Origin: Mesorhizobium loti
Lineage (GTDB): Bacteria > Pseudomonadota > Alphaproteobacteria > Rhizobiales > Rhizobiaceae
DNA: 64,000 nucleotides
NCBI GenBank assembly: GCA_014189435.1
Contig: CP050293.1
Span: 6,701,001-6,765,000, forward strand
Direction of reading: 5' to 3'
The notes below the pieces were generated by a model. The model was given only the letters and a program-made list of their open reading frames with translations. It was not told the DNA's origin and did no database searches. Each line of letters begins with the position of its first letter. Positions within the stretch are counted from its first letter, which is position 1. Made by a program: the position numbers and the translations under genes. Of this stretch, positions 1 through 64,000 are shown in pieces.

Positions 1-236
1 TCTATTGCGCCTTCGAAAATCTCGGCGAGGTGTCGAAGGCGCTGGAAGGCGCGCTCGGCGAAGCTGAATCGGTGAAGCCGATCTGGCGGCCGCAAAACAA
101 TGTTCCGGTCGACGAGGAGCGGGCACAGTCCCTGATGAAGCTGGTTGCCACGCTCGAGGATGACGATGATGTGCAGAGCGTCTACGCCAACTTCGAAGTC
201 GATGACGAGACCATGGCCAAGCTCAGCGCGGCATGA
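1..236 (+). CDS. yebC: YebC/TACO1-family regulator, C-terminal part
   Basis: The frame enters from the left edge, so only about 78 C-terminal residues are visible. They carry the last domain of the YebC/TACO1 family: VPVDEE followed by [16 protein letters not shown]. Family members act as transcriptional regulators or help translation of difficult sequences. The TGA stop overlaps the ATG of the next gene (ATGA), so the two are probably co-translated. In many alphaproteobacteria yebC lies directly before ruvC; here ruvC is 22 kb away. The GTG at 30 is internal and not a real start. Confidence 0.9.
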
Positions 237-544
237 GCGAAGCTCAGCCAGACATGAGCGAGCAGCTCCTCCCCGCCATCCGGATAACCTATTGCACGCA
301 ATGCCAGTGGCTGCTGCGTGCGGGCTGGATGGCGCAAGAGCTGCTGTCGACCTTCGGCACCGATCTGGGCGAGGTCACCTTGGTGCCCGGCACTGGCGGC
401 ATCTTCACCATTTCCTGCAATGACGTGCTGGTCTGGGACCGCAAGCGCGATGGTGGCTTTCCGGACGCAGCCAAGCTCAAGCAACTGGTCCGCGATGTCA
501 TCGACCCGGATCGCGATCTAGGCCATTCCGACCGCAAGGCCTAA
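233..544 (+). CDS. SelT/SelW/SelH (Rdx) family thioredoxin-fold protein
   Basis: This 103-residue protein has the short Rdx layout: a first beta strand running into a CxxC redox motif (ITYCTQC, Cys21 and Cys24), then a helix ([12 protein letters not shown]), a [10 protein letters not shown] strand pair, and a closing helix with [15 protein letters not shown]. Vertebrate relatives have selenocysteine in this motif; this one uses two cysteines. The function is presumed redox but is not established in bacteria. The ATG overlaps the yebC stop; an alternative ATG at 254 would remove seven residues. A palindromic repeat follows directly downstream. Confidence 0.85.
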
Positions 545-553
545 ATCTGCGTC

Positions 554-676
554 GATATTCAGGTGAGGCCGGCCTGCAAATGGCGGATACCTGCGCTTCC
601 GGTGCTCACGTACTTGAGTACGCTCCGCTCCGGTTCTTGGTATCCACCATTTTCGACTCGGCCTGACCTGAATCTC
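554..676. repeat. 123-bp palindromic intergenic repeat, copy 1
   Basis: The unit starts GATATTCAGGTGAGGCCG and ends CGGCCTGACCTGAATCTC, which is nearly its reverse complement, and has an inner hairpin CACGTAC/GTACGCTC at its centre. A second copy with the same length and order lies at 29264-29386. Both copies follow a plus-strand stop codon, so the unit may also fold as a terminator or mRNA 3' structure. Confidence 0.85.
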
Positions 677-703
677 AACGCAGCTTACTTCATCAACGAC
701 TTT

Positions 704-1180
704 CTAGAGCAATGCCAAGATGAAGCAGGCCATCGCCACGATGGCGGTGATGGTGCGGACGTGGTTCCACATCACCCATTGGCTCAGATGGTTCGCCCAC
801 ACGGCGGCGCCATTGCTGCTGGCCGGGTCTACGGCGGCGAGCGCATCGTTGAGCGGCACATTGAAGACCATGGTCACGATCGGGTTGCCGATCACGTAGA
901 TCACCGCGCCGGCAAGCAACCAGTACGAGCCGGACTGGCTCCAGCCCATGATGGCGGCGGCGATAAGCACCAGACACAGCAGGCCGGTGCCGAAGAGCGC
1001 GGTCATGAAGGTCGGGGTGATCACCGTGATGTTGATCGAATTCATCGCGGCGATGCCGCTTGGAACGGGCAGCCGGGCAAGCGCCGCCATGACGAAATTG
1101 GAAAAGGCGAAGAACACGCCGCCGACGACGCCCGAGCCGATTGCGGCAATGATGGTGAGGGTGGGAAGAAGCTTGGTCAT
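704..1180 (-). CDS. DUF1772 (anthrone oxygenase-like) membrane protein
   Basis: This 158-residue protein has about four hydrophobic segments: near 8-30, 55-78, 85-105 and the C-terminal 138-158. It carries the DUF1772 marks FNVPLND around 107-113 and WNHVRT around 138-143. Some family members are anthrone oxygenases of polyketide pathways, but bacterial ones are mostly uncharacterised. It starts one base after the stop of the NmrA-type gene at 1182 and is probably co-transcribed with it, divergent from a TetR regulator. That arrangement suggests a small inducible module acting on a quinone or aromatic compound, which is inference. Confidence 0.8.
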   Translation of the reverse strand: MTKLLPTLTIIAAIGSGVVGGVFFAFSNFVMAALARLPVPSGIAAMNSINITVITPTFMTALFGTGLLCLVLIAAAIMGWSQSGSYWLLAGAVIYVIGNPIVTMVFNVPLNDALAAVDPASSNGAAVWANHLSQWVMWNHVRTITAIVAMACFILALL

Positions 1181-1181
1181 C

Positions 1182-2015
1182 TCAGTTGCTCCAGATTCGG
1201 CTAGCGGCGGTTTCGGTTGCGTAGGCGGAAAAGTCTTTCGGCGTGCGGCCGAGCACGCGCTGGACGCCGTCGGTCAGCGTCTCGTTGCGGCCGTCGAGCA
1301 CTTCGGTGAACAGCTCGTTGAGCAGCCAGGCGATTTCGGGCGGCAGTTCATGCGCAGCCATCGCGGCGGTGAATTCTTCATGCGAGATCCTGACAAAGCG
1401 GATGTCGCGGCCGGCCGCCTTGGCGATCTCGGCGACCGCGTCGGCGAAGCTCAGCAGCCGCGGCCCGGTCAGCTCGTAGAGCTGGCCGACATGGCCTGGC
1501 TCGGTCAGCGCGACGAAGGCGGCTTCGGCGATGTCGTCGACATCGACGAACGGCTCGCCGACATTGCTGACTGGCAAGGCTACTTCGCCTTCCAGCAAGG
1601 GCTCGACGAGAAAACCTTCGCTGAAATTCTGCGAGAACCAGGCGCAGCGCAGAATCGTCCAGTCGGCGCCCGAGGCCTTCAGCATCTCCTCGGCGCGCTG
1701 GGCTTCGGTCTCGCCGCGGCCGGACAGCAGCACCAGCCGGCTGACGCCATTGGCCACGGCAAGCCTGGCGAACGCGCCGACGGTTTCGGCGGCACCGGGC
1801 ACGGCGATGTCGGGATAGTAGCTGATGTAGACGGCACTCACGCCTTGCATTGCGGGGCCCCAGGTCGCGGGAACTTCCCAGTCGAAGCGCGGGGCGCCGG
1901 AACGCGAGCCGATCCGCACCGGCAGGCCGCGAGCGGTCAGACGGTCGGCGAGACGGCGGCCGGTTTTTCCGGTGCCGCCGAGGATCAGAATTGGTTTCAA
2001 TGTCGTGTCAGTCAT
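1182..2015 (-). CDS. NmrA-type NAD(P)-binding atypical SDR protein
   Basis: The protein is 277 residues long. It opens with an atypical short-chain dehydrogenase Rossmann motif, ILGGTGKTGRR near residue 10, and continues with LVLLSGRGE and the conserved block WTILRCAWFSQNF around 130-145. These mark the NmrA/QOR2-like group, which either reduces quinones or senses NAD(P) redox state. The chosen ATG at 2015 has GGAGGAACCCG just upstream; a longer frame up to 2054 has no ribosome site. The downstream DUF1772 gene is nearly contiguous. The TetR gene diverges from a shared 106-bp region with an operator-like palindrome. Confidence 0.85.
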   Translation of the reverse strand: MTDTTLKPILILGGTGKTGRRLADRLTARGLPVRIGSRSGAPRFDWEVPATWGPAMQGVSAVYISYYPDIAVPGAAETVGAFARLAVANGVSRLVLLSGRGETEAQRAEEMLKASGADWTILRCAWFSQNFSEGFLVEPLLEGEVALPVSNVGEPFVDVDDIAEAAFVALTEPGHVGQLYELTGPRLLSFADAVAEIAKAAGRDIRFVRISHEEFTAAMAAHELPPEIAWLLNELFTEVLDGRNETLTDGVQRVLGRTPKDFSAYATETAASRIWSN

Positions 2016-2056
2016 TTCGGGTTCCTCCGTTTTGAAAATATGAGCAATCCTCACAT

Positions 2057-2094
2057 TTGCAAAACGTGATAAACCCTCGTATTTTGCGAGTCAA
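2057..2094. promoter_or_regulatory. Divergent promoter with probable TetR operator
   Basis: On the minus strand TTGACT (2089-2094) and TATCAC (2066-2071) are spaced 17 bp and would drive the NmrA-type gene. An imperfect inverted repeat, TTGCAAAACG (2057-2066) against CGTATTTTGCGA, covers the same interval. A TetR protein bound there would block this promoter and regulate its own gene. Confidence 0.5.
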
Positions 2095-2121
2095 GCGATT
2101 TTGCCGGCATTGGAGTCAGTC

Positions 2122-2763
2122 ATGGAAGACACGGCCACGCCGGTTTCCCCGCAGGAGCAGATTGCTTCACCGCGCCGGGCGCCCAGCCAGCAGCGCAGCC
2201 GCGAGCGGGTCGAGCGCATGCTGGCCGCTGCCTCGGCGCTGATTGCCGAGCAAGGCAGCGATGCCATGCGCATGGGTGAGGTGGCGGAACGGGCAGGAGT
2301 GTCGATCGGTTCGCTCTACCAGTTCTTTCCGGACAAGCGGGCGATCATCTGGGCGCTGGCCGAGCGCCACACCACAGAGAGCCAGGCCTGCATCTCGGCA
2401 GCACTTGCCGGCGTCGGCGACGCCGAAGGCCTGGGCCAGGCATTTTCGGAACTGGTCGATATCTATTACCGGCTGTTCCTGGCCGAACCGGTGATGCGCG
2501 ATATCTGGTCGGGCACGCAGGCCGACAAGGCGCTGCGCCAGCTCGAACTCGCCGACAGCCGCGCCAACGCCGAATTCCTCACCGCGGTGCTCAGGCGGCT
2601 ACGGCCCACGGCCGATCCGACGGCACTGGAAACCACGGCGTTCCTGGTCTGGCAAATGGGCGAGGCCGCCATGCGGCTGGCGATCTCGGTCGAGCGGCAG
2701 GAGGGCGACAGGCTGGTCGCCGCCTACAAGCGCATGGCGCTCAGGGAATTGCTGGGGACCTGA
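2122..2763 (+). CDS. TetR/AcrR-family transcriptional regulator
   Basis: This 213-residue protein has an N-terminal TetR helix-turn-helix at about residues 28-75, seen as MGEVAERAGVSIGSLYQFFPDK. The larger all-helical C-terminal domain would bind a ligand. The ATG at 2122 has GGAG six bases upstream, whereas the frame could open at a TTG at 2101. It is divergent from the NmrA-type/DUF1772 pair and probably represses that pair until an inducer binds. The C-terminal domain gives no clue to the inducer. Confidence 0.9.
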   Translation: MEDTATPVSPQEQIASPRRAPSQQRSRERVERMLAAASALIAEQGSDAMRMGEVAERAGVSIGSLYQFFPDKRAIIWALAERHTTESQACISAALAGVGDAEGLGQAFSELVDIYYRLFLAEPVMRDIWSGTQADKALRQLELADSRANAEFLTAVLRRLRPTADPTALETTAFLVWQMGEAAMRLAISVERQEGDRLVAAYKRMALRELLGT

Positions 2764-2800
2764 GAACGGCTCGCCGGAGCCAGCGGGCGGTCGAGCGCGC

Positions 2801-3868
2801 TCAACCAGCGCGCGCTGTCGTCGGATCTTCACCGTTCAATGGCTGATGCTGTTGCCGCCAGACCTTCGGCCCCAACCCTGTCACCCGCAGAAACTCGCGA
2901 TTGAAGTTCGACTTGCTGAGGAAGCCGGCGTCGAACATGACGCGGGTGATCGGCTCGTCTGTCGCCGCCAGCAGGCGGCAGGCCTCGCCGATCCGCTGGT
3001 TGTTGACGTACTGCGATACGCTCATCTGGTGGATGCGGTTGATCGCCGACGATACTTGCCGCGCCGGCAGGCCGAGCCGCCTGGCGATGCGTCCAAGGTT
3101 GAGATCGACATCCTTGTAGAGCGCTTTCGACTGCATCAGCATGTCCACCGCCGCCGCGACAGCGGAATCTTCGCTGGTTGCCCGCGGCGTGGTTTCAGCA
3201 CGAGGCGCATCATCGTCGTCGTCTCCGTCAAAAGCAGCGGCTTCGCTGGCGACCGCGGCAGCGCCGCCGAGCAGCAACAGCGCCAGCACGTTGCCGCCGG
3301 CTATGACCGCGCCGGAATGAGCGCCGCCGGTCCACTGCATGTCTAGGCTGATGATGATGTCGGTGACCGGCGACGCGAGGATCGCCACCGCCGTCACCCA
3401 CAGCGATCGGTAGGACCGCAAGACGCCGTCGAGGCGCGATTCGACCAGGATATCCGGACCGGCCAGCGCAAGCCAAAGAAGCGCGAGCCCATATGACAGG
3501 AACACCAGGATGATCACCGGCCCGACCGGCTCGCGCCAGAAGATCAGCAGCAGGGCAACCAGGCAGGCCGGCAGCAGATGCGGCCATAGCCGTGCCAGGC
3601 GATGCTCCGACCGTTCCTTCGTCAGGCCGCTGAAGGCGATCCAGGCTAGCGGCGCGATCAGCGTCGCCAGCACCGACAGGACCGGCATGACGACCCTGAC
3701 GTCATAGCCCCAGCGAATACCGATCAGCACCGACTGCAAGGCATAGACCGCCATCAGCAGCATGAAAGAGATGTTCTCGCGCAGGTCGGCCTCGTTTCGG
3801 CGGATCATCTGCATGAGCAGGATGACGAGCAACAGGGAGACGACGAACGGCAGGGGAATGAAGATCAT
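2801..3868 (-). CDS. Membrane-anchored AraC-family regulator
   Basis: The first 230 or so residues contain about seven hydrophobic segments, beginning MIFIPLPFVVSLLLVILLM. After a short acidic linker (DGDDDDD) comes a C-terminal AraC-type helix-turn-helix with IARRLGLPARQVSSAIN and MFDAGFLSKSNFNREF. This is the layout of a membrane receptor fused to a DNA-binding domain rather than a soluble AraC sensor. The ATG at 3868 puts the first membrane helix at the N-terminus. The frame continues to 4009, but no candidate start has a good ribosome site, so the start is uncertain. The gene diverges from the secreted protein at 4025. Confidence 0.8.
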   Translation of the reverse strand: MIFIPLPFVVSLLLVILLMQMIRRNEADLRENISFMLLMAVYALQSVLIGIRWGYDVRVVMPVLSVLATLIAPLAWIAFSGLTKERSEHRLARLWPHLLPACLVALLLIFWREPVGPVIILVFLSYGLALLWLALAGPDILVESRLDGVLRSYRSLWVTAVAILASPVTDIIISLDMQWTGGAHSGAVIAGGNVLALLLLGGAAAVASEAAAFDGDDDDDAPRAETTPRATSEDSAVAAAVDMLMQSKALYKDVDLNLGRIARRLGLPARQVSSAINRIHQMSVSQYVNNQRIGEACRLLAATDEPITRVMFDAGFLSKSNFNREFLRVTGLGPKVWRQQHQPLNGEDPTTARAG

Positions 3869-4024
3869 GATCGCAAGCGTGATTCCAGGGCGGACAACAA
3901 CCGACAATGACCCGGATTGCGTTCGCGGTCGTCCCGGATCGTGATCAAGGTCGCGGAAATCGACGTCTCGGATCATTTCAACAGCGCACGGTCCAGTCGG
4001 GATCGCCACCCATGATCGGAGACA

Positions 4025-4735
4025 ATGATGAAATCCGCAATTCTTGCCTTGCTGCCCTTTGCCGGCGTTGCCCTGGCATCGCCGGGGACCGGTGATGCCG
4101 CCAAGACACTCGATCTCGCCGGGGTGACCGCTGTCGTCATCACCGGCGAGGCAAGTTCCGTCCGGCTTACCACCTCGGCAACCGCGCCGTATCAGGCGAC
4201 GATCAACAGCCGCCGCGAAGGCTGGTTTGCCGGCTGGTATTCGAGTTGGTTCGTCAATGACTGCCGTACCGCCAGCGACATGAAGCGGGAGGCCTCGGCG
4301 CTGCGTATCGACGTCGCGCCGTCCGCATGGCTGGACCCTTCGGACTGCAGGGTCGAGATCAATGCCAACATCCCGCCCGAGAGTTCAGTGTCGATCGACC
4401 AGGCAGCGCTGCGCGCCAAAATGATTGGGAATTTTTCCGCCATCACCATAACCGGCAAAGCGGCCGACGTTTCGCTCGACGGGCATGCTTCGACCGTCGA
4501 TCTCAAGGGCGAGGCGCTGAAAGTCTATCTCGCCTTCGCAAACGTCAGGCAGGATGAGAACATCGCGATTGCCGGCAGGGCACTGGATGCCACGCTGGCC
4601 TTCGGCCAGCAGGTTCCGATCAGCTATTCGGTAACAGCGTCGGCGTCCTTCGTCGACAGTTCGCTTCCCAATACTGCCAGGGCCAAGCCCTCGGTCGTCA
4701 TCAAGGGCGATTTTGTCCGCGCGACGATCCGCTGA
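4025..4735 (+). CDS. Secreted protein of unknown function, possible beta-solenoid
   Basis: This 236-residue protein has a clear signal peptide (MMKSAILALLPFAGVALA) and probably works in the periplasm. The rest is rich in short alternating strands such as VTAVVITGEASSVRL, ITITGKAADVSLDG and VDLKGEALKVYL. This resembles the repetitive beta pattern of DUF4097-like proteins, but I cannot assign the family firmly. Two methionines open the frame, with GGAGAC upstream. Divergence from the membrane AraC regulator suggests that regulator may control it. A strong hairpin lies just beyond the stop. Confidence 0.7.
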   Translation: MMKSAILALLPFAGVALASPGTGDAAKTLDLAGVTAVVITGEASSVRLTTSATAPYQATINSRREGWFAGWYSSWFVNDCRTASDMKREASALRIDVAPSAWLDPSDCRVEINANIPPESSVSIDQAALRAKMIGNFSAITITGKAADVSLDGHASTVDLKGEALKVYLAFANVRQDENIAIAGRALDATLAFGQQVPISYSVTASASFVDSSLPNTARAKPSVVIKGDFVRATIR

Positions 4736-4751
4736 CAAGCGCAGGCCGCAC

Positions 4752-4791
4752 AATATTTCGACGTATAGGGAAAGCTATACGCCGAAATATT
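4752..4791. terminator. Hairpin between convergent genes, likely bidirectional terminator
   Basis: The 16-base arms AATATTTCGACGTATA and TATACGCCGAAATATT pair with one mismatch around an 8-base loop. The hairpin lies between the convergent genes ending at 4735 and 4775 and includes the stop of the minus-strand gene. Confidence 0.65.
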
Positions 4792-5275
4792 CCTGTAGCA
4801 TTTCCGCGCGCTCATCCTCTGTGCACATCGCCATGCGGCCGAGGTTCAAGCGGCCCCGATAAAGCGCGATGACGGACAAGGCGCAGTTCACCGTCTCGTC
4901 ATTGGTAGAAGTTGCCAGATCCCGCAATGCCAAATGCAGGAGCGTTCGCCACGCTGCCTTGTAGTGCGGTTCGATCCAAGCAGGAACCTGCGGATTTCGG
5001 TCGTAGAGCAGTCGCGCCTCTTCGATCGTTGCGACCAAACCATAGGCACCCCAGTAAGCCGGAGCGTGAGCTTCGGAGATGCGAACAATTTCAACAACCG
5101 CAGCATAAGACGCGTCTCCAACGTCCCCTTGGTGATGCAACTCATTCCAAAGTTCGTCCCAGACCGTTTTGTCATCATAGCGAAGGGCCAGTGTTCGCAA
5201 GGCCGGTCGAGGATCGTAGGCCACCTTGTATCCACCTTTAAGGCCGGACCATCGGCCATCGTCGAGAATAGACAT
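4775..5275 (-). CDS. Hypothetical protein, 166 residues
   Basis: I do not recognise a family. The chosen ATG at 5275 (MSILDDGRW) has an excellent GGAGGG ribosome site; the frame runs on to 5338 without a better start. The product is soluble, with no signal peptide or membrane segment. It is helical and rich in Trp and Tyr (TVWDELWNELHH, APAYWGAYGLVATIEEA, YKAAWRTLLHLALRDL). A helix-rich scaffold or immunity-type protein is possible, but nothing nearby supports a specific role. It lies downstream of rpmE on the same strand, separated by a terminator. Confidence 0.6.
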   Translation of the reverse strand: MSILDDGRWSGLKGGYKVAYDPRPALRTLALRYDDKTVWDELWNELHHQGDVGDASYAAVVEIVRISEAHAPAYWGAYGLVATIEEARLLYDRNPQVPAWIEPHYKAAWRTLLHLALRDLATSTNDETVNCALSVIALYRGRLNLGRMAMCTEDERAEMLQEYFGV

Positions 5276-5324
5276 CTTGCCCTCCGAGAACCATTGCGTT
5301 CCACCAAGGCTGCCCGCGGTCAAC

Positions 5325-5352
5325 AAAAAACCCGCCACAAGGGCGGGTTTTC
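5325..5352 (-). terminator. Rho-independent terminator of rpmE
   Basis: On the minus strand, AAAACCCGCC and GGCGGGTTTT form a GC-rich stem followed by a run of T. It lies 24 bases past the rpmE stop. Confidence 0.85.
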
Positions 5353-5375
5353 GATCTGCGAAAAGGTCGTCGGGC

Positions 5376-5597
5376 TTAGAGGCCGAAACCTTCGAAACGC
5401 TTCTTGAACTTCGACAGGCGGCCGCCGCGGTCGAGCAGGGTCTGCTGGCCGCCGGTCCAGGCCGGGTGGGTGGTCGGGTCGATATCGAGGTTCATCGTAT
5501 CGCCTTCCTTGCCCCAGGTCGAACGGGTCATGTATTCGGTGCCGTCGGTCATGACGACCTTGATGGTGTGGTAATCGGGATGGATGTCGGTCTTCAT
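5376..5597 (-). CDS. rpmE: 50S ribosomal protein L31
   Basis: This 73-residue protein begins [10 protein letters not shown] and contains [24 protein letters not shown] and [11 protein letters not shown], the typical alphaproteobacterial L31 pattern. It bridges the ribosomal subunits at the central protuberance. It has no cysteine at all, so it lacks the zinc-binding motif of zinc-type L31; this is normal for the group. The ATG at 5597 is the family start, and the 13-residue extension to 5636 is not part of the protein. A terminator follows it. Confidence 0.97.
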
Positions 5598-5804
5598 GGG
5601 TTCGGTTCCTGGCTTGCCGGCGCTGCCGACGGGCATAAGCCTGCGTCGATGCGCCCCTTTTTAAAACTCGAAGCCGCAGCTATTGAGGAGCCACGGCTTC
5701 TAAAACGGTCGGCGAGCCTATACATCAGCCGGAATTGAATCACAAGGCCGCGGCAAGCGCATATTGAGGCGCATACCCTAAGGGCGGCTAGAGGAAACAT
5801 CGGG

Positions 5805-7604
5805 ATGGCGCAAATCAGCAGCGCAGACGAGCGCAGGCGCTCGCTCAAGCCGCTCAGGCGCCTGTTTCCTTACATCACGCAGTATCGCAGGCTGGTCATC
5901 GGCGCCGTCATCTCGCTGGTCATCGCCGCGGCAACGACGCTGGCGCTGCCGCTGGCGGTGCGACGCATGATCGATCATGGCTTCTCGTCGGCCAGCACCA
6001 CTTTCATCGCCGAATATTTCGCAGCACTGGTGGCGATGGCCGCCCTGCTGGCGGCGGCATCGGCCGGCCGCTACTATTTCGTCATCACGCTCGGCGAGCG
6101 CGTCGTCGCCGACATCCGCCGCGATGTCTTTGCCCATGTCACGACGCTGTCGCCTTCCTTCTTCGACACCGCCCAGTCGGGCGAGATCGTGTCGCGGCTC
6201 GCCGCCGACACGACGCAGGTCAAGTCGGCGGTCGGAGCGACGGCCTCGGTGGCGCTGCGCAACGTCATCCTCGGTCTCGGCGCGGTGGGGATGATGGTCA
6301 TCACCAGCCCGAAACTGTCGGGCCTCGTCATTGCCGCTATTCCCGTCATCGTGCTGCCGCTGGTCGCCTTCGGCCGTTCGGTGCGCGCCAAGTCGCGGCA
6401 GGCGCAGGATACGCTTGCCGATGCCACCGCCTATGCCAGCGAGCAGATCGGCGCGGTGCGCACGCTGCAGGCCTTCACCAACGAGAAGCTGGTCACCGGC
6501 CATTTCTCCGCCGCGGTGGAAGCCGCTTTCGAGGCGGCACGCGGCTCGATCTTCGCGCGCTCCTTCCTCACCTTCTTTGCCATTTTCACCATCTTCTCGT
6601 CCGTCGTGGCGGTGCTGTGGTTCGGCTCGCGCGATGTGCTCGAAGGCTCGATATCGCCGGGCACGCTCGGTCAGTTCCTGCTCTATTCGGTGTTTGCCGC
6701 CGGCGCGCTGGGCGCGCTGTCCGAAGTCTGGGGCGAGCTTGCGCAAGCAGCGGGTGCGGCCGAACGGCTGACCGAGATCCTGGCCGAGAAGCCGGCGATC
6801 CAGGCCCCGGCCGATCCGAAGCCGCTGCCTGCGGTCGCCAAGGGCGCGATCGTCTTCGACAATGTCTCCTTCTCCTATCCGGCAAGGCCCGACCGCGCCG
6901 CCGTGCACGGCTTGAGCTTTCAGGTCATGCCTGGCGAGACGGTGGCGATCGTCGGGCCGTCAGGGGCCGGCAAGAGCACGGTCTTTTCGCTGATCCTGCG
7001 TTTCTACGATCCCGAAACCGGCAAGATCCTGATCGACGGCGTCGATGTGCGCGAGGCCGATCCCGTTTCCGTCCGCGAGCGCATCGCCATCGTGCCGCAG
7101 GACGTCACCATTTTTGCGGCAAGCGCGCGTGACAATATCGGCTTTGGCCGGCCGGGCGCCAGCAAGGCCGAGATCGAAACGGCGGCGAAGGATGCGCTTG
7201 CCGACGAATTCATCCTCAAGCTCGAAAAGGGCTATGACAGCCAGGTCGGCGAACGCGGCGTGACGCTGTCCGGCGGCCAGCGCCAGCGGGTGGCGATCGC
7301 CCGCGCCATCCTGCGCGACGCGCCGATCCTGCTGCTCGACGAGGCGACCTCCGCGCTCGACGCCGAAAGCGAGACGCTGGTGCAGATGGCGCTGGAACGC
7401 CTGATGCAGGGCCGCACCACGATCGTCATCGCGCACCGGCTGGCAACGGTGCTTAAGGCCGACAGGATCCTGGTCATGGATGGCGGCTCGATCGTCGAGG
7501 AAGGCACGCATCAGAGCCTGGTCGCCAAGGGCGGCATCTATGCGCGGCTGGCCAAGCTGCAGTTCGAAACCGGCGCCAGCGCCTTCAGGGGCGCGGCGGA
7601 GTAA
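5805..7604 (+). CDS. ABC exporter, fused permease and ATPase (MsbA-related)
   Basis: This 599-residue half-transporter has a six-helix membrane domain over roughly residues 25-310 and a nucleotide-binding domain from about 345. The ATPase motifs are complete: Walker A GPSGAGKST near 384, signature LSGGQ near 488, Walker B ILLLDEATSALD near 509, and the H-loop AHRLAT. It should act as a homodimer in the inner membrane and export a lipid or drug-like substrate. The substrate cannot be read from the sequence. It stands alone, with a weak ribosome site (GAGGAAAC) before the ATG. Confidence 0.93.
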   Translation: MAQISSADERRRSLKPLRRLFPYITQYRRLVIGAVISLVIAAATTLALPLAVRRMIDHGFSSASTTFIAEYFAALVAMAALLAAASAGRYYFVITLGERVVADIRRDVFAHVTTLSPSFFDTAQSGEIVSRLAADTTQVKSAVGATASVALRNVILGLGAVGMMVITSPKLSGLVIAAIPVIVLPLVAFGRSVRAKSRQAQDTLADATAYASEQIGAVRTLQAFTNEKLVTGHFSAAVEAAFEAARGSIFARSFLTFFAIFTIFSSVVAVLWFGSRDVLEGSISPGTLGQFLLYSVFAAGALGALSEVWGELAQAAGAAERLTEILAEKPAIQAPADPKPLPAVAKGAIVFDNVSFSYPARPDRAAVHGLSFQVMPGETVAIVGPSGAGKSTVFSLILRFYDPETGKILIDGVDVREADPVSVRERIAIVPQDVTIFAASARDNIGFGRPGASKAEIETAAKDALADEFILKLEKGYDSQVGERGVTLSGGQRQRVAIARAILRDAPILLLDEATSALDAESETLVQMALERLMQGRTTIVIAHRLATVLKADRILVMDGGSIVEEGTHQSLVAKGGIYARLAKLQFETGASAFRGAAE

Positions 7605-7606
7605 GC

Positions 7607-7798
7607 TCAGCTCAGTCCGGTTTCCTTGGTATCTTCGAACACGTCGAAGGCGCGGCCATCCCACTTCATTCGCTGGAGGCGAAGGAAATCGGTAGTGCTT
7701 TCACCTTGAGTGCTGGATTCGCGGGGCAACTCGTCCAGCATTTTCTTAAGGCGCTTGACCGCAACGGCACGCAACGCTTGATCTATTGCCTTCTCCAC
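7607..7798 (-). CDS. Small hypothetical protein, 63 residues
   Basis: This small frame starts at a GTG with AGGAG eight bases upstream, which is the main reason to accept it. The product is charged, with a basic N-terminal helix (ALRAVAVKRLKKMLDELP) and an acidic end containing RAFDVFEDT. It has no membrane segment and I recognise no family. It lies between convergent neighbours, the ABC exporter and the M32 carboxypeptidase. It could still be a chance frame. Confidence 0.45.
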   Translation of the reverse strand: MEKAIDQALRAVAVKRLKKMLDELPRESSTQGESTTDFLRLQRMKWDGRAFDVFEDTKETGLS

Positions 7799-7849
7799 GA
7801 AGCGACTCCTACGATGCGTTCTCCCAACTCCTCATACGGAAACACTGCG

Positions 7850-9337
7850 TCAGACCTTTCCGTATCGCTGCTTCAGATGGTTCACGAAATACGCGGCGTT
7901 GAGCTTTTCGCCGGTGGCGCGTTCGAGCAGGTCCGGCGTCGACCAGCGTGACGCCTGCGACCAGATTTTTTGGCGGCGCCAGTCGTTGATCGCCTCGAAA
8001 TTGCCTTTGGCGAGATCCTCGTCGGCAGCGGGATGTTCCCGCGTCAGCGCCGCCCATTGCTGGGCCGCCATCATCGCGCCCAGCGTGTAGGAGGGGAAAT
8101 AGCCGAAGGCGGCGCCTGGCCAATGCACGTCCTGCATCGGCCCGTCGGCGGGGTTGTCGATGGTGGAAAGGCCGAGATAGTCGCGCATCTTGGCGTCCCA
8201 GGCTTCGGGCAGGTCGGCCACTTCAAGCCTGCCCGCGACGAGCTCCTGCTCCAGTTCGTAGCGCAGGATGACATGCAGGGGATAGGTCACCTCGTCGGCA
8301 TCGACACGGATCAGGCCGCGCTCGACGCGATGCACATGCGGCAGGATGTCGTCGAGCGACCAGGCTTCGCCGAGATGCTTTTCGACCACCGGCAGCGCCC
8401 AGCGCCAGAAGGCCGGGTTGCGGCCGAGCTGCTTTTCGACGAACAGGCTCTGGCTTTCATGCACGGCCATGCCGCGCGCCTTGCCGAGCGGCCACTGCGA
8501 CCACGCCTTCGGCAGGTTCTGTTCGTAAAGCGCATGGCCGGTCTCGTGCAGCACGCCCATCAGCGCCGACAGGAAATCGGAGGTCTTGTAGCGGGTTGTG
8601 ATGCGCACGTCGCTCGGCACGCCGCCGCAGAATGGGTGGTGCGACACCGACAGCGACCCGTGCGTCAGGTCGAAGCCGACCGCCGCCATCATGGCGAGGC
8701 CGAGTTCGCGCTGCCGGTCGATCGCATAGGTGCCTGAGAGCGGCTTCAACAGGCGCTTGCGCAGCCGCGCGTCCTGGATCGCCAGCGCCTCCGGCACAAA
8801 GCTTTTCAGGAAAGCCTTCAGGTCGGTGAAAACAGGCGTGATGTCGGCGGTGCGGTTGCCAGGATCGTATTGCTCCATCAGCGCGTCATAGGGGGCGAGG
8901 CCGAGCACGTCGGCACGCAGCGCCGCCTCCTCGCGCACCAGCGCCACCACGCCCTCCAGCGCCGGCTGGAAGCCCGCCCAGTCGTTCTTGGCGCGCAGGT
9001 CGCGCCACAGCTGCTCGCAACGCATGCGCGCGGTCGTCTGGCGTTCGACGAATTCGACCGGCAAGCAGGTCAGGTTGGTGTATTGCCGCCGCAGCTCCGA
9101 GACGGCGGCGCGTTGCTCTTCATCCAATGCCTCCTGTTCGGCCGCGGCGATCCAGTCGGCGATTTCCGGCGCCGTTGCCCTGGTGTGATACATGCCGGCC
9201 AGTGCCGACATCGCCTCGGCGCGCTTCTCGCCGCCGCCGACGGCCATGTGGGTGGCCTCGTCGGCGCCGAGGATGGCCAGCGCGTGCTCGAGCGCTTCGA
9301 GCTTGTGGCCGAGATCATCGAGTTTCTGAAAGGACAT
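7850..9337 (-). CDS. M32-family metallocarboxypeptidase (Taq type)
   Basis: This 495-residue cytoplasmic enzyme removes C-terminal residues from peptides using one metal ion. The zinc motif HETGH is at residues 264-268 (LMGVLHETGHALYEQ), with the third ligand Glu294 in AVHESQSLFVEK. Both are family hallmarks. The N-terminal helical half and the length fit bacterial M32 enzymes. The ATG at 9337 starts MSFQKLDDLG; the upstream extension to 9421 has low-complexity non-coding character. It stands alone, divergent from the DUF1304 gene. Confidence 0.95.
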   Translation of the reverse strand: MSFQKLDDLGHKLEALEHALAILGADEATHMAVGGGEKRAEAMSALAGMYHTRATAPEIADWIAAAEQEALDEEQRAAVSELRRQYTNLTCLPVEFVERQTTARMRCEQLWRDLRAKNDWAGFQPALEGVVALVREEAALRADVLGLAPYDALMEQYDPGNRTADITPVFTDLKAFLKSFVPEALAIQDARLRKRLLKPLSGTYAIDRQRELGLAMMAAVGFDLTHGSLSVSHHPFCGGVPSDVRITTRYKTSDFLSALMGVLHETGHALYEQNLPKAWSQWPLGKARGMAVHESQSLFVEKQLGRNPAFWRWALPVVEKHLGEAWSLDDILPHVHRVERGLIRVDADEVTYPLHVILRYELEQELVAGRLEVADLPEAWDAKMRDYLGLSTIDNPADGPMQDVHWPGAAFGYFPSYTLGAMMAAQQWAALTREHPAADEDLAKGNFEAINDWRRQKIWSQASRWSTPDLLERATGEKLNAAYFVNHLKQRYGKV

Positions 9338-9478
9338 GGCGGCTTCCGTGATTGAGGACGGCGCGAAAAGATACCAGCGCAAAGGCGTTTGCAACCCTGC
9401 GGCTCTGTGCGGAGGACGCATCTTGCGCAGGGGCGGTCATGCGTGAAATGCTGCCGGCGACAATTGAGGGGGAGCAAC

Positions 9479-9832
9479 ATGATCGGCAACATCCTGGTCG
9501 GACTGGTGGCCTTGATCCATGTCTACATCGTCTATCTCGAGATGGTGTTGTGGGACACGCCGCGCGGCCGCAAGGTCTTCAATCTGACTGCCGAATTCGC
9601 CAGCGCCTCGAAGGTGCTGGCCGCCAATCAGGGGCTCTATAACGGGTTCCTCGCCGCCGGCCTGATCTGGGGACTTTACCTCGGTGCGGCCGGTTTCCAG
9701 GTCAAAATGTTCTTCCTGTTGTGCGTGGCGATTGCCGGCCTCTATGGCGCGGCAACGGTCGGCCGCAAGATCCTGTTCGTCCAGACCGTGCCGGCGGTGG
9801 TTGCCCTGATCGCGGTCTGGCTGGGCTGGTAA
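9479..9832 (+). CDS. DUF1304 small membrane protein
   Basis: This 117-residue protein has four hydrophobic segments and the DUF1304 pattern: an N-terminal helix with HVYIVYLEMVLW, then ANQGLYNGFLAAGL, then a C-terminal pair containing GLYGAATVGRKILFVQTVPA. The family is common in bacteria and has no assigned function. The ATG at 9479 follows the strong ribosome site GAGGGGGAG. The gene is monocistronic and diverges from the M32 carboxypeptidase. Confidence 0.88.
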   Translation: MIGNILVGLVALIHVYIVYLEMVLWDTPRGRKVFNLTAEFASASKVLAANQGLYNGFLAAGLIWGLYLGAAGFQVKMFFLLCVAIAGLYGAATVGRKILFVQTVPAVVALIAVWLGW

Positions 9833-9908
9833 AAACGACGCCCGCAGGATTGGCTCCCGAAGGCGTCAGGCGGTCCCTTCCTCTTGGACCGTTTCGGGCG
9901 CTACGGCC

Positions 9909-10343
9909 TCAGCCGTTCGGATAGTTGCCGCCGTCGGAGCCATCGCCCATCAGGAAACCGCTGCCGGTATCGACCCTCAGCCGCTGGTCGACATTGTCGA
10001 GACGGCGCAGCAGGTCATGGTATTGCGCAGCCGGTATCCTGCCGTGATCGGACGCCGCTATCTTCTCGGCCGCCTGGCTGATGCGCGCGGTGCGCATTTC
10101 CAGACGCTCCGCCACGGCCGGCGTAATGTTGTTGGCCTGCCTCGCGTCCAGGATGCCCTGATGGACGCCTTCAACCTGTTGGATGAGACCTTCCACGCGC
10201 GGGCCGGTAAAATCGGTCGGATCGCTCGCGTCGAGAGCGCCCTTGTGATGGCCCGCGGCATAGGTGCCGGCAAGCGGAACGGCGATGAGGAACGCCGTGA
10301 GTGTTGCAGTTCTGAGCGAGGTCTTGGGAGTGAAAGAGCGCAT
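9909..10343 (-). CDS. Secreted hypothetical protein, 144 residues
   Basis: The protein begins with a signal peptide (SLRTATLTAFLIAVPLAGTYA) and continues as a mostly helical periplasmic domain with EGLIQQVEGVHQGILDARQ and HDLLRRLDNVDQRLRVD, ending in a Gly-rich tail. I do not recognise the family. The pattern resembles small rhizobial exported proteins of unknown role. The ATG at 10343 has AGGAG upstream; the 74-residue extension to 10565 looks non-coding. Confidence 0.75.
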   Translation of the reverse strand: MRSFTPKTSLRTATLTAFLIAVPLAGTYAAGHHKGALDASDPTDFTGPRVEGLIQQVEGVHQGILDARQANNITPAVAERLEMRTARISQAAEKIAASDHGRIPAAQYHDLLRRLDNVDQRLRVDTGSGFLMGDGSDGGNYPNG

Positions 10344-10592
10344 CACGCGTCTCCTCTTGTAGAGGAAGGCGGCGGTCGTTCCGCCTGCCTTCTGGCCGTG
10401 GGCCGTCGGGTTCCGTCGTGTCGCGACGAGGGGGGATTCATCGCTGGCGGTTCTCGGCCCAGGCGGGAAGCTAGGACCGCCCTGCGACAATGTGTAATTA
10501 AAAAAGATAATGTTTTCAGGCCTTGTCGGCCCTGATCTGCGCCCTAGAGTTGAGCCGACGAACAAATTCGCGTGAGTTCGCGTGATGATGGA

Positions 10593-11624
10593 TCAACGTT
10601 CGGTGAGCTTCAGTTCAATACGGCGGTTCTTGTTGCGCGCCTCTTCGGTGTCGGCGGGATCGAGCGGCTGGAACTCGCCGAAACCGGCGGCGACCAGGCG
10701 GTTGGCCGGTACGCCGTTCTCGATCAGGAATTTCACCACCGAGGTCGAGCGCGCCGTCGACAGCTCCCAATTGTCGCGGTAGCGGCCGGTGCCGGAAAGC
10801 GGCTTGTTGTCGGTATGGCCGTCGACGCGCAGCACCCAGTTGATCTCGGGCGGGATTTCCTTCTGCAGTTCGATGATGGCGTCGGCGAGCTTCTTCATCT
10901 CGACCTTGCCGGCATCGTTGATCACCTCGGAGCCGGTCGGAAACAGCACCTCGGACTGGAACACGAAGCGGTCGCCGACGATGCGGATGTTCTCGCGGTC
11001 GGCGAGGATTTCGCGCAAGCGGCCGAAGAAATCGGAGCGGTAGCGATTCAATTCCTGCACACGCTGCGCCAGCGCGACGTTCAGGCGGCGGCCGAGATCG
11101 GCGATCTTGGTGTTGGAATCGCGGTCGCGGGTTTCGGAGACGTTGAGCGCATCCTCGAGCGCGCCGATCTGCTTGCGCAGCGCCGCGATCTGCTGGTTGA
11201 GGATCTCGACCTGGCTCAGCGCCTGTTGGCTGATCTGGCGCTGGCTGTCGAGTTCGCCGCCGAGCGCCGCGGCGCGCTGGTTGGCGGCGTCGCCGGCGCC
11301 TGCACCTTGCGCCAGCAATTGTTCGAGCCGGCTCTTCTCCGCTTCGGCGGCCGACAGGGACGCCTGCAGATTGGCCAGCGAATCATCCTTGTCCTGCGCC
11401 GTCGAGCGCTCCAGCGCCAGAAGCTGGGTCAGTTCGTTGATCTGCGAGTTGAGGCGCGAGAGCGCCGTATCCTTGCCGGAGATTTCGCGGCCCAGCAGGA
11501 ACTGCGCCAGCACGAAGACCGTGAGCAGGAACATGATCGCCAAAAGCAGCGTCGACAGCGCGTCGACGAAGCCCGGCCAATAGTCGATGCGGCGATCGGT
11601 GCGCCGGCCCCTGGCGAGTGCCAT
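10593..11624 (-). CDS. OmpA/MotB-like peptidoglycan-binding protein with coiled coil
   Basis: The 343-residue protein has one membrane helix near the N-terminus preceded by a conserved-looking Asp (GFVDALSTLLLAIMFLLTVF, as in MotB or TolR). A coiled coil follows over about residues 50-190. It ends in an OmpA-like domain with VDGHTDNKPL and NRRIELKLTE that should bind peptidoglycan. The ATG lies one base past the stop of the MotA/TolQ-like gene, so the two form an operon. There are no flagellar genes here and the coiled coil is long, so this is probably not the flagellar stator. Its task in the envelope is unknown. Confidence 0.88.
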   Translation of the reverse strand: MALARGRRTDRRIDYWPGFVDALSTLLLAIMFLLTVFVLAQFLLGREISGKDTALSRLNSQINELTQLLALERSTAQDKDDSLANLQASLSAAEAEKSRLEQLLAQGAGAGDAANQRAAALGGELDSQRQISQQALSQVEILNQQIAALRKQIGALEDALNVSETRDRDSNTKIADLGRRLNVALAQRVQELNRYRSDFFGRLREILADRENIRIVGDRFVFQSEVLFPTGSEVINDAGKVEMKKLADAIIELQKEIPPEINWVLRVDGHTDNKPLSGTGRYRDNWELSTARSTSVVKFLIENGVPANRLVAAGFGEFQPLDPADTEEARNKNRRIELKLTER

Positions 11625-11625
11625 G

Positions 11626-12651
11626 TTAGTGGACCCCGGGCTTCTTCAGGGCGTCGGCGATCTTTTCCAGCGTGTTGCGCATCGCCTTCTGCTCGTCGGA
11701 CTGGGCCTCGACCCAGTCGCGCATGATCTGCTGCTCCGAGCGCATGTTCTTGACCAGGCCGGAAATGCCGTCGGCGAGATTGGCCATGGCAGTGGCGACG
11801 CGCGGATTGGAGCCGCCGCCATTCTCCTGCATGCTGCGCAGCCGTTCCGACAAAACCCGGATCTCGTCGGAGGATTCTGCCTTGGCCGGGTCGGAGACGA
11901 CGATGTCGGACGACAGGTCGGTGACCGAGGACAGCCAGTTCTCAAGCTCGGTGTAGAAGCGCGTCTGCGCGCGGCCGGCCTGCAGGTCGAGGAAGCCGAG
12001 CACCAGCGAGCCGGACAGGCCGAACAGCGAGGACGAGAAGGCCGTGCCCATTCCGGCCAGCGGCGCCGAAAGCCCTTGCTTCAGCGAATCGAGCACCGCG
12101 GCGGCATCACCCGTGCCGGGATCGAGCGATTCGATGGTTTCGCGGATCGAGCCGATGGTGTTCAACAGGCCCCAGAAGGTGCCGAGCAGGCCGAGGAACA
12201 CCAGCAGGCCTACGAGATAGCGCGAGGTGTCGCGGCTTTCGTCGAGGCGTGTAGCGATGGAATCGAGCATGGTGCGCATCGAGCTGGTCGAGAAGGCCGT
12301 CGCCGAGGAGCGGCCGATCATCGCCTTCATCGGTGCCAGCAGCACCGGTTCGGTGGTCTCCGAGCCGGCACGGAAGGAGTTGACCCAGCGCACTTCGCGA
12401 AACAGCCGTCCGACCTGGGCGAAGGCCAACAGGATGCCGACCACCAGCACGCCGACGATCAGGCCGTTGAGGCCGGGATTGCTGCCAAAGGCGGTGGAGA
12501 TCTGTCGGGTCAGGATGGCGGCGATGAAGGCGACGATGACCAGGAAGATCACCATGGTCAGCAGAAAGACCTGCGGGCTCGACAGTTTGTGCGGATCGTA
12601 GATCAGGACATCAGAACGTCTGCCCATGCCGAAGGATTTGAGAAAAGCCAT
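11626..12651 (-). CDS. MotA/TolQ/ExbB-type proton channel protein
   Basis: This 341-residue inner-membrane protein has about four membrane helices: VFLLTMVIFLVIVAFIAAIL near 27-50, one near 60-85, YLVGLLVFLGLLGTFWGLL near 150, and SSSLFGLSGSLVLGF. The last two form the MotA/TolQ/ExbB proton-channel signature. With the OmpA-like partner downstream it would use the proton motive force to move or tension the cell wall link. It is distinct from tolQ at 29662. The ATG at 12651 (MAFLKSFGMG) was chosen; the frame extends to 12750 through repeat sequence. Confidence 0.87.
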   Translation of the reverse strand: MAFLKSFGMGRRSDVLIYDPHKLSSPQVFLLTMVIFLVIVAFIAAILTRQISTAFGSNPGLNGLIVGVLVVGILLAFAQVGRLFREVRWVNSFRAGSETTEPVLLAPMKAMIGRSSATAFSTSSMRTMLDSIATRLDESRDTSRYLVGLLVFLGLLGTFWGLLNTIGSIRETIESLDPGTGDAAAVLDSLKQGLSAPLAGMGTAFSSSLFGLSGSLVLGFLDLQAGRAQTRFYTELENWLSSVTDLSSDIVVSDPAKAESSDEIRVLSERLRSMQENGGGSNPRVATAMANLADGISGLVKNMRSEQQIMRDWVEAQSDEQKAMRNTLEKIADALKKPGVH

Positions 12652-12731
12652 CCGTGCCCCGTTTCCGATGCCGCCGCCGATCACGTAGACCGCGACTCTA
12701 AACGGAATTGTGACCAAATTGAATGGCGCTT

Positions 12732-12944
12732 GGCAATATTGCCAGGGCAATCGGGTGAACCCGCTTGCCCTTTCCTTTTTCTCCCCTCAAGCGCCGGGCG
12801 GGCGCATCCGCGCCCTTGGCTTACGGCGCATAAGCGCCGACGGCCGTTCGGCCTTGCCATTTTCGCTGCGCAAAAATGGAAATCACCGCCTGTTCGGCTC
12901 GACCGAGGAATTTTTCATTCACCCGATTGTCCTGGCAATATTGC
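12732..12944. repeat. 213-bp element with near-perfect terminal inverted repeats
   Basis: The left arm begins with the perfect palindrome GGCAATATTGCC (12732-12743) and runs to GGGTGAA at 12759. The right arm (12918-12944) is its reverse complement with one mismatch over 27 bases. About 158 bp of non-coding sequence lies between them. It fills most of the gap between the hemolysin III gene and the MotA-like gene and resembles a miniature inverted-repeat element. Confidence 0.75.
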
Positions 12945-12953
12945 TGTACCGTG

Positions 12954-13640
12954 TCAGAGGCGATTGATGACCAGACAGTCGACCATGGCGGCCAGATGCA
13001 GGCCGGCGCCGGTGACGACGAAACCGTGCCACAGCGCATTGTGGAAGCGTAGCCCCTTCCAGGCGAAGAAGATGACGCCGCAGGAGTAGACGATGCCGCC
13101 GGCGACGATGAGGGCGATCGATGTCGTCGGCAGCGTCTGCACCAGCGGCTTGACCAGGACGATGCCGCTCCAGCCGATGGCGAGATAGAAGACGATGGCG
13201 AGCCGGTCGAAGCGGCCGGGAAAAAACACCTTGATGGCAATGCCAAGTGCTGCTGCGGTCCAGACCAGGACGATCATCCAGCGCGCCAGCGGCGAGCCTT
13301 CGAGCTGGGCCAGGAAAGGCGTATAGGTCGCGGCGATCAGCAGATAGATCGCGGCGTGGTCGAAGCGCCGCAACACCCACTTTGCAGGCGACGACACCGG
13401 CCACAAATTGTAGGTCATCGACACCGACAGCACGGTGAGCAGCGAAACCACGTAGAAGGCGGCGGCGATGTATTCGCCCGGTCCGACACGAAAGGCCGCC
13501 AGCGCCAGCAGTGCGGAACCGGCCGAGATCGCCAGCACGATGCCGACCGCGTGGACGATGCCGTCGGCGATCATCTCGGCGCGCGAATAGTGCCAGCGTC
13601 CGATGAACGGGATGTCGGGGGTGGGCTTGATGTCGTTCAC
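12954..13640 (-). CDS. Hemolysin III / PAQR-family membrane protein
   Basis: The 228-residue protein has seven predicted membrane helices and the PAQR/hemolysin III pattern: AEMIADGIVHAVG near the start, RFDHAAIYLLIAATYTPF in the middle and ALWHGFVV near the end. The His and Asp residues in these motifs would bind a metal. Relatives include receptor-like and possible lipid hydrolase proteins; the hemolysin name is historical. I chose the GTG at 13640 (VNDIKPTP) because AGGA is well spaced before it; a GTG at 13664 is the alternative. Confidence 0.88.
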   Translation of the reverse strand: MNDIKPTPDIPFIGRWHYSRAEMIADGIVHAVGIVLAISAGSALLALAAFRVGPGEYIAAAFYVVSLLTVLSVSMTYNLWPVSSPAKWVLRRFDHAAIYLLIAATYTPFLAQLEGSPLARWMIVLVWTAAALGIAIKVFFPGRFDRLAIVFYLAIGWSGIVLVKPLVQTLPTTSIALIVAGGIVYSCGVIFFAWKGLRFHNALWHGFVVTGAGLHLAAMVDCLVINRL

Positions 13641-13761
13641 TGCCGGATTTCCTGCGCCGCGCACTCCAAATCTGGGCGCTAGCCAAGCAGTATTTCAAGT
13701 CTTGTTTGCGGTTTTACGACTGCGGCGCTTCAGCGCGGCGTGCCGTCACCGTGCTTGCCTG

Positions 13762-14562
13762 TCAACGAGAGGGGAGCGGCTTCTTCACGGCCTTCAGCAG
13801 CGCGCGTTGAATGACCTCGTTGCCGGCGACAACCGAGCCGTTGTCGAGCATGTCCTGGCCGCCGTCCATGTCGGAGACGAAGCCGCCCGCTTCACGGATC
13901 AGCAGCAGCCCGGCGGCGATGTCCCAGGCGGACAGGCCGGTCTCCCAGAATCCATCCATGCGGCCGGCCGCGACATAGGCGAGATCGAGCGAGGCGGAGC
14001 CGAGACGGCGGACGCCGGAAACCTCGGCCATGACGTTGCGCAGCTCGACGAGGAAATTGCCGTGGTGGCCGCGGCCGAGATGCGGCATGCCGCAGCCGAT
14101 CACCGTGTCGACCAGCTTGATGCGGCCGGCGACGCGCAAGCGGCGGTCGTTCATGAAGGCGCCGCCGCCGCGTTCGCAGGTGTAGAGCTCGTCCATCGCC
14201 GGATTGTAGATGACGCCGGCGACGATCTGCCCCTGGCGTTCCAGCGCGATCGAAACGGCAAAGAGCGGGATGCCGTGCAGGAAATTGGTGGTGCCGTCGA
14301 GCGGGTCGACGATCCAGCGATGCTGGCCGTCGTCGCCTTCGACCGCGCCGCGCTCTTCCATCAGGAAGGCATAGCCCGGCCGTGCCTTGGACAGCTCGGC
14401 AAAGACGATGTCCTCGGCCTTGCGGTCGGCCTGGCTGACATAGTCGCCGGGGCCTTTCATCGAGACCTGCAGGTTCTGCACCTCGCCGAAGTCGCGCGAC
14501 AGCGAGCGGCCGGCCTTCATTGCGGCCTGGACCATGACGTTAAGGAGGGCTGAGCGTGCCAT
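13762..14562 (-). CDS. suhB: Inositol-1-monophosphatase family protein
   Basis: This 266-residue Mg-dependent phosphatase has all the family motifs: GDYVSQAD, EERG, the metal site WIVDPLDGTTNFLHG around 80-95, and the C-terminal WDIAAG. It hydrolyses inositol monophosphate or related sugar phosphates; in E. coli SuhB also takes part in rRNA antitermination. The ATG at 14562 has AGGAAG upstream. The 57-residue extension to 14733 runs through repeat DNA and into efp, so it is rejected. It lies downstream of efp on the same strand. Confidence 0.93.
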   Translation of the reverse strand: MARSALLNVMVQAAMKAGRSLSRDFGEVQNLQVSMKGPGDYVSQADRKAEDIVFAELSKARPGYAFLMEERGAVEGDDGQHRWIVDPLDGTTNFLHGIPLFAVSIALERQGQIVAGVIYNPAMDELYTCERGGGAFMNDRRLRVAGRIKLVDTVIGCGMPHLGRGHHGNFLVELRNVMAEVSGVRRLGSASLDLAYVAAGRMDGFWETGLSAWDIAAGLLLIREAGGFVSDMDGGQDMLDNGSVVAGNEVIQRALLKAVKKPLPSR

Positions 14563-14599
14563 AGTGGTTCTTCCTGGTGCTGCACTTAAGCTCTGGCTT

Positions 14600-14649
14600 G
14601 ATGCATGTCGGTGACCCAAAACCGGGGCCACTTTTGGGCGACATGCATC
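14600..14649. repeat. 50-bp palindromic repeat, copy 1 (efp end)
   Basis: The arms GATGCATGTCG and CGACATGCATC enclose a core CCCAAAACCGGGGCCACTTT. The right arm overlaps the efp stop codon. Related copies lie at 35846-35894 and 39482-39532. Confidence 0.85.
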
Positions 14650-15214
14650 AGTCGGCGCGGCGCACGTAAGTGATTTCGTTGGTGTCGACGATGATGCGCT
14701 CGCCGGCGCCGATGAATGGCGGCACCAGCACACGAATGCCGTTCTCCAAGATCGCCGGCTTGTAGGACGAAGCCGCCGTCTGGCCCTTCACCACCGGGTC
14801 GGCCTCGGTGATGGTCAGGGTCACATAGTCGGGCAGCGAAATGCCGATCGGCCTCTCTTCGTAGAGCTGGACCGTCACCATCATGCCGTCCTGCAGGAAC
14901 GCAGCGCGATCGCCGACGAAGTCCTTGTTCAATTCGAGCTGCTCGTAGCTCTGGGTGTCCATGAACACCAGTGCGTCTTCCTGCGCGTACAGGAAGGAAA
15001 AGTCCTTCAGATCGAGCCGGATCTGCTCGACCGTCTCGGCCGAGCGGAAGCGCTCGTTGAGCTTGGTGCCGTTGATGAGGTTCTTCAGTTCGACCTGATT
15101 GTAGGCGCCGCCCTTGCCGGGCTTGACGGTGTTGGTCCTGACCGCCACCCAAAGGCCGCCATCATGCTCGATGACATAGCCGGGACGGATTTCGTTGCCA
15201 TTGATCTTGGCCAT
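14648..15214 (-). CDS. efp: Elongation factor P
   Basis: This 188-residue protein has the three beta-barrel domains of EF-P, which relieves ribosome stalling at consecutive prolines. The conserved loop is [12 protein letters not shown]; the Lys in PGKGG is the site lysylated by EpmA in other bacteria. The C-terminal signature [16 protein letters not shown] is intact. The ATG at 15214 starts [10 protein letters not shown]. Its stop codon lies inside a palindromic repeat, and suhB follows on the same strand. Confidence 0.96.
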
Positions 15215-15389
15215 GATGAGATGATCCGGAATGGATACCAACGGCCTGGCCGTCGGTATGGGATGTTCGCTGGGAAAGCGATTTCGGGCTCCCAAGACCA
15301 CAAATCGTCAGAAGAGGCAAGGGAGCGGGCAGGTTGGTGCCAAGCAATGGAGCCAAGGTCGGACGTGCAATGACTGGTTCGAGCCGCCG

Positions 15390-16430
15390 TCAGGGCAGGC
15401 GGTTCGCCTTCTGCAGGGCCTGCTTGGTCTCGTCGTCGCTCAGCCCCTGCAGGAAATCGTCCATCTGCGGATCGATGAGGCCGGCGCGGCGGGCAATGAC
15501 ATACCAGGCACCGGCGAGGACCAGGTCCGGATCGGTGCCGATGCCTTGCATATAGAGCTTGGCGAGGCGGTTCTGGGCGGCGACGTTGCCGCCCTCCGCC
15601 GCCTGCTTCATCCAGCCGAAGGCGGATTTCAGATCGCGCGCCCCGCCACGGCCTTCGATCATCCAGGCGGCGAGATCGATCTGCGCGGTGTCGTAATTCT
15701 GCCGTGCCGCCTGCGCCAGCAGCCGCCTTGCCTGCACATCGTCGCGCGGCTTGCCGCCGACGCCATTGGCGTAGATCTGCGACATCGCATATTGCGCGTC
15801 GGCAAGGCCCGTCGCGGCCGCGCGCTCATAGTAGGAGACCGCCTTGGCTATGCCGGCGTCACCGGGGTCCTGCTGGACCAGCATCTGCGCGAAATTGAAC
15901 TGCGCCAGCCGGTTGCCGGCTTCGGCGGCGGCCTGCATCAACGCATAGGCCCCTTTTTCGTCCTTCTTGACGTAGCGGCCGTCGAGCAGCATCAGCGCAT
16001 ACTGGAACTGTGATTCCGGCACGCCCTGTTCGGCGGCCAGCGCATACCATTTCGCCGCTTCCGCAGAATTGAGCGGCACACCGAGCCCGCGCGACAGGAT
16101 CTCGGCCACCAGCGTCTGCGCCGCCGGGTCGCCGTTTTGCGCCCGGACCAGCGCAAGATTGTAGGCCGTCTTGTAGAGACCGCGCTGGAAGGCGCCATAG
16201 GCGGCATCGGCAGGTTTTGCGCCGAAGCGGTCGGGGTTGATGGTGTCGGCCGACGGCAGCGGCGCCGGCTCGGCCGTGGTGGCGGGCTGCGGCAGCGGCT
16301 TGTCGATCGGCTTGTCGGTGTGCACGCCGATGTCCGGCTTGGGCTGCGGCAGCGGGATGGTCTCCGCGGCCGCCGCCTGGACCATCAGCACCGCAAGCAG
16401 AGCCTGGAAGGGAAGCCTCGCCGAGGGCAC
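15390..16430 (-). CDS. Secreted Sel1-repeat (TPR-like) protein
   Basis: The 346-residue protein has a signal peptide (LPFQALLAVLMVQAAA), a Pro-rich linker, and then several Sel1-type repeats such as AAKWYALAAEQGVPESQFQYA, which mediate protein-protein contacts in the periplasm. It starts at a GTG (16430) two bases after the ThiE-like gene's TGA, with GAGGA before it, so it is translated from the same message. The frame extends to 16547 but that part overlaps the upstream gene. It may be an envelope or exopolysaccharide-related adaptor; the partner is unknown. Confidence 0.88.
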   Translation of the reverse strand: MPSARLPFQALLAVLMVQAAAAETIPLPQPKPDIGVHTDKPIDKPLPQPATTAEPAPLPSADTINPDRFGAKPADAAYGAFQRGLYKTAYNLALVRAQNGDPAAQTLVAEILSRGLGVPLNSAEAAKWYALAAEQGVPESQFQYALMLLDGRYVKKDEKGAYALMQAAAEAGNRLAQFNFAQMLVQQDPGDAGIAKAVSYYERAAATGLADAQYAMSQIYANGVGGKPRDDVQARRLLAQAARQNYDTAQIDLAAWMIEGRGGARDLKSAFGWMKQAAEGGNVAAQNRLAKLYMQGIGTDPDLVLAGAWYVIARRAGLIDPQMDDFLQGLSDDETKQALQKANRLP

Positions 16431-16431
16431 G

Positions 16432-17079
16432 TCAGTCCTCGAAGCGCGGCGCGGTCTCGTCGAGCAGCGCGTTGGCGGTGGCGACCGCTGTCTTGGGATC
16501 GGTGCCGTCGGCGAACACGGCGCTCGACAGCGCCACGAACTCGGCACCTGTGGCGCCCACGGCTTCCACCGAGGCGATGTCGGACCCGGCCATGACGATG
16601 CACGGGATCTGGATCATGTCGGCCCACCATGCGCCGAGCGACAGATTGCGCGGATGCGGTTCGGGCTTGTTGTCGTAGCCGAAGCGGCCAAAGAAGATGT
16701 AGTCGGGCCGTGTCTCGCCAAGCTCGAGCGCGTCGTCACGCGTCTTGGCGCCGCCGGTGCCGACCATCATCTTTGCCTGGAAATGTTCGATCGTCTCGCC
16801 GAGTTCGGCCTTGGAGACTTCGACATGGATGCCGTCGGCCTGGACGCGGCCGGCTATGCGGGTGTCGCCGGCGATGATGACAGCAACTCCGGCGGCCTGC
16901 GCCGCCGGCACGATCTGTTCGGCGAAAGCCTGGAAGGAGGCCTCATCCATGCCGTTCTCGGGCAGGATCAGCGAAGCGACGTCGCCGCCTTCGAATGCCG
17001 CGACAATACGGGCCGCCGGCACGCCTGGCGGTGCGATCAGTACGATGCGACAGCGGTTGGGGGGCGTTGCGTCATTCAT
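16432..17079 (-). CDS. ThiE-like TIM-barrel protein (degenerate thiamine phosphate synthase)
   Basis: The 215-residue protein follows the ThiE/TenI barrel from end to end: VIIAGDTRIAGRVQADGIHVE, PDYIFFGRFG, IPCIVMAGSDIASVEAVGATGAEFVALSSAVF. Several positions expected in active ThiE are changed. The usual QLR(E/D)K stretch reads LILPENG, the GVSTH loop reads GTGGAK, and the G-P-(V/I)-F-x-T-x-(T/S)-K phosphate segment reads GRFGYDNKP. It may therefore be a relative with another substrate. It is in an operon with a secreted Sel1-repeat protein, not with thiamine genes. Confidence 0.75.
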   Translation of the reverse strand: MNDATPPNRCRIVLIAPPGVPAARIVAAFEGGDVASLILPENGMDEASFQAFAEQIVPAAQAAGVAVIIAGDTRIAGRVQADGIHVEVSKAELGETIEHFQAKMMVGTGGAKTRDDALELGETRPDYIFFGRFGYDNKPEPHPRNLSLGAWWADMIQIPCIVMAGSDIASVEAVGATGAEFVALSSAVFADGTDPKTAVATANALLDETAPRFED

Positions 17080-17145
17080 GGTTCTTCGGGTCCCGCGTTT
17101 CGCCTATGCCGGGCGAAGATGGTTGGATTGCGGCATAGAGCAAAG

Positions 17146-17208
17146 TGCCCGCCTTGAACAGGCGGGCAGCCGGGATCGCGATGTTTGACCCGCCGGCAGC
17201 CGGCGGGG
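17146..17208. other. Two adjacent GC hairpins between the EamA exporter and ThiE-like genes
   Basis: GCCCGCC/GGCGGGC (17147-17167) and CCCGCCGG/CCGGCGGG (about 17190-17208) form two strong stems without a T run. They may end transcripts by folding or stabilise 3' ends. Confidence 0.35.
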
Positions 17209-17213
17209 GCGCT

Positions 17214-18119
17214 TCACTTGATCGGGTGCGGGCTCGCGACGGGTGTTTTGCTCTTCCACAGCGTCCAGCCGAGATTCATGCCGGCGGCGGCGATCAGGAT
17301 GGCGGTGGCGCCGACGATCTGGCTCAGATGCAGCCGATGGCCGAAGGCTACGACATCGACCAGAATGGCGACGACGGGATAGATGAAGGACAGCGATCCC
17401 TGCAGATGCGTAGGCAGCTTCTGGATGGCGCCGTACATGAGTATGTACATCAGGCCGGTATGGACGATGCCGAGCGTCGCCAGCATGGCCCAGCTCCAGG
17501 CATCGGCCGGAAGCTGTGAAAGATTGGCGAAGGGCGCCAGCATGATGACGCCGACGCAGACCTGGATCAACGCGATGAGGTGCGGCGGCGTGCCCTTGAG
17601 CTTCTTGGTGACGATGGCGGCGACAGCCCAGAAGAAAGCCGCGCCGAGCGCCATGACGATGCCGGTGAAATAATCCGTGCCGATATCGCCAGCGTCGGGA
17701 GCCGACTGCACGATCAGCACCATGCCGGCGAAGGCGATGGCCAGCCAGGTCAGCTTGGTCAGGGTCAGCCGCTCGGCGAAGAACAGCGCGCCGAAGCCGA
17801 CCAGCATGAAGGGCTGCGTGTTGTAGACGGCGGTGGCGATCGAAATCGACGCGCGCGAGAATGCGCTGAACAGCAGAAGCCAGTTGACGACGATGGCGAC
17901 GCCGCCGAGCGCAGCGATGCCGATGATGCGCAGCGACAGCCTGTTGCGCAGCAACCCGAGGGCGGTGCAGATGATGAGCAGCGTCAGCGCGCCGAAAGCG
18001 CAACGCCAGAACACCACATCCATAATCGGCTGGCCCGACAGGACGACGAACCATCCGATCGTTCCCAGGATCGCCATTGCGGCCGACATTTCGACCGTGC
18101 CGCGCACTGTTTCGTTCAC
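17214..18119 (-). CDS. EamA/DMT-family exporter
   Basis: The 301-residue inner-membrane protein has ten hydrophobic segments arranged as two EamA repeats, with IATAVYNTQPFMLVGFGALFF in the first and LSFIYPVVAILVDVVAFG in the second. Family members export amino acids or other metabolites. It starts at a GTG (18119) with GGAGG upstream. It diverges from an Lrp/AsnC regulator, a common pairing for amino acid exporters. The substrate is probably an amino acid or analogue, by inference. Confidence 0.9.
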   Translation of the reverse strand: MNETVRGTVEMSAAMAILGTIGWFVVLSGQPIMDVVFWRCAFGALTLLIICTALGLLRNRLSLRIIGIAALGGVAIVVNWLLLFSAFSRASISIATAVYNTQPFMLVGFGALFFAERLTLTKLTWLAIAFAGMVLIVQSAPDAGDIGTDYFTGIVMALGAAFFWAVAAIVTKKLKGTPPHLIALIQVCVGVIMLAPFANLSQLPADAWSWAMLATLGIVHTGLMYILMYGAIQKLPTHLQGSLSFIYPVVAILVDVVAFGHRLHLSQIVGATAILIAAAGMNLGWTLWKSKTPVASPHPIK

Positions 18120-18205
18120 AACAAACCTCCGTATCCCTGCAACCGCTATAATCTCATGCGGCTACGCGGCTTTCCATCGGATGAGAAAGGATGTATGGTT
18201 AAATG

Positions 18206-18222
18206 GCCTAATTATATTAGGC
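18206..18222. promoter_or_regulatory. Perfect 17-bp palindrome, probable Lrp operator
   Basis: GCCTAAT-TAT-ATTAGGC is a perfect 7-3-7 inverted repeat with an AT-rich centre. It sits 30 bp before the Lrp start in the 132-bp divergent region shared with the EamA exporter. Size and position fit autoregulation by an Lrp/AsnC protein. Confidence 0.65.
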
Positions 18223-18251
18223 GACGGTTCCAAATCGGCAGGAAATGTAAA

Positions 18252-18728
18252 ATGCTGGACGATCTCGACCGAAATCTCCTCGAAATCCTGGTCAAGGATG
18301 CGCGGACCTCGCTGAAGGAACTGGCCGCCCAGGTCGGGCTGTCGTCGCCAAGCGTTTCGGAGCGGCTGCGACGGCTCGAGGAGCGCGGCGTCATCCGAGC
18401 GTTCACCGTCGAGATCGATCCGCTGGCGCTTGGTTATACCTTGCAGGCCATCGTGCGCATCCGACCTCTGCCCGGCAAGTTGCACATCGTGCAGAAGTTG
18501 ATCGAGGAGATCCCCGAATTCGGCGAATGCGACAAGGTGACCGGCGATGACTGCTTCGTCGCCCGTCTGTTCGTGCGCTCGATCGGCGATCTCGACGGGA
18601 TTCTCGACCGCATCGCCGACAAGGCCGAGACAAGCACCGCCATCATCAAGGCGCAACCGATCCGGCGGCGGCCGCCACCGCTCGACGCAACCTCTCGGGA
18701 CAGGGCAAAGGTCCCGCAGGCATCCTGA
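18252..18728 (+). CDS. Lrp/AsnC-family transcriptional regulator
   Basis: The 158-residue protein has an N-terminal winged helix-turn-helix (LKELAAQVGLSSPSVSERLRRLEE) and a C-terminal ligand-binding RAM domain with ECDKVTGDDCFVARLFV. It should form octamers or dimers that respond to an amino acid. The ATG at 18252 (MLDDLDRN) has AGGAAA upstream. It probably controls the divergent EamA exporter through the palindrome at 18206. Confidence 0.93.
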   Translation: MLDDLDRNLLEILVKDARTSLKELAAQVGLSSPSVSERLRRLEERGVIRAFTVEIDPLALGYTLQAIVRIRPLPGKLHIVQKLIEEIPEFGECDKVTGDDCFVARLFVRSIGDLDGILDRIADKAETSTAIIKAQPIRRRPPPLDATSRDRAKVPQAS

Positions 18729-18831
18729 GCCGGGCCGGCCACGCCCTGGGTTTCAGAGGAGCTGGCCGCAGCGGGTGGAAAGCCGGCGGCCGGTTGGTTA
18801 GGGTGCCGGTCCAAACGAGGCTGAGACGATA

Positions 18832-19560
18832 ATGGCGCAGAACATATACGACCGCGAGGATTTCTTCGCAGGCTACAGCCAGCTCGGCCGCTCCGTGGAG
18901 GGCCTGGATGGTGCCGCCGAGTGGCCGGCGCTGCGCGCGATGCTGCCCGATGTCAGCGGCTTGAGGGTTGTCGATCTCGGCTGCGGCTTCGGCTGGTTCT
19001 GCCGCTGGACCCGCGCGCATGGGGCGGCGCAGGTGCTTGGCCTGGATCTGTCGGAGAAAATGCTTGCCCGGGCGAGGGCCGCCGGCCCGGATGCTGGGAT
19101 AAGCTATGAGACAGCCGATCTCGATCGGCTCAGTCTGCCGGAAGCCAGCTTCGATCTCGTCTACAGCTCGCTCGCCTTGCACTATGTCGAGGATGTGCGG
19201 CGTCTGTTCGGGACCGTGCACCAGGCCCTGTCGCCCGGCGGGCATTTCGTTTTCTCGACCGAGCATCCGATCTTCATGGCGCCGACCAATCCTGGCTGGT
19301 CGATCGATGCCGCGGGAAGAAAGACATGGCCTGTCGACCAGTATCTGGTGGAGGGGCCGCGCAGCACCGACTGGCTGGCCAACGGCGTGGTGAAACATCA
19401 CCGCACGATCGGCACCACGCTCAACGCCCTGATCCGATCCGGTTTCACCATCGACCAGGTCGAGGAATTCCGCCCGACCGATGCGCAGATCGCGGCCAAG
19501 CCGGAACTGGCGGAGGAACTCGAGCGGCCGATGTTCCTGCTGGTCTCGGCCCGCCGATAG
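18832..19560 (+). CDS. Class I SAM-dependent methyltransferase
   Basis: The 242-residue protein has the Rossmann-like methyltransferase core: motif I VVDLGCGFGWF near residue 45, the acidic loop VLGLDLSEKML, then DLVYSSLALHYVED and LSPGGHFVFSTEHP. It methylates an unknown small molecule. It resembles the Methyltransf_11/UbiE-like group rather than rRNA or DNA enzymes. It is monocistronic, about 100 bp after the Lrp gene. Confidence 0.88.
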   Translation: MAQNIYDREDFFAGYSQLGRSVEGLDGAAEWPALRAMLPDVSGLRVVDLGCGFGWFCRWTRAHGAAQVLGLDLSEKMLARARAAGPDAGISYETADLDRLSLPEASFDLVYSSLALHYVEDVRRLFGTVHQALSPGGHFVFSTEHPIFMAPTNPGWSIDAAGRKTWPVDQYLVEGPRSTDWLANGVVKHHRTIGTTLNALIRSGFTIDQVEEFRPTDAQIAAKPELAEELERPMFLLVSARR

Positions 19561-19677
19561 GCACTGGCCGGCGTCGGCCGGATGTGCGGCCGCCACGCTC
19601 ATATTTGCTGTCGCTCCGCCCGGCATTCTGGGCTATTCAAGCGTCGACACGCTTTCCCTCCGGACCAGTCCCCTCCC

Positions 19678-20448
19678 ATGTCAGGCCTGCTTCTCGATCC
19701 GTGGTTCTACGCGGCCGCCATTCCGGCGGTCATTCTGGTCGGCCTGTCCAAGGGCGGCTTTGGCGGCGCTGTCGGCTTTGTCGGCGTGCCGCTGATGGCG
19801 CTGACCATGCCGCCGGTGCAGGCGGCCGCCATCCTGCTGCCGATCCTGTGCCTGATGGACATTGTCTCGGTGTGGGCATGGCGGGGTGTCTATGACCGCA
19901 AGATGCTGGTCGACATGATGCCGGGCGCCGTCATCGGCATCGGCCTCGGCTGGCTGACGGCGGCACTCGTCACCGAAGAGGCGGTGCGGCTGATCGTCGG
20001 TGCCGTCGCCATCATCTTCGTCCTGCGCTGGCTCTATCTGCAGTTCCGCCACGGCGCCGACCACGCGGCCGCGCCCAACCGCGTGGCCGCCGCCGTCTGG
20101 GGCACGGTCGCCGGCTTCACCAGCTTCGTCGCCCATGTCGGCGGCCCGCCCTTCCAGGTCTATGCCTTGCCGATCCGGCTCGATCCGAAAGTTCTGTCGG
20201 GCACCGCCGCGATCTTCTTTGCCGCCACCAATGCGCTGAAGCTGGTGCCCTATTTCGCGCTCGGCCAGTTCGACACCGCCAATCTGACAGCATCGGCGGT
20301 GCTGATGCCGCTGGCGCCGCTGTCGACCGTCGCCGGGGCGTGGCTGGTGCGTCGGATGCGGCCGGAAACCTTCTATCCCTTCACCTATGCAACCGTCGCG
20401 GTGGTGGCGCTGAAGCTGCTTTGGGATGGCATTGTTGGTCTGATGTAA
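19678..20448 (+). CDS. TauE/SafE-family sulfite/organosulfonate exporter
   Basis: The 256-residue inner-membrane protein has about eight helices and both halves of the TauE/SafE pattern: AVILVGLSKGGFGG near the start and TSFVAHVGGPPFQVYALP in the middle. The family exports small anions such as sulfite or sulfoacetate. The ATG at 19678 (MSGLLLDP) lacks a strong ribosome site, so the start is only probable. No sulfur genes are nearby, so the substrate stays open. Confidence 0.88.
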   Translation: MSGLLLDPWFYAAAIPAVILVGLSKGGFGGAVGFVGVPLMALTMPPVQAAAILLPILCLMDIVSVWAWRGVYDRKMLVDMMPGAVIGIGLGWLTAALVTEEAVRLIVGAVAIIFVLRWLYLQFRHGADHAAAPNRVAAAVWGTVAGFTSFVAHVGGPPFQVYALPIRLDPKVLSGTAAIFFAATNALKLVPYFALGQFDTANLTASAVLMPLAPLSTVAGAWLVRRMRPETFYPFTYATVAVVALKLLWDGIVGLM

Positions 20449-20488
20449 AATAGGTGAGGCGGCTGCCAGCCGTCCTCACTGCCAGGGG

Positions 20489-21040
20489 TCAGACTGCGCT
20501 CGGAACGAGGCGGCGGCTGCCGCCAAAGGCAAGTGTGGCGCCCACCACAACGACCAGCACCATGCCGGCGAGGATGCCGATGTCATGCACGGTCGGCTTG
20601 AGCACCATGTCGGCAATGATCACCAGCATCACCGCATAGTCGAAGCGTGCCGCGCTCATCATGCGTTCACCGATGGCTAGAACAGCTGGTGTGACGCCTT
20701 CCTTGGCAATCATCGCGCCCATGCGCTCGCCGGTCGGCTTGAAGATGAGCATGCCGATCGAAAAGGTCGTGGCGTAGCCGGCCAGGCCGATCAGGATCCA
20801 CAGATCGGAGAAGCCGACCCAGAACCAGCACATGATGAGACCGAAGATCAGCGTCAGCATCGACATCGGCGCAAAGAACCTGCCGCCCAGCTGACCACTG
20901 GCGCGCATCGCCTGCAGTTTTTCCTCGATGTTGCCCGCCCGTTCGGCAAGCACGCCGAGAAGGAACAGCACGAAGCCACCGCCGACCCACAGAATGGCCG
21001 TGGCGACGTGGAGGAATTTTACGATCGAGTACCAGTCCAT
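20489..21040 (-). CDS. DUF2269-type integral membrane protein
   Basis: The 183-residue protein has four or five hydrophobic segments and begins with a helix typical of DUF2269 (FLHVATAILWVGGGFVLFLL); the His there could bind heme. A second segment reads FFAPMSMLTLIFGLIMCWFW. The family has no assigned function. It is convergent with the TauE/SafE gene and stands alone. Confidence 0.8.
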   Translation of the reverse strand: MDWYSIVKFLHVATAILWVGGGFVLFLLGVLAERAGNIEEKLQAMRASGQLGGRFFAPMSMLTLIFGLIMCWFWVGFSDLWILIGLAGYATTFSIGMLIFKPTGERMGAMIAKEGVTPAVLAIGERMMSAARFDYAVMLVIIADMVLKPTVHDIGILAGMVLVVVVGATLAFGGSRRLVPSAV

Positions 21041-21368
21041 GGGTTGCTCCTGCAGTGTTCCGGTCAGGTTTGCGGCGGCGCGGATTGGCGCTGGCCGTCA
21101 GAGGAGCGAGCGTTTAGCGCCACGCCTGTTTCGGAACGATGTCACGAAAAATCCGGCTCTGTTTCAGCGCAATGAAGAAGCGGCTGAGATCGTGAACGCG
21201 CTATCTGATTTCCTGCTAATGTACGAATCGTCGGGAGGGGTTGGCGCGACATCGTCCGGAAACATCGCCGATGCTAGTGCGCTAACGCCGGGAGCCCGGT
21301 GGCGACAACAGTCGCCTGACGATCAACCCATTCCCGAGAAACGGGAAAAGGCAATTCGAGGGGACATT
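21041..21368. other. 328-bp intergenic region, long leader
   Basis: The region separates the DUF2269 gene and the small membrane protein at 21369. I see no convincing gene in it. Two small stems, GGCGAC/GTCGCC around 21301-21315 and CCCG/CGGG around 21333-21345, and a GAGGGGAC ribosome site lie close to the next start. It may simply be a long leader with promoters for both genes. Confidence 0.4.
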
Positions 21369-21749
21369 ATGCAAGGGGTAGCACGGAATTTCTTCACGCT
21401 GGCCATCATCTATGCGTTGTGCGGCATGGCGCTCGGTATCCACATGGCGATCAGCGATGACCATGGCCAGATGCCAACCCACGCCCACACGATGGTCGCC
21501 GGATGGCTGATGTCGGCGGTCTTCGCCTTTTTCTACCATCTGTTCCCGGCCGTCGGGCAAAAGGCCCTGGCCAAGGTTCACTTCTGGCTGACTGCCATCA
21601 GCGGTATCGGGCTCATGATCGGCCTTTACGTTCTGCTCGCCGGCAATCCGGGGATAGAACCGCTGCTCGGGATTTCCTCGATCGGGTTCTATGCGGGCAT
21701 GCTGCTGTTTGCATTCATTGCCCTGCCCGCCGTCTGGAAGACGGCCTGA
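21369..21749 (+). CDS. Small four-helix membrane protein with His motifs
   Basis: The 126-residue protein has four membrane helices. It carries a cluster of histidines in MPTHAHTMVAGWLM and FAFFYHLFP, a pattern reminiscent of two helices of heme-copper oxidase (CcoN/NorB-like) subunit I, but it is far too short to be an oxidase. A heme- or metal-binding role is possible and unproven. The ATG at 21369 follows GAGGGGAC. It lies upstream of the candidate small RNA and rcdA. Confidence 0.75.
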   Translation: MQGVARNFFTLAIIYALCGMALGIHMAISDDHGQMPTHAHTMVAGWLMSAVFAFFYHLFPAVGQKALAKVHFWLTAISGIGLMIGLYVLLAGNPGIEPLLGISSIGFYAGMLLFAFIALPAVWKTA

Positions 21750-21822
21750 AGCCCAAAGGCAAGGTGAGGCTGTGCTGTTACGGCACAAGATAGCGGCGTT
21801 CGGTCAAAAAACGTCCGCACCG

Positions 21823-21837
21823 TTAAGGCTTCATTAA
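21823..21837. promoter_or_regulatory. Perfect CtrA box before the candidate small RNA
   Basis: TTAA-GGCTTCA-TTAA is a perfect match to the CtrA consensus TTAA-N7-TTAA. A -10-like TACTAT follows at 21852-21857, so the box overlaps the -35 position, the usual place for activation by CtrA. Confidence 0.65.
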
Positions 21838-21863
21838 GCTTTACAGGTGTTTACTATGTTCAT

Positions 21864-21960
21864 CCAGTGATCTGGATTCTTACCGAGTGGTTGGAGCCAC
21901 TTTGTTTGACGCCTCCCTGTTAAACTCCTGAGAGCCGCCTTATCCGCGGCTCTTTTTTTG
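21864..21960 (+). ncRNA. Candidate small RNA with CtrA-type promoter
   Basis: No convincing reading frame occurs here. The interval begins about seven bases after a TACTAT -10 element and ends at a textbook terminator: stem GAGCCGC/GCGGCTC (21932-21952) followed by seven T. The body contains CCTCCCTG, an unpaired-looking anti-Shine-Dalgarno stretch often seen in rhizobial trans-acting RNAs. The estimated length is about 97 nt. It could instead be the 3' end of the 21369 mRNA, but that gene stops 180 bp upstream and a separate promoter is visible. Confidence 0.5.
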
Positions 21961-22017
21961 TCCGCATTTTCTCTTTTCGTTCGAATTTCAGAGGGGACGC
22001 CCGACATCGGCTCGCCG

Positions 22018-22032
22018 TTAACCTTCTGTTAA
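22018..22032. promoter_or_regulatory. Perfect CtrA box upstream of rcdA
   Basis: TTAA-CCTTCTG-TTAA matches the CtrA consensus exactly and lies 115 bp before the rcdA ATG. In Caulobacter rcdA is itself under CtrA control, so a feedback loop is plausible. Confidence 0.65.
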
Positions 22033-22146
22033 ACATGTGCTTGCCTTCACCGGTGACGAAGCGCATTTTCAAGCTTCAGTCAGCTAGGGTTCCGGGTGTA
22101 TCGGCAGGGAGCCGAATCAGCCGGTTGCAAGTGCAGGGGCGTATCA

Positions 22147-22680
22147 ATGAACGAGCCTTCGAAGGGCAGTGCGAAAACCGTCAAGCTGGCGGAGCGCCGG
22201 GTTTTCTCGCAATCCTTCAAGCCGCTTTACCAGGAAGGTATGGGCCTGGTCGAACAGGCGGCGGAATATCTCGACGGCAAGGGCCGGGCCGAGGCGAAGA
22301 AACTGTCCAGGCTGGCGGCCACGCTCTATGCCGCCGAATCAATGCGGCTGACCACCAGGCTGATGCAGGTTGCCTCCTGGCTGCTTTTGCAGCGCGCCGC
22401 AAATTCCGGCGAGATGACCCGCGACCAGGTCGCGTCGGAAAAGTCCAAGGTGCGTCTCGACACCGCTTCCGCCCATGACGAAGCCACCGGCTGGGCCGAA
22501 CTGCCCGAGGATTTTCTCGACCTCGTCACCCGCTCGCTGCGCCTGCAGGCGCTGGTGCGCCGCATGGACGAGGAGATTTATGGCTCCGGCGCCGTGGTCG
22601 ACATGCAACCGATGGCTCGCCGTTCCAATCCGGTTTCCGACCAGATCAGCCTGCTAAACACGGCTTTCGCCCGAGGTTAA
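22147..22680 (+). CDS. rcdA: RcdA homologue (DUF1465), regulator of CtrA degradation
   Basis: The 177-residue cytoplasmic protein is all helical and follows the DUF1465 family, to which Caulobacter RcdA belongs. Recognisable stretches are FSQSFKPLYQEGMGLVEQAA, LYAAESMRLTTRLMQVASWLL and LPEDFLDLVTRSLRLQALVRR. RcdA is an adaptor that helps ClpXP destroy CtrA at the start of replication. The ATG at 22147 has AGGGG upstream. A perfect CtrA box lies before it and ruvC follows after 76 bp. The name rests on family similarity only. Confidence 0.8.
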   Translation: MNEPSKGSAKTVKLAERRVFSQSFKPLYQEGMGLVEQAAEYLDGKGRAEAKKLSRLAATLYAAESMRLTTRLMQVASWLLLQRAANSGEMTRDQVASEKSKVRLDTASAHDEATGWAELPEDFLDLVTRSLRLQALVRRMDEEIYGSGAVVDMQPMARRSNPVSDQISLLNTAFARG

Positions 22681-22756
22681 ACCTCGCTCCGCATTTCCGT
22701 TTCCGGTTTGTTCACATTTCGCTGGCATCGCTATCGGCCGGAGGTAAACTCGGCAC

Positions 22757-23266
22757 ATGGCGGAAGCGATTCGTATCATCGGTATCGATCCCGGGCTTCG
22801 GCGCACCGGCTGGGGCATCGTCGAAAGCCTCGGCAATTCGCTGCGCTTCATTGCCTCCGGCACGGTAAAGTCCGACGACAAGGCGGCGCTGGCGACGCGG
22901 CTGTGCCAATTGCATGACGGGCTAGCCGAGATCCTGCATAGCGCCATGCCGCACGAGGCGGCCGTCGAACAGACCTTCGTCAACAAGGACGCCGTGGCGA
23001 CGCTGAAACTCGGCCAGGCGCGCGGCATCGCCATGCTGGTGCCGGCGCGTGCGGGCCTCGTCGTTGCCGAGTATGCGCCCAATGCGGTCAAGAAGGCGGT
23101 GATCGGCGTTGGCCATGGCGACAAGAAGCAGATTCACATGATGGTGAAAGTGCTGTTGCCGAAAGCCATTTTCGATACCGAACATGCCGCCGACGCGCTG
23201 GCCATCGCCATCTGCCACGCGCATCACCGGCAAAGCGTGGCCTACAGGATGGCGCTTGCCGGTTAG
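22757..23266 (+). CDS. ruvC: Holliday junction resolvase RuvC
   Basis: The 169-residue endonuclease cuts Holliday junctions moved by RuvAB. The catalytic acids are visible: Asp11 in [13 protein letters not shown], Glu71 in [10 protein letters not shown], and the C-terminal pair in [15 protein letters not shown]. The length is normal. It is the first ruv gene here, but ruvA does not follow directly because a VapBC pair occupies the gap. The start ATG at 22757 is preceded by GGAGGT. Confidence 0.97.
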
Positions 23267-23274
23267 CGATGTTC

Positions 23275-23314
23275 TTGACTTGTTCACATAGTTGGAATAT
23301 TCCTTACTTGTAAG
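23275..23314 (+). promoter_or_regulatory. vapBC-1 promoter and operator
   Basis: TTGACT (23275-23280) and TATTCC (23298-23303) are spaced 17 bp. Directly at and after the -10 lies the palindrome CTTAC-TT-GTAAG (23303-23314). An AbrB-type antitoxin bound there would shut off its own promoter, which also leads into ruvA. Confidence 0.55.
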
Positions 23315-23327
23315 AAAGGTGTGTTTC

Positions 23328-23579
23328 ATGCGTGTGACGAGCAAAGGCCAAGTGACAATCCCACGGGATCTGCGGGAGACATTTGGGATTGGCGCCAACA
23401 GCGAAGTCATCTTCGGCATCGAGGGCGGCAAGATCACGATCACACCGAAGCATGACAAGGGGCGGTTGGCTGATCGCGAAAGACTGGATCGTTTTCTTGC
23501 TGCACTCGACCGGCTTGAGGGCAGCGGCGATCAGACAATGAATGCCGATGCCGTCATGGCTTTGACCCGGGATCGCTGA
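23328..23579 (+). CDS. AbrB/SpoVT-type antitoxin, VapB-like (pair 1)
   Basis: The 83-residue protein is a swapped-hairpin AbrB antitoxin: RVTSKGQVTIPRDLRETFGI binds DNA and the C-terminal tail (DRFLAALDRLEGSG) should wrap around the toxin. The ATG at 23328 has AAGGTG upstream. It is followed two bases later by the PIN-domain toxin. The pair stands inside ruvC-ruvA. It should repress its own promoter through the palindrome at 23303. Confidence 0.9.
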   Translation: MRVTSKGQVTIPRDLRETFGIGANSEVIFGIEGGKITITPKHDKGRLADRERLDRFLAALDRLEGSGDQTMNADAVMALTRDR

Positions 23580-23581
23580 TC

Positions 23582-23995
23582 TTGGCGACGCTTGTCGACA
23601 CCAACGTGCTTATCGATATCGCCGTTCGCGATCCCGTCTGGTCAAAGTGGTCGTGGTCCAAGATGGTGTCTGCCCTCGAGCAAGGCAGCCTGGTCATCAA
23701 TCAGATTATCTACGCCGAGTTTTCGATGCGCTATGAGGCGATAGACGATGTCGATGATGCCTTGCCTGAAGATGAGTTCCGGCGCGAAAGCCTCCCGTTC
23801 GAAGCGGCCTTTGCGGCATCGAGAGCGTTCTCGGTCTATCGGCGGTTGGGCGGACCCCGAGAGAAGGTGATGCCCGACTTCCTGATTGGGGCTCACGCTG
23901 CCATCCGAGGCTATCCCATTCTTACTCGCGATCCCGCAGGTTTCAGAAAGTACTTTCCAGATGTCGAGCTCATTACGCCCGATACTCATCCCTAA
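23582..23995 (+). CDS. VapC-type PIN-domain ribonuclease toxin (pair 1)
   Basis: The 137-residue PIN nuclease keeps all four acidic residues: Asp6 (LVDTNVLID), Glu46 (IYAEFS), Asp99 (MPDFLIG) and Asp117 (TRDPAGF), so it should be active. VapC toxins cut tRNA or rRNA. It starts at a TTG two bases after the antitoxin stop, which may keep toxin levels low. It ends 15 bp before ruvA and may be co-transcribed with it. Confidence 0.9.
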   Translation: MATLVDTNVLIDIAVRDPVWSKWSWSKMVSALEQGSLVINQIIYAEFSMRYEAIDDVDDALPEDEFRRESLPFEAAFAASRAFSVYRRLGGPREKVMPDFLIGAHAAIRGYPILTRDPAGFRKYFPDVELITPDTHP

Positions 23996-24010
23996 CGGGG
24001 GCTGCGTCCA

Positions 24011-24631
24011 ATGATCGGCAAGCTCAAGGGCACGCTCGACGAGGTCGACGAGGATCATTGCCTCGTCGACATCCATGGCGTCGGCTACGTCGCCTATTGC
24101 TCGGCGCGCACGCTGGCGGCGCTGCCTTCGCCCGGCGAAGCGGTAGTGCTGTTCATCGAAACCTATGTGCGCGAGGATATGCTGCGGCTCTACGGCTTCC
24201 AGTCGCAGCTCGAGCGTGAGTGGTTCCGGCTGCTGATGAACAATGTGCCGGGCGTTGGCGCCAAGGTGGCGCTGGCCATCCTGTCGACGCTGGCGCCGGC
24301 CGACCTCGCCAATGCCATTGCGCTGCGCGACATCGCCATGGTTTCGCGCGCGCCCGGCGTCGGCAAGAAAGTGGCCGAGCGCATCGTCACCGAATTGAAG
24401 AACAAGGCGCCGGCCTATGCCGGAACCGCCTCGGGCACCATCGGCCTGAAGCAGGAGCTGGGCGACGGCGTGGCCTCCGCGCCGATCACCGACGCCGTCT
24501 CGGCGCTGGTCAATCTCGGCTATTCGCGCGACACCGCCGCCAATGCGGTGGCGGCGGCGCTGAAGACGGCGGGCGAGGATGCCGATGCGCCGAAATTGAT
24601 CCGCTTCGGGCTGAAGGAACTGGCGCGGTGA
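24011..24631 (+). CDS. ruvA: Holliday junction branch migration protein RuvA
   Basis: The 206-residue protein binds the four-way junction as a tetramer and loads RuvB. It has the N-terminal OB domain ([25 protein letters not shown] region), tandem helix-hairpin-helix motifs ([18 protein letters not shown] and [16 protein letters not shown]), and the small C-terminal domain ([19 protein letters not shown]) that contacts RuvB. It lies between the two VapBC pairs, which is unusual. Confidence 0.97.
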
Positions 24632-24637
24632 CATGGT

Positions 24638-24699
24638 TGTTGGAAAAGAAAATTCCGACTATCATGTGACTAGTAAGAAATTTCTCAGAAAGTAAGAAA
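24638..24699 (+). promoter_or_regulatory. vapBC-2 control region with repeated GTAAGAAA
   Basis: TTGTTG (24638-24643) and TATCAT (24660-24665) could be a promoter with 16-bp spacing. GTAAGAAA occurs at 24673-24680 and again at 24692-24699, abutting the antitoxin ATG. The same GTAAGAAA forms the right half of the pair-1 operator. Confidence 0.5.
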
Positions 24700-24984
24700 A
24701 TGGGTGCGTTTGCCAGTCTGACCTCGAAAGGCCAGCTTACAATTCCAAAGGATGTCCGGGACGCGCTGTCACTGAAGACGGGTGACATGATCGCCTGGAC
24801 GGTCGTGGATGGCTACCTGGTTGGAACGCCGCGCAATCTCGACTTTGCCGACCTCGCCGGATTTCTGGGCGATCCGCTCGGCGGTCCAGCGTCACTGGAG
24901 GAAATCGACCTCGCGGTGCGGGATGCCGTTGGTAGACATGTTGTCGGAGACAGGTCGCAAGGCGGACAAGAGGGCGGCCGGTGA
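24700..24984 (+). CDS. AbrB/SpoVT-type antitoxin, VapB-like (pair 2)
   Basis: The 94-residue protein has the AbrB fold in its first half (SLTSKGQLTIPKDVRDALSL) and a longer toxin-binding tail with SLEEIDLAVRDAVGRHVVG. It is only distantly like pair 1, so the pairs are not a recent duplication. Its last codons overlap the toxin GTG (GTGA). No strong ribosome site precedes the ATG; the GTAAGAAA repeat takes that place. Confidence 0.9.
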   Translation: MGAFASLTSKGQLTIPKDVRDALSLKTGDMIAWTVVDGYLVGTPRNLDFADLAGFLGDPLGGPASLEEIDLAVRDAVGRHVVGDRSQGGQEGGR

Positions 24985-25385
24985 CGTCCATCGGCATTGA
25001 TACAAATGTTCTGCTTCGAATGGTGCTCAATGACGATGCGGAGCAACGGGCAAAAGCCCTCGCATTCGGCGAAGGCCTCAGCGAAGGTGCTCCCGGCTTC
25101 GTCAGCTTGATCGTGCTGGTGGAATTTAGCTGGTCTTTGATTTCACGCTACAGGTTGCCGAAAGAGCAGGTGCAGGCGGCAATCCAGAGACTGCTGAAGA
25201 TCAAGACGCTGGTGTTCGAAGATTTCGATGCCATCGTGGTTGCGCTCGAGAGATCGAATTTGCCGCAGGTGGATTTTGCCGATGCGCTGATCGCAGAGCA
25301 CAATCGAAATCTGGGTTGCTCGCATACAGTTACGTTTGATCAGCGGGCTGCCAAATCTATTGCCAGTATGGAACTGCTCGCATGA
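24981..25385 (+). CDS. VapC-type PIN-domain ribonuclease toxin (pair 2)
   Basis: The 134-residue PIN nuclease has Asp7 ([10 protein letters not shown]), Glu48 (VLVEFSWSL), Asp101 ([11 protein letters not shown]) and Asp120 (TFDQRA), a complete active site. It starts at a GTG overlapping the antitoxin stop, and its own TGA overlaps the ruvB ATG (ATGA). RuvB translation is therefore probably coupled to a toxin gene. It belongs to a different subgroup from pair 1. Confidence 0.9.
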
Positions 25386-26419
25386 GCCTGTCGCCCCGCC
25401 TGATTGCGCCGGAAAAACGCGGTGAGGATGCCGAGCAGACCTTGCGGCCGCAGACGCTCGACGATTTCGTCGGCCAGGCGGCGGTGCGGGCCAATCTCAA
25501 AGTGTTCATCGAGGCCGCCAAGGGCCGCAACGAGGCGCTCGACCATGTGCTGTTCGTCGGGCCGCCGGGCCTTGGCAAGACGACGCTGGCGCAGATCATG
25601 GCGCGCGAGCTCGGCGTCAATTTCCGCTCGACCTCCGGCCCGGTCATCGCCAAGGCCGGCGATCTTGCCGCGCTGCTGACCAATCTCGAGGAAGGCGATG
25701 TGCTGTTCATCGACGAGATCCATCGGCTGAGCCCGGCGGTGGAGGAAATCCTCTATCCGGCGATGGAGGATTTCCAGCTCGACCTGATCATCGGCGAGGG
25801 GCCGGCGGCGCGCTCGGTCAAGATCGACCTCGCCCGCTTCACGCTGGTCGCCGCCACCACGCGGCTTGGCCTGCTCACCAACCCGCTGCGCGACCGTTTC
25901 GGCATCCCGGTGCGGCTCAATTTCTACACGGTCGAGGAGCTGGAGCAGATCGTGCGGCGCGGTGCGCGCATCCTGCAAATGCCGCTCGGCGACGACGGCG
26001 CGCTGGAAATCGCGCGGCGTGCGCGCGGCACGCCGCGCATCGCCGGCCGGCTGCTGCGTCGCGTACGCGATTTCGCTTCGGTCGCCGGCGACGGCCATGT
26101 CGACCGCAAGATCGCCGACGAGGCGTTGACCCGGCTGGAGGTCGACGCGCTCGGCCTCGACGCGCTCGACCGCCGGTACCTCAGCATGATCGCCCGCAAT
26201 TTCGGCGGCGGGCCGGTCGGCATCGAGACGATCGCCGCCGGCCTGTCCGAGCCGCGCGACGCCATCGAGGACATTATCGAGCCCTATCTGATCCAGCAGG
26301 GCTTCATCCAGCGCACGCCGCGCGGCCGTATGCTGACGGCAAATGCCTGGCGCCATCTCGGCCTCGACGCGCCGAAGGATCTGGCGCAGCAGCAGATCAA
26401 CCTTTTCCAGGAAGAATAG
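25382..26419 (+). CDS. ruvB: Holliday junction branch migration ATPase RuvB
   Basis: The 345-residue AAA+ motor drives branch migration as paired hexamers. Motifs are intact: Walker [13 protein letters not shown], Walker [11 protein letters not shown], sensor [19 protein letters not shown], and the C-terminal winged helix with [18 protein letters not shown]. The ATG overlaps the vapC-2 stop, with no independent promoter visible. It is followed by a 156-bp gap and the Tat-type phosphoesterase. Confidence 0.97.
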
Positions 26420-26575
26420 CCGCCCGGGCGATCAGGCACGGGGGCTGATCAACGATCAGTGAAAGGCCTGCGCAAAATATCCTCAGCTTCGCCGGTTTGC
26501 CGGCGCATTCGTCGGCTTTGGTGACGGTGCCATCCCCGGGGCAGTCTCGCTCCGATCGAGTGCCGGAGCCATGCA

Positions 26576-27472
26576 ATGATCACCAGACGCGGGTTCCTGC
26601 GCTTCATGGGCGGTTCGTTCCTGTCGATCGCCGCGTTCAGCGCCTATGCGGTGGGCATCGAGCCGATGCTGCTGACGCATGTGAAACGCTACGCGCTGAC
26701 ACCGCCGCACTGGCCTGACGGCTTGAAACTGCGCGTCGTTGCGCTTGCCGATATCCATGCCTGCCGGCCGTGGATGACACCGGAGCGGATCACCTCGCTT
26801 GTCGAAGACGCGAATGCGCTGCAGCCGGACCTGATCGTCCTGCTCGGCGACTATATTGCCGGCATGCCCTTGGTGACCGGCCCGGTGACGCCCTCACAAT
26901 GGGCATCCGCCCTGTCGGACCTCAAGGCGCCGCTCGGCGTGCTGTCGATCCTCGGCAACCACGACTTGTGGAACGATGGCTTCGCGCAACGTGCCGGGAC
27001 CGGCCCGACCATAGCGCGCAAGGCCTTGGAGAAGGTCGGCATTCCGGTTCTCGAGAATGATGTCGTGCGCCTGGAAAAGGATGGCCATGGTGTCTGGATT
27101 GCAGGTCTCGCCGATCAACTGGCCCTGCTGCCGACCAGGGGCCGCGCCGGCTTCAGGGGGCGGGACGATCTCGACGGCACGCTGGCCAAGGTCAGCGACA
27201 CCTCGCCCATTGTCCTGCTCGCCCACGAGCCCGATATTTTTCCGAAGGTGCCGTGGCGCGTATCGCTGACCCTTTCCGGCCACACCCATGGCGGGCAGGT
27301 ACGGCTGTTCGGCTATTCGCCTGTGGTGCCGTCGCGTTTCGGCAATCGCTATGCCTATGGCCACGTCGTCGAGAACGACCGCAATCTGATCGTCTCTGGC
27401 GGGCTCGGCTTCAGCATATTGCCGGTGCGTTTTGGAATGCGCCCGGAAATCCTGTCGATCGACCTTGGTTAG
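26576..27472 (+). CDS. Tat-exported metallophosphoesterase
   Basis: The 298-residue protein starts with a twin-arginine signal (TRRGFLRFMGG followed by a hydrophobic stretch), so it is exported folded or membrane-anchored. The calcineurin-type metal motifs are complete: ADIHA, LLGDYIAG, GNHD and SGHTHGGQ. Relatives include YkuE/LpxH-like phosphodiesterases; the substrate is not clear. The ATG at 26576 has GGAG seven bases upstream; a two-codon frame (ATGCAATGA) overlaps it and may dampen translation. Confidence 0.9.
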   Translation: MITRRGFLRFMGGSFLSIAAFSAYAVGIEPMLLTHVKRYALTPPHWPDGLKLRVVALADIHACRPWMTPERITSLVEDANALQPDLIVLLGDYIAGMPLVTGPVTPSQWASALSDLKAPLGVLSILGNHDLWNDGFAQRAGTGPTIARKALEKVGIPVLENDVVRLEKDGHGVWIAGLADQLALLPTRGRAGFRGRDDLDGTLAKVSDTSPIVLLAHEPDIFPKVPWRVSLTLSGHTHGGQVRLFGYSPVVPSRFGNRYAYGHVVENDRNLIVSGGLGFSILPVRFGMRPEILSIDLG

Positions 27473-27484
27473 GTCCAAATAGCG

Positions 27485-28735
27485 TTAGTGAAGCGACCTG
27501 ATCGCGTCCATCACATCCGGCTCGGCCTTGTCGCCGTTGAAGGCATCGACGATGCCGAAGGCGCCGCCATAGCTCCACACCGACCATGAGAAGCCATGTG
27601 CCTCGGCGCGCGCGATCATGTCCCTGACATAGGCGGCTCGGTACTCGGCTGGCATGACATAGGCGTTGCCATACTCCTGGCGGATCATGCCGAACTCGCC
27701 CAGCGTGATGTTCTCCGGCTTGACGCCGTTCGCCTTGGCCCACGCCTGGACCTTCTCGAACGGCGCATCCATCAAGCCGAGCAGCCTGTCGGGACTGTCC
27801 ATGCTGGCGACCTGTTCGTCGAGATAGGCAAGCAGGCCGCTCTGCCTTGTCCATGGCGCCTCGGCCTTGATCCTGGCGCGGATGGTGTCGAGCGTCACCT
27901 CGAGCTGCGCCTTGGGCATCGCCGTCAGCGGATAGGGCAGGCCGGTCACGTAAGGAATGAAGTCGCCGGCCCAGGTCGCGCCCTGATGGGTGAGCAGGAA
28001 CGGATCGTAGGAATGAAAGGTCCAGATGACGTTGTCGTCGGGGATCATCTTCGGGTCGATCTTGTCCAGCGAGCTCGCGGCGGAATAGCAGGCGCCGGTC
28101 AGCACCAGGGTCAGTTTGGTCGCCGAGGATCGCGCAGCCGCGAACAGTTTACGCTGGCGGTCCGGCCACAGGCTGGTGCCATCGCTGTCGCAATCGACGA
28201 TCGGTTCATTCATAGGCTCGAAAGCCACCTGCGCGGGATCTTCGCCGGCCAGCGTGCGCGCCATCTTGCGCACCATCTCGACATAGGCATCGAAGGTCCG
28301 CGTGTCGTCCATCACTTGCGCCATGCCGATCTGGCGGCTGCCGCCGGCCGGGATCAGGTGCATGTCGACGACCACCTTCAGCCCGGCGCGGTTGATCATG
28401 CGCACCGAGTCCAGCACGCTGGCATAGAGATCGTCGCGCAAGGCCACGGTCTGGCCGGACAGGAAAGGCGAGGGGTCGACCGGCATGCGCAGGAAATCGA
28501 AGCCCGCATCCTTCAGTGCCTTGAGGTCGTTCTCCCCAAGGAATTTGCGCCATTCCGGATAGGGCAGGATGGCCTTGGCGTCGCCCCATTGGTCTTCGCC
28601 GGGCCATGTGACCCATTGGTCGAGATTGAGGCCGCGCTTCATCGAAAAGCTCGCCGCCTGGCTGGGCCACGCCAAGGCCGCGAGCACAAGCAGCGCCGCC
28701 ATCAAGGTCTTGATCATCGCCGTCAACAGTGCCAT
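27485..28735 (-). CDS. Secreted GH5-family glycoside hydrolase (endoglucanase-like)
   Basis: The 416-residue enzyme has a signal peptide (TLMAALLVLAALAWPSQA) and a GH5 TIM barrel. The acid/base is Glu177 in FEPMNEP and the nucleophile is Glu347 in TLGEFGM; MKRGLNLDQW and MHLIP are further family marks. It should cleave beta-1,4-glucan or a related beta-linked polysaccharide in the periplasm or outside. It is convergent with the phosphoesterase and divergent from ybgC. No cellulose synthase genes are visible. Confidence 0.88.
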   Translation of the reverse strand: MALLTAMIKTLMAALLVLAALAWPSQAASFSMKRGLNLDQWVTWPGEDQWGDAKAILPYPEWRKFLGENDLKALKDAGFDFLRMPVDPSPFLSGQTVALRDDLYASVLDSVRMINRAGLKVVVDMHLIPAGGSRQIGMAQVMDDTRTFDAYVEMVRKMARTLAGEDPAQVAFEPMNEPIVDCDSDGTSLWPDRQRKLFAAARSSATKLTLVLTGACYSAASSLDKIDPKMIPDDNVIWTFHSYDPFLLTHQGATWAGDFIPYVTGLPYPLTAMPKAQLEVTLDTIRARIKAEAPWTRQSGLLAYLDEQVASMDSPDRLLGLMDAPFEKVQAWAKANGVKPENITLGEFGMIRQEYGNAYVMPAEYRAAYVRDMIARAEAHGFSWSVWSYGGAFGIVDAFNGDKAEPDVMDAIRSLH

Positions 28736-28792
28736 CCGATGCTATGTCACGCGGGAAACAGGTGACTCGTCGGGGCTGAAAAAGGAAGCGCA

Positions 28793-29263
28793 ATGGGCGA
28801 TCATGGTGAATCGGCGACGCTGCTGGCCGGGCTTTCCGGTGCGCTGACGGCGTTCGGCCACCGGCTGATGGCGCGGGTCTATTACGCCGACACCGATTTC
28901 TCCGGCGTCGTCTACCACGCACGCTATCTCGAATTCTTCGAACGCGGCCGCTCCGACTATCTGAGGCTGACCGGCGTGCACCACACCGAGCTTGCCGACG
29001 GCAAGCATGGCGAGAAAATAGTCTGGGTGGTGCGGCGCATGGAGATCGACTTTCGCGGCCCAGCCCGCATTGACGACATCCTGACCGTCGATACCCGCAC
29101 CGAAGACATTTCCGGCGCGCGCATCTTCATGGCGCAGCAGCTCAAGCGCGGCGACGAGGTGCTGGTGGAGGCCAAGGTCGAGGCTGCGATCATCGGCGAG
29201 AATGGCCGCCCAAGGCGCTTTCCCAGGGAGTGGGTGGCGGCGTTCATGCCGAGGGTGCGCTGA
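28793..29263 (+). CDS. ybgC: Tol-Pal-associated acyl-CoA thioesterase YbgC
   Basis: The 156-residue hot-dog fold thioesterase has the active-site stretch YYADTDFSGVVYHARYLEFF, with the catalytic Asp, and VRRMEIDFRGPARIDD. YbgC hydrolyses acyl-CoA or acyl-ACP and is usually the first gene of the tol-pal cluster. Here a 123-bp palindromic repeat separates it from tolQ, so tolQ may have its own promoter. Confidence 0.93.
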   Translation: MGDHGESATLLAGLSGALTAFGHRLMARVYYADTDFSGVVYHARYLEFFERGRSDYLRLTGVHHTELADGKHGEKIVWVVRRMEIDFRGPARIDDILTVDTRTEDISGARIFMAQQLKRGDEVLVEAKVEAAIIGENGRPRRFPREWVAAFMPRVR

Positions 29264-29386
29264 TATTCAGGTGATGCCGGCCTGCAAACAGCAGCTTCCT
29301 GCGCTTCCGGTGCTCACGTACGAAAAGTACGCTCCGCTCCGGTTCTCGGAATCCACCGTTTTCGGCTCGGCCTGACCTGAATCTCA
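29264..29386. repeat. 123-bp palindromic intergenic repeat, copy 2
   Basis: The unit runs GATATTCAGGTGATGCCG to CGGCCTGACCTGAATCTC with the centre CTCACGTAC/GTACGCTCC, like the copy at 554-676. It starts at the last base of the ybgC stop (29264) and splits ybgC from tolQ. Confidence 0.85.
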
Positions 29387-29661
29387 GCACACCCTAGGCG
29401 CAGCCATTGAATTGATGGCCTTGCCACTGGGCGTGGCAATGCGCCGCGCCTTATATACTAACCCATCCTTAACCATAACGGTTCATGAAGAGATTGGTGA
29501 AGATTGGCGTTATCGGAGCGCCTTCCTTTCACCAATATTTGCCCTGAAAAGGCCGAGAACGGCACAGTTTGGGGTTGTTCCGGTAGCTTCGTGCGAACCG
29601 ACCACAAGGGATGCCAGGGGCCAGCCGCCAGCTTCGCCCGGAAAATCTTAAGGACGTAACG
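29387..29661 (+). promoter_or_regulatory. tolQ leader with near-perfect CtrA box
   Basis: CTAA-CCCATCC-TTAA (29458-29472) matches seven of the eight fixed CtrA positions, next to an AT-rich TTATATAC. About 190 bp of leader without a visible gene follows before the tolQ ATG. It probably holds the main promoter of tolQRAB. Confidence 0.45.
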
Positions 29662-30372
29662 ATGGAAAATATCGCACTCGCCGACCCGGGCGCGCAATTG
29701 TCGGTTTGGTCGCTGTTCGTTTCGGCCAGTTGGGTGGTCAAGCTGGTCATGATCGGCCTGCTCTGCGCCTCGGTCTGGACCTGGGCGATCATCGTCGACA
29801 AGCTGGTTTCCTACGCCCGCATGCGGCTGGCGCTCAACCGGTTCGAGCAGGTGTTCTGGTCGGGGCAGTCGCTGGAGGAGCTCTACCGCACGCTCGCCGA
29901 CCGCAAGACCACCGGCATGGGCGCCATTTTCGTGGCTGCGATGCGCGAGTGGAAGAAGAGCTTCGAAAAGGGCGCAAAAACGCCGCTCGGCCTGCAGACC
30001 CGCATCGACAAGGCGATGGACCTGGCGCTGACGCGCGAAATGGAAAAGCTTGAGGGCCGCCTAGGCTTCCTCGCCACCACCGGTTCGGCGGCACCTTTCA
30101 TCGGCCTGTTCGGCACCGTCATCGGTATCATGACGTCGTTCCAGGCAATCGCCGGCTCCAAGAACACCAGTCTCGCGGTGGTTGCGCCCGGCATCGCCGA
30201 AGCGCTGCTGGCGACGGCCATCGGCCTGCTCGCCGCCATTCCCGCCGTCATCGCCTACAACAAGCTGTCGTCCGACGCGAGCAAGATAGCGGTGCGCATG
30301 GAAGGGTTCTCCGACGAGTTCTCCGCCATACTCTCGCGCCAAATCGATGAAAAAGTGGCCCCCAAGGCCTGA
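29662..30372 (+). CDS. tolQ: Tol-Pal proton channel subunit TolQ
   Basis: The 236-residue inner-membrane protein has three membrane helices, at about 20-45, 135-160 and 170-195, and the channel signature TTGSAAPFIGLFGTVIGIM. With TolR it uses the proton motive force to energise TolA during outer-membrane constriction. The ATG at 29662 has AAGGACG before it. It heads tolQ-tolR-tolA-tolB with short gaps. Confidence 0.97.
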   Translation: MENIALADPGAQLSVWSLFVSASWVVKLVMIGLLCASVWTWAIIVDKLVSYARMRLALNRFEQVFWSGQSLEELYRTLADRKTTGMGAIFVAAMREWKKSFEKGAKTPLGLQTRIDKAMDLALTREMEKLEGRLGFLATTGSAAPFIGLFGTVIGIMTSFQAIAGSKNTSLAVVAPGIAEALLATAIGLLAAIPAVIAYNKLSSDASKIAVRMEGFSDEFSAILSRQIDEKVAPKA

Positions 30373-30382
30373 GGAGTAGCAG

Positions 30383-30835
30383 ATGGGTATGTCCATGGGC
30401 ATGGGAGGACGCGGCGGGCGCGGCCACAGGCGGCGCGGCCGTCACCATGCACTGATGTCCGAGATCAACGTCACACCGATGGTCGACGTGATGCTGGTGC
30501 TGCTGATCATCTTCATGGTCGCCGCACCAATGCTGACGGTCGGCGTGCCGATCGACCTGCCGGATACGCAGGCCAAGGCGATGAATGCCGACACGCAGCC
30601 GATCACTGTCTCGATCAACGCCGCCGGTCAGATCTATCTGCAGGAAACCGAGATCCCGATCGAGGAGCTGGTAGCCAAGCTGCAGGCGATCTCGAAGACC
30701 GGCTATGAGGAGCGCATCTTCATCCGCGGCGACAAGTCGACCGACTACGGCACCGCGATGAAGGTGATGGCCCGCATTTCGGCCGCCGGCTACAAGAACA
30801 TCGGCCTGGTTTCACTGCAGGAACAGGATCAGTAG
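30383..30835 (+). CDS. tolR: Tol-Pal stator protein TolR
   Basis: The 150-residue protein has one N-terminal membrane helix with the essential Asp (INVTPMVDVMLVLLIIFMV) and a periplasmic ExbD/TolR domain ending with KNIGLVSLQ. It forms the ion path with TolQ. A Gly/Arg-rich start (MGMSMGMGGRGGRG) precedes the helix. It is 10 bp after tolQ. Confidence 0.96.
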   Translation: MGMSMGMGGRGGRGHRRRGRHHALMSEINVTPMVDVMLVLLIIFMVAAPMLTVGVPIDLPDTQAKAMNADTQPITVSINAAGQIYLQETEIPIEELVAKLQAISKTGYEERIFIRGDKSTDYGTAMKVMARISAAGYKNIGLVSLQEQDQ

Positions 30836-30843
30836 ACAAGACG

Positions 30844-32001
30844 ATGAAGACCGGCCTCACCACATCGGTGATCTTGCATGCGGCGGCGCTGACCTTCGGC
30901 CTGTTCACGCTGACGGCGCCGGCCGCGCTTCCGTCCTCCGACGTCGAGTCGGTCGCGGTCGACATCGTGCCGATGGAAGCCATTGCGCAGACGTTGCAGG
31001 GCGACAAGAAGGCCGTGATGCATGAAAAACCGGCACCTGTGCCGACCCAGCGCCCGGACATCGTGCCGGATGCGCAGAAGGTCGGCGAGAACAGCGTCGA
31101 TACTGACAAGCCGATAACGCCGGAAGCCAAGCCGAAACCCGTCGACATGACCTCGGCTCCGCCGCCCGCGCCGACGCCGATCGAAAAGCCGAAGCCCGAG
31201 GACGTGCCGAAGCCGCAGGAAAAGCCCAAGCCTATTCCGGCTACCGAAGTGGCGCCGGCGCCGACGCCCAAGGAAGAGGTCAAGCCCGAGCCGGTCAAGC
31301 AGGCAGACCCCAAGCCGACACCGGCCAAGCCGGCGCCTACCCCGCCGCCGCAGGACAAGACCGCCGCCATCAATCCGACGCCCGAGGTCAAGCCTGACGC
31401 CGTTGCCGAGGCCATAGCGCAGGAGCCGCCCGCCGAGGCGACGCAGCTGCCGGATTCTGCGCCCGCACCGGAAGCACGGCCGAAGCCGCAGCCGGCGCAG
31501 GCCGAAAGCGCCAAGGCGCCGGAGCGCAAGGATGCCGACAAGCCGGTCAAGGAAGCGTCGTCGAAGCCGAAGTCCGACGACAAGCAATTCAACGCCGACG
31601 AGATTTCCGCTCTGCTCGACAAGCAGAAGCCATCCGGCGGCGGCGCCAAGCGCTCGACCCAGCAGGCGTCGCTCGGCGGCGACAAGGATCAGGGCCAGAA
31701 GCTGTCCAGGTCGGAGATGGGCGCTCTGGAAAGCCAGCTTGGCGGCTGCTGGACCCTTCCTGTCGGCCTTGAAGGTTCCGAAAATTTCGTCGTCGTGGTG
31801 CGGTTCAACCTGGATGCGTCCGGCAAGCTGGATGGGCGCCCGGCGGTCGAAAAGTCGAGCGGAAATCGCCAGTTCGACGAAAGTGCCGTTCGCGCGGTGC
31901 AAAAATGCGATGTCACCGGCCTGCAGGTTCCGGCCGGCAAGCAGGACATCTGGGCCGACGTCCGCGTCACCTTCGATCCAAGGGAGATGCTCGGCCTCTA
32001 G
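30844..32001 (+). CDS. tolA: TolA, energy-transducing envelope-spanning protein
   Basis: The 385-residue protein has an N-terminal membrane helix (TSVILHAAALTFGLFTL), a very long Pro/Lys/Ala-rich stretch (about 60-270) that spans the periplasm, and a C-terminal domain with QLGGCWTLP and the TonB-like VVVRFNLDASGK. It links TolQR to Pal and TolB. Low complexity makes frame shadows abundant, but synteny settles the call. Confidence 0.93.
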   Translation: MKTGLTTSVILHAAALTFGLFTLTAPAALPSSDVESVAVDIVPMEAIAQTLQGDKKAVMHEKPAPVPTQRPDIVPDAQKVGENSVDTDKPITPEAKPKPVDMTSAPPPAPTPIEKPKPEDVPKPQEKPKPIPATEVAPAPTPKEEVKPEPVKQADPKPTPAKPAPTPPPQDKTAAINPTPEVKPDAVAEAIAQEPPAEATQLPDSAPAPEARPKPQPAQAESAKAPERKDADKPVKEASSKPKSDDKQFNADEISALLDKQKPSGGGAKRSTQQASLGGDKDQGQKLSRSEMGALESQLGGCWTLPVGLEGSENFVVVVRFNLDASGKLDGRPAVEKSSGNRQFDESAVRAVQKCDVTGLQVPAGKQDIWADVRVTFDPREMLGL

Positions 32002-32041
32002 AGCCTGAGTATCCGAAAATCAGTATGAGAAGCGAGAAGAC

Positions 32042-33352
32042 ATGAAATCAATCCTCAAGCCGCTCCTGATGGTCGCAGCAATGGCGATGGGCATGACCGC
32101 GGCCGGCACGTTGCCGGCGCTGGCGCTCGTCGAGCTCAACGTCAACAAGGGCAATGTCGAGCCGCTGCCGATCGCCATCACGGATTTCCAGGGCGGCGAC
32201 GCGCTTGGCGCGCAGATTTCGCAGATCGTCACCGCCGACCTGAAACGTTCGGGCCTGTTCGCGCCGATCGACAAGAGCGCCTTTATCGAGAAGATCACCA
32301 ACCCCGATGCAGCGCCGCGCTTCGACGACTGGAAGGTGATCAACGCGCAGGCGCTGGTCACCGGCAGCGTCAGCAAGGAAGCCGACGGCCGTATCCGCGC
32401 CCAGTACCGGTTGTGGGATACTTTTGCCGGCCAGCAGATGTCCGGCGAGCAGTTCTTCGCCAACGACGCCAATCAGCGGCGTGTCGCGCACATCATCGCC
32501 GACGCGATCTATGAGCGGCTGACCGGCGAAAAAGGCTATTTCGACACCCGCGTCGTCTTCATCGACGAATCCGGCGCCAAGAACGCGCGCAAGAAGCGCC
32601 TTGCCATCATGGACCAGGATGGCGCCAACGTCCGTTATCTCTCGGATGGCAGGTCGATCGTGCTGACGCCACGTTTCTCGCCGAACCGGCAGGAAATCAC
32701 CTACATGTCGTATGAAAGCGGCCAGCCCCGGGTCTACCTCTTGCAGATCGAGACCGGCCAGCGCGAACTGGTCGGCAATTTTCCCGGCATGACCTTTGCA
32801 CCGCGCTTCTCGCCCGATGGCCAGAAGGTGATCATGAGCCTGCTGCGCGACGACGGCAATTCCAACATCTTCGCCATGGACCTGCGCAGCCGCTCGACGA
32901 CACGCCTGACCAACTCGACCGCCATCGACACGTCGCCGTCCTATTCGCCCGATGGCAGCCAGGTGGTGTTCACCTCCGACCGTGGCGGCCGCGCGCAGAT
33001 CTACGTGATGGGCGCCGACGGCTCGGGCCAGAACCGCATCTCCTTCGGCGACGGCGTCTATTCGACGCCGGTTTGGTCGCCGCGCGGCGACCTCATCGCC
33101 TTCACCAAGCAGACCGGCGGCGAATTCCAGATCGGCGTCATGAAGACCGATGGTTCGGGCGAGCGCATCCTGTCCTCCGGCTTCCAGCAGGAGGGACCGA
33201 CCTGGGCGCCGAATGGTCGCGTGCTGATGTTCTTCCGCGATTCCGCCGGCGGCCCCAAACTGGTTTCCGTCGATCTGACCGGACGCAATGAGCAATCGAT
33301 CCCGACGGCGAATTTCGCTTCGGACCCCGCCTGGTCGCCGCTCCTCGAATAG
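32042..33352 (+). CDS. tolB: Tol-Pal beta-propeller TolB
   Basis: The 436-residue periplasmic protein has a signal peptide ending near LPALA, an N-terminal domain ([16 protein letters not shown]), and a six-bladed propeller built from repeats such as [18 protein letters not shown] and [12 protein letters not shown]. It binds Pal and TolA. Normally pal follows directly; here an S23-type gene intervenes. Confidence 0.97.
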
Positions 33353-33353
33353 G

Positions 33354-33394
33354 GGAATTGAAGAACTGACGAATTGAAGAACGGAAGAATGGAG
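33354..33394 (+). repeat. Purine-rich repeat, left flank of the four-helix-bundle gene
   Basis: GAATTGAAGAAC occurs twice, followed by GGAAGAATGGAG. It begins two bases after the tolB stop and includes the ATG of the next gene. Its reverse complement, imperfectly, is found at 33771-33815. Confidence 0.7.
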
Positions 33395-33766
33395 AAGACT
33401 GGCAGCTACATTAAGCGTGCGAGGGATCTAGAGGTCTATAAGCGCGCTTATGCGGTTTCTCTTGACGTTCATAGGACCACGCTTGCTTTCCCGAAAATCG
33501 AGCAATACGCGCTGGCCGATCAATTGCGTCGTTCCAGCAAAGGGATTTGCGCCAATCTGGCCGAGGGATTTGCCAAACAGACGCACTCCAAACCCGAATT
33601 CGCACGGTTCATTTCGATGGCCATGGGGTCATGCAGCGAAGTGGATACGTGGATTTCGTACACGTTCGACCTTGGATACATCTCACAAGCGCAACTCGAC
33701 GAGTGGCTACAATCCTATGCCCACATCTACGGAATGCTGGTGAATCTCAGAGAGAAGTTAAAGTGA
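33389..33766 (+). CDS. Four-helix-bundle protein (S23 / 23S rRNA intervening-sequence type)
   Basis: The 125-residue all-helical protein has the S23 family pattern: RDLEVYKRAYAVSLDVHR, ALADQLRRSSKGICANLAEGF and LDEWLQSYAHIYGMLVNLREKL. Such proteins were found in rRNA intervening sequences and, as Avd, in diversity-generating retroelements; most, like this one, have no known role. The ATG at 33389 was chosen over a TTG at 33374. It separates tolB from pal and is framed by inverted purine-rich repeats, which suggests insertion. Confidence 0.85.
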   Translation: MEKTGSYIKRARDLEVYKRAYAVSLDVHRTTLAFPKIEQYALADQLRRSSKGICANLAEGFAKQTHSKPEFARFISMAMGSCSEVDTWISYTFDLGYISQAQLDEWLQSYAHIYGMLVNLREKLK

Positions 33767-33770
33767 TTTC

Positions 33771-33815
33771 TCTCTTCAGTTCCTCAATTCCTCCATTCTT
33801 CAATTCCTCTTTTTC
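33771..33815 (-). repeat. Pyrimidine-rich repeat, right flank of the four-helix-bundle gene
   Basis: CTTCAGTTCCTCAATTCCTC and TTCTTCAATTCC form the approximate reverse complement of the left flank at 33354-33394. The two flanks frame the gene as an inverted repeat. Confidence 0.7.
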
Positions 33816-33997
33816 CACGCATTGGTCGCGTTTTAGCCGTATTTGCGCCTAGGGTCCGCGTGAAATGTGGCTTCAGGCCAAACGGCTGCGGACGGGCAGC
33901 TAAACCAAATTTTAACCGTGTTTCTTGAATGCCGGTTAACCCAAACGTGGTTACTGGGTGATCAACGAAATCACTCGAAATACGAAGGAGAGGCGGC

Positions 33998-34504
33998 ATG
34001 GGCCGTATCGCAGCACTTACCAGAAACCCGGTCATGATCGCGCTGGTGGCGATGCTCGCCATCGCCGGTTGCGCCTCGAAGAAGACGCCGAACAATGCGG
34101 CTGATCTCGGCCTCAATGGCGCGGGTGCTGCAACACCCGGATCGGCGCAGGACTTCACCGTCAACATCGGCGACCGCATCTTCTTCGATACGGACTCGAC
34201 CTCGATCCGTGCCGACGCGCAGACGACCCTGGCTCGCCAGGCGCAGTGGCTGAACCAGTACAAACAGTATGCCATCGTCGTCGAAGGCCATGCCGACGAA
34301 CGCGGCACGCGTGAGTACAATCTGGCGCTCGGCGCCCGCCGTGCTGCAGCGACCCGCGACTTCCTCGTCGCCAAGGGTGTCTCGGCCAGCCGTCTCAAGA
34401 CCATTTCCTACGGCAAGGAACGTCCGGTCGCGGTGTGCGACGACATTTCCTGCTGGTCGCAGAACCGCCGTGCGGTCACCACGCTCAGCGGCGCCGGTTC
34501 CTGA
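33998..34504 (+). CDS. pal: Peptidoglycan-associated lipoprotein Pal
   Basis: The 168-residue lipoprotein has a signal peptide with lipobox LAIAGC (Cys25), a short linker, and an OmpA-like peptidoglycan-binding domain with VVEGHADERGTREYNLALG. It anchors the outer membrane to the wall and is the end point of TolA action. Its separate 200-bp upstream region with TTAACC half-sites suggests its own promoter. A strong terminator follows. Confidence 0.97.
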   Translation: MGRIAALTRNPVMIALVAMLAIAGCASKKTPNNAADLGLNGAGAATPGSAQDFTVNIGDRIFFDTDSTSIRADAQTTLARQAQWLNQYKQYAIVVEGHADERGTREYNLALGARRAAATRDFLVAKGVSASRLKTISYGKERPVAVCDDISCWSQNRRAVTTLSGAGS

Positions 34505-34578
34505 GGCATCGCGCAGCCGACCGGCGCGTCAAAAGAACGCGCGGCGGTCTAGCGGCAAAAATGCAACATATCTATGCG

Positions 34579-34604
34579 AAAGGCGGCCCCAGGGCCGCCT
34601 TTTC
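34579..34604 (+). terminator. Rho-independent terminator after pal
   Basis: AAGGCGGCCC and GGGCCGCCTT form a 10-bp stem with a two-base tip, followed by a T run. Confidence 0.85.
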
Positions 34605-34728
34605 CATATCCGGATGCCCGAAACAAAATTTGGCCGAAGTCTCGGCTCCTGCTATGAGCCGAGGGCGCTTGGCTGGTCCCATTCTGATTGGAAGGCGCGA
34701 AAGCTAACGAAATCACGGCGAGAGACAC

Positions 34729-35838
34729 ATGCATTTGAGATCGGTTCTGAGCGGCACGCTTGCGCTGCTGCTCCTATCAGGCGTCACCGCCCCGGCTAGC
34801 GGCCTGGGGGCTAGCGGCACAGGGCAATCAACCGACAGCGGCTTTTCCTTCCATCTGCCCAGTATCGAATTGCCCGGCCTTTTCGGCCAGAAGAAGAAGC
34901 CGGATCAGGTCCAGTTGGTGCAGTCCGATCCTGCCGCCGTCACCAGCCTGGAAGAGCAGCTGCGGCAGATGAATGGCAAGATCGAGGAACTCAATTTCCA
35001 GGTCCTGCAGATGCAGGAGCAGATCCGCAAGCAGCAGGAAGACTATGAATTCCGCTTCCAGCAGCTTGAAGGCGGCGGCACGCAAGGCGGACAGCCGCCG
35101 GCACAGAAGAAATCGGACGCCACCACCGGCACCGACACCGACGTGGCAGCGGCCCCGGCAACACAGGCGCCGGCCGATGCCGGCGCCGCGGCCGGCAACG
35201 ATCAGTCGGCAGGCGGCAAGACGGTCCAGGACGTCATCGTCGAATCGCCCGATGGCGACCCCGGCAAGGTGATTCCCGGTACGGGAGCGCCGGAAAAGAC
35301 ATTTGGCACCATCACCGTCGACAAGAACGGCAATGTCATCGATGCCGGTGGCAACACGCAGGCGACCGCGCCGGCGCAGGATGCCGCGCCAGCCACCGGC
35401 GCCCCGGCCAAGGCCGGCAAATCCGACACGGTGATCGCGGCGTTGCCCGCCACCAACGACCCGGAGGAGCTCTACCGAAACTCCTACCAGTTCATCCTCT
35501 CGGGCGATTACGGCACCGCCGAACAGGGCTTTCGCGACCACATCGCCCGCTTCCCCAAGGATGCGAAGGCGGCGGACGCGCATTACTGGCTGGGCGAGTC
35601 CCTGCTTGGCCAGCAGAAATACCGCGACGCTGCAGAGACTTTCCTTGCCGCCAGCAAGGATTATCCCAAGGCCAAGAAGGCTCCCGATATGCTGCTGAAG
35701 CTCGGCGTGTCGCTGGTCGGGCTCAAGCAGCATGACGTTGCCTGCGCCACCTTCAGCGAGGTCGGCAAGCGCTACCCCGATATTTCCAGCGCGCTCAAGG
35801 AACGCGTCAAGCAGGAGAAGGCTCTGGCTGCGTGCTGA
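34729..35838 (+). CDS. cpoB: CpoB/YbgF cell division coordinator
   Basis: The 369-residue periplasmic protein has a signal peptide, a coiled coil at about 70-115 (EEQLRQMNGKIEELNFQVLQ), a long Ala/Pro/Asp-rich middle, and C-terminal TPR repeats from about 245 (ELYRNSYQFILSGDYGTAEQ, FLAASKDYPKAKKAPDMLLK). CpoB links wall synthesis with Tol-driven constriction. It is longer than the E. coli protein because of the low-complexity middle. Confidence 0.93.
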   Translation: MHLRSVLSGTLALLLLSGVTAPASGLGASGTGQSTDSGFSFHLPSIELPGLFGQKKKPDQVQLVQSDPAAVTSLEEQLRQMNGKIEELNFQVLQMQEQIRKQQEDYEFRFQQLEGGGTQGGQPPAQKKSDATTGTDTDVAAAPATQAPADAGAAAGNDQSAGGKTVQDVIVESPDGDPGKVIPGTGAPEKTFGTITVDKNGNVIDAGGNTQATAPAQDAAPATGAPAKAGKSDTVIAALPATNDPEELYRNSYQFILSGDYGTAEQGFRDHIARFPKDAKAADAHYWLGESLLGQQKYRDAAETFLAASKDYPKAKKAPDMLLKLGVSLVGLKQHDVACATFSEVGKRYPDISSALKERVKQEKALAAC

Positions 35839-35845
35839 TCCTTGT

Positions 35846-35894
35846 CATGCATGTCGTTGTCCCAAAACCGGGACCATTTTTGAGCGACGCGCAT
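35846..35894. repeat. 50-bp palindromic repeat, copy 2 (tilS start)
   Basis: CATGCATGTCG and CGACGCGCAT enclose CCCAAAACCGGGACCATTTT. It ends three bases before the tilS ATG, in the place of a ribosome site. Confidence 0.85.
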
Positions 35895-35896
35895 TA

Positions 35897-37273
35897 ATGC
35901 TCGACATCGAGCCTGATCTTTCGACCAGTCTTTTTTCGCATATCGATTTTACCAGCGGCGCTGTTGCGGCCGTGTCCGGCGGCAGCGACTCGACCGCCCT
36001 GCTCCTTCTTCTCAAACATCATCTCGACCGCACGGCGCCGGCAACGAAGCTGCTGGCGGTGACGATCGACCACGGTTTGCGACCCGGTTCGGCAGCGGAA
36101 GCGCAAGGGATGGCGAAGCTGTGCGCCACCTATGGGATCTCACACCGCGCCCTGGCGTGGTCAGGCCCCAAGCCGTCGACCGGCCTGCCCGCCGCCGCGC
36201 GGGAAGCGCGCTACCGGCTGCTGGCCGAGGCGGCACAAGCCGAAGGCATCGGCCTGATCCTCACCGGCCATACCGCCGACGACCAGGCGGAGACGGTGCT
36301 GATGCGGCACGCGCGGGATGGTGGCCGAGAGTTTGCCGAAATGGCAGGCCGCGGGCTTGCCGGCATGGCGCCAGCCACCCTCTATGGCTGGCGCGAGTGG
36401 ATCGTTCGCCCGCTTCTGAGCACGCGGCGCACGGCGCTGCGCGACGTCCTGCGCCGTCAAAATGTCGGCTGGGTCGACGACCCGACCAATGCCGACGAGG
36501 CTTTCGAGCGGCCGCGCATGCGGGCGGCCCTCGCCGACGGCAACGGCGCACAACGCATCGACGATGCACTGGCGCTCGCCGCGCATGAGGGTCGTGCGCG
36601 CAGTCAACTCGGCCTCGCTGCCGCAAGCTTGATCGGCGATTTCGCCACCCAGCCATCCATCGGCCTCATCCGCCTCGACCCGTGCCTGCTTTCCGCCGGC
36701 GACGAGCAGGCAGCCGTCTATGCGTTGCGCATCCTGCTGGCCACGATCGGCGGGATTGCCTTCCTGCCGGATCAGGCCCGCAGCGAGGCGCTCTTCGGCC
36801 GGCTGAAGGCCGGATTTCTTTGCGCCACATTGTCGCGGACGGTTGTCGATTTCCGGCGCGCCGGCATCTTCCTGCGCCGCGAGGCGCGCGGCTTGCCCGC
36901 CGCCGCTGCCATCACGGACGGCACCCTGTGGGACGGCCGCCGGCACATCACATTGAACGACAGCAGCGGCGCATTGTTGATTGCCGCGTTAGGCACGGCA
37001 GCGGCGAAGCGGCTGACGACGGGCGAAGGAAATACCCCGTCGAGCCTGATGCGCGCCGCGCTCGCCGCCGAGCCGGCGTTATGGCAGGGCGGGGAATGCC
37101 TTGATTTGCCTGGACATGGACTGACGTCCGCGATGGCTGAGGTGCGGCCGGTTGTTGCCCCCTTTGCCCGCTTCCTGCCATCCTTCGACCTGGCGCCGGC
37201 GCGGGACGCCGCCGGGCTGATTGGCGCGGCCCCGGTCCCGCCCTTGCCTTTCAGCGGCCACAGTGCCGGCTGA
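35897..37273 (+). CDS. tilS: tRNA(Ile)-lysidine synthase
   Basis: The 458-residue enzyme changes C34 of tRNA-Ile(CAU) to lysidine so that it reads AUA. The PP-loop SGGSDST is at residues 27-33, and ILTGHTADDQAETVLMR and RPLLSTRRTALRDVL are family marks. The ATG at 35897 (MLDIEPD) lacks a visible ribosome site because a palindromic repeat ends at 35894. It sits in the usual order cpoB-tilS-ftsH. Confidence 0.95.
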   Translation: MLDIEPDLSTSLFSHIDFTSGAVAAVSGGSDSTALLLLLKHHLDRTAPATKLLAVTIDHGLRPGSAAEAQGMAKLCATYGISHRALAWSGPKPSTGLPAAAREARYRLLAEAAQAEGIGLILTGHTADDQAETVLMRHARDGGREFAEMAGRGLAGMAPATLYGWREWIVRPLLSTRRTALRDVLRRQNVGWVDDPTNADEAFERPRMRAALADGNGAQRIDDALALAAHEGRARSQLGLAAASLIGDFATQPSIGLIRLDPCLLSAGDEQAAVYALRILLATIGGIAFLPDQARSEALFGRLKAGFLCATLSRTVVDFRRAGIFLRREARGLPAAAAITDGTLWDGRRHITLNDSSGALLIAALGTAAAKRLTTGEGNTPSSLMRAALAAEPALWQGGECLDLPGHGLTSAMAEVRPVVAPFARFLPSFDLAPARDAAGLIGAAPVPPLPFSGHSAG

Positions 37274-37311
37274 TGGTAGGGCGAAAGCTTAACCCAGACG
37301 TGCTGTTATGC

Positions 37312-37340
37312 TTGGCAAGGGGAGGCGCTCTCCCTATGTT
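37312..37340 (+). promoter_or_regulatory. Probable ftsH promoter
   Basis: TTGGCA and TATGTT are spaced 17 bp. The same stretch reads CTTGGC and CCCTATGT, which is also close to a heat-shock sigma-32 promoter. Confidence 0.45.
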
Positions 37341-37398
37341 AGGCGCAAGTTTCCTCTCATGACGCGTGTCCGCCCCGCGGACGCCAACGGGACAATTG

Positions 37399-39327
<1,929 letters not shown>

Positions 39328-39350
39328 GTTCGACCAAGCAGGTTGATTTT

Positions 39351-39385
39351 AGAAACGCCGCGGCATGGTCCGCGGCGTTTCTGTT
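39351..39385 (+). terminator. Rho-independent terminator after ftsH
   Basis: AGAAACGCCGCGG and CCGCGGCGTTTCT form a 13-bp perfect stem around CATGGT, followed by a T-rich tail. Confidence 0.85.
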
Positions 39386-39426
39386 TGAGGCGCTTTGCTG
39401 GCGGTCTGCTCCGCTCGAAGGTGGGC

Positions 39427-39470
39427 CTAAAGCGCGTCGCGTTTAAGCGGATTCAGGCGACGCGCTTTAG
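39427..39470. repeat. 44-bp palindrome adjoining repeat copy 3
   Basis: CTAAAGCGCGTCGC and GCGACGCGCTTTAG are perfect 14-base arms around a 16-base loop. It sits 12 bp before the third copy of the 50-bp repeat, so the two may form one composite unit. Confidence 0.8.
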
Positions 39471-39481
39471 GTTCTTGTTTC

Positions 39482-39532
39482 TATGCATGCCGGTCTCCCA
39501 AAACCGGGGCCACTTTTGTGCGACATGCATTA
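39482..39532. repeat. 50-bp palindromic repeat, copy 3
   Basis: TATGCATGCCG and CGACATGCATTA enclose CCCAAAACCGGGGCCACTTT, matching copies 1 and 2. Confidence 0.85.
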
Positions 39533-39567
39533 ATTTGAAGTCGGTGCCGCCCCTCATCTGGCTGCCG

Positions 39568-40064
39568 CGTCCTTCGCAGCAGCTGCGCTGCCGCTACGGA
39601 GGGTGGACCGGCATTCTTCTTGCGGCGTTGATGATTGGCGAAATCACGGATGACAGCGCTCCTCTCCCCGTCACCATACGGCTACGGCATGCACACATTT
39701 CCAAGCGGCTGGTGTTTGGCGATAGCGTGCATGGCAGCTTGGCGCATGCATTGTCTTATGCTGCGCTGGTCGACCCCCACTCCGTCTCGGCTTCGCCGAG
39801 CCACCTCTCCCCCGATCGACGGGGTAGAGGAAAGGCGCCAAGCTTTTTGCCGTCAACGCTCGTCCAGCAACGCTCCCTTCCTTTCCCTCCGGAGGGGGAA
39901 GGTGGCGCTGCGAAGCAGCGACGGATTGGGGGAACCACGTGGCAATCAAGCCTCGGCCCGATCGGTCACGCCAGTCACAGAAGATATGTGCATAGCGTAG
40001 CCGTAAACGGGGAGAGGATGCCGGTCCACCCTCCGTGGGGGCAGCGCAGCTGCTGCGAAGGACG
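39568..40064. repeat. Nested inverted-repeat block, about 500 bp, no gene
   Basis: The outer arms 39568-39614 and 40018-40064 are 47-base inverted repeats with about two mismatches (CGTCCTTCGCAGCAGCTGCG and complement). Inner arms around 39661-39697 and 39984-40016 share CCTCTCCCCG and ACGGCTACG in inverted order. The centre holds further small stems such as TCGGCTTCGCCGA and CCCCGATCGACGGGG. Open frames across the block are shadows of its GC content; I see no gene in it. Confidence 0.75.
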
Positions 40065-40113
40065 GGTAGGCAGGGGCAGCGCCGGCGGAACAGTTCGCTT
40101 GGCAAAGAGACAT

Positions 40114-40148
40114 GAAAAAAAGCCCGCGAACCTTGCGGTTCGCGGGCC
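40114..40148 (-). terminator. Rho-independent terminator of the Cys-repeat gene
   Basis: On the minus strand GCCCGCGAACC and GGTTCGCGGGC form an 11-bp stem followed by seven T. Confidence 0.88.
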
Positions 40149-40173
40149 TTGGATATTCAGCTACAAAGGTCGT

Positions 40174-41010
40174 TCAGCTCTTCAGCTTGGTGTTGCACAA
40201 GCTGTAGAAGCCGCCGCCCTTCTGGATCCACTTCAGGCCGCCAAGCGCGTTCGCGTCCTTGAGGGCATAGTACTGGTCGAGGCAGGTATGCATGCGGCCT
40301 TTTCCGGGGGTCTCGCTGGCATATTTCGGCGAGATCGCCGACGGGAAAGTGACGCCCTTGGGCGCAACCGTCGTCGGCTTCGCCGGCTCCTTGGTGTAGC
40401 TCGCCTCGTCGGCGGCTGGCACGGTGTCGTCATCCGATGCGCCGGCACCGCATTCGGACTTGCGGAAGTCGTTCCACTTCATGCCTTTCAGCGTGTTGGC
40501 CGTCTTGGCAGCCTGATACTTGGTGCTGCATTCGGCCATGCTCAAACCCTTGCCGTCCGCGGGAGCCGCGGCAGCCTTGGTGGTTGCTGGCTTGGCGGCA
40601 GCGGCGGCGGATGCGCCGGCGGCGCATTCGGACTTGCGGAAGTCATTCCACTTCATGCCGTTCAGCGTCCCGGCAGCCTTCGCTGCCTGGTACTTGGTGC
40701 TGCATTCCTTCGCCGTAAGGCCCTTGGCCGTGCTGTCGTCCGCCGCAGCGGCTGCCTTGGCCGCCTTGGCCGGTTTCGTCTCGGCAGCCTTCTTGGTGTC
40801 GGCTGGCTTGGTGTCGGTCGTCGCCGCGGCGTCGGTGCCGCACTGGGCCTTGCGGAACTGGTTCCAGGTCGCCCCGGCGAGTGTCCCCGCATCCTTGGCG
40901 GCGTTGTACTTCGTGCTGCACTCGGCCATCGTCAGCGCGTTGGCTGGCGCGGCCAGGAACAAGGTCGCGACGGCGAGGCCGGTCAAAGTGGCAAGTCGGT
41001 GGATGAGCAT
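40174..41010 (-). CDS. Secreted protein with four Cys-containing repeats
   Basis: The 278-residue protein has a signal peptide ending near APANA. It then carries three close repeats of about 33 residues, each reading ECSTKY-x-AAK-x-AGTL, then W-x-x-FRK and C, spaced by Ala/Lys/Pro linkers. A fourth, diverged C-terminal repeat has CLDQYYALKDANALGG. Each repeat has two cysteines that probably form a disulfide. I do not know the function; the repeats loosely recall PsiF. It ends in a strong terminator. Confidence 0.8.
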   Translation of the reverse strand: MLIHRLATLTGLAVATLFLAAPANALTMAECSTKYNAAKDAGTLAGATWNQFRKAQCGTDAAATTDTKPADTKKAAETKPAKAAKAAAAADDSTAKGLTAKECSTKYQAAKAAGTLNGMKWNDFRKSECAAGASAAAAAKPATTKAAAAPADGKGLSMAECSTKYQAAKTANTLKGMKWNDFRKSECGAGASDDDTVPAADEASYTKEPAKPTTVAPKGVTFPSAISPKYASETPGKGRMHTCLDQYYALKDANALGGLKWIQKGGGFYSLCNTKLKS

Positions 41011-41378
41011 AGCGTTTCTCCGTTGCAGCAGCCCATGATACGTCCCGGCGAATCAATAACGCTCAACGGTCGGTTGCGCCAGATGCTAAGTGGCGTATAT
41101 ATCGCCGAATGCCGGCTTCTCCCGATAAGGTGATGAAATCGTTGCCCGTTGCCGGCTTCAGAGCAAGATTTTCCAGGTTCATCCGCGCTTAAAGGCTCGC
41201 ATGACTGGTATATTGCAGCATGGCAGTCTCGGCGTGTTAGGTTGCAGCCATGTTGTGTGCGGTGCACAACAATGATTTTCTAAGGATTGGTAACATATAA
41301 TCACACAATGTGATCATAGCGCCCTGGCCAATTGTGGCATGACGTGCCGGGGAAGAAACGTCGAGGAAACTGGCTAGC
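41011..41378. other. 368-bp divergent region before glmM
   Basis: No gene is visible. It should hold promoters for the Cys-repeat gene and for glmM. A perfect palindrome ATCACA-CAA-TGTGAT lies at 41300-41314 and a weaker one, GTTGTG/CACAAC, at about 41252-41270. Confidence 0.45.
41300..41314. promoter_or_regulatory. 15-bp perfect palindrome upstream of glmM
   Basis: ATCACA-CAA-TGTGAT is a 6-3-6 inverted repeat in AT-rich DNA, 65 bp before the glmM ATG. It resembles operators of CRP/FNR- or GntR-type regulators. Confidence 0.4.
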
Positions 41379-42731
41379 ATGGCAGGGAATTATTTCGGCA
41401 CGGACGGCATTCGCGGGCGCGCCAACAAGTTTCCGATGACCGCGGAAATCGCGATGCGGGTCGGCATGGCCGCCGGCCTCTCCTTTCAGCGCGGCAGCCA
41501 TCGCCACCGCGTCGTGCTCGGCAAGGACACCAGGCTTTCCGGCTATATGATCGAGAATGCCATGGTCGCCGGCCTCTGTGCCGCCGGCATGGACGTGTTC
41601 CTGCTCGGCCCGATCCCGACGCCGGCGGTGGCCATGCTGGTGCGTTCGCTGCGCGCCGATATCGGCGTCATGATCTCGGCTTCGCACAATCCCTACTACG
41701 ACAACGGCATCAAGCTGTTCGGACCCGACGGCTACAAGCTCTCCGACGAGATCGAGGAGCGCATCGAGAGCATGCTCGACAAGGATATCGAACTGGCGCT
41801 CGCCGATTCCGACGGGCTTGGCCGCGCCAAGCGCGTCGATGGCGTGCATGACCGCTACATCGAATTCGCCAAGCGCACCTTGCCGCGCTCGATGTCACTC
41901 TCGGGCTTGAGGATCGTCGTCGATTGCGCCAACGGCGCGGCCTACAAGGTAGCGCCCGAGGCGCTGTGGGAACTGGGCGCCGAAGTCGTCGCCATCAATG
42001 TCGAGCCCAACGGCTTCAACATCAACAAGGAATGCGGCTCGACCCATCCCGCCGGCCTGCAGAAGAAGGTGCACGAAGTGCGCGCCGACATTGGCATCGC
42101 GCTCGATGGCGACGCCGATCGCGTCGTCATCGTCGATGAAAACGGCGCGATCGTCGATGGCGACCAGATCATGGCGCTGATCGCCGAATCCTGGCACCAG
42201 AGTGGGCGGCTGGCCGGCGGCGGCGTCGTTTCGACGGTCATGTCCAATCTCGGCCTCGAGCGCTTTCTCGGCGACATGAAGCTGCAATTGCACCGCACCA
42301 AGGTCGGCGATCGCTATGTCGTCGAGCATATGCGCGCGCATGGGCTGAATGTCGGCGGCGAACAATCGGGCCATATCGTGCTGTCGGATTTCTCGACCAC
42401 TGGCGATGGCCTCGTTTCGGCGCTGCAGGTGCTGGCCTGTATCAAGCGGCAGGGGCGGCCGGTCAGCGAACTGTCGAAGAAATTCGAACCGGTGCCGCAG
42501 CTTCTCAAGAACGTCCATATTTCCGGTGGCAAGCCGCTCGAGGAAGCGCCTGTCAAGGCAGCCATCGAAGATGCCCGTCACCGTCTTGGCAAGGCCGGGC
42601 GGCTGGTTATCCGGCCATCCGGCACGGAGCCGCTGATCCGCGTGATGGCCGAAGGCGACGACCCGCAACTGGTCGAGTCCGTCGTCAATGGCATCGTGGA
42701 AGTCATCTCGGAAACGCGCAGCGCCGCCTGA
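41379..42731 (+). CDS. glmM: Phosphoglucosamine mutase
   Basis: The 450-residue enzyme turns glucosamine-6-phosphate into glucosamine-1-phosphate for peptidoglycan and lipopolysaccharide. The phosphorylated Ser102 lies in ISASHNP, the metal loop reads LDGDADR, and the phosphate-binding end reads [23 protein letters not shown] [10 protein letters not shown] opens the protein. The ftsH-glmM order is conserved, although a repeat block and a secreted protein stand between them here. Confidence 0.97.
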
Positions 42732-42776
42732 TCCCCAGAGCGCCCGCAAGGGCGTCGCGGCGCACTTCACCAGTTT

Positions 42777-42807
42777 CAAAGCCCGCCTCTTTCGGCGGGC
42801 TTTTTCG
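42777..42807 (+). terminator. Rho-independent terminator after glmM
   Basis: AAAGCCCGCC and GGCGGGCTTT form a stem around TCTTTC, followed by a T run. Confidence 0.85.
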
Positions 42808-42887
42808 TTGGCCGGCGGGTGCTCCGAGGTTCCGGAAACCGTGCACCTATCCCTCGAAGATTCGAGATTCGTGGTTAAGCAACAGGG

Positions 42888-42902
42888 TTAAACGCCTTTT
42901 AA
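42888..42902. promoter_or_regulatory. Perfect CtrA box upstream of the first Omp25-like gene
   Basis: TTAA-ACGCCTT-TTAA matches the CtrA consensus exactly. A CATTAT -10-like element follows at 42914-42919 and the gene starts 84 bp downstream of the box. Confidence 0.65.
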
Positions 42903-42985
42903 CCTTTGCAATTCATTATCCACGACTGAAAGCCAATCGCATTTCGGGCGGGTTCGCCGTTCCGAGCTTCTCAGGGGTGACAAGC

Positions 42986-43822
42986 ATGTTCAATACAGCA
43001 AGAAAGGTCCTGCTCGCCTTACTGTTCGCGGGCCTGGCAGGACCGTTGTTCGCAGCCGACCTGCCGGAGCCGGTGGTCGAAGAAGCTCCGCCTCAGGCGG
43101 TCTACGAACAGCCGGCCGAAGTCGGCGGCTGGTACATCCGCGGCGACATCGACTATCACAAGTCGACCGTGCGTGGCATCGACTACATGACCTACACCGT
43201 CGATCCCTGTAATTGTACGGTCACGCCCGGCACCAGAAGTTTCGATTTCGGCAAGCTCAAGGGCGGCTTCTCGCTCGGCGCCGGCGTCGGCTACAAGATC
43301 AACGACCACTTCCGTACCGATCTGACCGCTGACTACTGGTTCAAGTCGAACTTCAACGGCGGCACCTCGGATATCAACGGAACATCGACCGAAGTGTCGA
43401 AGATGAGCGCCTTGCTGCTGCTGGCCAATGCCTATGTCGATATCGGCACCTATCACGGCATCACGCCCTATGTCGGCGCCGGCATCGGCGGTGCGCGCGT
43501 CAAGTGGGATACTGTCTACGACCCGAACACCACCGAGACCAATCCGGGAGCGTCCAACTGGCGTTTCGCCTACGCTGTGATGGCCGGCGCTTCTTACTGC
43601 CTGACCGACAAGATCATCCTCGATGCTGGCTACCGCTTCAGCCATATCCAGGGCGGCCGCATGTTCGAATGGGACGTGAGCAGCTCCGGCCCCGGCTTCG
43701 ACCGCGGCATCAACACGCACGAAGTGCGCGGTGGCCTGCGCTATCAGTTCGGCGGCAACAATGGTTGCGCCGCACCGGTCGTCGCCTACCAGCCCGAACC
43801 CGAGCCGATCTACACCAAGTAA
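42986..43822 (+). CDS. Omp25/Omp31-like outer-membrane beta-barrel (first copy)
   Basis: The 278-residue protein has a signal peptide (LLALLFAGLAGPLFAADL) and an eight-stranded barrel pattern: GGWYIRGDIDYH, AGVGYKINDHFRTDLTADYWF, GTYHGITPYVGAGIGGARV and a C-terminal HEVRGGLRYQFGG. It has rare extra cysteines (DPCNCTV and NNGCA). The ATG at 42986 follows AGGGG by eight bases; a GTG at 42977 overlaps that site. A second relative follows. Confidence 0.88.
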   Translation: MFNTARKVLLALLFAGLAGPLFAADLPEPVVEEAPPQAVYEQPAEVGGWYIRGDIDYHKSTVRGIDYMTYTVDPCNCTVTPGTRSFDFGKLKGGFSLGAGVGYKINDHFRTDLTADYWFKSNFNGGTSDINGTSTEVSKMSALLLLANAYVDIGTYHGITPYVGAGIGGARVKWDTVYDPNTTETNPGASNWRFAYAVMAGASYCLTDKIILDAGYRFSHIQGGRMFEWDVSSSGPGFDRGINTHEVRGGLRYQFGGNNGCAAPVVAYQPEPEPIYTK

Positions 43823-43846
43823 CACCTGCACTGCTTGAAGTCCGCG

Positions 43847-43877
43847 AACCGCCCGGCATCGACCGGGCGGTTTTCGT
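43847..43877 (+). terminator. Rho-independent terminator after the first Omp25-like gene
   Basis: AACCGCCCGG and CCGGGCGGTT form a 10-bp stem around CATCGA, followed by T-rich sequence. Confidence 0.82.
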
Positions 43878-43931
43878 TTGTGCGTTTCGGCTGAAATTCT
43901 TGAAAATCAATCTGCTAACGCTCCGTTAGCC

Positions 43932-43946
43932 TTAACCGGCACTTAA
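43932..43946. promoter_or_regulatory. Perfect CtrA box upstream of the second Omp25-like gene
   Basis: TTAA-CCGGCAC-TTAA matches the CtrA consensus exactly; a further palindrome GGTTAAC follows at 43954. It lies 81 bp before the ATG. Confidence 0.65.
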
Positions 43947-44026
43947 CCACTATGGTTAACAATGCTCCTTGAAACGATGGCTGCCGTTGCGATTGCTTGC
44001 GGCGCCAAATTCGGGAGTCGGGGACC

Positions 44027-44794
44027 ATGAAACTCATATCGCGTATGGCGCTTGTCGCACTCGCCCTCGCACCGCTGACGCCCGTGCATGCAGCCGACTA
44101 CGATCCGCCGGTCTATGTCGACCAGGCGCCCGACTATGTGCCGGTCGAGGTCGGCTCCGGCTGGTATCTGCGCGGCGATGTCTCCTATCTGCCGCAGAAG
44201 AGCTTCGACAATCAGGATTTCGCCTCCGCGACGGCGAGCTTCAGCAACAAGGAAGATCCGATCTTTGCCAGCATCGGCTTCGGCTACCATTTCAACGACT
44301 ATCTGCGCGCCGACCTCAATCTCGGCTATCTGCCCGGCAACAAGATCGGCGTCGGCTATGACGATACCGCGACCGTGATAGCGCCAGCTACGGCGACCGT
44401 GGCATCGGCGTCCCTGAAGAACTACGCCTTGTCGGGCATCCTCAACGGCTATGTCGATCTTGGCACCTATGTCGGGATCACGCCCTATCTCGGCGCCGGT
44501 ATCGGTGTCGTCCGCAGCAAGCGCAGCCTGTCGGCGAGTTATTTCACAAACAATGGCGACGACACGGACGATTTCGTGGTGAGCGACAGCAAGACCCAGT
44601 ACTCCCTGGCCTACACGCTGAATGCCGGCCTCGCCTACCAGCTGTCGAAGAATGTCTCCGTCGATCTGGGCTACCAGTATTTTTCCGCCCCCGAAGCCGA
44701 ATACGTAACGGCAGAGAGCCTGAATTCCTATCCGATCCGCAAGGGGATCAGCAATCATCAGGTCAAGCTCGGGCTGCGCTACGATCTCTGGTAG
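44027..44794 (+). CDS. Omp25/Omp31-like outer-membrane beta-barrel (second copy)
   Basis: The 255-residue protein has a signal peptide (ALVALALAPLTPVHAAD) and the same barrel order as its neighbour: GSGWYLRGDVSYL, GFGYHFNDYLRADLNLGYL, GTYVGITPYLGAGIGVVRS, and an ending HQVKLGLRYDLW. It is clearly related to the first copy but not recently duplicated. It has no cysteines in the loops. Its own CtrA box and terminator make it an independent unit. Confidence 0.88.
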   Translation: MKLISRMALVALALAPLTPVHAADYDPPVYVDQAPDYVPVEVGSGWYLRGDVSYLPQKSFDNQDFASATASFSNKEDPIFASIGFGYHFNDYLRADLNLGYLPGNKIGVGYDDTATVIAPATATVASASLKNYALSGILNGYVDLGTYVGITPYLGAGIGVVRSKRSLSASYFTNNGDDTDDFVVSDSKTQYSLAYTLNAGLAYQLSKNVSVDLGYQYFSAPEAEYVTAESLNSYPIRKGISNHQVKLGLRYDLW

Positions 44795-44818
44795 GCGCCG
44801 CGAGCACGAGGATCAAGG

Positions 44819-44851
44819 GACGGCGGATCTTCGGGTCCGCCGTTTGCGTTT
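44819..44851 (+). terminator. Probable terminator after the second Omp25-like gene
   Basis: ACGGCGGATC and GTCCGCCGT form a stem with a TTCGG tip, followed by a short T-rich run. Confidence 0.65.
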
Positions 44852-44945
44852 GAAGTCACGACATCCTGATCACGGATCGCCAGTATCCCGACAGCGACAA
44901 AAACTTTCCTCTTGACGCCCGAAGCGCGAACGAATATCGCCGTCC

Positions 44946-44996
44946 GTGGGCCACCCCTCCCCAACGAGGGGCCACTATCTGGAAGGATAGACCACG
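44946..44996 (+). ncRNA. serC leader RNA element
   Basis: A stem CCCCTC/GAGGGG (44954-44971) is followed by a second hairpin CTATC/GATAG (44975-44990) that contains the GGAAGGA ribosome site of serC. GTGG (44946) and CCAC (44992) can also pair around both. The position directly before serC and the masking of the ribosome site fit the known alphaproteobacterial serC RNA motif. Its ligand is unknown. Confidence 0.7.
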
Positions 44997-46172
44997 ATGA
45001 CGACGCATACGAAGCCCGGACTCCGTCCGGCAAACCCCAATTTTTCCTCAGGTCCCTGCACAAAACGCCCCGGCTGGTCGGTCGAGGCGCTGAAAGCTGC
45101 CGCGCTCGGCCGTTCCCACCGCGCCAAGATCGGCAAGACCAAGCTCGAACAGGCGATCGAGCTGACGCGGGACATTCTCCAGGTCCCGGCGGGTTACCGC
45201 ATCGGCATCGTGCCGGCATCGGACACCGGCGCCGTCGAGATGGCGCTGTGGTCGCTGCTCGGCGAGCGCGGCGTCGACATGGTCGCCTGGGAGAGCTTTG
45301 GCTCCGGCTGGGTCACCGACGTGGTCAAGCAGTTGAAGCTCGCCGATGTGCGCAGGATCGAAGCCGGCTACGGCGAACTGCCCGACCTTACCAAGATCGA
45401 TTTCGATCGCGATGTGGTCTTCACCTGGAATGGCACCACGTCCGGCGTGCGCGTGCCGAACGGCGATTTCATTCCCGCGGACCGCAAGGGCCTGACCATC
45501 TGCGACGCGACTTCCGCCGCCTTCGCACAGAGGCTCGATTTCGAAAAACTCGATGTCGTCACCTTCTCCTGGCAGAAGGTGCTGGGCGGCGAGGGCGCAC
45601 ACGGCATGCTCATCCTGTCGCCTCGTGCCGTCGAGCGGCTGGAGACCTACAAGCCTTCGTGGCCGCTGCCGAAAATCTTCCGGCTGACCTCGGGCGGCAA
45701 GCTGATCGAGGGCATCTTCAAGGGCGAAACCATCAACACGCCCTCGATGCTGTGCGTCGAAGACTATCTCGATGCGCTCAACTGGGCGAAGTCGATCGGT
45801 GGCCTCGATGCGCTGATCGCCAGGGCGGATGCCAATGCGGCCGTCCTCGATCGCTTTGTCGGCAAGTCCTCATGGCTCGGCCATCTCGCCACCCTGCCGG
45901 CGACGCGGTCGAACACCTCGGTCTGCCTGCACTTCACCGACCCGGACGTGTCGGCGCTCGATGCCGACGGGCAGGCGGCTTTCGCCAAGGGATTGGTGTC
46001 GGTGCTCGATAAGGAAGGTGTCGCCTATGATATCGGCGCCTATCGCGATGCACCGCCCGGCCTGCGCATCTGGTGCGGCGCGACGGTCGAGACATCGGAT
46101 CTCGAAGCACTGCTGCCCTGGCTCGACTGGGCCTTCGCCGCACAGAAGGCGTCGCTCAAAGCAGCGGCCTGA
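44997..46172 (+). CDS. serC: Phosphoserine transaminase
   Basis: The 391-residue PLP enzyme makes phosphoserine from phosphohydroxypyruvate, the second step of serine synthesis. The PLP lysine is Lys194 in [12 protein letters not shown], preceded by ICDATSAAF. The sequence [16 protein letters not shown] at the start is typical of the alphaproteobacterial type. serA follows after 67 bp, so both make one serine operon under the leader RNA. Confidence 0.96.
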
Positions 46173-46239
46173 GAGCATTCGCGGCGGCCTTCGGGCCGCC
46201 CCTTCCCATCAGGATCAAATCCATTTCAAGGAGGCCGCC

Positions 46240-47841
46240 ATGGCGCCCCGCGTTCTCGTCTCAGACAAACTTTCTCCCACCGCCGTGCAGATCTTCAAGG
46301 ATCGCGGCGTCGAGGTCGACTATCTGCCCGATCTCGGCAAGGACAAGGAAAAGCTCGCCGAAGTGATCGGCCAGTATGATGGCCTCGCCATCCGCTCGGC
46401 GACCAAGGTCACCGAAAAGCTGATCAACGCCGCCACCAATCTCAAAGTCATCGGCCGCGCCGGTATCGGCGTCGACAATGTCGATATCCCTGCGGCGAGC
46501 CGCAAGGGCATCATCGTGATGAACACGCCCTTCGGCAATTCGATCACGACGGCCGAACATGCGGTGGCGATGATCTTCGCGCTTGCCCGCCAGATTCCGG
46601 AAGCCAACGCCTCTACCCATGCCGGCAAATGGGAGAAGAACCGCTTCATGGGCGTCGAGATCACCGGCAAGACGCTGGGCGTCATCGGCTGCGGCAACAT
46701 CGGCTCGATCGTCGCGACGCGCGGCGTCGGGCTGAAGATGCATGTCATCGCCTTCGACCCATTCCTGTCGGACAAGCGTGCCGAGGAGCTCGGTGTCGAC
46801 AAGGTCGAGCTGGATGAGCTTTTCGCCCGCGCCGACTTCATCACGCTGCACACGCCGCTGACCGACAAGACGCGCAACATCATCGACGCGGCGGCGATCG
46901 CCAAGATGAAGAAGGGCGTGCGCATCATCAACTGCGCCCGCGGCGGGCTGATCGTCGAGGCCGACCTGGTCGCGGCGCTGAAGAGCGGCAAGGTGGCGGG
47001 CGCCGGCGTCGACGTGTTCGAGGTCGAACCGGCCGAGAACAATGAACTGTTCGGCATGGAGAACGTGGTGGCGACGCCGCATCTCGGCGCTTCGACAGCG
47101 GAAGCGCAAGAGAATGTCGCGCTGCAGGTTGCCGAGCAGATGGCCGATTATCTGATCAAGGGCGCCGTTTCCAACGCCATCAACATGCCGTCGATCACCG
47201 CCGAGGAAGCACCGCGGCTGAAGCCCTTCGTCAAGCTCGCCGAGGTGCTCGGCTCCTTCGTCGGCCAGGTCACCGAGGATCCGATCAATGAGGTCGAGAT
47301 CCTGTTCGACGGCTCGACCGCGACGATGAACACACGCGCGCTGATCAGCGCCGCGCTTGCCGGGCTGATCAGGCCGCAGGTCTCCGACGTCAACATGGTG
47401 TCGGCGCCGATCATGGTGAAGGAGCGCGGTATCATCGTCGCCGAGGTCAAGCGCGACAAGTCGGGCGTGTTCGACGGCTACATCAAGCTGACGGTGAAGA
47501 CCGAGCACATGACGCGCTCGATCGCCGGCACCTGCTTCTCCGACGGCAAGCCGCGTTTCATCCAGATCAAGGGCATCAATCTCGATGCCGAGGTCGGCCA
47601 GCACATGCTCTACACGACCAATGCCGACGCGCCGGGCATCATCGGCCTGCTCGGCACCGTGTGCGGCGAGAACGGCGTCAACATCGCCAACTTCCAGCTC
47701 GGTCGCAACCGACCGGGCGGCGACGCCATCGCGCTGCTCTATCTCGACGCGCCGTTCCCGGAGAACGTGCTGGAAAAAGTCAAGGCGCACAAGTCGATCG
47801 ACTCGGCCAAGCGGCTGCAGTTCGACGTCAACGCGATGTGA
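46240..47841 (+). CDS. serA: D-3-phosphoglycerate dehydrogenase
   Basis: The 533-residue enzyme oxidises 3-phosphoglycerate, the first step of serine synthesis. The NAD motif LGVIGCGNIGS lies near residue 150, with catalytic NCARGG and a C-terminal ACT domain (TTNADAPGIIGLLGTVCGENG) for serine feedback. It is the long type with the extra intervening domain. The ATG at 46240 has AAGGAGG; the frame opens much further upstream inside serC, which is not real coding. Confidence 0.97.
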   Translation: MAPRVLVSDKLSPTAVQIFKDRGVEVDYLPDLGKDKEKLAEVIGQYDGLAIRSATKVTEKLINAATNLKVIGRAGIGVDNVDIPAASRKGIIVMNTPFGNSITTAEHAVAMIFALARQIPEANASTHAGKWEKNRFMGVEITGKTLGVIGCGNIGSIVATRGVGLKMHVIAFDPFLSDKRAEELGVDKVELDELFARADFITLHTPLTDKTRNIIDAAAIAKMKKGVRIINCARGGLIVEADLVAALKSGKVAGAGVDVFEVEPAENNELFGMENVVATPHLGASTAEAQENVALQVAEQMADYLIKGAVSNAINMPSITAEEAPRLKPFVKLAEVLGSFVGQVTEDPINEVEILFDGSTATMNTRALISAALAGLIRPQVSDVNMVSAPIMVKERGIIVAEVKRDKSGVFDGYIKLTVKTEHMTRSIAGTCFSDGKPRFIQIKGINLDAEVGQHMLYTTNADAPGIIGLLGTVCGENGVNIANFQLGRNRPGGDAIALLYLDAPFPENVLEKVKAHKSIDSAKRLQFDVNAM

Positions 47842-47864
47842 TCCCGGACTGCCGTGACATATCC

Positions 47865-47893
47865 AAAGGCGCGGCCTGGTCCGCGCCTTTTTC
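47865..47893 (+). terminator. Rho-independent terminator after serA
   Basis: AAAGGCGCGG and CCGCGCCTTT form a 10-bp stem around CCTGGT, followed by a T run. It lies between serA and the convergent exporter. Confidence 0.85.
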
Positions 47894-47895
47894 GT

Positions 47896-48807
47896 TCAGC
47901 GTGTCCTGGCGGATCGCTGGATCGCCATCTTGCGCCCGCTGTGTTCGGCAAGTCCGATGCCGCCCAGCACGAGCACCAGAGCCAGTGCCTGATAGAGCTG
48001 GAACGTCTCGCCGACAATCAGCACCGACAGCAGCGTGCCGAAGATCGGCACCAGATTGATGAACAGGCCAGCGCGGTTGGCGCCGATCAGTTCGTTGCCC
48101 CTGATATAGAGGATCTGCGAGACGACCGAGGCGCCGATCGCGGTGTAGACGATGACGGCCCAGCCACGCGCATCGGGCACGATGACCTTGCCGGCGGCGA
48201 TCTCCCACAGGAAGAACGGCAGCGAGGTGACGAGTGCTGCAACCGACAGGGCCAGCATCAGGCTCTGCCAATGCATCACCGGCTTCAGCCGCAGCCCGAC
48301 CGAATAGCCGCTGTAGAGAAACACGGCGACCAGCATGATGGCGTCGCCGAAATTGAGCTCCAGCGTCAACAGCCGGCGCGGATCGCCATGGCAGGCGGTG
48401 AGGATCACGCCGGCGATGGTCAGCACGACACCGACAATCTGCGCCCAGTTCACGCGCAGGCGGAAGAAGACGAAATTGGCTGTCATGATCAGGATCGGCA
48501 TCGCCGCCTGTTCGATCGAGACGTTGATCGCTGTCGTGTAGTTGAGCGCCGTGTAGAAGATGGTGTTGAACAAGGCGAAGCCGCTGGCGCCCAGGGCAGC
48601 CAGCACGAGCCAGTGCTTGCGCACCACCGGCCAGTCCTTGCGTATTGTCTTCAAGCCTATCGGCAGCATGATCGCCACGGCCAGCACCCAGCGCAGGAAG
48701 ACGAGCGTCATTGGCGAGACGTGATCGACCGCCAGCTTGCCGGCCACCGAGTTGCCACCCCACAGCAAGGTGGTGAGCAGCAGGAATATGTAGGCGCTTC
48801 GATGCAT
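47896..48807 (-). CDS. EamA/DMT-family exporter (second)
   Basis: The 303-residue protein has ten membrane helices in two EamA repeats, with YIFLLLTTLLWGGNSVAGK at the start and ANRAGLFINLVPIFGTLLSVL in the second half. It is not a close copy of the exporter at 17214. The substrate is unknown. The ATG at 48807 (MHRSAYIF) is the best start; a 24-residue extension to 48879 has no signal. It is convergent with serA and divergent from purA. Confidence 0.88.
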   Translation of the reverse strand: MHRSAYIFLLLTTLLWGGNSVAGKLAVDHVSPMTLVFLRWVLAVAIMLPIGLKTIRKDWPVVRKHWLVLAALGASGFALFNTIFYTALNYTTAINVSIEQAAMPILIMTANFVFFRLRVNWAQIVGVVLTIAGVILTACHGDPRRLLTLELNFGDAIMLVAVFLYSGYSVGLRLKPVMHWQSLMLALSVAALVTSLPFFLWEIAAGKVIVPDARGWAVIVYTAIGASVVSQILYIRGNELIGANRAGLFINLVPIFGTLLSVLIVGETFQLYQALALVLVLGGIGLAEHSGRKMAIQRSARTR

Positions 48808-49013
48808 CGCGGGATTCCGGAGGCCAATGGCCGTGTTTGCGGGCCTATTGCCCCCGTGCGCCCAAGTAAATGATGTCAAAGCCGAAAATTGTTGTGCCTC
48901 AAGGCATTTTCGGCGGCAAAGAAAGGTCGCGCTCGCGAGGTCTTGACGTTATAGAGGCCTGTCGTTTTGAACAGTCTTCCAGCCGCCACGCGGCGTCTCA
49001 AGGGAAAACAAAC

Positions 49014-50312
49014 ATGGCCAATGTGGTGGTCGTCGGCTCGCAGTGGGGCGACGAAGGCAAGGGCAAGATCGTCGACTGGCTGTCGGAGCGCGCCGATGTC
49101 GTGGTGCGTTTCCAGGGCGGCCACAATGCCGGCCACACGCTGGTCGTCGACGGCAAGGTCTACAAATTGTCGTTGCTTCCGTCGGGCGTCGTGCGCCAGG
49201 GCAAGCTGTCCATCATCGGCAACGGCGTCGTTTTCGACCCGCACGCCTTCGTCGCCGAAGTGGCGAAGCTCAAGGCTCAGGGTGTCGAAGTCACGCCGGA
49301 TCGCCTGAAAATAGCCGAAAACACAGCGCTTATCCTGTCCCTGCATCGGGAACTGGACGGATTCCGCGAGGACGCCGCCTCCAATTCCGGAACGAAGATT
49401 GGCACGACCCGTCGTGGCATCGGCCCCGCCTACGAGGACAAGGTGGGCCGGCGCGCGGTCAGGGTGATGGATTTGGCGGATTTGGAAACGCTCCCCTTGA
49501 AGGTCGACAGGCTGCTGACGCACCACAATGCGCTGCGTCGCGGGCTTGGCCATGCGGAAGTCACACATGACGCGATCATGCAGGAATTGACCTCGGTCGC
49601 GCACGAGATCCTGCCCTATATGGACCGGGTCTGGAAAATCCTCGACGACAAGCGTCGGGCTGGCGAGCGCATCCTGTTCGAGGGCGCTCAAGGCACGCTG
49701 CTCGATATCGACCACGGCACCTATCCGTTCGTCACCTCGTCGAATACGGTCGCCGGCCAGGCTGCCGCCGGCTCCGGCGTCGGTCCGGGCGCTATCGGCT
49801 ATGTGCTCGGCATCACCAAGGCCTATACGACGCGTGTCGGCGAAGGTCCGTTCCCGACCGAGCAGAAGAACGAGATCGGCGAATTCCTCGGCACGCGCGG
49901 CCATGAATTCGGCGTCGTCACCGGGCGCAAGCGTCGCTGCGGCTGGTTCGACGCGGTGCTGGTGCGCCAGGCCGTTGCCGTCAACGGCATCAAGGGCATC
50001 GCGCTGACCAAGCTCGACGTGCTCGACGGGCTGGACGAGATCAAGGTCTGCACCGGCTACCGGCTCGACGGCGAGATGATCGACTATCTGCCGGCCAGCC
50101 AGGGCGCGCAGGCGCGTGTCGAACCGGTCTACGAGACGCTCGAAGGCTGGAAGGGCACCACCGCCGGCGCACGCAGCTGGAACGATCTGCCGGCCCAGGC
50201 GGTCAAGTATGTCCGTTACATCGAGGAGCTGATCGGTGCCCCGGTCGCGCTCCTTTCAACCAGCCCGGAACGCGACGACACGATACTTGTGACCGATCCG
50301 TTTCAAGACTAG
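49014..50312 (+). CDS. purA: Adenylosuccinate synthetase
   Basis: The 432-residue enzyme makes adenylosuccinate from IMP, aspartate and GTP. The P-loop reads [11 protein letters not shown], followed by GGHNAGHT and the switch region [24 protein letters not shown] is near the end. The ATG at 49014 has AAGGGAAAAC upstream. CTTGAC at 48942 may be its -35 element. The next gene starts 75 bp downstream. Confidence 0.97.
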
Positions 50313-50387
50313 TTTCTGAAGCCTTTCCGGGCATCGCGGCTGATTTGCGGGGGCCGGCGCGGAAACAAAATACAGGTCGACTGAAGC

Positions 50388-52049
50388 ATGGCAGATTTCG
50401 TTGCTGTTCTGAAAAAGGCGCTCGACAAGTACGGCGAGCCGACGCCGGAAACGCGCACGCGGACCTACGATGGCGCTCGTTCCGCACTCGTCAAGAAACT
50501 TGCGGAATTCTCGCCGCCGCTGTCCGCGGAGGTCATAGCCAAGCAGAAACGCTCCCTGGAAGACGCCATCGCGAGCGTCGAGCGGGACTATGCCAAGAGC
50601 GTGCCTGAGACCGACCCGCTCGCGGAACTGGAACACATCTTTTCCTCGATAGATCGCAACAAGAACCAGCCGAGCCACACACGGCAGCCGGCGAAGGCGG
50701 AATCGGCCTGGCCGGCACCGCCTGTCGCCAAGCCTGAACCTTATCAACCCGCTCCGCCCCCCGCCGCCAAGGTCGAGCCAAGCTGGAAGCCCGCGGCCGC
50801 ACCGTCCCAGCCAGCTCGCGCCGACGCGCCTCTTGCAGGTATGGATGCTGCTGGTATGGACGCCGACGAGGCGGACGACGGGGCCGATGTCTTTTCCAGC
50901 AACGAAGAGCCGGTGTCGGACACCTTCCAGCGCCTGCGTCCCGCCGAGCGTAAGCGCAACTATGGCGGGCTCATCGCTGCCCTGGTCGCGCTGCTGGTCG
51001 TTGCCGGCGGCGGCTACGGGATCTGGCTGAACAAGGACGCCTTTGGCAAGATGCTGGGGCTTGGCGGCAGCCAGGTCGCGAAGACCGAACCAGTGAAACC
51101 AGCACCGGCCAAGCCGGCAAATGATGCCGCGGCAACGCCGCCGGCGCCCGCAGCCGGCGGCACGGAAGCCGAAAGCACGAAATTCACGCAGCGGCTGACG
51201 CCGCAAGGCAGTGAAGTCGACCCCGGCCCGGCCGGTGGCCAAAGCGGCATCGGCGAAGGCGAATCAGTCGCCGCGCTGACCACACCGCCCTCGGCGACCA
51301 ATGCGCCGGCGATTTCCGCACCGGCCGCTGGCACCCCAGCCGCGGCCGCACCTGCCGCAGCGCCGGCACCAAGCCCCGCGCCCGCGACGCCGCCTGCCAC
51401 CGGCGCTGCCCCAGCGGATGCTGCCGCCACCCCGCCAGCGCCGGCAGGCGCTGCGCCGGCGGCACCGGCAGCCGCGCCGACGCAAACCGCTCTGCCGGTT
51501 GGCCAGAAGGCGATCTTCTATGAAGAGCGCACCAGCACTGCCCAGGGCTCCGCCGAGCCCGGCAACATCGTCTGGTCGCTGGTGCAGGAATCGCCCGGTG
51601 GCGACCTGCCGCCGGAGCCGGCGATCCGCGCCGAGGCCACCATTCCCGGCAAGGACATCCAGTTGCGCATGACCATCCGCCGCAACACCGACCAGACACT
51701 GCCGGCCAGCCACATCATCGAGATGATCTTCCTGACGCCCGACGGTTTCGAGGGCGGCGGCGTCGACAACATCCTGCGCGTCGCCATGAAGAGTTCGGAA
51801 CAGGATGCCGGCAGCCCGCTGATCGGCATTCCGGCCAAGATCGCCGACGGTTTCTTCCTCGTCGCGCTGAACGACACCAAGGCCGACGAAGACGCCAACA
51901 TGACCTTGCTTCGCGGCCAGGACTGGATCGACGTGCCGGTCGTCTACAAGACCGGACGGCGGGCATTGCTGACCATGGAAAAGGGCATTCCCGGCGAGAA
52001 GGTGTTCGACGAGGCGATCAAGGCCTGGCAGGCGAAGACGGCTGGCTGA
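50388..52049 (+). CDS. Single-pass membrane protein with Ala/Pro linker, unknown function
   Basis: The 553-residue protein has a conserved-looking cytoplasmic helical start (ADFVAVLKKALDKYG to about residue 70), a Pro-rich stretch, one membrane helix near 190-214 (GGLIAALVALLVVAGGGYGIWL), a second Ala/Pro-rich linker, and a folded C-terminal domain from about 370 with YEERTSTAQG, RAEATIPGKDIQLRM and QDWIDVPVVYKTGRRALLT. It resembles rhizobial proteins sometimes labelled as histidine-kinase-like, but no kinase motif is visible. Its neighbour purA gives no functional hint. Confidence 0.75.
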   Translation: MADFVAVLKKALDKYGEPTPETRTRTYDGARSALVKKLAEFSPPLSAEVIAKQKRSLEDAIASVERDYAKSVPETDPLAELEHIFSSIDRNKNQPSHTRQPAKAESAWPAPPVAKPEPYQPAPPPAAKVEPSWKPAAAPSQPARADAPLAGMDAAGMDADEADDGADVFSSNEEPVSDTFQRLRPAERKRNYGGLIAALVALLVVAGGGYGIWLNKDAFGKMLGLGGSQVAKTEPVKPAPAKPANDAAATPPAPAAGGTEAESTKFTQRLTPQGSEVDPGPAGGQSGIGEGESVAALTTPPSATNAPAISAPAAGTPAAAAPAAAPAPSPAPATPPATGAAPADAAATPPAPAGAAPAAPAAAPTQTALPVGQKAIFYEERTSTAQGSAEPGNIVWSLVQESPGGDLPPEPAIRAEATIPGKDIQLRMTIRRNTDQTLPASHIIEMIFLTPDGFEGGGVDNILRVAMKSSEQDAGSPLIGIPAKIADGFFLVALNDTKADEDANMTLLRGQDWIDVPVVYKTGRRALLTMEKGIPGEKVFDEAIKAWQAKTAG

Positions 52050-52073
52050 GAAACGCCGGACTGCCGCTTTCGT

Positions 52074-52373
52074 TCAGAAGCCCTGGAACAGCATGTCGAG
52101 CGCGGCGACGATGTCGTCGTGGTGCCTGGAAAGATTTCCCTCGGCATCCGGCAATTCTGAGGCCATCAAGGCTGACATGAATTGTGTGACCATCACATGA
52201 ATCCTGCCGTCGATTGCGAAGGTCGGGTTTAGACGGCGGCCCGGAACCGGGGCTATGTCGGGCGGCATCAACGGAATGACGACCCTCGTGGTCAGTCCCT
52301 CAAGAAGGTCGGACTGAACATCGAGAAGATAACCGCTACCTTCGGCATTCCGATAGAGATCGTAGCGTGCCAT
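52074..52373 (-). CDS. ccdB: CcdB-type toxin
   Basis: The 99-residue protein has the CcdB fold: ARYDLYRNAEGSGYLLDVQSD at the start, RVVIPL and LNPTFAIDGRIHVMVTQFMSA in the middle, and an ending DMLFQGF. CcdB poisons DNA gyrase in F plasmid; the end lacks the classic C-terminal Trp-Gly-Ile, ending Gly-Phe instead. The ATG at 52373 overlaps the antitoxin stop by one base (TGATG), so translation is coupled. Confidence 0.9.
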   Translation of the reverse strand: MARYDLYRNAEGSGYLLDVQSDLLEGLTTRVVIPLMPPDIAPVPGRRLNPTFAIDGRIHVMVTQFMSALMASELPDAEGNLSRHHDDIVAALDMLFQGF

Positions 52374-52615
52374 CAAAACAGCCGGTGCTTGGCCAATGGC
52401 AGCCCGTTGCGCCTGACATATTCATTGGAGCTTTGAATAGCTTCCTTATTTTCTTCTTGCCAACGACGCGTTTTTTCCGCCGCAATCGCTTTTGCGATAC
52501 CCGCTTCGGCGGCGCGGGAGATGTTGATGCCCAACGCCTTGGCGTCTCTGATCAGCTGAGAATCAATGGACGTGTTAACAGATTGTCGCTGAGGTTTTGG
52601 CGTCGACTGAAGCAT
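52373..52615 (-). CDS. ccdA: CcdA-type antitoxin
   Basis: The 80-residue protein has an N-terminal ribbon-helix-helix (SVNTSIDSQLIRDAKALGIN, ISRAAEAGI) that binds the operator and a C-terminal toxin-binding tail with WQEENKEAIQSSNEYVRRNG. The arrangement is the usual antitoxin-first operon. A perfect palindrome lies just upstream at 52628. Confidence 0.92.
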   Translation of the reverse strand: MLQSTPKPQRQSVNTSIDSQLIRDAKALGINISRAAEAGIAKAIAAEKTRRWQEENKEAIQSSNEYVRRNGLPLAKHRLF

Positions 52616-52627
52616 GGGGATCGCGTC

Positions 52628-52658
52628 CTTTTATGCGCATAATGTAGGCGCATAAAAG
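52628..52658 (-). promoter_or_regulatory. ccdAB operator-promoter palindrome
   Basis: CTTTTATGCGC and GCGCATAAAAG are perfect 11-base arms around ATAATGTAG. The minus-strand TACATTAT within the centre looks like a -10 element, so CcdA binding would block the promoter. Confidence 0.7.
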
Positions 52659-52672
52659 CCCGCACGCAATCC

Positions 52673-54484
52673 TCACCCCTCCATCTCTTCCCGCAACATC
52701 TCCAGCTCCAGCCACTCTTCCTCGAGCGCCGCCAGCGTCGCGCGCTCCTTGTCGAGGGCGGCGATGGTCTTCTGGAAGGAGGCCGGGTCGCGCTCGTAAT
52801 AGGCCGGATCGGCGATGTTGTTCTCAAGCCTTGAGATCGACGCCATCACCGCCTCGATCTTCTTGGGCAGGGATTCCAGCGCGAATTTCTGCTTGAATGA
52901 CAGCTTCTTCGCCGGCCCCTTTGGCGCCGCCGGCTCGCTCTTGCCCGCATCGCCGTTTTCGGCCTTCGCGCGCGCCTTGCGGTCGTCCAGCCGGGTGCCG
53001 CCGCGCTGCGCCAGCATGTCGGAGTAACCGCCGGCATATTCGATCCAGCGGCCGTCACCATCCGGCGCGATCAGGCTGGTCACGGTGCGGTCGAGGAAAT
53101 CGCGGTCATGGCTGACCAGGATGACGGTTCCGGCAAAACCGGCGACCAGTTCCTGAAGCAGTTCCAGCGTCTCCATGTCGAGGTCGTTGGTCGGCTCATC
53201 GAGCACCAGAAGGTTTGCCGGCCGGGCCAGCACGCGCGCCAGCAACAGCCGCGCCCGCTCGCCGCCGGACAGCTCGCGCACCGGGGTGCGTGCCTGCTCC
53301 GGCTTGAACAGGAAATCCTTCATGTAGGAGACGACGTGGCGCTGCTCGCCATTGATGACGAGGTTCTCGCCGCGCCCGTCAGTGAGATACTGCGCCAGCG
53401 TCTCCTGCGGGTCGACCGCCTCGCGCTTCTGGTCGAGTGTGGCGATCTCCAGATTGGTGCCAAGCCGTATCGAGCCGGCGTCGGGCTTCATCTCACCGGT
53501 CAGCATCTTCAAGAGAGTCGTCTTGCCGGCGCCGTTCGGCCCGACCAGGCCAACGCGGTCGCCGCGCTGGATGCGGGTCGAGAACCCCTTGACCACGGTG
53601 AGATCGCCAAAGCTCTTCTCGATGTTCTTCGCCTCGATCACCAGCTTACCGGATTCGGCGGCGTCGCTGGCCACCATGGTGGCTGATCCTTCGGCGCCGC
53701 GATGGCCACGGAAACGCTGGCGCATGGTCTGCAATTCGCCAAGCCGGCGCATATTGCGCTTGCGCCGCGCCGTCACACCGTAGCGCAGCCAGTGCTCCTC
53801 ACGCACGATCTGGCGGCCGAGCTTGTGCTGTTCGCGCTCCTCTTCCTCCAGCACGAGGTCGCGCCATTCCTCGAAATGGCCAAAGCCCTTGTCCAGCCTG
53901 CGGGTCTGGCCGCGATCGAGCCAGACGGTGGCGCGCGACACGCGCTCGAGAAAGCGGCGGTCGTGCGAGATGACGATCAGTGCCGAGGAAGTGCGGATAA
54001 GCTCTTCTTCCAGCCATTCGATCACCGACAGATCGAGATGATTGGTCGGCTCATCAAGCAGCAGGATGTCCGGTTCCGGCGCCATGACGCGGGCAAGGGC
54101 GGCACGCCGCGCCTCGCCGCCGGACAGGTCGTTCGGCCGCTCCTCGCCCGACAGGCCGAGATGCTCCATCAGATAGCTGGCGCGGTACGGATCGTCGGCG
54201 GGCCCGAGCCCCGCCTCGACATAGGCGCGGACCGTCGCAAAGCCCTCCATATCGGGCATCTGCGGCAAATAGCGGACGGTTGCCGAAGGCTGGCGGAACA
54301 CCTCGCCGTCCTGCGGCTCGATCAGGCCGGCGGCGATCTTCAGCAGCGTCGACTTGCCGGATCCATTCCGGCCGACCAGTGCGATCTTGTCGCCGGCCGA
54401 AGCCGTCAAGGCGGCGCCATCGAGCAGCGGCGTGCCGCCGAAGGTCAGCTTTATCCCGTCGAGGTTGAGAAGGGGCGGGGCCAT
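52673..54484 (-). CDS. ABC-F family ATPase (Uup-like)
   Basis: The 603-residue protein has two ATPase domains without membrane helices: Walker A GRNGSGKST and GPNGAGKT, signatures LSGGEARR and LSGGERAR, and Walker B ILLLDEPTNHLD and LVLDEPTNDLD. Between them lies a charged linker, and the C-terminus is a coiled coil (EAVMASISRLENNIADP), as in Uup. ABC-F proteins act on ribosomes; Uup may also touch DNA repair. It starts just after the thiN stop, so both are in one operon. Confidence 0.92.
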   Translation of the reverse strand: MAPPLLNLDGIKLTFGGTPLLDGAALTASAGDKIALVGRNGSGKSTLLKIAAGLIEPQDGEVFRQPSATVRYLPQMPDMEGFATVRAYVEAGLGPADDPYRASYLMEHLGLSGEERPNDLSGGEARRAALARVMAPEPDILLLDEPTNHLDLSVIEWLEEELIRTSSALIVISHDRRFLERVSRATVWLDRGQTRRLDKGFGHFEEWRDLVLEEEEREQHKLGRQIVREEHWLRYGVTARRKRNMRRLGELQTMRQRFRGHRGAEGSATMVASDAAESGKLVIEAKNIEKSFGDLTVVKGFSTRIQRGDRVGLVGPNGAGKTTLLKMLTGEMKPDAGSIRLGTNLEIATLDQKREAVDPQETLAQYLTDGRGENLVINGEQRHVVSYMKDFLFKPEQARTPVRELSGGERARLLLARVLARPANLLVLDEPTNDLDMETLELLQELVAGFAGTVILVSHDRDFLDRTVTSLIAPDGDGRWIEYAGGYSDMLAQRGGTRLDDRKARAKAENGDAGKSEPAAPKGPAKKLSFKQKFALESLPKKIEAVMASISRLENNIADPAYYERDPASFQKTIAALDKERATLAALEEEWLELEMLREEMEG

Positions 54485-54485
54485 G

Positions 54486-55130
54486 TCAGCTTTCAGGTAA
54501 GGGATAGGGATGAGCGAGCAGCATCGCGCGGCCATGGTCCAGCGCGATTTCGAGGTGGCCCTTGACCTCGTTGGAGACGGTCAGCGACGAACCGAACGCC
54601 ACCTTGACGTGGTTCAGCGGCCATTTGGCGCCGGTGACGGTCAGGCCGGCAAGCTCGGAAAAGCCGAGCACCGAAAACAGCGTGCCGTCGGGATAGTCGA
54701 AGCCAGCCGTTCCGTGCAGCAGGGGAACGCCTTCCTGGGCGCCGCTGGTCAAAAGCACATCAGTCCCGGCCTCGGCCAGCCGCAGGGCAAGCGCCAGATG
54801 CAGGAAAGCGTGGTCGGCGCGCTTGCCGCCGAAGGCGCCGGCGAGCACCAGTCTGGTCGCGCCGCGCTCGAGTGCGGCGGCGATGGCCAGTTCGCCATCG
54901 GTCTGGTCCTTTTCCGCCGGGAAGGTCCGGCGCGGCACGGCAGCGAGATCGTCAGGCAGGTTGGCCGGCACCGAATCGAAATCACCCACCCACAGCTCCG
55001 GCACGAGACCCAGCAACCGCGCATGGCCGATGCCGGCGTCGGCGGCGATGACGCGGGAGCCTTCGACCTGGCGGTCGAGCCGTGGCGTGCGGATGAGATC
55101 GCCGCCAAGCAGGATGGTGAATGTGCTCAT
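54486..55130 (-). CDS. thiN: Thiamine pyrophosphokinase
   Basis: The 214-residue enzyme turns thiamine into TPP with ATP. Motifs are [25 protein letters not shown] region, KDQTDGELA and [12 protein letters not shown], with a C-terminal substrate domain containing [13 protein letters not shown]. The ATG at 55130 starts [10 protein letters not shown]. It is divergent from the TPP riboswitch and thiBPQ, so uptake and activation of thiamine are encoded side by side. Confidence 0.94.
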
Positions 55131-55210
55131 ATCGTGTGGCCCTTACCAGCCCGGCACGGGAAACGGAAGGCGGCAAACTCCCACTTGCGCGGCTGATCGG
55201 CCCGGCCTAT

Positions 55211-55332
55211 GTGTCGAAACGCTCTAACGGGGTGCCGGACGCGATCTTCGCGGACCGGCTGAGAGGCAATCTCGCCAACCCGCTGAACCTGATCCGGTTT
55301 GTACCGGCGGAGGGATTAGACGTTTCGGACAG
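55211..55332 (+). promoter_or_regulatory. TPP riboswitch (THI element)
   Basis: The conserved THI core is complete: GGGGTGCC, GGCTGAGAGG, ACCCGCTGAACCTGATCC and GTACCGGCGGAGGGA. The closing stem pairs GTCGAAACG-CTCTAA with TTAGACGTTTCGGAC. It lies 45 bp before thiB, and binding of TPP should shut down the operon. Confidence 0.95.
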
Positions 55333-55375
55333 TCCGACGCCTCAATTCCTTTCAATTCGAACGAAGGAGGCGCCG

Positions 55376-56374
55376 ATGCGCACGCTTTTATATTCTCTTG
55401 TCTCAGCAATGACCTTGGTGCTGTCCGGACCGGCCTTGGCCAAGGATAAGCTCACCGTCTACACCTATGAGAGTTTCACCGCCGACTGGGGTCCGGGTCC
55501 CGTGGTGAAGAAGGAATTCGAGGCCGAATGCGGCTGCGATGTCGAGTTCGTTTCGGTCGCCGATGGCGTCGCGCTGCTCAACCGCGTCAAGCTGGAAGGC
55601 GCATCGACCAAGGCCGACATCGTGCTTGGCCTCGACACCAATCTCACTGCCGATGCCAAGGCGTCAGGCCTGTTCGCGCCGCATGGCGCGCTGACCGATG
55701 TCGATGTGCCGGGCGGCTGGAGCGACGACACTTTTGTCCCCTTTGACTACGGTTATTTCGCTGTCGTTTACGACACCGAGAAGCTGAAGACGCCGCCGAA
55801 GAGCCTGAAGGACCTGGTCGAAGGCAGTGCCGACGACAAGATCGTCATCCAGGATCCGCGCACCTCGACGCCGGGTCTCGGCCTGCTTCTGTGGGTCAAG
55901 TCGGTCTATGGCGACAAGGCGCCGGAAGCCTGGGCCAAGCTCAAGGCGAAGGTGCTGACCGTGACGCCGGGCTGGAGCGAGGCCTATGGCCTGTTCACCA
56001 AGGGCGAGGCGCCGATGGTGCTGTCCTACACGACGTCACCGGCCTACCACATGGTCGCCGAAAAAACCGAGCGCTACCAGGCGGCCTCCTTCGAGGAGGG
56101 CGAATATCTGCAGATCGAGGTGGCGGGCATCACCACGACGGGGGCTAAGAACCCGCTGGCGGCAAAGTTCATGGCCTTCATGACCGGACCGAAATTCCAG
56201 GATGCCATCCCCGAGACCAATTGGATGTTCCCGGCAGGCAAGACCGACAAGCCGCTCAACCCGGCCTTCGACAAACTGGTCAAGCCGACCAAGACCTTGC
56301 TGTTCAGCCCCGAGGAGGTCGCCGCCAACCGCAAAGCCTGGGTCGATGAATGGCTGGCGGTGATGAGCAAGTGA
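55376..56374 (+). CDS. thiB: Thiamine ABC transporter, substrate-binding protein
   Basis: The 332-residue periplasmic protein has a signal peptide ([18 protein letters not shown]) and the ThiB pattern: [41 protein letters not shown] and [11 protein letters not shown]. It binds thiamine, its mono- or diphosphate. The ATG at 55376 follows AAGGAGG. The riboswitch lies upstream and a palindromic repeat separates it from thiP. Confidence 0.95.
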
Positions 56375-56384
56375 GCGCGCGCTT

Positions 56385-56530
56385 CACCCTCCCCCTTGTG
56401 GGGAGGGTCGATCCGCGAAGCGGAGCGGGGTGGGGGCTGCGACGCTGAGCACTGCCTCACCCCCCACCCCGGCTCGCGGATACCGCTTCGCGGCATCCGC
56501 GCCCCGACCCTCCCCACAAGGGGGAGGGTG
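56385..56530. repeat. 146-bp palindromic element between thiB and thiP
   Basis: The ends are perfect 26-base inverted repeats starting CACCCTCCCCCTTGTGGGGA and returning at 56505-56530. Each arm also folds on itself (CTCCCC/GGGGAG). Inner sequence repeats GATCCGCGAAGCGGAGC and its relatives in inverted order. It ends eight bases before the thiP start region, inside an operon. Confidence 0.85.
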
Positions 56531-56538
56531 GAAGGCGT

Positions 56539-58149
56539 GTGTCTGACCCCCGCGTCAGCGCCGGCATTGTCGCCCTCGCTGCAATCGCGCTGCTGATCGG
56601 CGGCGCGTTTGCTGGCCTGCTTTTCGAGGGCGCCCATGATTTCTCGAGCGCCTGGACAGCCTTCGATCCCTATCTGCTTCGCGTCGTGCGCTTCACGCTC
56701 TGGCAGGCAGCGCTGTCGACCCTGCTTTCCGTCGGCCCGGCGTTGTTCGTGGCGCGCGCGCTGTCGCGGCATCCACGCTTCTTTGGCCGTGCCTTCATCT
56801 TGCAGCTCTTCGCCGTACCGTTGGCTCTGCCGGCCATCGTCGCGGCCCTCGGCATCCTGGCGCTTTATGGCCGTGCCGGCTATTTCGCAGGCATGCTCGC
56901 CATGATCGGCGGTGGAAGCTGGCCGGGGATCTATGGCCTGTCCGGCATTCTCGTCGCCCATGTCTTCTTCAACCTGCCGTTGGCGACGCGGCTGTTCCTC
57001 GAGGCGCTGCAAACGATTCCAGCCGACCAATGGCGGCTGGCGAGCCAGCTTGGCATGTCGGCGCGGCCGGCGTTCCGGCTGATCGAATGGCCGACGCTGC
57101 GTGCGGCGTTGCCGGGTGTCGCCGGGCTGGTCTTCATGCTCTGCATCACATCCTTCACGATCGTGCTGATACTGGGCGGCGGGCCGGCCGCGACGACGCT
57201 GGAGGTCGGCATCTACCAGGCGCTGCGCTTCGATTTCGATCCCGCGCGCGCGGTGACGCTGACGCTGCTGCAGATCGCCTTGACCTTCATCGTGGTGCTG
57301 GCACTGACGCGGCTAGGCGCCAATGTGGTCGGCGACACCAATTTGCCGGTCGCGCAACGCCGCTATCTCTCAGTCAACGGGGCCGAGACCTGGCTGAATG
57401 CCATGCTCATCGTCTTGGCGCTGCTGTTCGTCGTTGGGCCGATGGCGGCGACAGTTATGGCCGGGTTGGGTGCCGATCTCGGCCGGCTGGCCGGGGAGGC
57501 CACTGTCCGGCAGGCGACGCTGACCAGCGTGGTGCTCGCCTTCCTGTCGGCGCTGCTTTCGGTGACGCTGTCGCTGGCGCTGACCATGGCACGGCGGGCC
57601 CTGGCGCTGAACCGCCGGGCTGGCCGCAAGACACTGCTCGAACATGCCACCGACACAGGCGCCGGCTTTGTCCTGGTCGTGCCGCCGATCGTCGTTGGCG
57701 CCGGCTGGTTCCTGTTGCTGCGCCATGTCGGCGATGTCTTCGCCATCGCCCCGGTCATGGTCGTCACCGTCAATGCGGTGATGGCGATGCCGTTCGCCCT
57801 GCGCGCCGTCCGTCCCGCCTATGATGCGGCGAGCGAGCGTCATGAAAGGCTCTGTGCTCAGCTCGGTATTGCGGGCTGGAACCGGCTGATGCTGGTCGAC
57901 TGGCCGTCGCTGCGACGGCCGCTCGCCACGGCTTTCGCTTTCGCCATGGCGCTGTCGCTCGGCGATCTCGGCGTCATTGCCTTGTTCGGCAGTGATTCGG
58001 TGCAGACATTGCCCTACCTTCTCCTGGCGCGGATGGGCAGCTATCGCACCGAGGACGCCGCCGGCCTGGCATTGCTGCTCGGCCTCGTCTGCCTCGCTTT
58101 GATCGTGGCGGCGCACTGGCTGGGAAGGGAGAAGGTCGGGGATGCGTGA
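56539..58149 (+). CDS. thiP: Thiamine ABC transporter, permease
   Basis: The 536-residue inner-membrane protein has about twelve helices in two permease halves, each with the EAA-type loop ([18 protein letters not shown] near 158 and [20 protein letters not shown] near 435). That fused layout is typical of ThiP. It starts at a GTG (56539) with GAAGG before it. It overlaps thiQ by eight bases. Confidence 0.94.
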
Positions 58150-58942
58150 CGGGGCGGCCAGCAGGCTTGAAAAGGGCGCTCCGGTGCGGCTCGACAAGGT
58201 GTCGTTCAGTTATGGTAGTCATGGCAGCTATGGCGAGGCGCCGCTTGTCTTCGACGTCGAGTTCGCCACGGCCAAGATCACCGCCATCATGGGGCCGAGC
58301 GGGTCGGGCAAGTCGACGCTGCTCAATCTGGTCGCCGGCTTCGAGACCCCGCAGTCGGGCCGCGTGCTGATCGGCGGGGTCGATGTCAGCGCCGAGCCGG
58401 CCTCGGTGCGACCTGTGTCCATGGTGTTCCAGGAGAACAATCTCTTCGCGCATCTTTCCGTCGAGCAGAATGTCGGGCTCGGTCGCTCGCCATCCCTAGG
58501 GCTAACCGAGGCGGACCGCACCGCGATCGCAGAGGCGCTTGCGCGCACCGGCCTCGCCGGCAAGGAGAAACGCCTGCCGCGCGAACTCTCCGGCGGCGAA
58601 CGCCAGCGCGTCGCACTGGCCCGGGTGCTGGTGCGCGACCGGCCGGTGCTGCTGCTTGACGAACCCTTCGCCTCGCTTGGGCCCGCTTTGCGCGACGACA
58701 TGCTGGATCTGGTCGCCGCCGTTCATGCCGAGCGGCGCATGACGGTGCTGTTCGTCACGCATCAGCCGGAAGACGCCCGTCGCATCGGCGAGCATATCGT
58801 GTTTCTCGACAATGGGTTGGTTGCCGCAACCGGCAAGGCGGACGATTTCTTCAACGGGGCTGGTCCGGAAGCGTTCCGGCGCTATATCGGCGCGGGTGCC
58901 GGGGATGCCGTATCACGAGATGTTGCCCGGAAGCGGACATAA
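58142..58942 (+). CDS. thiQ: Thiamine ABC transporter, ATPase
   Basis: The 266-residue ATPase has Walker [11 protein letters not shown]-loop [13 protein letters not shown], signature [13 protein letters not shown] and Walker [14 protein letters not shown]. It powers ThiP. The ATG at 58142 lies inside thiP, so translation is coupled. The C-terminus is about 30 residues longer than in E. coli. Confidence 0.94.
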
Positions 58943-59043
58943 TTTACGGCCAAACCGGTTCCAGGCGATGTGGCGCTTGCTTGCCATGACTGGAGGAGTG
59001 TGGCTAGGTCCGCCCTACTGGTCCGGCACAGGACGTGATTTGC

Positions 59044-59092
59044 CTGCAGTATCCGCCGCTCGCCTCTGAGGGACGGGCAACGGATACTGCAG
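59044..59092. repeat. Hairpin upstream of the M48 protease
   Basis: CTGCAGTATCCG and CGGATACTGCAG are perfect 12-base arms around a 25-base loop in the 263-bp gap between thiQ and the M48 gene. It could be an operator, an mRNA structure or a transcript end. Confidence 0.6.
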
Positions 59093-59205
59093 CAGTTTGA
59101 GATATATAGCGCATGACACATTCCGAAGATCGCCCCCGATTTTCGTGATCATGCGCCGGGACCCGAAAGGAAGCCGTTCTGGCGATCGGCGCTAATACAC
59201 TGGGA

Positions 59206-60675
59206 ATGAAGCCGCTGGCGCGCTTTCTTGCGCTGGCCGGCTTTGCCGTGGCGCTGGCAAGCTGCCAGATGTTCACGCCGCCCGAGGTTCAGGAATCCGG
59301 CTTCCAGCCATCCGACAGGCCGATCACGGTCGACAATGTGGGCGCCAACAACAAGCTCGCCGAACTGGCCAAGGCGCAGCACCCGCGCATCCTGGCGACC
59401 TATGGCGGCGAATATTCCGATCCCAAGCTGGAGCGCATGGTTGCCAAGGTGGTCGGCAATCTGACGGTGGTCTCGGCCAATCCGACGCAGACCTATCGCA
59501 TCACCATCCTGAATTCGCCCAACGTCAACGCCTTCGCGCTGCCGGGCGGCTATCTCTACATCACGCGCGGCCTGTTGGCGCTGGCCAATGATTCGGCCGA
59601 GCTTGCCGCGGTCATCGCGCATGAGATGGGCCACGTCACCGCCAATCACGGCCTGCAGCGCCAGCAGCTTGAGGCCGAGGAAGGCCTGGCGACCAAGGTG
59701 GTTTCCGACGTGCTCGGCGACAGCCCGACCGCCAAGGCGGCGCTGATCCGCGGCAAGCTGAGGCTGGCGCAATTTTCGCGCAATCAGGAACTGGAAGCCG
59801 ACGCCATCGGCATCAAGTCGATCGGCGAAGCCGGCTACGATCCTTTCGCCGCCGGCCGCTTCCTGCAGTCGATGTCGGCCTACACCGATTTCCGCTCGAT
59901 CAGCGGCGCCACCGATGCCAGCCTCGACTTCCTGGCCACGCACCCCAACACGCCGCAGCGCATCGATCTGGCGCAGCGCCATGCCCGTCAGTTCGGCGCG
60001 CCAGGCTTCGGCACGCGAGACCGCGATTCCTTCCTCGCCGGCATAGACGGCCTGCTCTATGGCGACACGCCCGAGGAAGGCTATGTACGCGGCGAAACCT
60101 TCCTGCATCCGGGCCTCGGCGTGTCCTTCTCGGTGCCGCAGGGCTTCATCATCGACAATTCGGCCGCCGCGGTGACCGCAACCGGGCCCGGCGATATGGC
60201 GATCCGCTTCGACGGCGTCTCGATCGACAAGAACCGCGCACTGACCGACTATATCCGCAGCGGCTGGGTGGCTGGTCTCGACGACAGCACCGTCAAGCAG
60301 GAAACCATCAACGGCAATGAGGCGGCGACGGCGCATGCCGGCGCCGAAGGTTGGCAGTTCGACATCGCCGTGATCCGTGCCGGCGGCCAGGTCTACCGGC
60401 TGCTGACCGCTGCCCCTTCGGCCAGCACCTCGCTGGACACCGTGGCGCGTTCGGTCAGCGGCTCGTTCCGGATCCTCAGCGCTGCCGAAAAGGCGGCTTT
60501 GAAGCCGCTGCATATCCGCGTCGTCACCGTTCAGCCGGGGCAGACGATGGGTTCGCTTTCGGCGCAGATGGTCGGCGTCGACCGTAAGCTCGATTTGTTC
60601 CGCGTGCTCAACGCGCTGTCGCCGGGCGCCGCGGTTTCGGCCGGAGACAAGGTCAAGATCGTCACCGACAAGTAA
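59206..60675 (+). CDS. M48-family metalloprotease lipoprotein (BepA/LoiP-like)
   Basis: The 489-residue protein has a lipoprotein signal (lipobox LASC, Cys20), the zinc motif HEMGH at 139-143, and the third ligand in NQELEADAIG near 195-199. After the protease domain comes a region of about 250 residues ending with LHIRVVTVQPGQTMGSL, which looks like a LysM-type or related fold. It probably works on outer-membrane proteins in the periplasm. It is convergent with rpoH. Confidence 0.92.
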   Translation: MKPLARFLALAGFAVALASCQMFTPPEVQESGFQPSDRPITVDNVGANNKLAELAKAQHPRILATYGGEYSDPKLERMVAKVVGNLTVVSANPTQTYRITILNSPNVNAFALPGGYLYITRGLLALANDSAELAAVIAHEMGHVTANHGLQRQQLEAEEGLATKVVSDVLGDSPTAKAALIRGKLRLAQFSRNQELEADAIGIKSIGEAGYDPFAAGRFLQSMSAYTDFRSISGATDASLDFLATHPNTPQRIDLAQRHARQFGAPGFGTRDRDSFLAGIDGLLYGDTPEEGYVRGETFLHPGLGVSFSVPQGFIIDNSAAAVTATGPGDMAIRFDGVSIDKNRALTDYIRSGWVAGLDDSTVKQETINGNEAATAHAGAEGWQFDIAVIRAGGQVYRLLTAAPSASTSLDTVARSVSGSFRILSAAEKAALKPLHIRVVTVQPGQTMGSLSAQMVGVDRKLDLFRVLNALSPGAAVSAGDKVKIVTDK

Positions 60676-60710
60676 GCTACAAATTCACGCTACTGGACGT
60701 CTGACGCAGA

Positions 60711-61574
60711 TCAGGCGGCGGTCGCCATGAACTCCGGGTTCCGCTTCACCAACGCCACCTTCAGCTTTTCCATGGCGCGCGCCTCGATCTGGCGGACGCG
60801 CTCCTTGGAAATGCCGAGCGTCTCGCCGAGCGCTTCGAGTGTCGCGCCCTCGTCGTTCAGCCGGCGTTCCTCGATGATCCTCAACTCACGTGCGTTGAGC
60901 GCGCGAAGCGCCTCCCTCAGCCAGAGCGAGCGGCGCGCGACATCGATCTTGTCACCGACGATCTCGTCGGGCAGCGGATCGTCCGAGACCAGGAAATCCA
61001 TGCGCTCGGTCGAACCCGCATCGTCGGCAATCGGCATGTTGAGCGAGGAGTCGGGTGCCGACAGCCGCGAATCCATCATCGCCACATCGGCTTCGGAGAC
61101 ACCGAGTGCCTCCGACACTTCGCGATAGAGCGTTGCGTTGGACAGCGGCTCAGCACCATTCGCCAGCCGCGCGCGTAGGCGTCGCAGGTTGAAGAACAGC
61201 GCCTTCTGCGCCGAGCTGGTGCCGCCGCGCACGATCGACCAGTTGCGCAGGATGTAGTCCTGCATCGAGGCGCGGATCCACCACGTCGCATAGGTCGAGA
61301 ACCGCACCTCGCGCTCCGGCTCGAAGCGGGCCGCGGCCTCGAGCAGGCCGACATGACCCTCCTGGATCAGATCGCCGAGCGGCAAGCCGTAATGGCGGAA
61401 TTTGGAGGCCATGGAAATGACTAGCCGCATATGGGCGACGGTGATGCTGTGCAGCGCGTTCTGGTCGTTGTCCTCTTTCCAGAGCAATGCCAGCCGATGC
61501 TCCTCGTCACGTTCGAGGTAGGGAGCCCTCATTGCCGCCCGGACCATGATCCGTCCTGCCGTGTCTTCCATCAT
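60711..61574 (-). CDS. rpoH: Heat-shock sigma factor RpoH (sigma-32, RpoH2-like)
   Basis: The 287-residue sigma factor has region 2 with LIQEGHVGLLEAAARFEPEREVRFSTYATWWIRASMQDYILRNW motifs (for example FSTYATWWI), the RpoH box QKALFFNLRRLR, and region 4 with LEALGETLGISKERVRQIEARAM. Rhizobia usually have two or more RpoH; this one resembles RpoH2, by judgement. The first of two Met codons (61574) has AGGAG six bases upstream. It is convergent with the M48 protease. Confidence 0.9.
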   Translation of the reverse strand: MMEDTAGRIMVRAAMRAPYLERDEEHRLALLWKEDNDQNALHSITVAHMRLVISMASKFRHYGLPLGDLIQEGHVGLLEAAARFEPEREVRFSTYATWWIRASMQDYILRNWSIVRGGTSSAQKALFFNLRRLRARLANGAEPLSNATLYREVSEALGVSEADVAMMDSRLSAPDSSLNMPIADDAGSTERMDFLVSDDPLPDEIVGDKIDVARRSLWLREALRALNARELRIIEERRLNDEGATLEALGETLGISKERVRQIEARAMEKLKVALVKRNPEFMATAA

Positions 61575-61903
61575 GAGGCGCTCCTGGCATCAGGCGATGC
61601 GGATGACGTTGCAAACTTGGCTGGCGCCCGGGTTGAAATGGCGGCGTCGTGCCCTAGAACAGCCAGAACGTACGGTGCGCGGGAATGGTTCCCTGGTTGT
61701 TGCCAGGCGGATCGCTATGCTTGAACGATGTCTGCACGGGTCGGTAACGACTTCGAGTGCCGCCAAAAACCACCATCTCGAGAATCTGATTTCGGAAACA
61801 AGCTATTTTTGAAATCCTGTTCCTTATTTTTTCCGCTTGCATCTGCCATTTTCCAGCCTTCACAACATGCCGGATTTCAGGCCAAGGACGGGATCACAGA
61901 AAA
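61575..61903. other. 329-bp divergent region between rpoH and an amino acid transporter
   Basis: No gene is visible. It should contain the rpoH promoter (minus) and that of the transporter (plus). The half near 61740-61850 is AT-rich, and GATTTC/GAAATC around 61788-61815 plus CCTGG/CCAGG around 61691-61706 are small inverted repeats. Confidence 0.4.
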
Positions 61904-62677
61904 ATGAAATGGCTCAGCTCGCTCATCATCGCCGGAACGCTGCAGGCTCTGGCTGTCACCGCAGGCCATGCCGGCGCCAATCTCGACCAGATCAAGCAGG
62001 CCGAGGCCATCAAGGTCGGCACGGAAGGCACCTATGCGCCATTCACCTATCATGACACGTCCGGCGCACTGGTCGGCTTCGACGTCGAAATCGCCAAGGC
62101 GATCGCCGACAAGCTCGGCGTCAAGGCCGAGTTCCTCGAAGGCAAGTGGGACGGGCTGATCGCCGGCCTCGATGCCAATCGCTATGACGCCGTCATCAAC
62201 GAAGTCGGCATCACCGACGCCCGCAAGGCCAAGTACGACTTCTCCGATCCCTACATCGCCTCCAAGGCGGTGCTGATCGTGCGCGGCGACAACACCGACA
62301 TCAAGAGCTTCGCCGATCTCAAGGGCAAGAAGTCGGCGCAGTCGCTGACCTCGAATTTCGGCAAGCTGGCCGAGACGAACGGCGCCGAGCTGGTCGGCAC
62401 CGATGGCTTCGACCAGTCGATCCAGCTGCTTCTGACAGGCCGTGCCGACGCCACCATCAATGACAGCCTGTCATTCCTCGACTTCAAGAAGCACAAGCCC
62501 GACGCCAATGTGAAGATCGCCGCGCAAGAAGAAAACGCCGACTATTCCGGCGTCATCGTGCGCAAGGGCGATCCGGAACTGGTTGCGGCGATCAACAAGG
62601 CGCTGGCCGACATCAAGGCCGACGGCACCTATCAGAAGATCGCCGACACCTATTTCGGCCAGGACGTTTCGAAGTAA
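61904..62677 (+). CDS. Polar amino acid (cystine-like) ABC transporter, binding protein
   Basis: The 257-residue periplasmic protein has a signal peptide ending near GHAGA and the SBP_bac_3 pattern: IKVGTEGTYAPFTYHD, LVGFDVEIAKAIADKLG, YDAVINEVGITDARKAKYDFSDPY. This is closest to cystine binders such as FliY/TcyJ. The start at 61904 (MKWLSSLI) has only weak ribosome signals. A hairpin and then the permease follow, as in many such operons. Confidence 0.92.
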   Translation: MKWLSSLIIAGTLQALAVTAGHAGANLDQIKQAEAIKVGTEGTYAPFTYHDTSGALVGFDVEIAKAIADKLGVKAEFLEGKWDGLIAGLDANRYDAVINEVGITDARKAKYDFSDPYIASKAVLIVRGDNTDIKSFADLKGKKSAQSLTSNFGKLAETNGAELVGTDGFDQSIQLLLTGRADATINDSLSFLDFKKHKPDANVKIAAQEENADYSGVIVRKGDPELVAAINKALADIKADGTYQKIADTYFGQDVSK

Positions 62678-62718
62678 TCTTGCGAGGTGGGGCCGGTCTC
62701 CGGCCCATGAGAGATATC

Positions 62719-62756
62719 AAGCGGCGAGCCGTCTTTGACGGCCCGCCGCTTTTGTC
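62719..62756 (+). terminator. Hairpin between binding protein and permease genes
   Basis: AAGCGGCG-GCCGTC and GACGGC-CGCCGCTT form a long stem followed by TTTTG. It probably attenuates the operon so that more binding protein than permease is made. Confidence 0.7.
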
Positions 62757-62810
62757 GTGATATGGCTGGCGCTTCGCGCCTCGACAATGCGACCATCTGG
62801 AGGGTCTTAC

Positions 62811-63491
62811 GTGCCGCACTGGCTGCAATTGATGCTGGAGTCGCTGCCTTCGCTCCTGTGGGCGGCGCTGATCTTCACCGTGCCGCTGACGCTGCTGTCC
62901 TTCGCCCTTGGCTTGACGGTTGGCCTCGGCGCAGCGCTTGCCCGGCTGTTCGGGCCGAAGCCGCTGGTCGCGTTTGTGCGCTTCTATGTCTGGATCTTCC
63001 GCGGCACGCCACTTTTGGTGCAGCTGTTCCTGATCTTCTATGGCCTGCCGTCGGTCGGCATCCTGCTTGACGCCTTCACGGCGGCGTTGATCGGCTTCAC
63101 GCTCAACATCGGCGCCTACACATCGGAAATCATCCGCGCGGCGATAGGCTCGGTGCCGAAAGGCCAGTGGGAAGCCGCCTATTCGATCGGCATGACCTGG
63201 AGCCAGGCGATGCGGCGCACCATCCTGCCGCAGGCCGGGCGGGTCGCGGTGCCGCCGCTCTCCAACACCTTCATCTCGCTGGTCAAAGACACGTCGCTGG
63301 CCGCTGCCATCACCGTGCCGGAGATGTTCCAGGCAGCGCAGCGCATCGTTGCCACCACCTATGAACCGCTGATCCTTTATGTCGAGGCAGCGATCCTCTA
63401 TCTGGCGCTGAGTTCGGTGCTGTCGGCGTTGCAGACGCGGCTGGAAACACGGCTCAACCGCTATGGCGGCTTCCTGGAGGCGCGCTCATGA
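62811..63491 (+). CDS. Polar amino acid ABC transporter, permease
   Basis: The 226-residue HisM-type permease has about five helices. It carries FRGTPLLVQLFLIFYGLPS and the EAA-type loop QWEAAYSIGMTWSQAMRRTILPQ, with PPLSNTFISLVKDTSLAA. It starts at a GTG (62811) with GGAGGG upstream, rather than at the ATG at 62757. Its TGA overlaps the ATG of the ATPase gene. Confidence 0.92.
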   Translation: MPHWLQLMLESLPSLLWAALIFTVPLTLLSFALGLTVGLGAALARLFGPKPLVAFVRFYVWIFRGTPLLVQLFLIFYGLPSVGILLDAFTAALIGFTLNIGAYTSEIIRAAIGSVPKGQWEAAYSIGMTWSQAMRRTILPQAGRVAVPPLSNTFISLVKDTSLAAAITVPEMFQAAQRIVATTYEPLILYVEAAILYLALSSVLSALQTRLETRLNRYGGFLEARS

Positions 63492-64000
63492 TCGGCCTCA
63501 GCAACATCGAAAAGCGCTTCGGCGACAATCTCGTGCTGAAGGGCGTGACGGTCACCATTGCCGAAGGCAGCGTCACGGCGCTGGTCGGCCCGTCGGGCGG
63601 CGGGAAAAGCACCCTTCTGCGCTGCATCAACCTCCTGGAGATCCCGACCTCGGGCACGGTGCGGATCGGCGACGAGACGCTCGAATTCCACCCTGGCGGC
63701 AGGGTTCCGGCCAGGGATATCCAGCGCCTGCGGCTGCAGACCGGCATGGTGTTCCAGAACTTCCAGCTGTTTCCGCATCGCACCGCGATCGAGAATGTCA
63801 TGGAAGGGCTGGTGACGGTGCTGAAATGGCCGCCTGAGAGGGCACGCGAGCGGGCGCAGGCCCTGCTGGAGAAGGTCGGCATGGCGCACAAGGCCGACGC
63901 CTGGCCGGCGACGCTGTCGGGCGGCCAGCAGCAGCGTGTGGCGATCGCCCGCGCCCTGGCGCCGTCGCCGAAAGTGCTGCTCTGCGACGAACCGACCTCG
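63488..64000 (+). CDS. Polar amino acid ABC transporter, ATPase (cut by window edge)
   Basis: The first 171 residues are visible: MIGLSNIEKRFGDN, Walker A GPSGGGKST, Q-loop MVFQNFQLFPH, signature LSGGQQQRVAIARAL and the Walker B LLCDEPTS at the edge. The ATG overlaps the permease stop (ATGA). The remaining 70 or so residues lie beyond the window. It powers the transporter encoded from 61904. Confidence 0.94.
   Translation, partial: MIGLSNIEKRFGDNLVLKGVTVTIAEGSVTALVGPSGGGKSTLLRCINLLEIPTSGTVRIGDETLEFHPGGRVPARDIQRLRLQTGMVFQNFQLFPHRTAIENVMEGLVTVLKWPPERARERAQALLEKVGMAHKADAWPATLSGGQQQRVAIARALAPSPKVLLCDEPTS

Follow-up and report, generated by a model that had tools for sequence, protein, structure and literature searches.

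The window, a 64,000-nt stretch of Mesorhizobium loti DNA, carries on its forward strand a promoter, a small RNA and a protein gene in close succession. A perfect CtrA-type box, TTAA-N7-TTAA (TTAAGGCTTCATTAA), occupies 21823-21837, in the -35 position for transcription of the small RNA, and the -10 region TTTACTAT follows at 21850-21857. The RNA, of about 99 nt (21861-21959), closes with an intrinsic terminator (21930-21959). About 190 nt beyond the terminator lies rcdA (22147-22680), the gene for an adaptor in CtrA proteolysis; its identification by NCBIfam NF051867 (205.1 bits, cut-off 170) and PF07323 confirms the adjacency to rcdA claimed in the first-pass annotation. The perfect box is likewise present where it was claimed, at the -35 position. 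The -10 element needs a small correction, as the one common to relatives is TATNACT, represented here by TTTACT (21850-21855), two bases upstream of the TACTAT originally named. The start site, and with it the 5' end of the RNA, is an estimate based on where hairpin 1 begins and on its distance to the -10. A second perfect box (22018-22032), absent from the earlier annotation, sits between terminator and rcdA and possibly belongs to rcdA's own promoter.

Identity of the RNA is provided by Rfam. The segment 21816-21959 matches family RF02356 (BjrC1505) with 71.1 bits against a cut-off of 50, over model positions 1-140 of 140. The first ~46 of these positions cover the box and the -10 rather than the RNA, as hairpin 1 starts only at 21862. 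With a full-length match above the gathering score, hairpins that show compensatory changes and the CCUCCC stretch in common with BjrC1505, the comparison indicates a genuine small RNA gene belonging to a known family. The proposal of a candidate small RNA with a CtrA-type promoter beside rcdA is thus upheld, with strong comparative evidence, while its novelty is not, the family having been described already. MmgR/suhB (RF00519) resembles the RNA in having a CCUCCC stretch and then a terminator, and was rejected as its family at 21.5 bits against a cut-off of 41.

The RNA is predicted to fold stably (21861-21960, -36.7 kcal/mol, z -5.43), with none of 200 shuffles equally good. Hairpin 1 (AUCCAG/CUGGAU, 21862-21877), hairpin 2 (a GAGUGG side with a CCACU side, 21885-21902) and the terminator stem-loop (21930-21954) are the three helices that covary. 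In 60 diverse sequences, 15 of 19 pairs are changed on both sides, with 95.8% of cells paired and double changes in 58 cells. Not one of 500 shuffles attains these values, in a test that favors this structure, since it was drawn from the same alignment, and with shuffles that do not preserve relatedness. Sliding the partners by 1-3 columns leaves a far lower signal. Between hairpin 2 and the terminator, a further predicted hairpin (21904-21925) presents CCUCCC (21912-21917, within CCTCCCTG at 21912-21919) in a six-base loop, so that the anti-ribosome-site stretch noted earlier is indeed there and is exposed in the prediction. The terminator, too, is as described, with seven T downstream of about 100 nt of RNA. 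The scan for such sites gives 5 in 20000-24000 where 4.5 are expected and so constitutes no evidence; the weight rests on the conservation and covariation of the terminator.

A covariance search in the order, one of the checks suggested with the first-pass annotation, finds RF02356 at E 0.001 in 245 of 297 genomes (212 over cut-off). The corresponding numbers are 96 of 121 for the family (67 over cut-off) and 30 of 289 for the class (14 over cut-off), the three sets being overlapping samples, and there were zero matches in 14 control genomes, presumably including Caulobacter vibrioides. From 207 loci we retained 193 (13 lack the core string and one has two copies), of which 188 have 150 nt on both sides and 172 remain after removal of near-duplicates. 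Since these sets and the alignment were built to contain the core GACGCCTCCCTG, its lack of variation in them is uninformative. A small protein running through the core was considered and rejected: 4 of the 172 loci have an in-frame ATG, 63 meet a stop within 60 nt, and no reading frame through the core is conserved among them. A GANTC methylation site is found in 69 of 172 (24% of shuffles), mostly at one position, in hairpin 1. A comparison of 21700-22200 with a plasmid collection gave no match.

How much the box itself says depends on the background chosen. The window has four perfect boxes and 100 dinucleotide shuffles have none; the whole 8.33 Mb genome (three contigs) has 34, compared with 41 for the same letters reversed. 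The motif alone therefore proves nothing, and it is the conserved position that carries the weight. In the 172 loci, the best box window 130-60 nt before the core has 8 of 8 half-site bases in 84, 7 in 85 and 6 in 3; 169 of 172 score 7 or 8 in this way, compared with roughly 0.3% of 3440 windows drawn at random from these loci. In 167 non-redundant loci a box of at least 7 precedes the core by 78-90 nt, the five exceptions being three that score 6 (L063, L093 and L183) and two in which it is displaced (L079 and L087). As RF02356 spans the promoter, loci found with it lean towards the box, a bias that promoter-blind sets answer. Among the matches listed, 101 loci were found only by the 18-base core, and 99 of them have a box of at least 7 at the usual place, a score that 5.3% of 5050 shuffles attain anywhere in the stretch. 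These 99 rows were already picked for the box, hence half-site conservation in them is selection. Within the same rows among the matches listed, the five inner spacer bases hold at most 0.3 bits each and the outer two favor C and A, 40 rows read TTTA at the first half-site (Bradyrhizobium included), and both the CTTT after the box and the TATNACT -10 are conserved though not selected. Among 57 aligned box-bearing loci, 41 have a box that starts 38-40 nt upstream of hairpin 1, which puts it at about -39 to -25 if hairpin 1 is the transcription start. As comparative evidence this argues strongly for a CtrA-type promoter that is deeply conserved. In one family outside the order (L064-L066) the RNA occurs with the box TTAATTGTAATTTAA, hairpin 2 shows a compensating change to GATTGG/CCAATC, and there is no RcdA within the 1.5 kb examined.

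We consider it probable that the interval is a BjrC1505-family RNA gene under direct CtrA control, whose product acts in trans by masking ribosome-binding sites. What the sequences show directly is the family and structure of the RNA, the box with its constant location, and the synteny with rcdA, and the TTAA-N7-TTAA box is located at the promoter, as for a direct CtrA target. The rest of the mechanism we infer. Phosphorylated CtrA would bind the box over the -35 region and, when abundant, would most likely activate transcription, which would stop at the RNA's own terminator, ~190 nt short of rcdA. The ~99-nt RNA would then fold into stable hairpins presenting CCUCCC, and this stretch would block the translation of mRNAs from other loci by pairing with their GGGAGG-type ribosome-binding sites. 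Several observations count against this reading: the motif is not over-represented in the genome relative to its reversed letters, many rows carry TTTA as the first half-site, the loci inspected gave no conserved target, and an RNA-seq screen of Mesorhizobium huakuii has no candidate annotated as BjrC1505.

The position of the box would also permit repression. CtrA of Caulobacter is both activator and repressor, and the box covers the -35 region of almost every relative examined, as one would see if CtrA occluded the -35 of a real RNA that appears once the ClpXP-CpdR-RcdA route degrades CtrA. We judge this improbable: a sigma-70 scan found no promoter at this place, which leaves no evident -35 for CtrA to cover, and the spacing from box to -10 resembles that of activated CtrA promoters.

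The second partner in the arrangement is rcdA. Of 193 oriented loci, 174 have it downstream in the same orientation, as do 155 of the 172 non-redundant ones, and the core and the first aligned RcdA residue are 144-582 nt apart. Such synteny is also what would follow if the RNA were a leader or attenuator of rcdA, with CtrA-driven transcription that mostly terminates and partly reads through, the conserved unit being an upstream rcdA promoter. We hold this to be unlikely, given that a covarying terminator stands between RNA and rcdA, that another box lies past the terminator in this genome, and that RNA and box are kept where RcdA was not found. Twelve non-redundant loci with at least 1.4 kb downstream have no forward rcdA; all are boxed (7 or 8), two with the box displaced. 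One of the twelve has rcdA reversed on the other side. The remaining 11 have no RcdA by profile, all with a box of 7 or 8 and nine with it at the usual place; ten of these 11 stretches end ~1.5 kb downstream, so rcdA may lie beyond. A box that persists where RcdA is not found is tied to the RNA and not to rcdA. The same observation makes it very improbable that the box serves rcdA regulation only and the RNA is nearby by accident. CtrA motifs have indeed been predicted before rcdA in Sinorhizobium meliloti and agrobacteria (PMC3616915, PMC10469942), but the spacing of the box is conserved relative to the RNA and variable relative to rcdA, and a separate perfect box lies between terminator and rcdA in 48 of 155 loci (a raw count, without a control). 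On the other side of the RNA the gene at 21369 has an upstream homologue in only 21 of 164 loci; as the upstream gene is not conserved, the RNA is unlikely to be a product of its 3' end, the outcome against which the first-pass annotation had cautioned.

Diverged copies extend the arrangement of box, RNA and rcdA. A covariance model of the RNA alone, with the box excluded (R1), recovers the RNA at loci that RF02356 scores low or misses. A search with the RcdA protein only gave eight named records, and the four examined (S. meliloti Ak57, Shinella sp. PSBB067, Methylobacterium bullatum and Sinorhizobium sp. K101; L228-L231) all have the order box, RNA, rcdA, with boxes of 8, 8, 7 and 8 of 8, respectively. 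The RNA of S. meliloti scores 40.3 bits with R1 (E 5e-7 in 150 kb) behind a perfect TTAACCGCAAATTAA box; its core is altered and CUCCCUG is kept. This S. meliloti record (CP090106.1) is labelled plasmid pSymB and may be a mislabelled chromosome, as it has 3.72 Mb and carries rcdA and rpmE. At E 0.001, R1 finds matches in 48 of 240 class genomes; those beyond the order are often weak, and some do not precede rcdA. A renewed search of 38 loci with R1 gave 31 in which rcdA follows and 36 in which a box of 7 or 8 is present; in two of these 36 (L082 and L211) the best-scoring window is misplaced. The two box misses are L086 and L088, and L088 is a false match that resembles a tRNA.

A published finding in S. 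meliloti might now be explained. ChIP-seq places CtrA in the rcdA promoter region, and rcdA is unchanged on CtrA depletion by array, qPCR and lacZ fusion (PMC4433202), a lack of response that also speaks against the RNA as an rcdA leader. A small RNA promoter before rcdA could account for a CtrA signal without an rcdA response; the rcdA-proximal box could also be the one bound. In agrobacteria, all three lineages have several start sites for rcdA, and the CtrA site lies farther upstream than that of Caulobacter (PMC10469942). These data suit the leader explanation; they also fit, without proving it, an RNA promoter upstream of rcdA.

Comparison with the cell-cycle RNAs CcnA and EcpR1 provides a precedent and one rejected identity. 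CcnA of Caulobacter crescentus has a predicted CtrA promoter site, and its C-rich loop has been suggested to target ribosome sites; it differs in sitting at the replication origin and in acting on ctrA and gcrA (PMC8959179). By analogy, CcnA offers a functional precedent for a CtrA-linked RNA. CcnA-like genes were reported by GLASSgo in several other families, with none clearly in S. meliloti (PMC8959179). EcpR1 of S. meliloti is also a conserved cell-cycle small RNA of the Rhizobiales with a terminator and an exposed loop, but has a stress-induced sigma-70 promoter and lies downstream of divK-pleD (PMC4414408). The RNA of the window has the 21369 gene and rcdA as neighbors, and an identity with EcpR1 was rejected on these grounds.

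Target prediction with the CCUCCC stretch, also suggested at the outset, yields no conserved target among the loci inspected in the own, genus and order genomes. For rcdA itself, pairing of at least 9 (G-U allowed) is found in 28% of 155 start regions, in 9% of shuffles and in 0 of 30 ruvC regions. Exact pairings are dominated by GAGGCGT (24 cases, by eye mostly Bradyrhizobium-like loci), and the window has only GGGGCGT; any role of rcdA as a target is thus weakly indicated, with pairing only in some lineages. In the own genome, ACAGGGAGG occurs before ATG 8 times and GGGAGGCG 44 times (reversed-letter controls 5 and 10; loci inspected for 38 of the 52 rows), an excess that is expected from ribosome sites themselves. 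The best own-genome pairing, with 11 pairs, is at a 56-codon frame. Across 15 genus genomes, one recurring match precedes only a 9-codon frame in this genome and another a gene that by eye resembles a sugar isomerase. An order-wide pattern search (121 genomes, 78 matching) showed no gene recurring between families among 50 loci inspected, at least four of which are the same place twice. Six of seven recurring matches checked that extend into the complement of the RNA are the antisense of the RNA itself. In the leaders of ctrA and gcrA, on which CcnA acts, no clear GGGAGG site was seen in the order: GGGAGG or AGGGAG is near the start in 0 of 30 ctrA and 2 of 30 gcrA loci (taken from 56 and 61 genomes, respectively, with a single energy value and no control beyond 70 nt upstream). 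The ctrA leaders mostly have AAGGGGATT or alike, with ~5 pairs, and the gcrA leaders have no clear site.

The founding study of BjrC1505, by Madhugiri in 2012, reportedly described expression in Bradyrhizobium. Our search, in the open literature consulted, found no published statement on a box promoter or an rcdA neighbor for BjrC1505, and no paper that uses RF02356 as a term. In the part of a Herbaspirillum study available, BjrC1505 appears as a table entry, and rcdA is absent from the main text of the S. meliloti small RNA papers. A Mesorhizobium huakuii RNA-seq screen lists 40 candidates, none annotated as BjrC1505 (PMC5596092; by annotation only). The available text of a Methylosinus sporium transcript map gives EcpR1 and ar45 by Rfam and does not name BjrC1505 (PMC12403871), and a 2020 review gives two cell-cycle small RNAs for S. 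meliloti, EcpR1 and GspR (PMC7143759). The family is known; of its promoter box and conserved place before rcdA we have found no account in the literature consulted.

That box, RNA and rcdA are mostly kept together across the order suggests an unrecognized RNA arm of the cell-cycle circuit. If CtrA controls it, an order-wide conserved RNA would provide CtrA with a direct RNA output, and a published S. meliloti binding site without effect on its supposed gene would be accounted for. More tentatively, BjrC1505 RNAs may be an ancestral, order-wide RNA output of CtrA and the counterpart of CcnA, ending the previous programme together with the neighboring RcdA as CtrA rises; CtrA binding in the S. 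meliloti rcdA region would then be at the promoter of the RNA, unseen as its core diverged below the Rfam threshold. The RNA would also offer one short promoter for testing CtrA control in tractable strains.

Other elements of the window are recorded here. A VapBC-like pair (23328-23995), consisting of a MazE-like antitoxin (PF04014) and a PIN-domain gene (PF01850), sits between ruvC (22757-23266) and ruvA (24011-24631). The window holds 4 of the 34 perfect boxes of the genome, and the two away from rcdA (42888-42902 and 43932-43946) lie 89 and 65 nt upstream of the frames 42977-43822 and 43997-44794, respectively, which by eye resemble outer-membrane beta-barrel proteins. Also over cut-off are a serC leader (RF00517, 44944-44995) and a TPP riboswitch (RF00059, 55218-55332).
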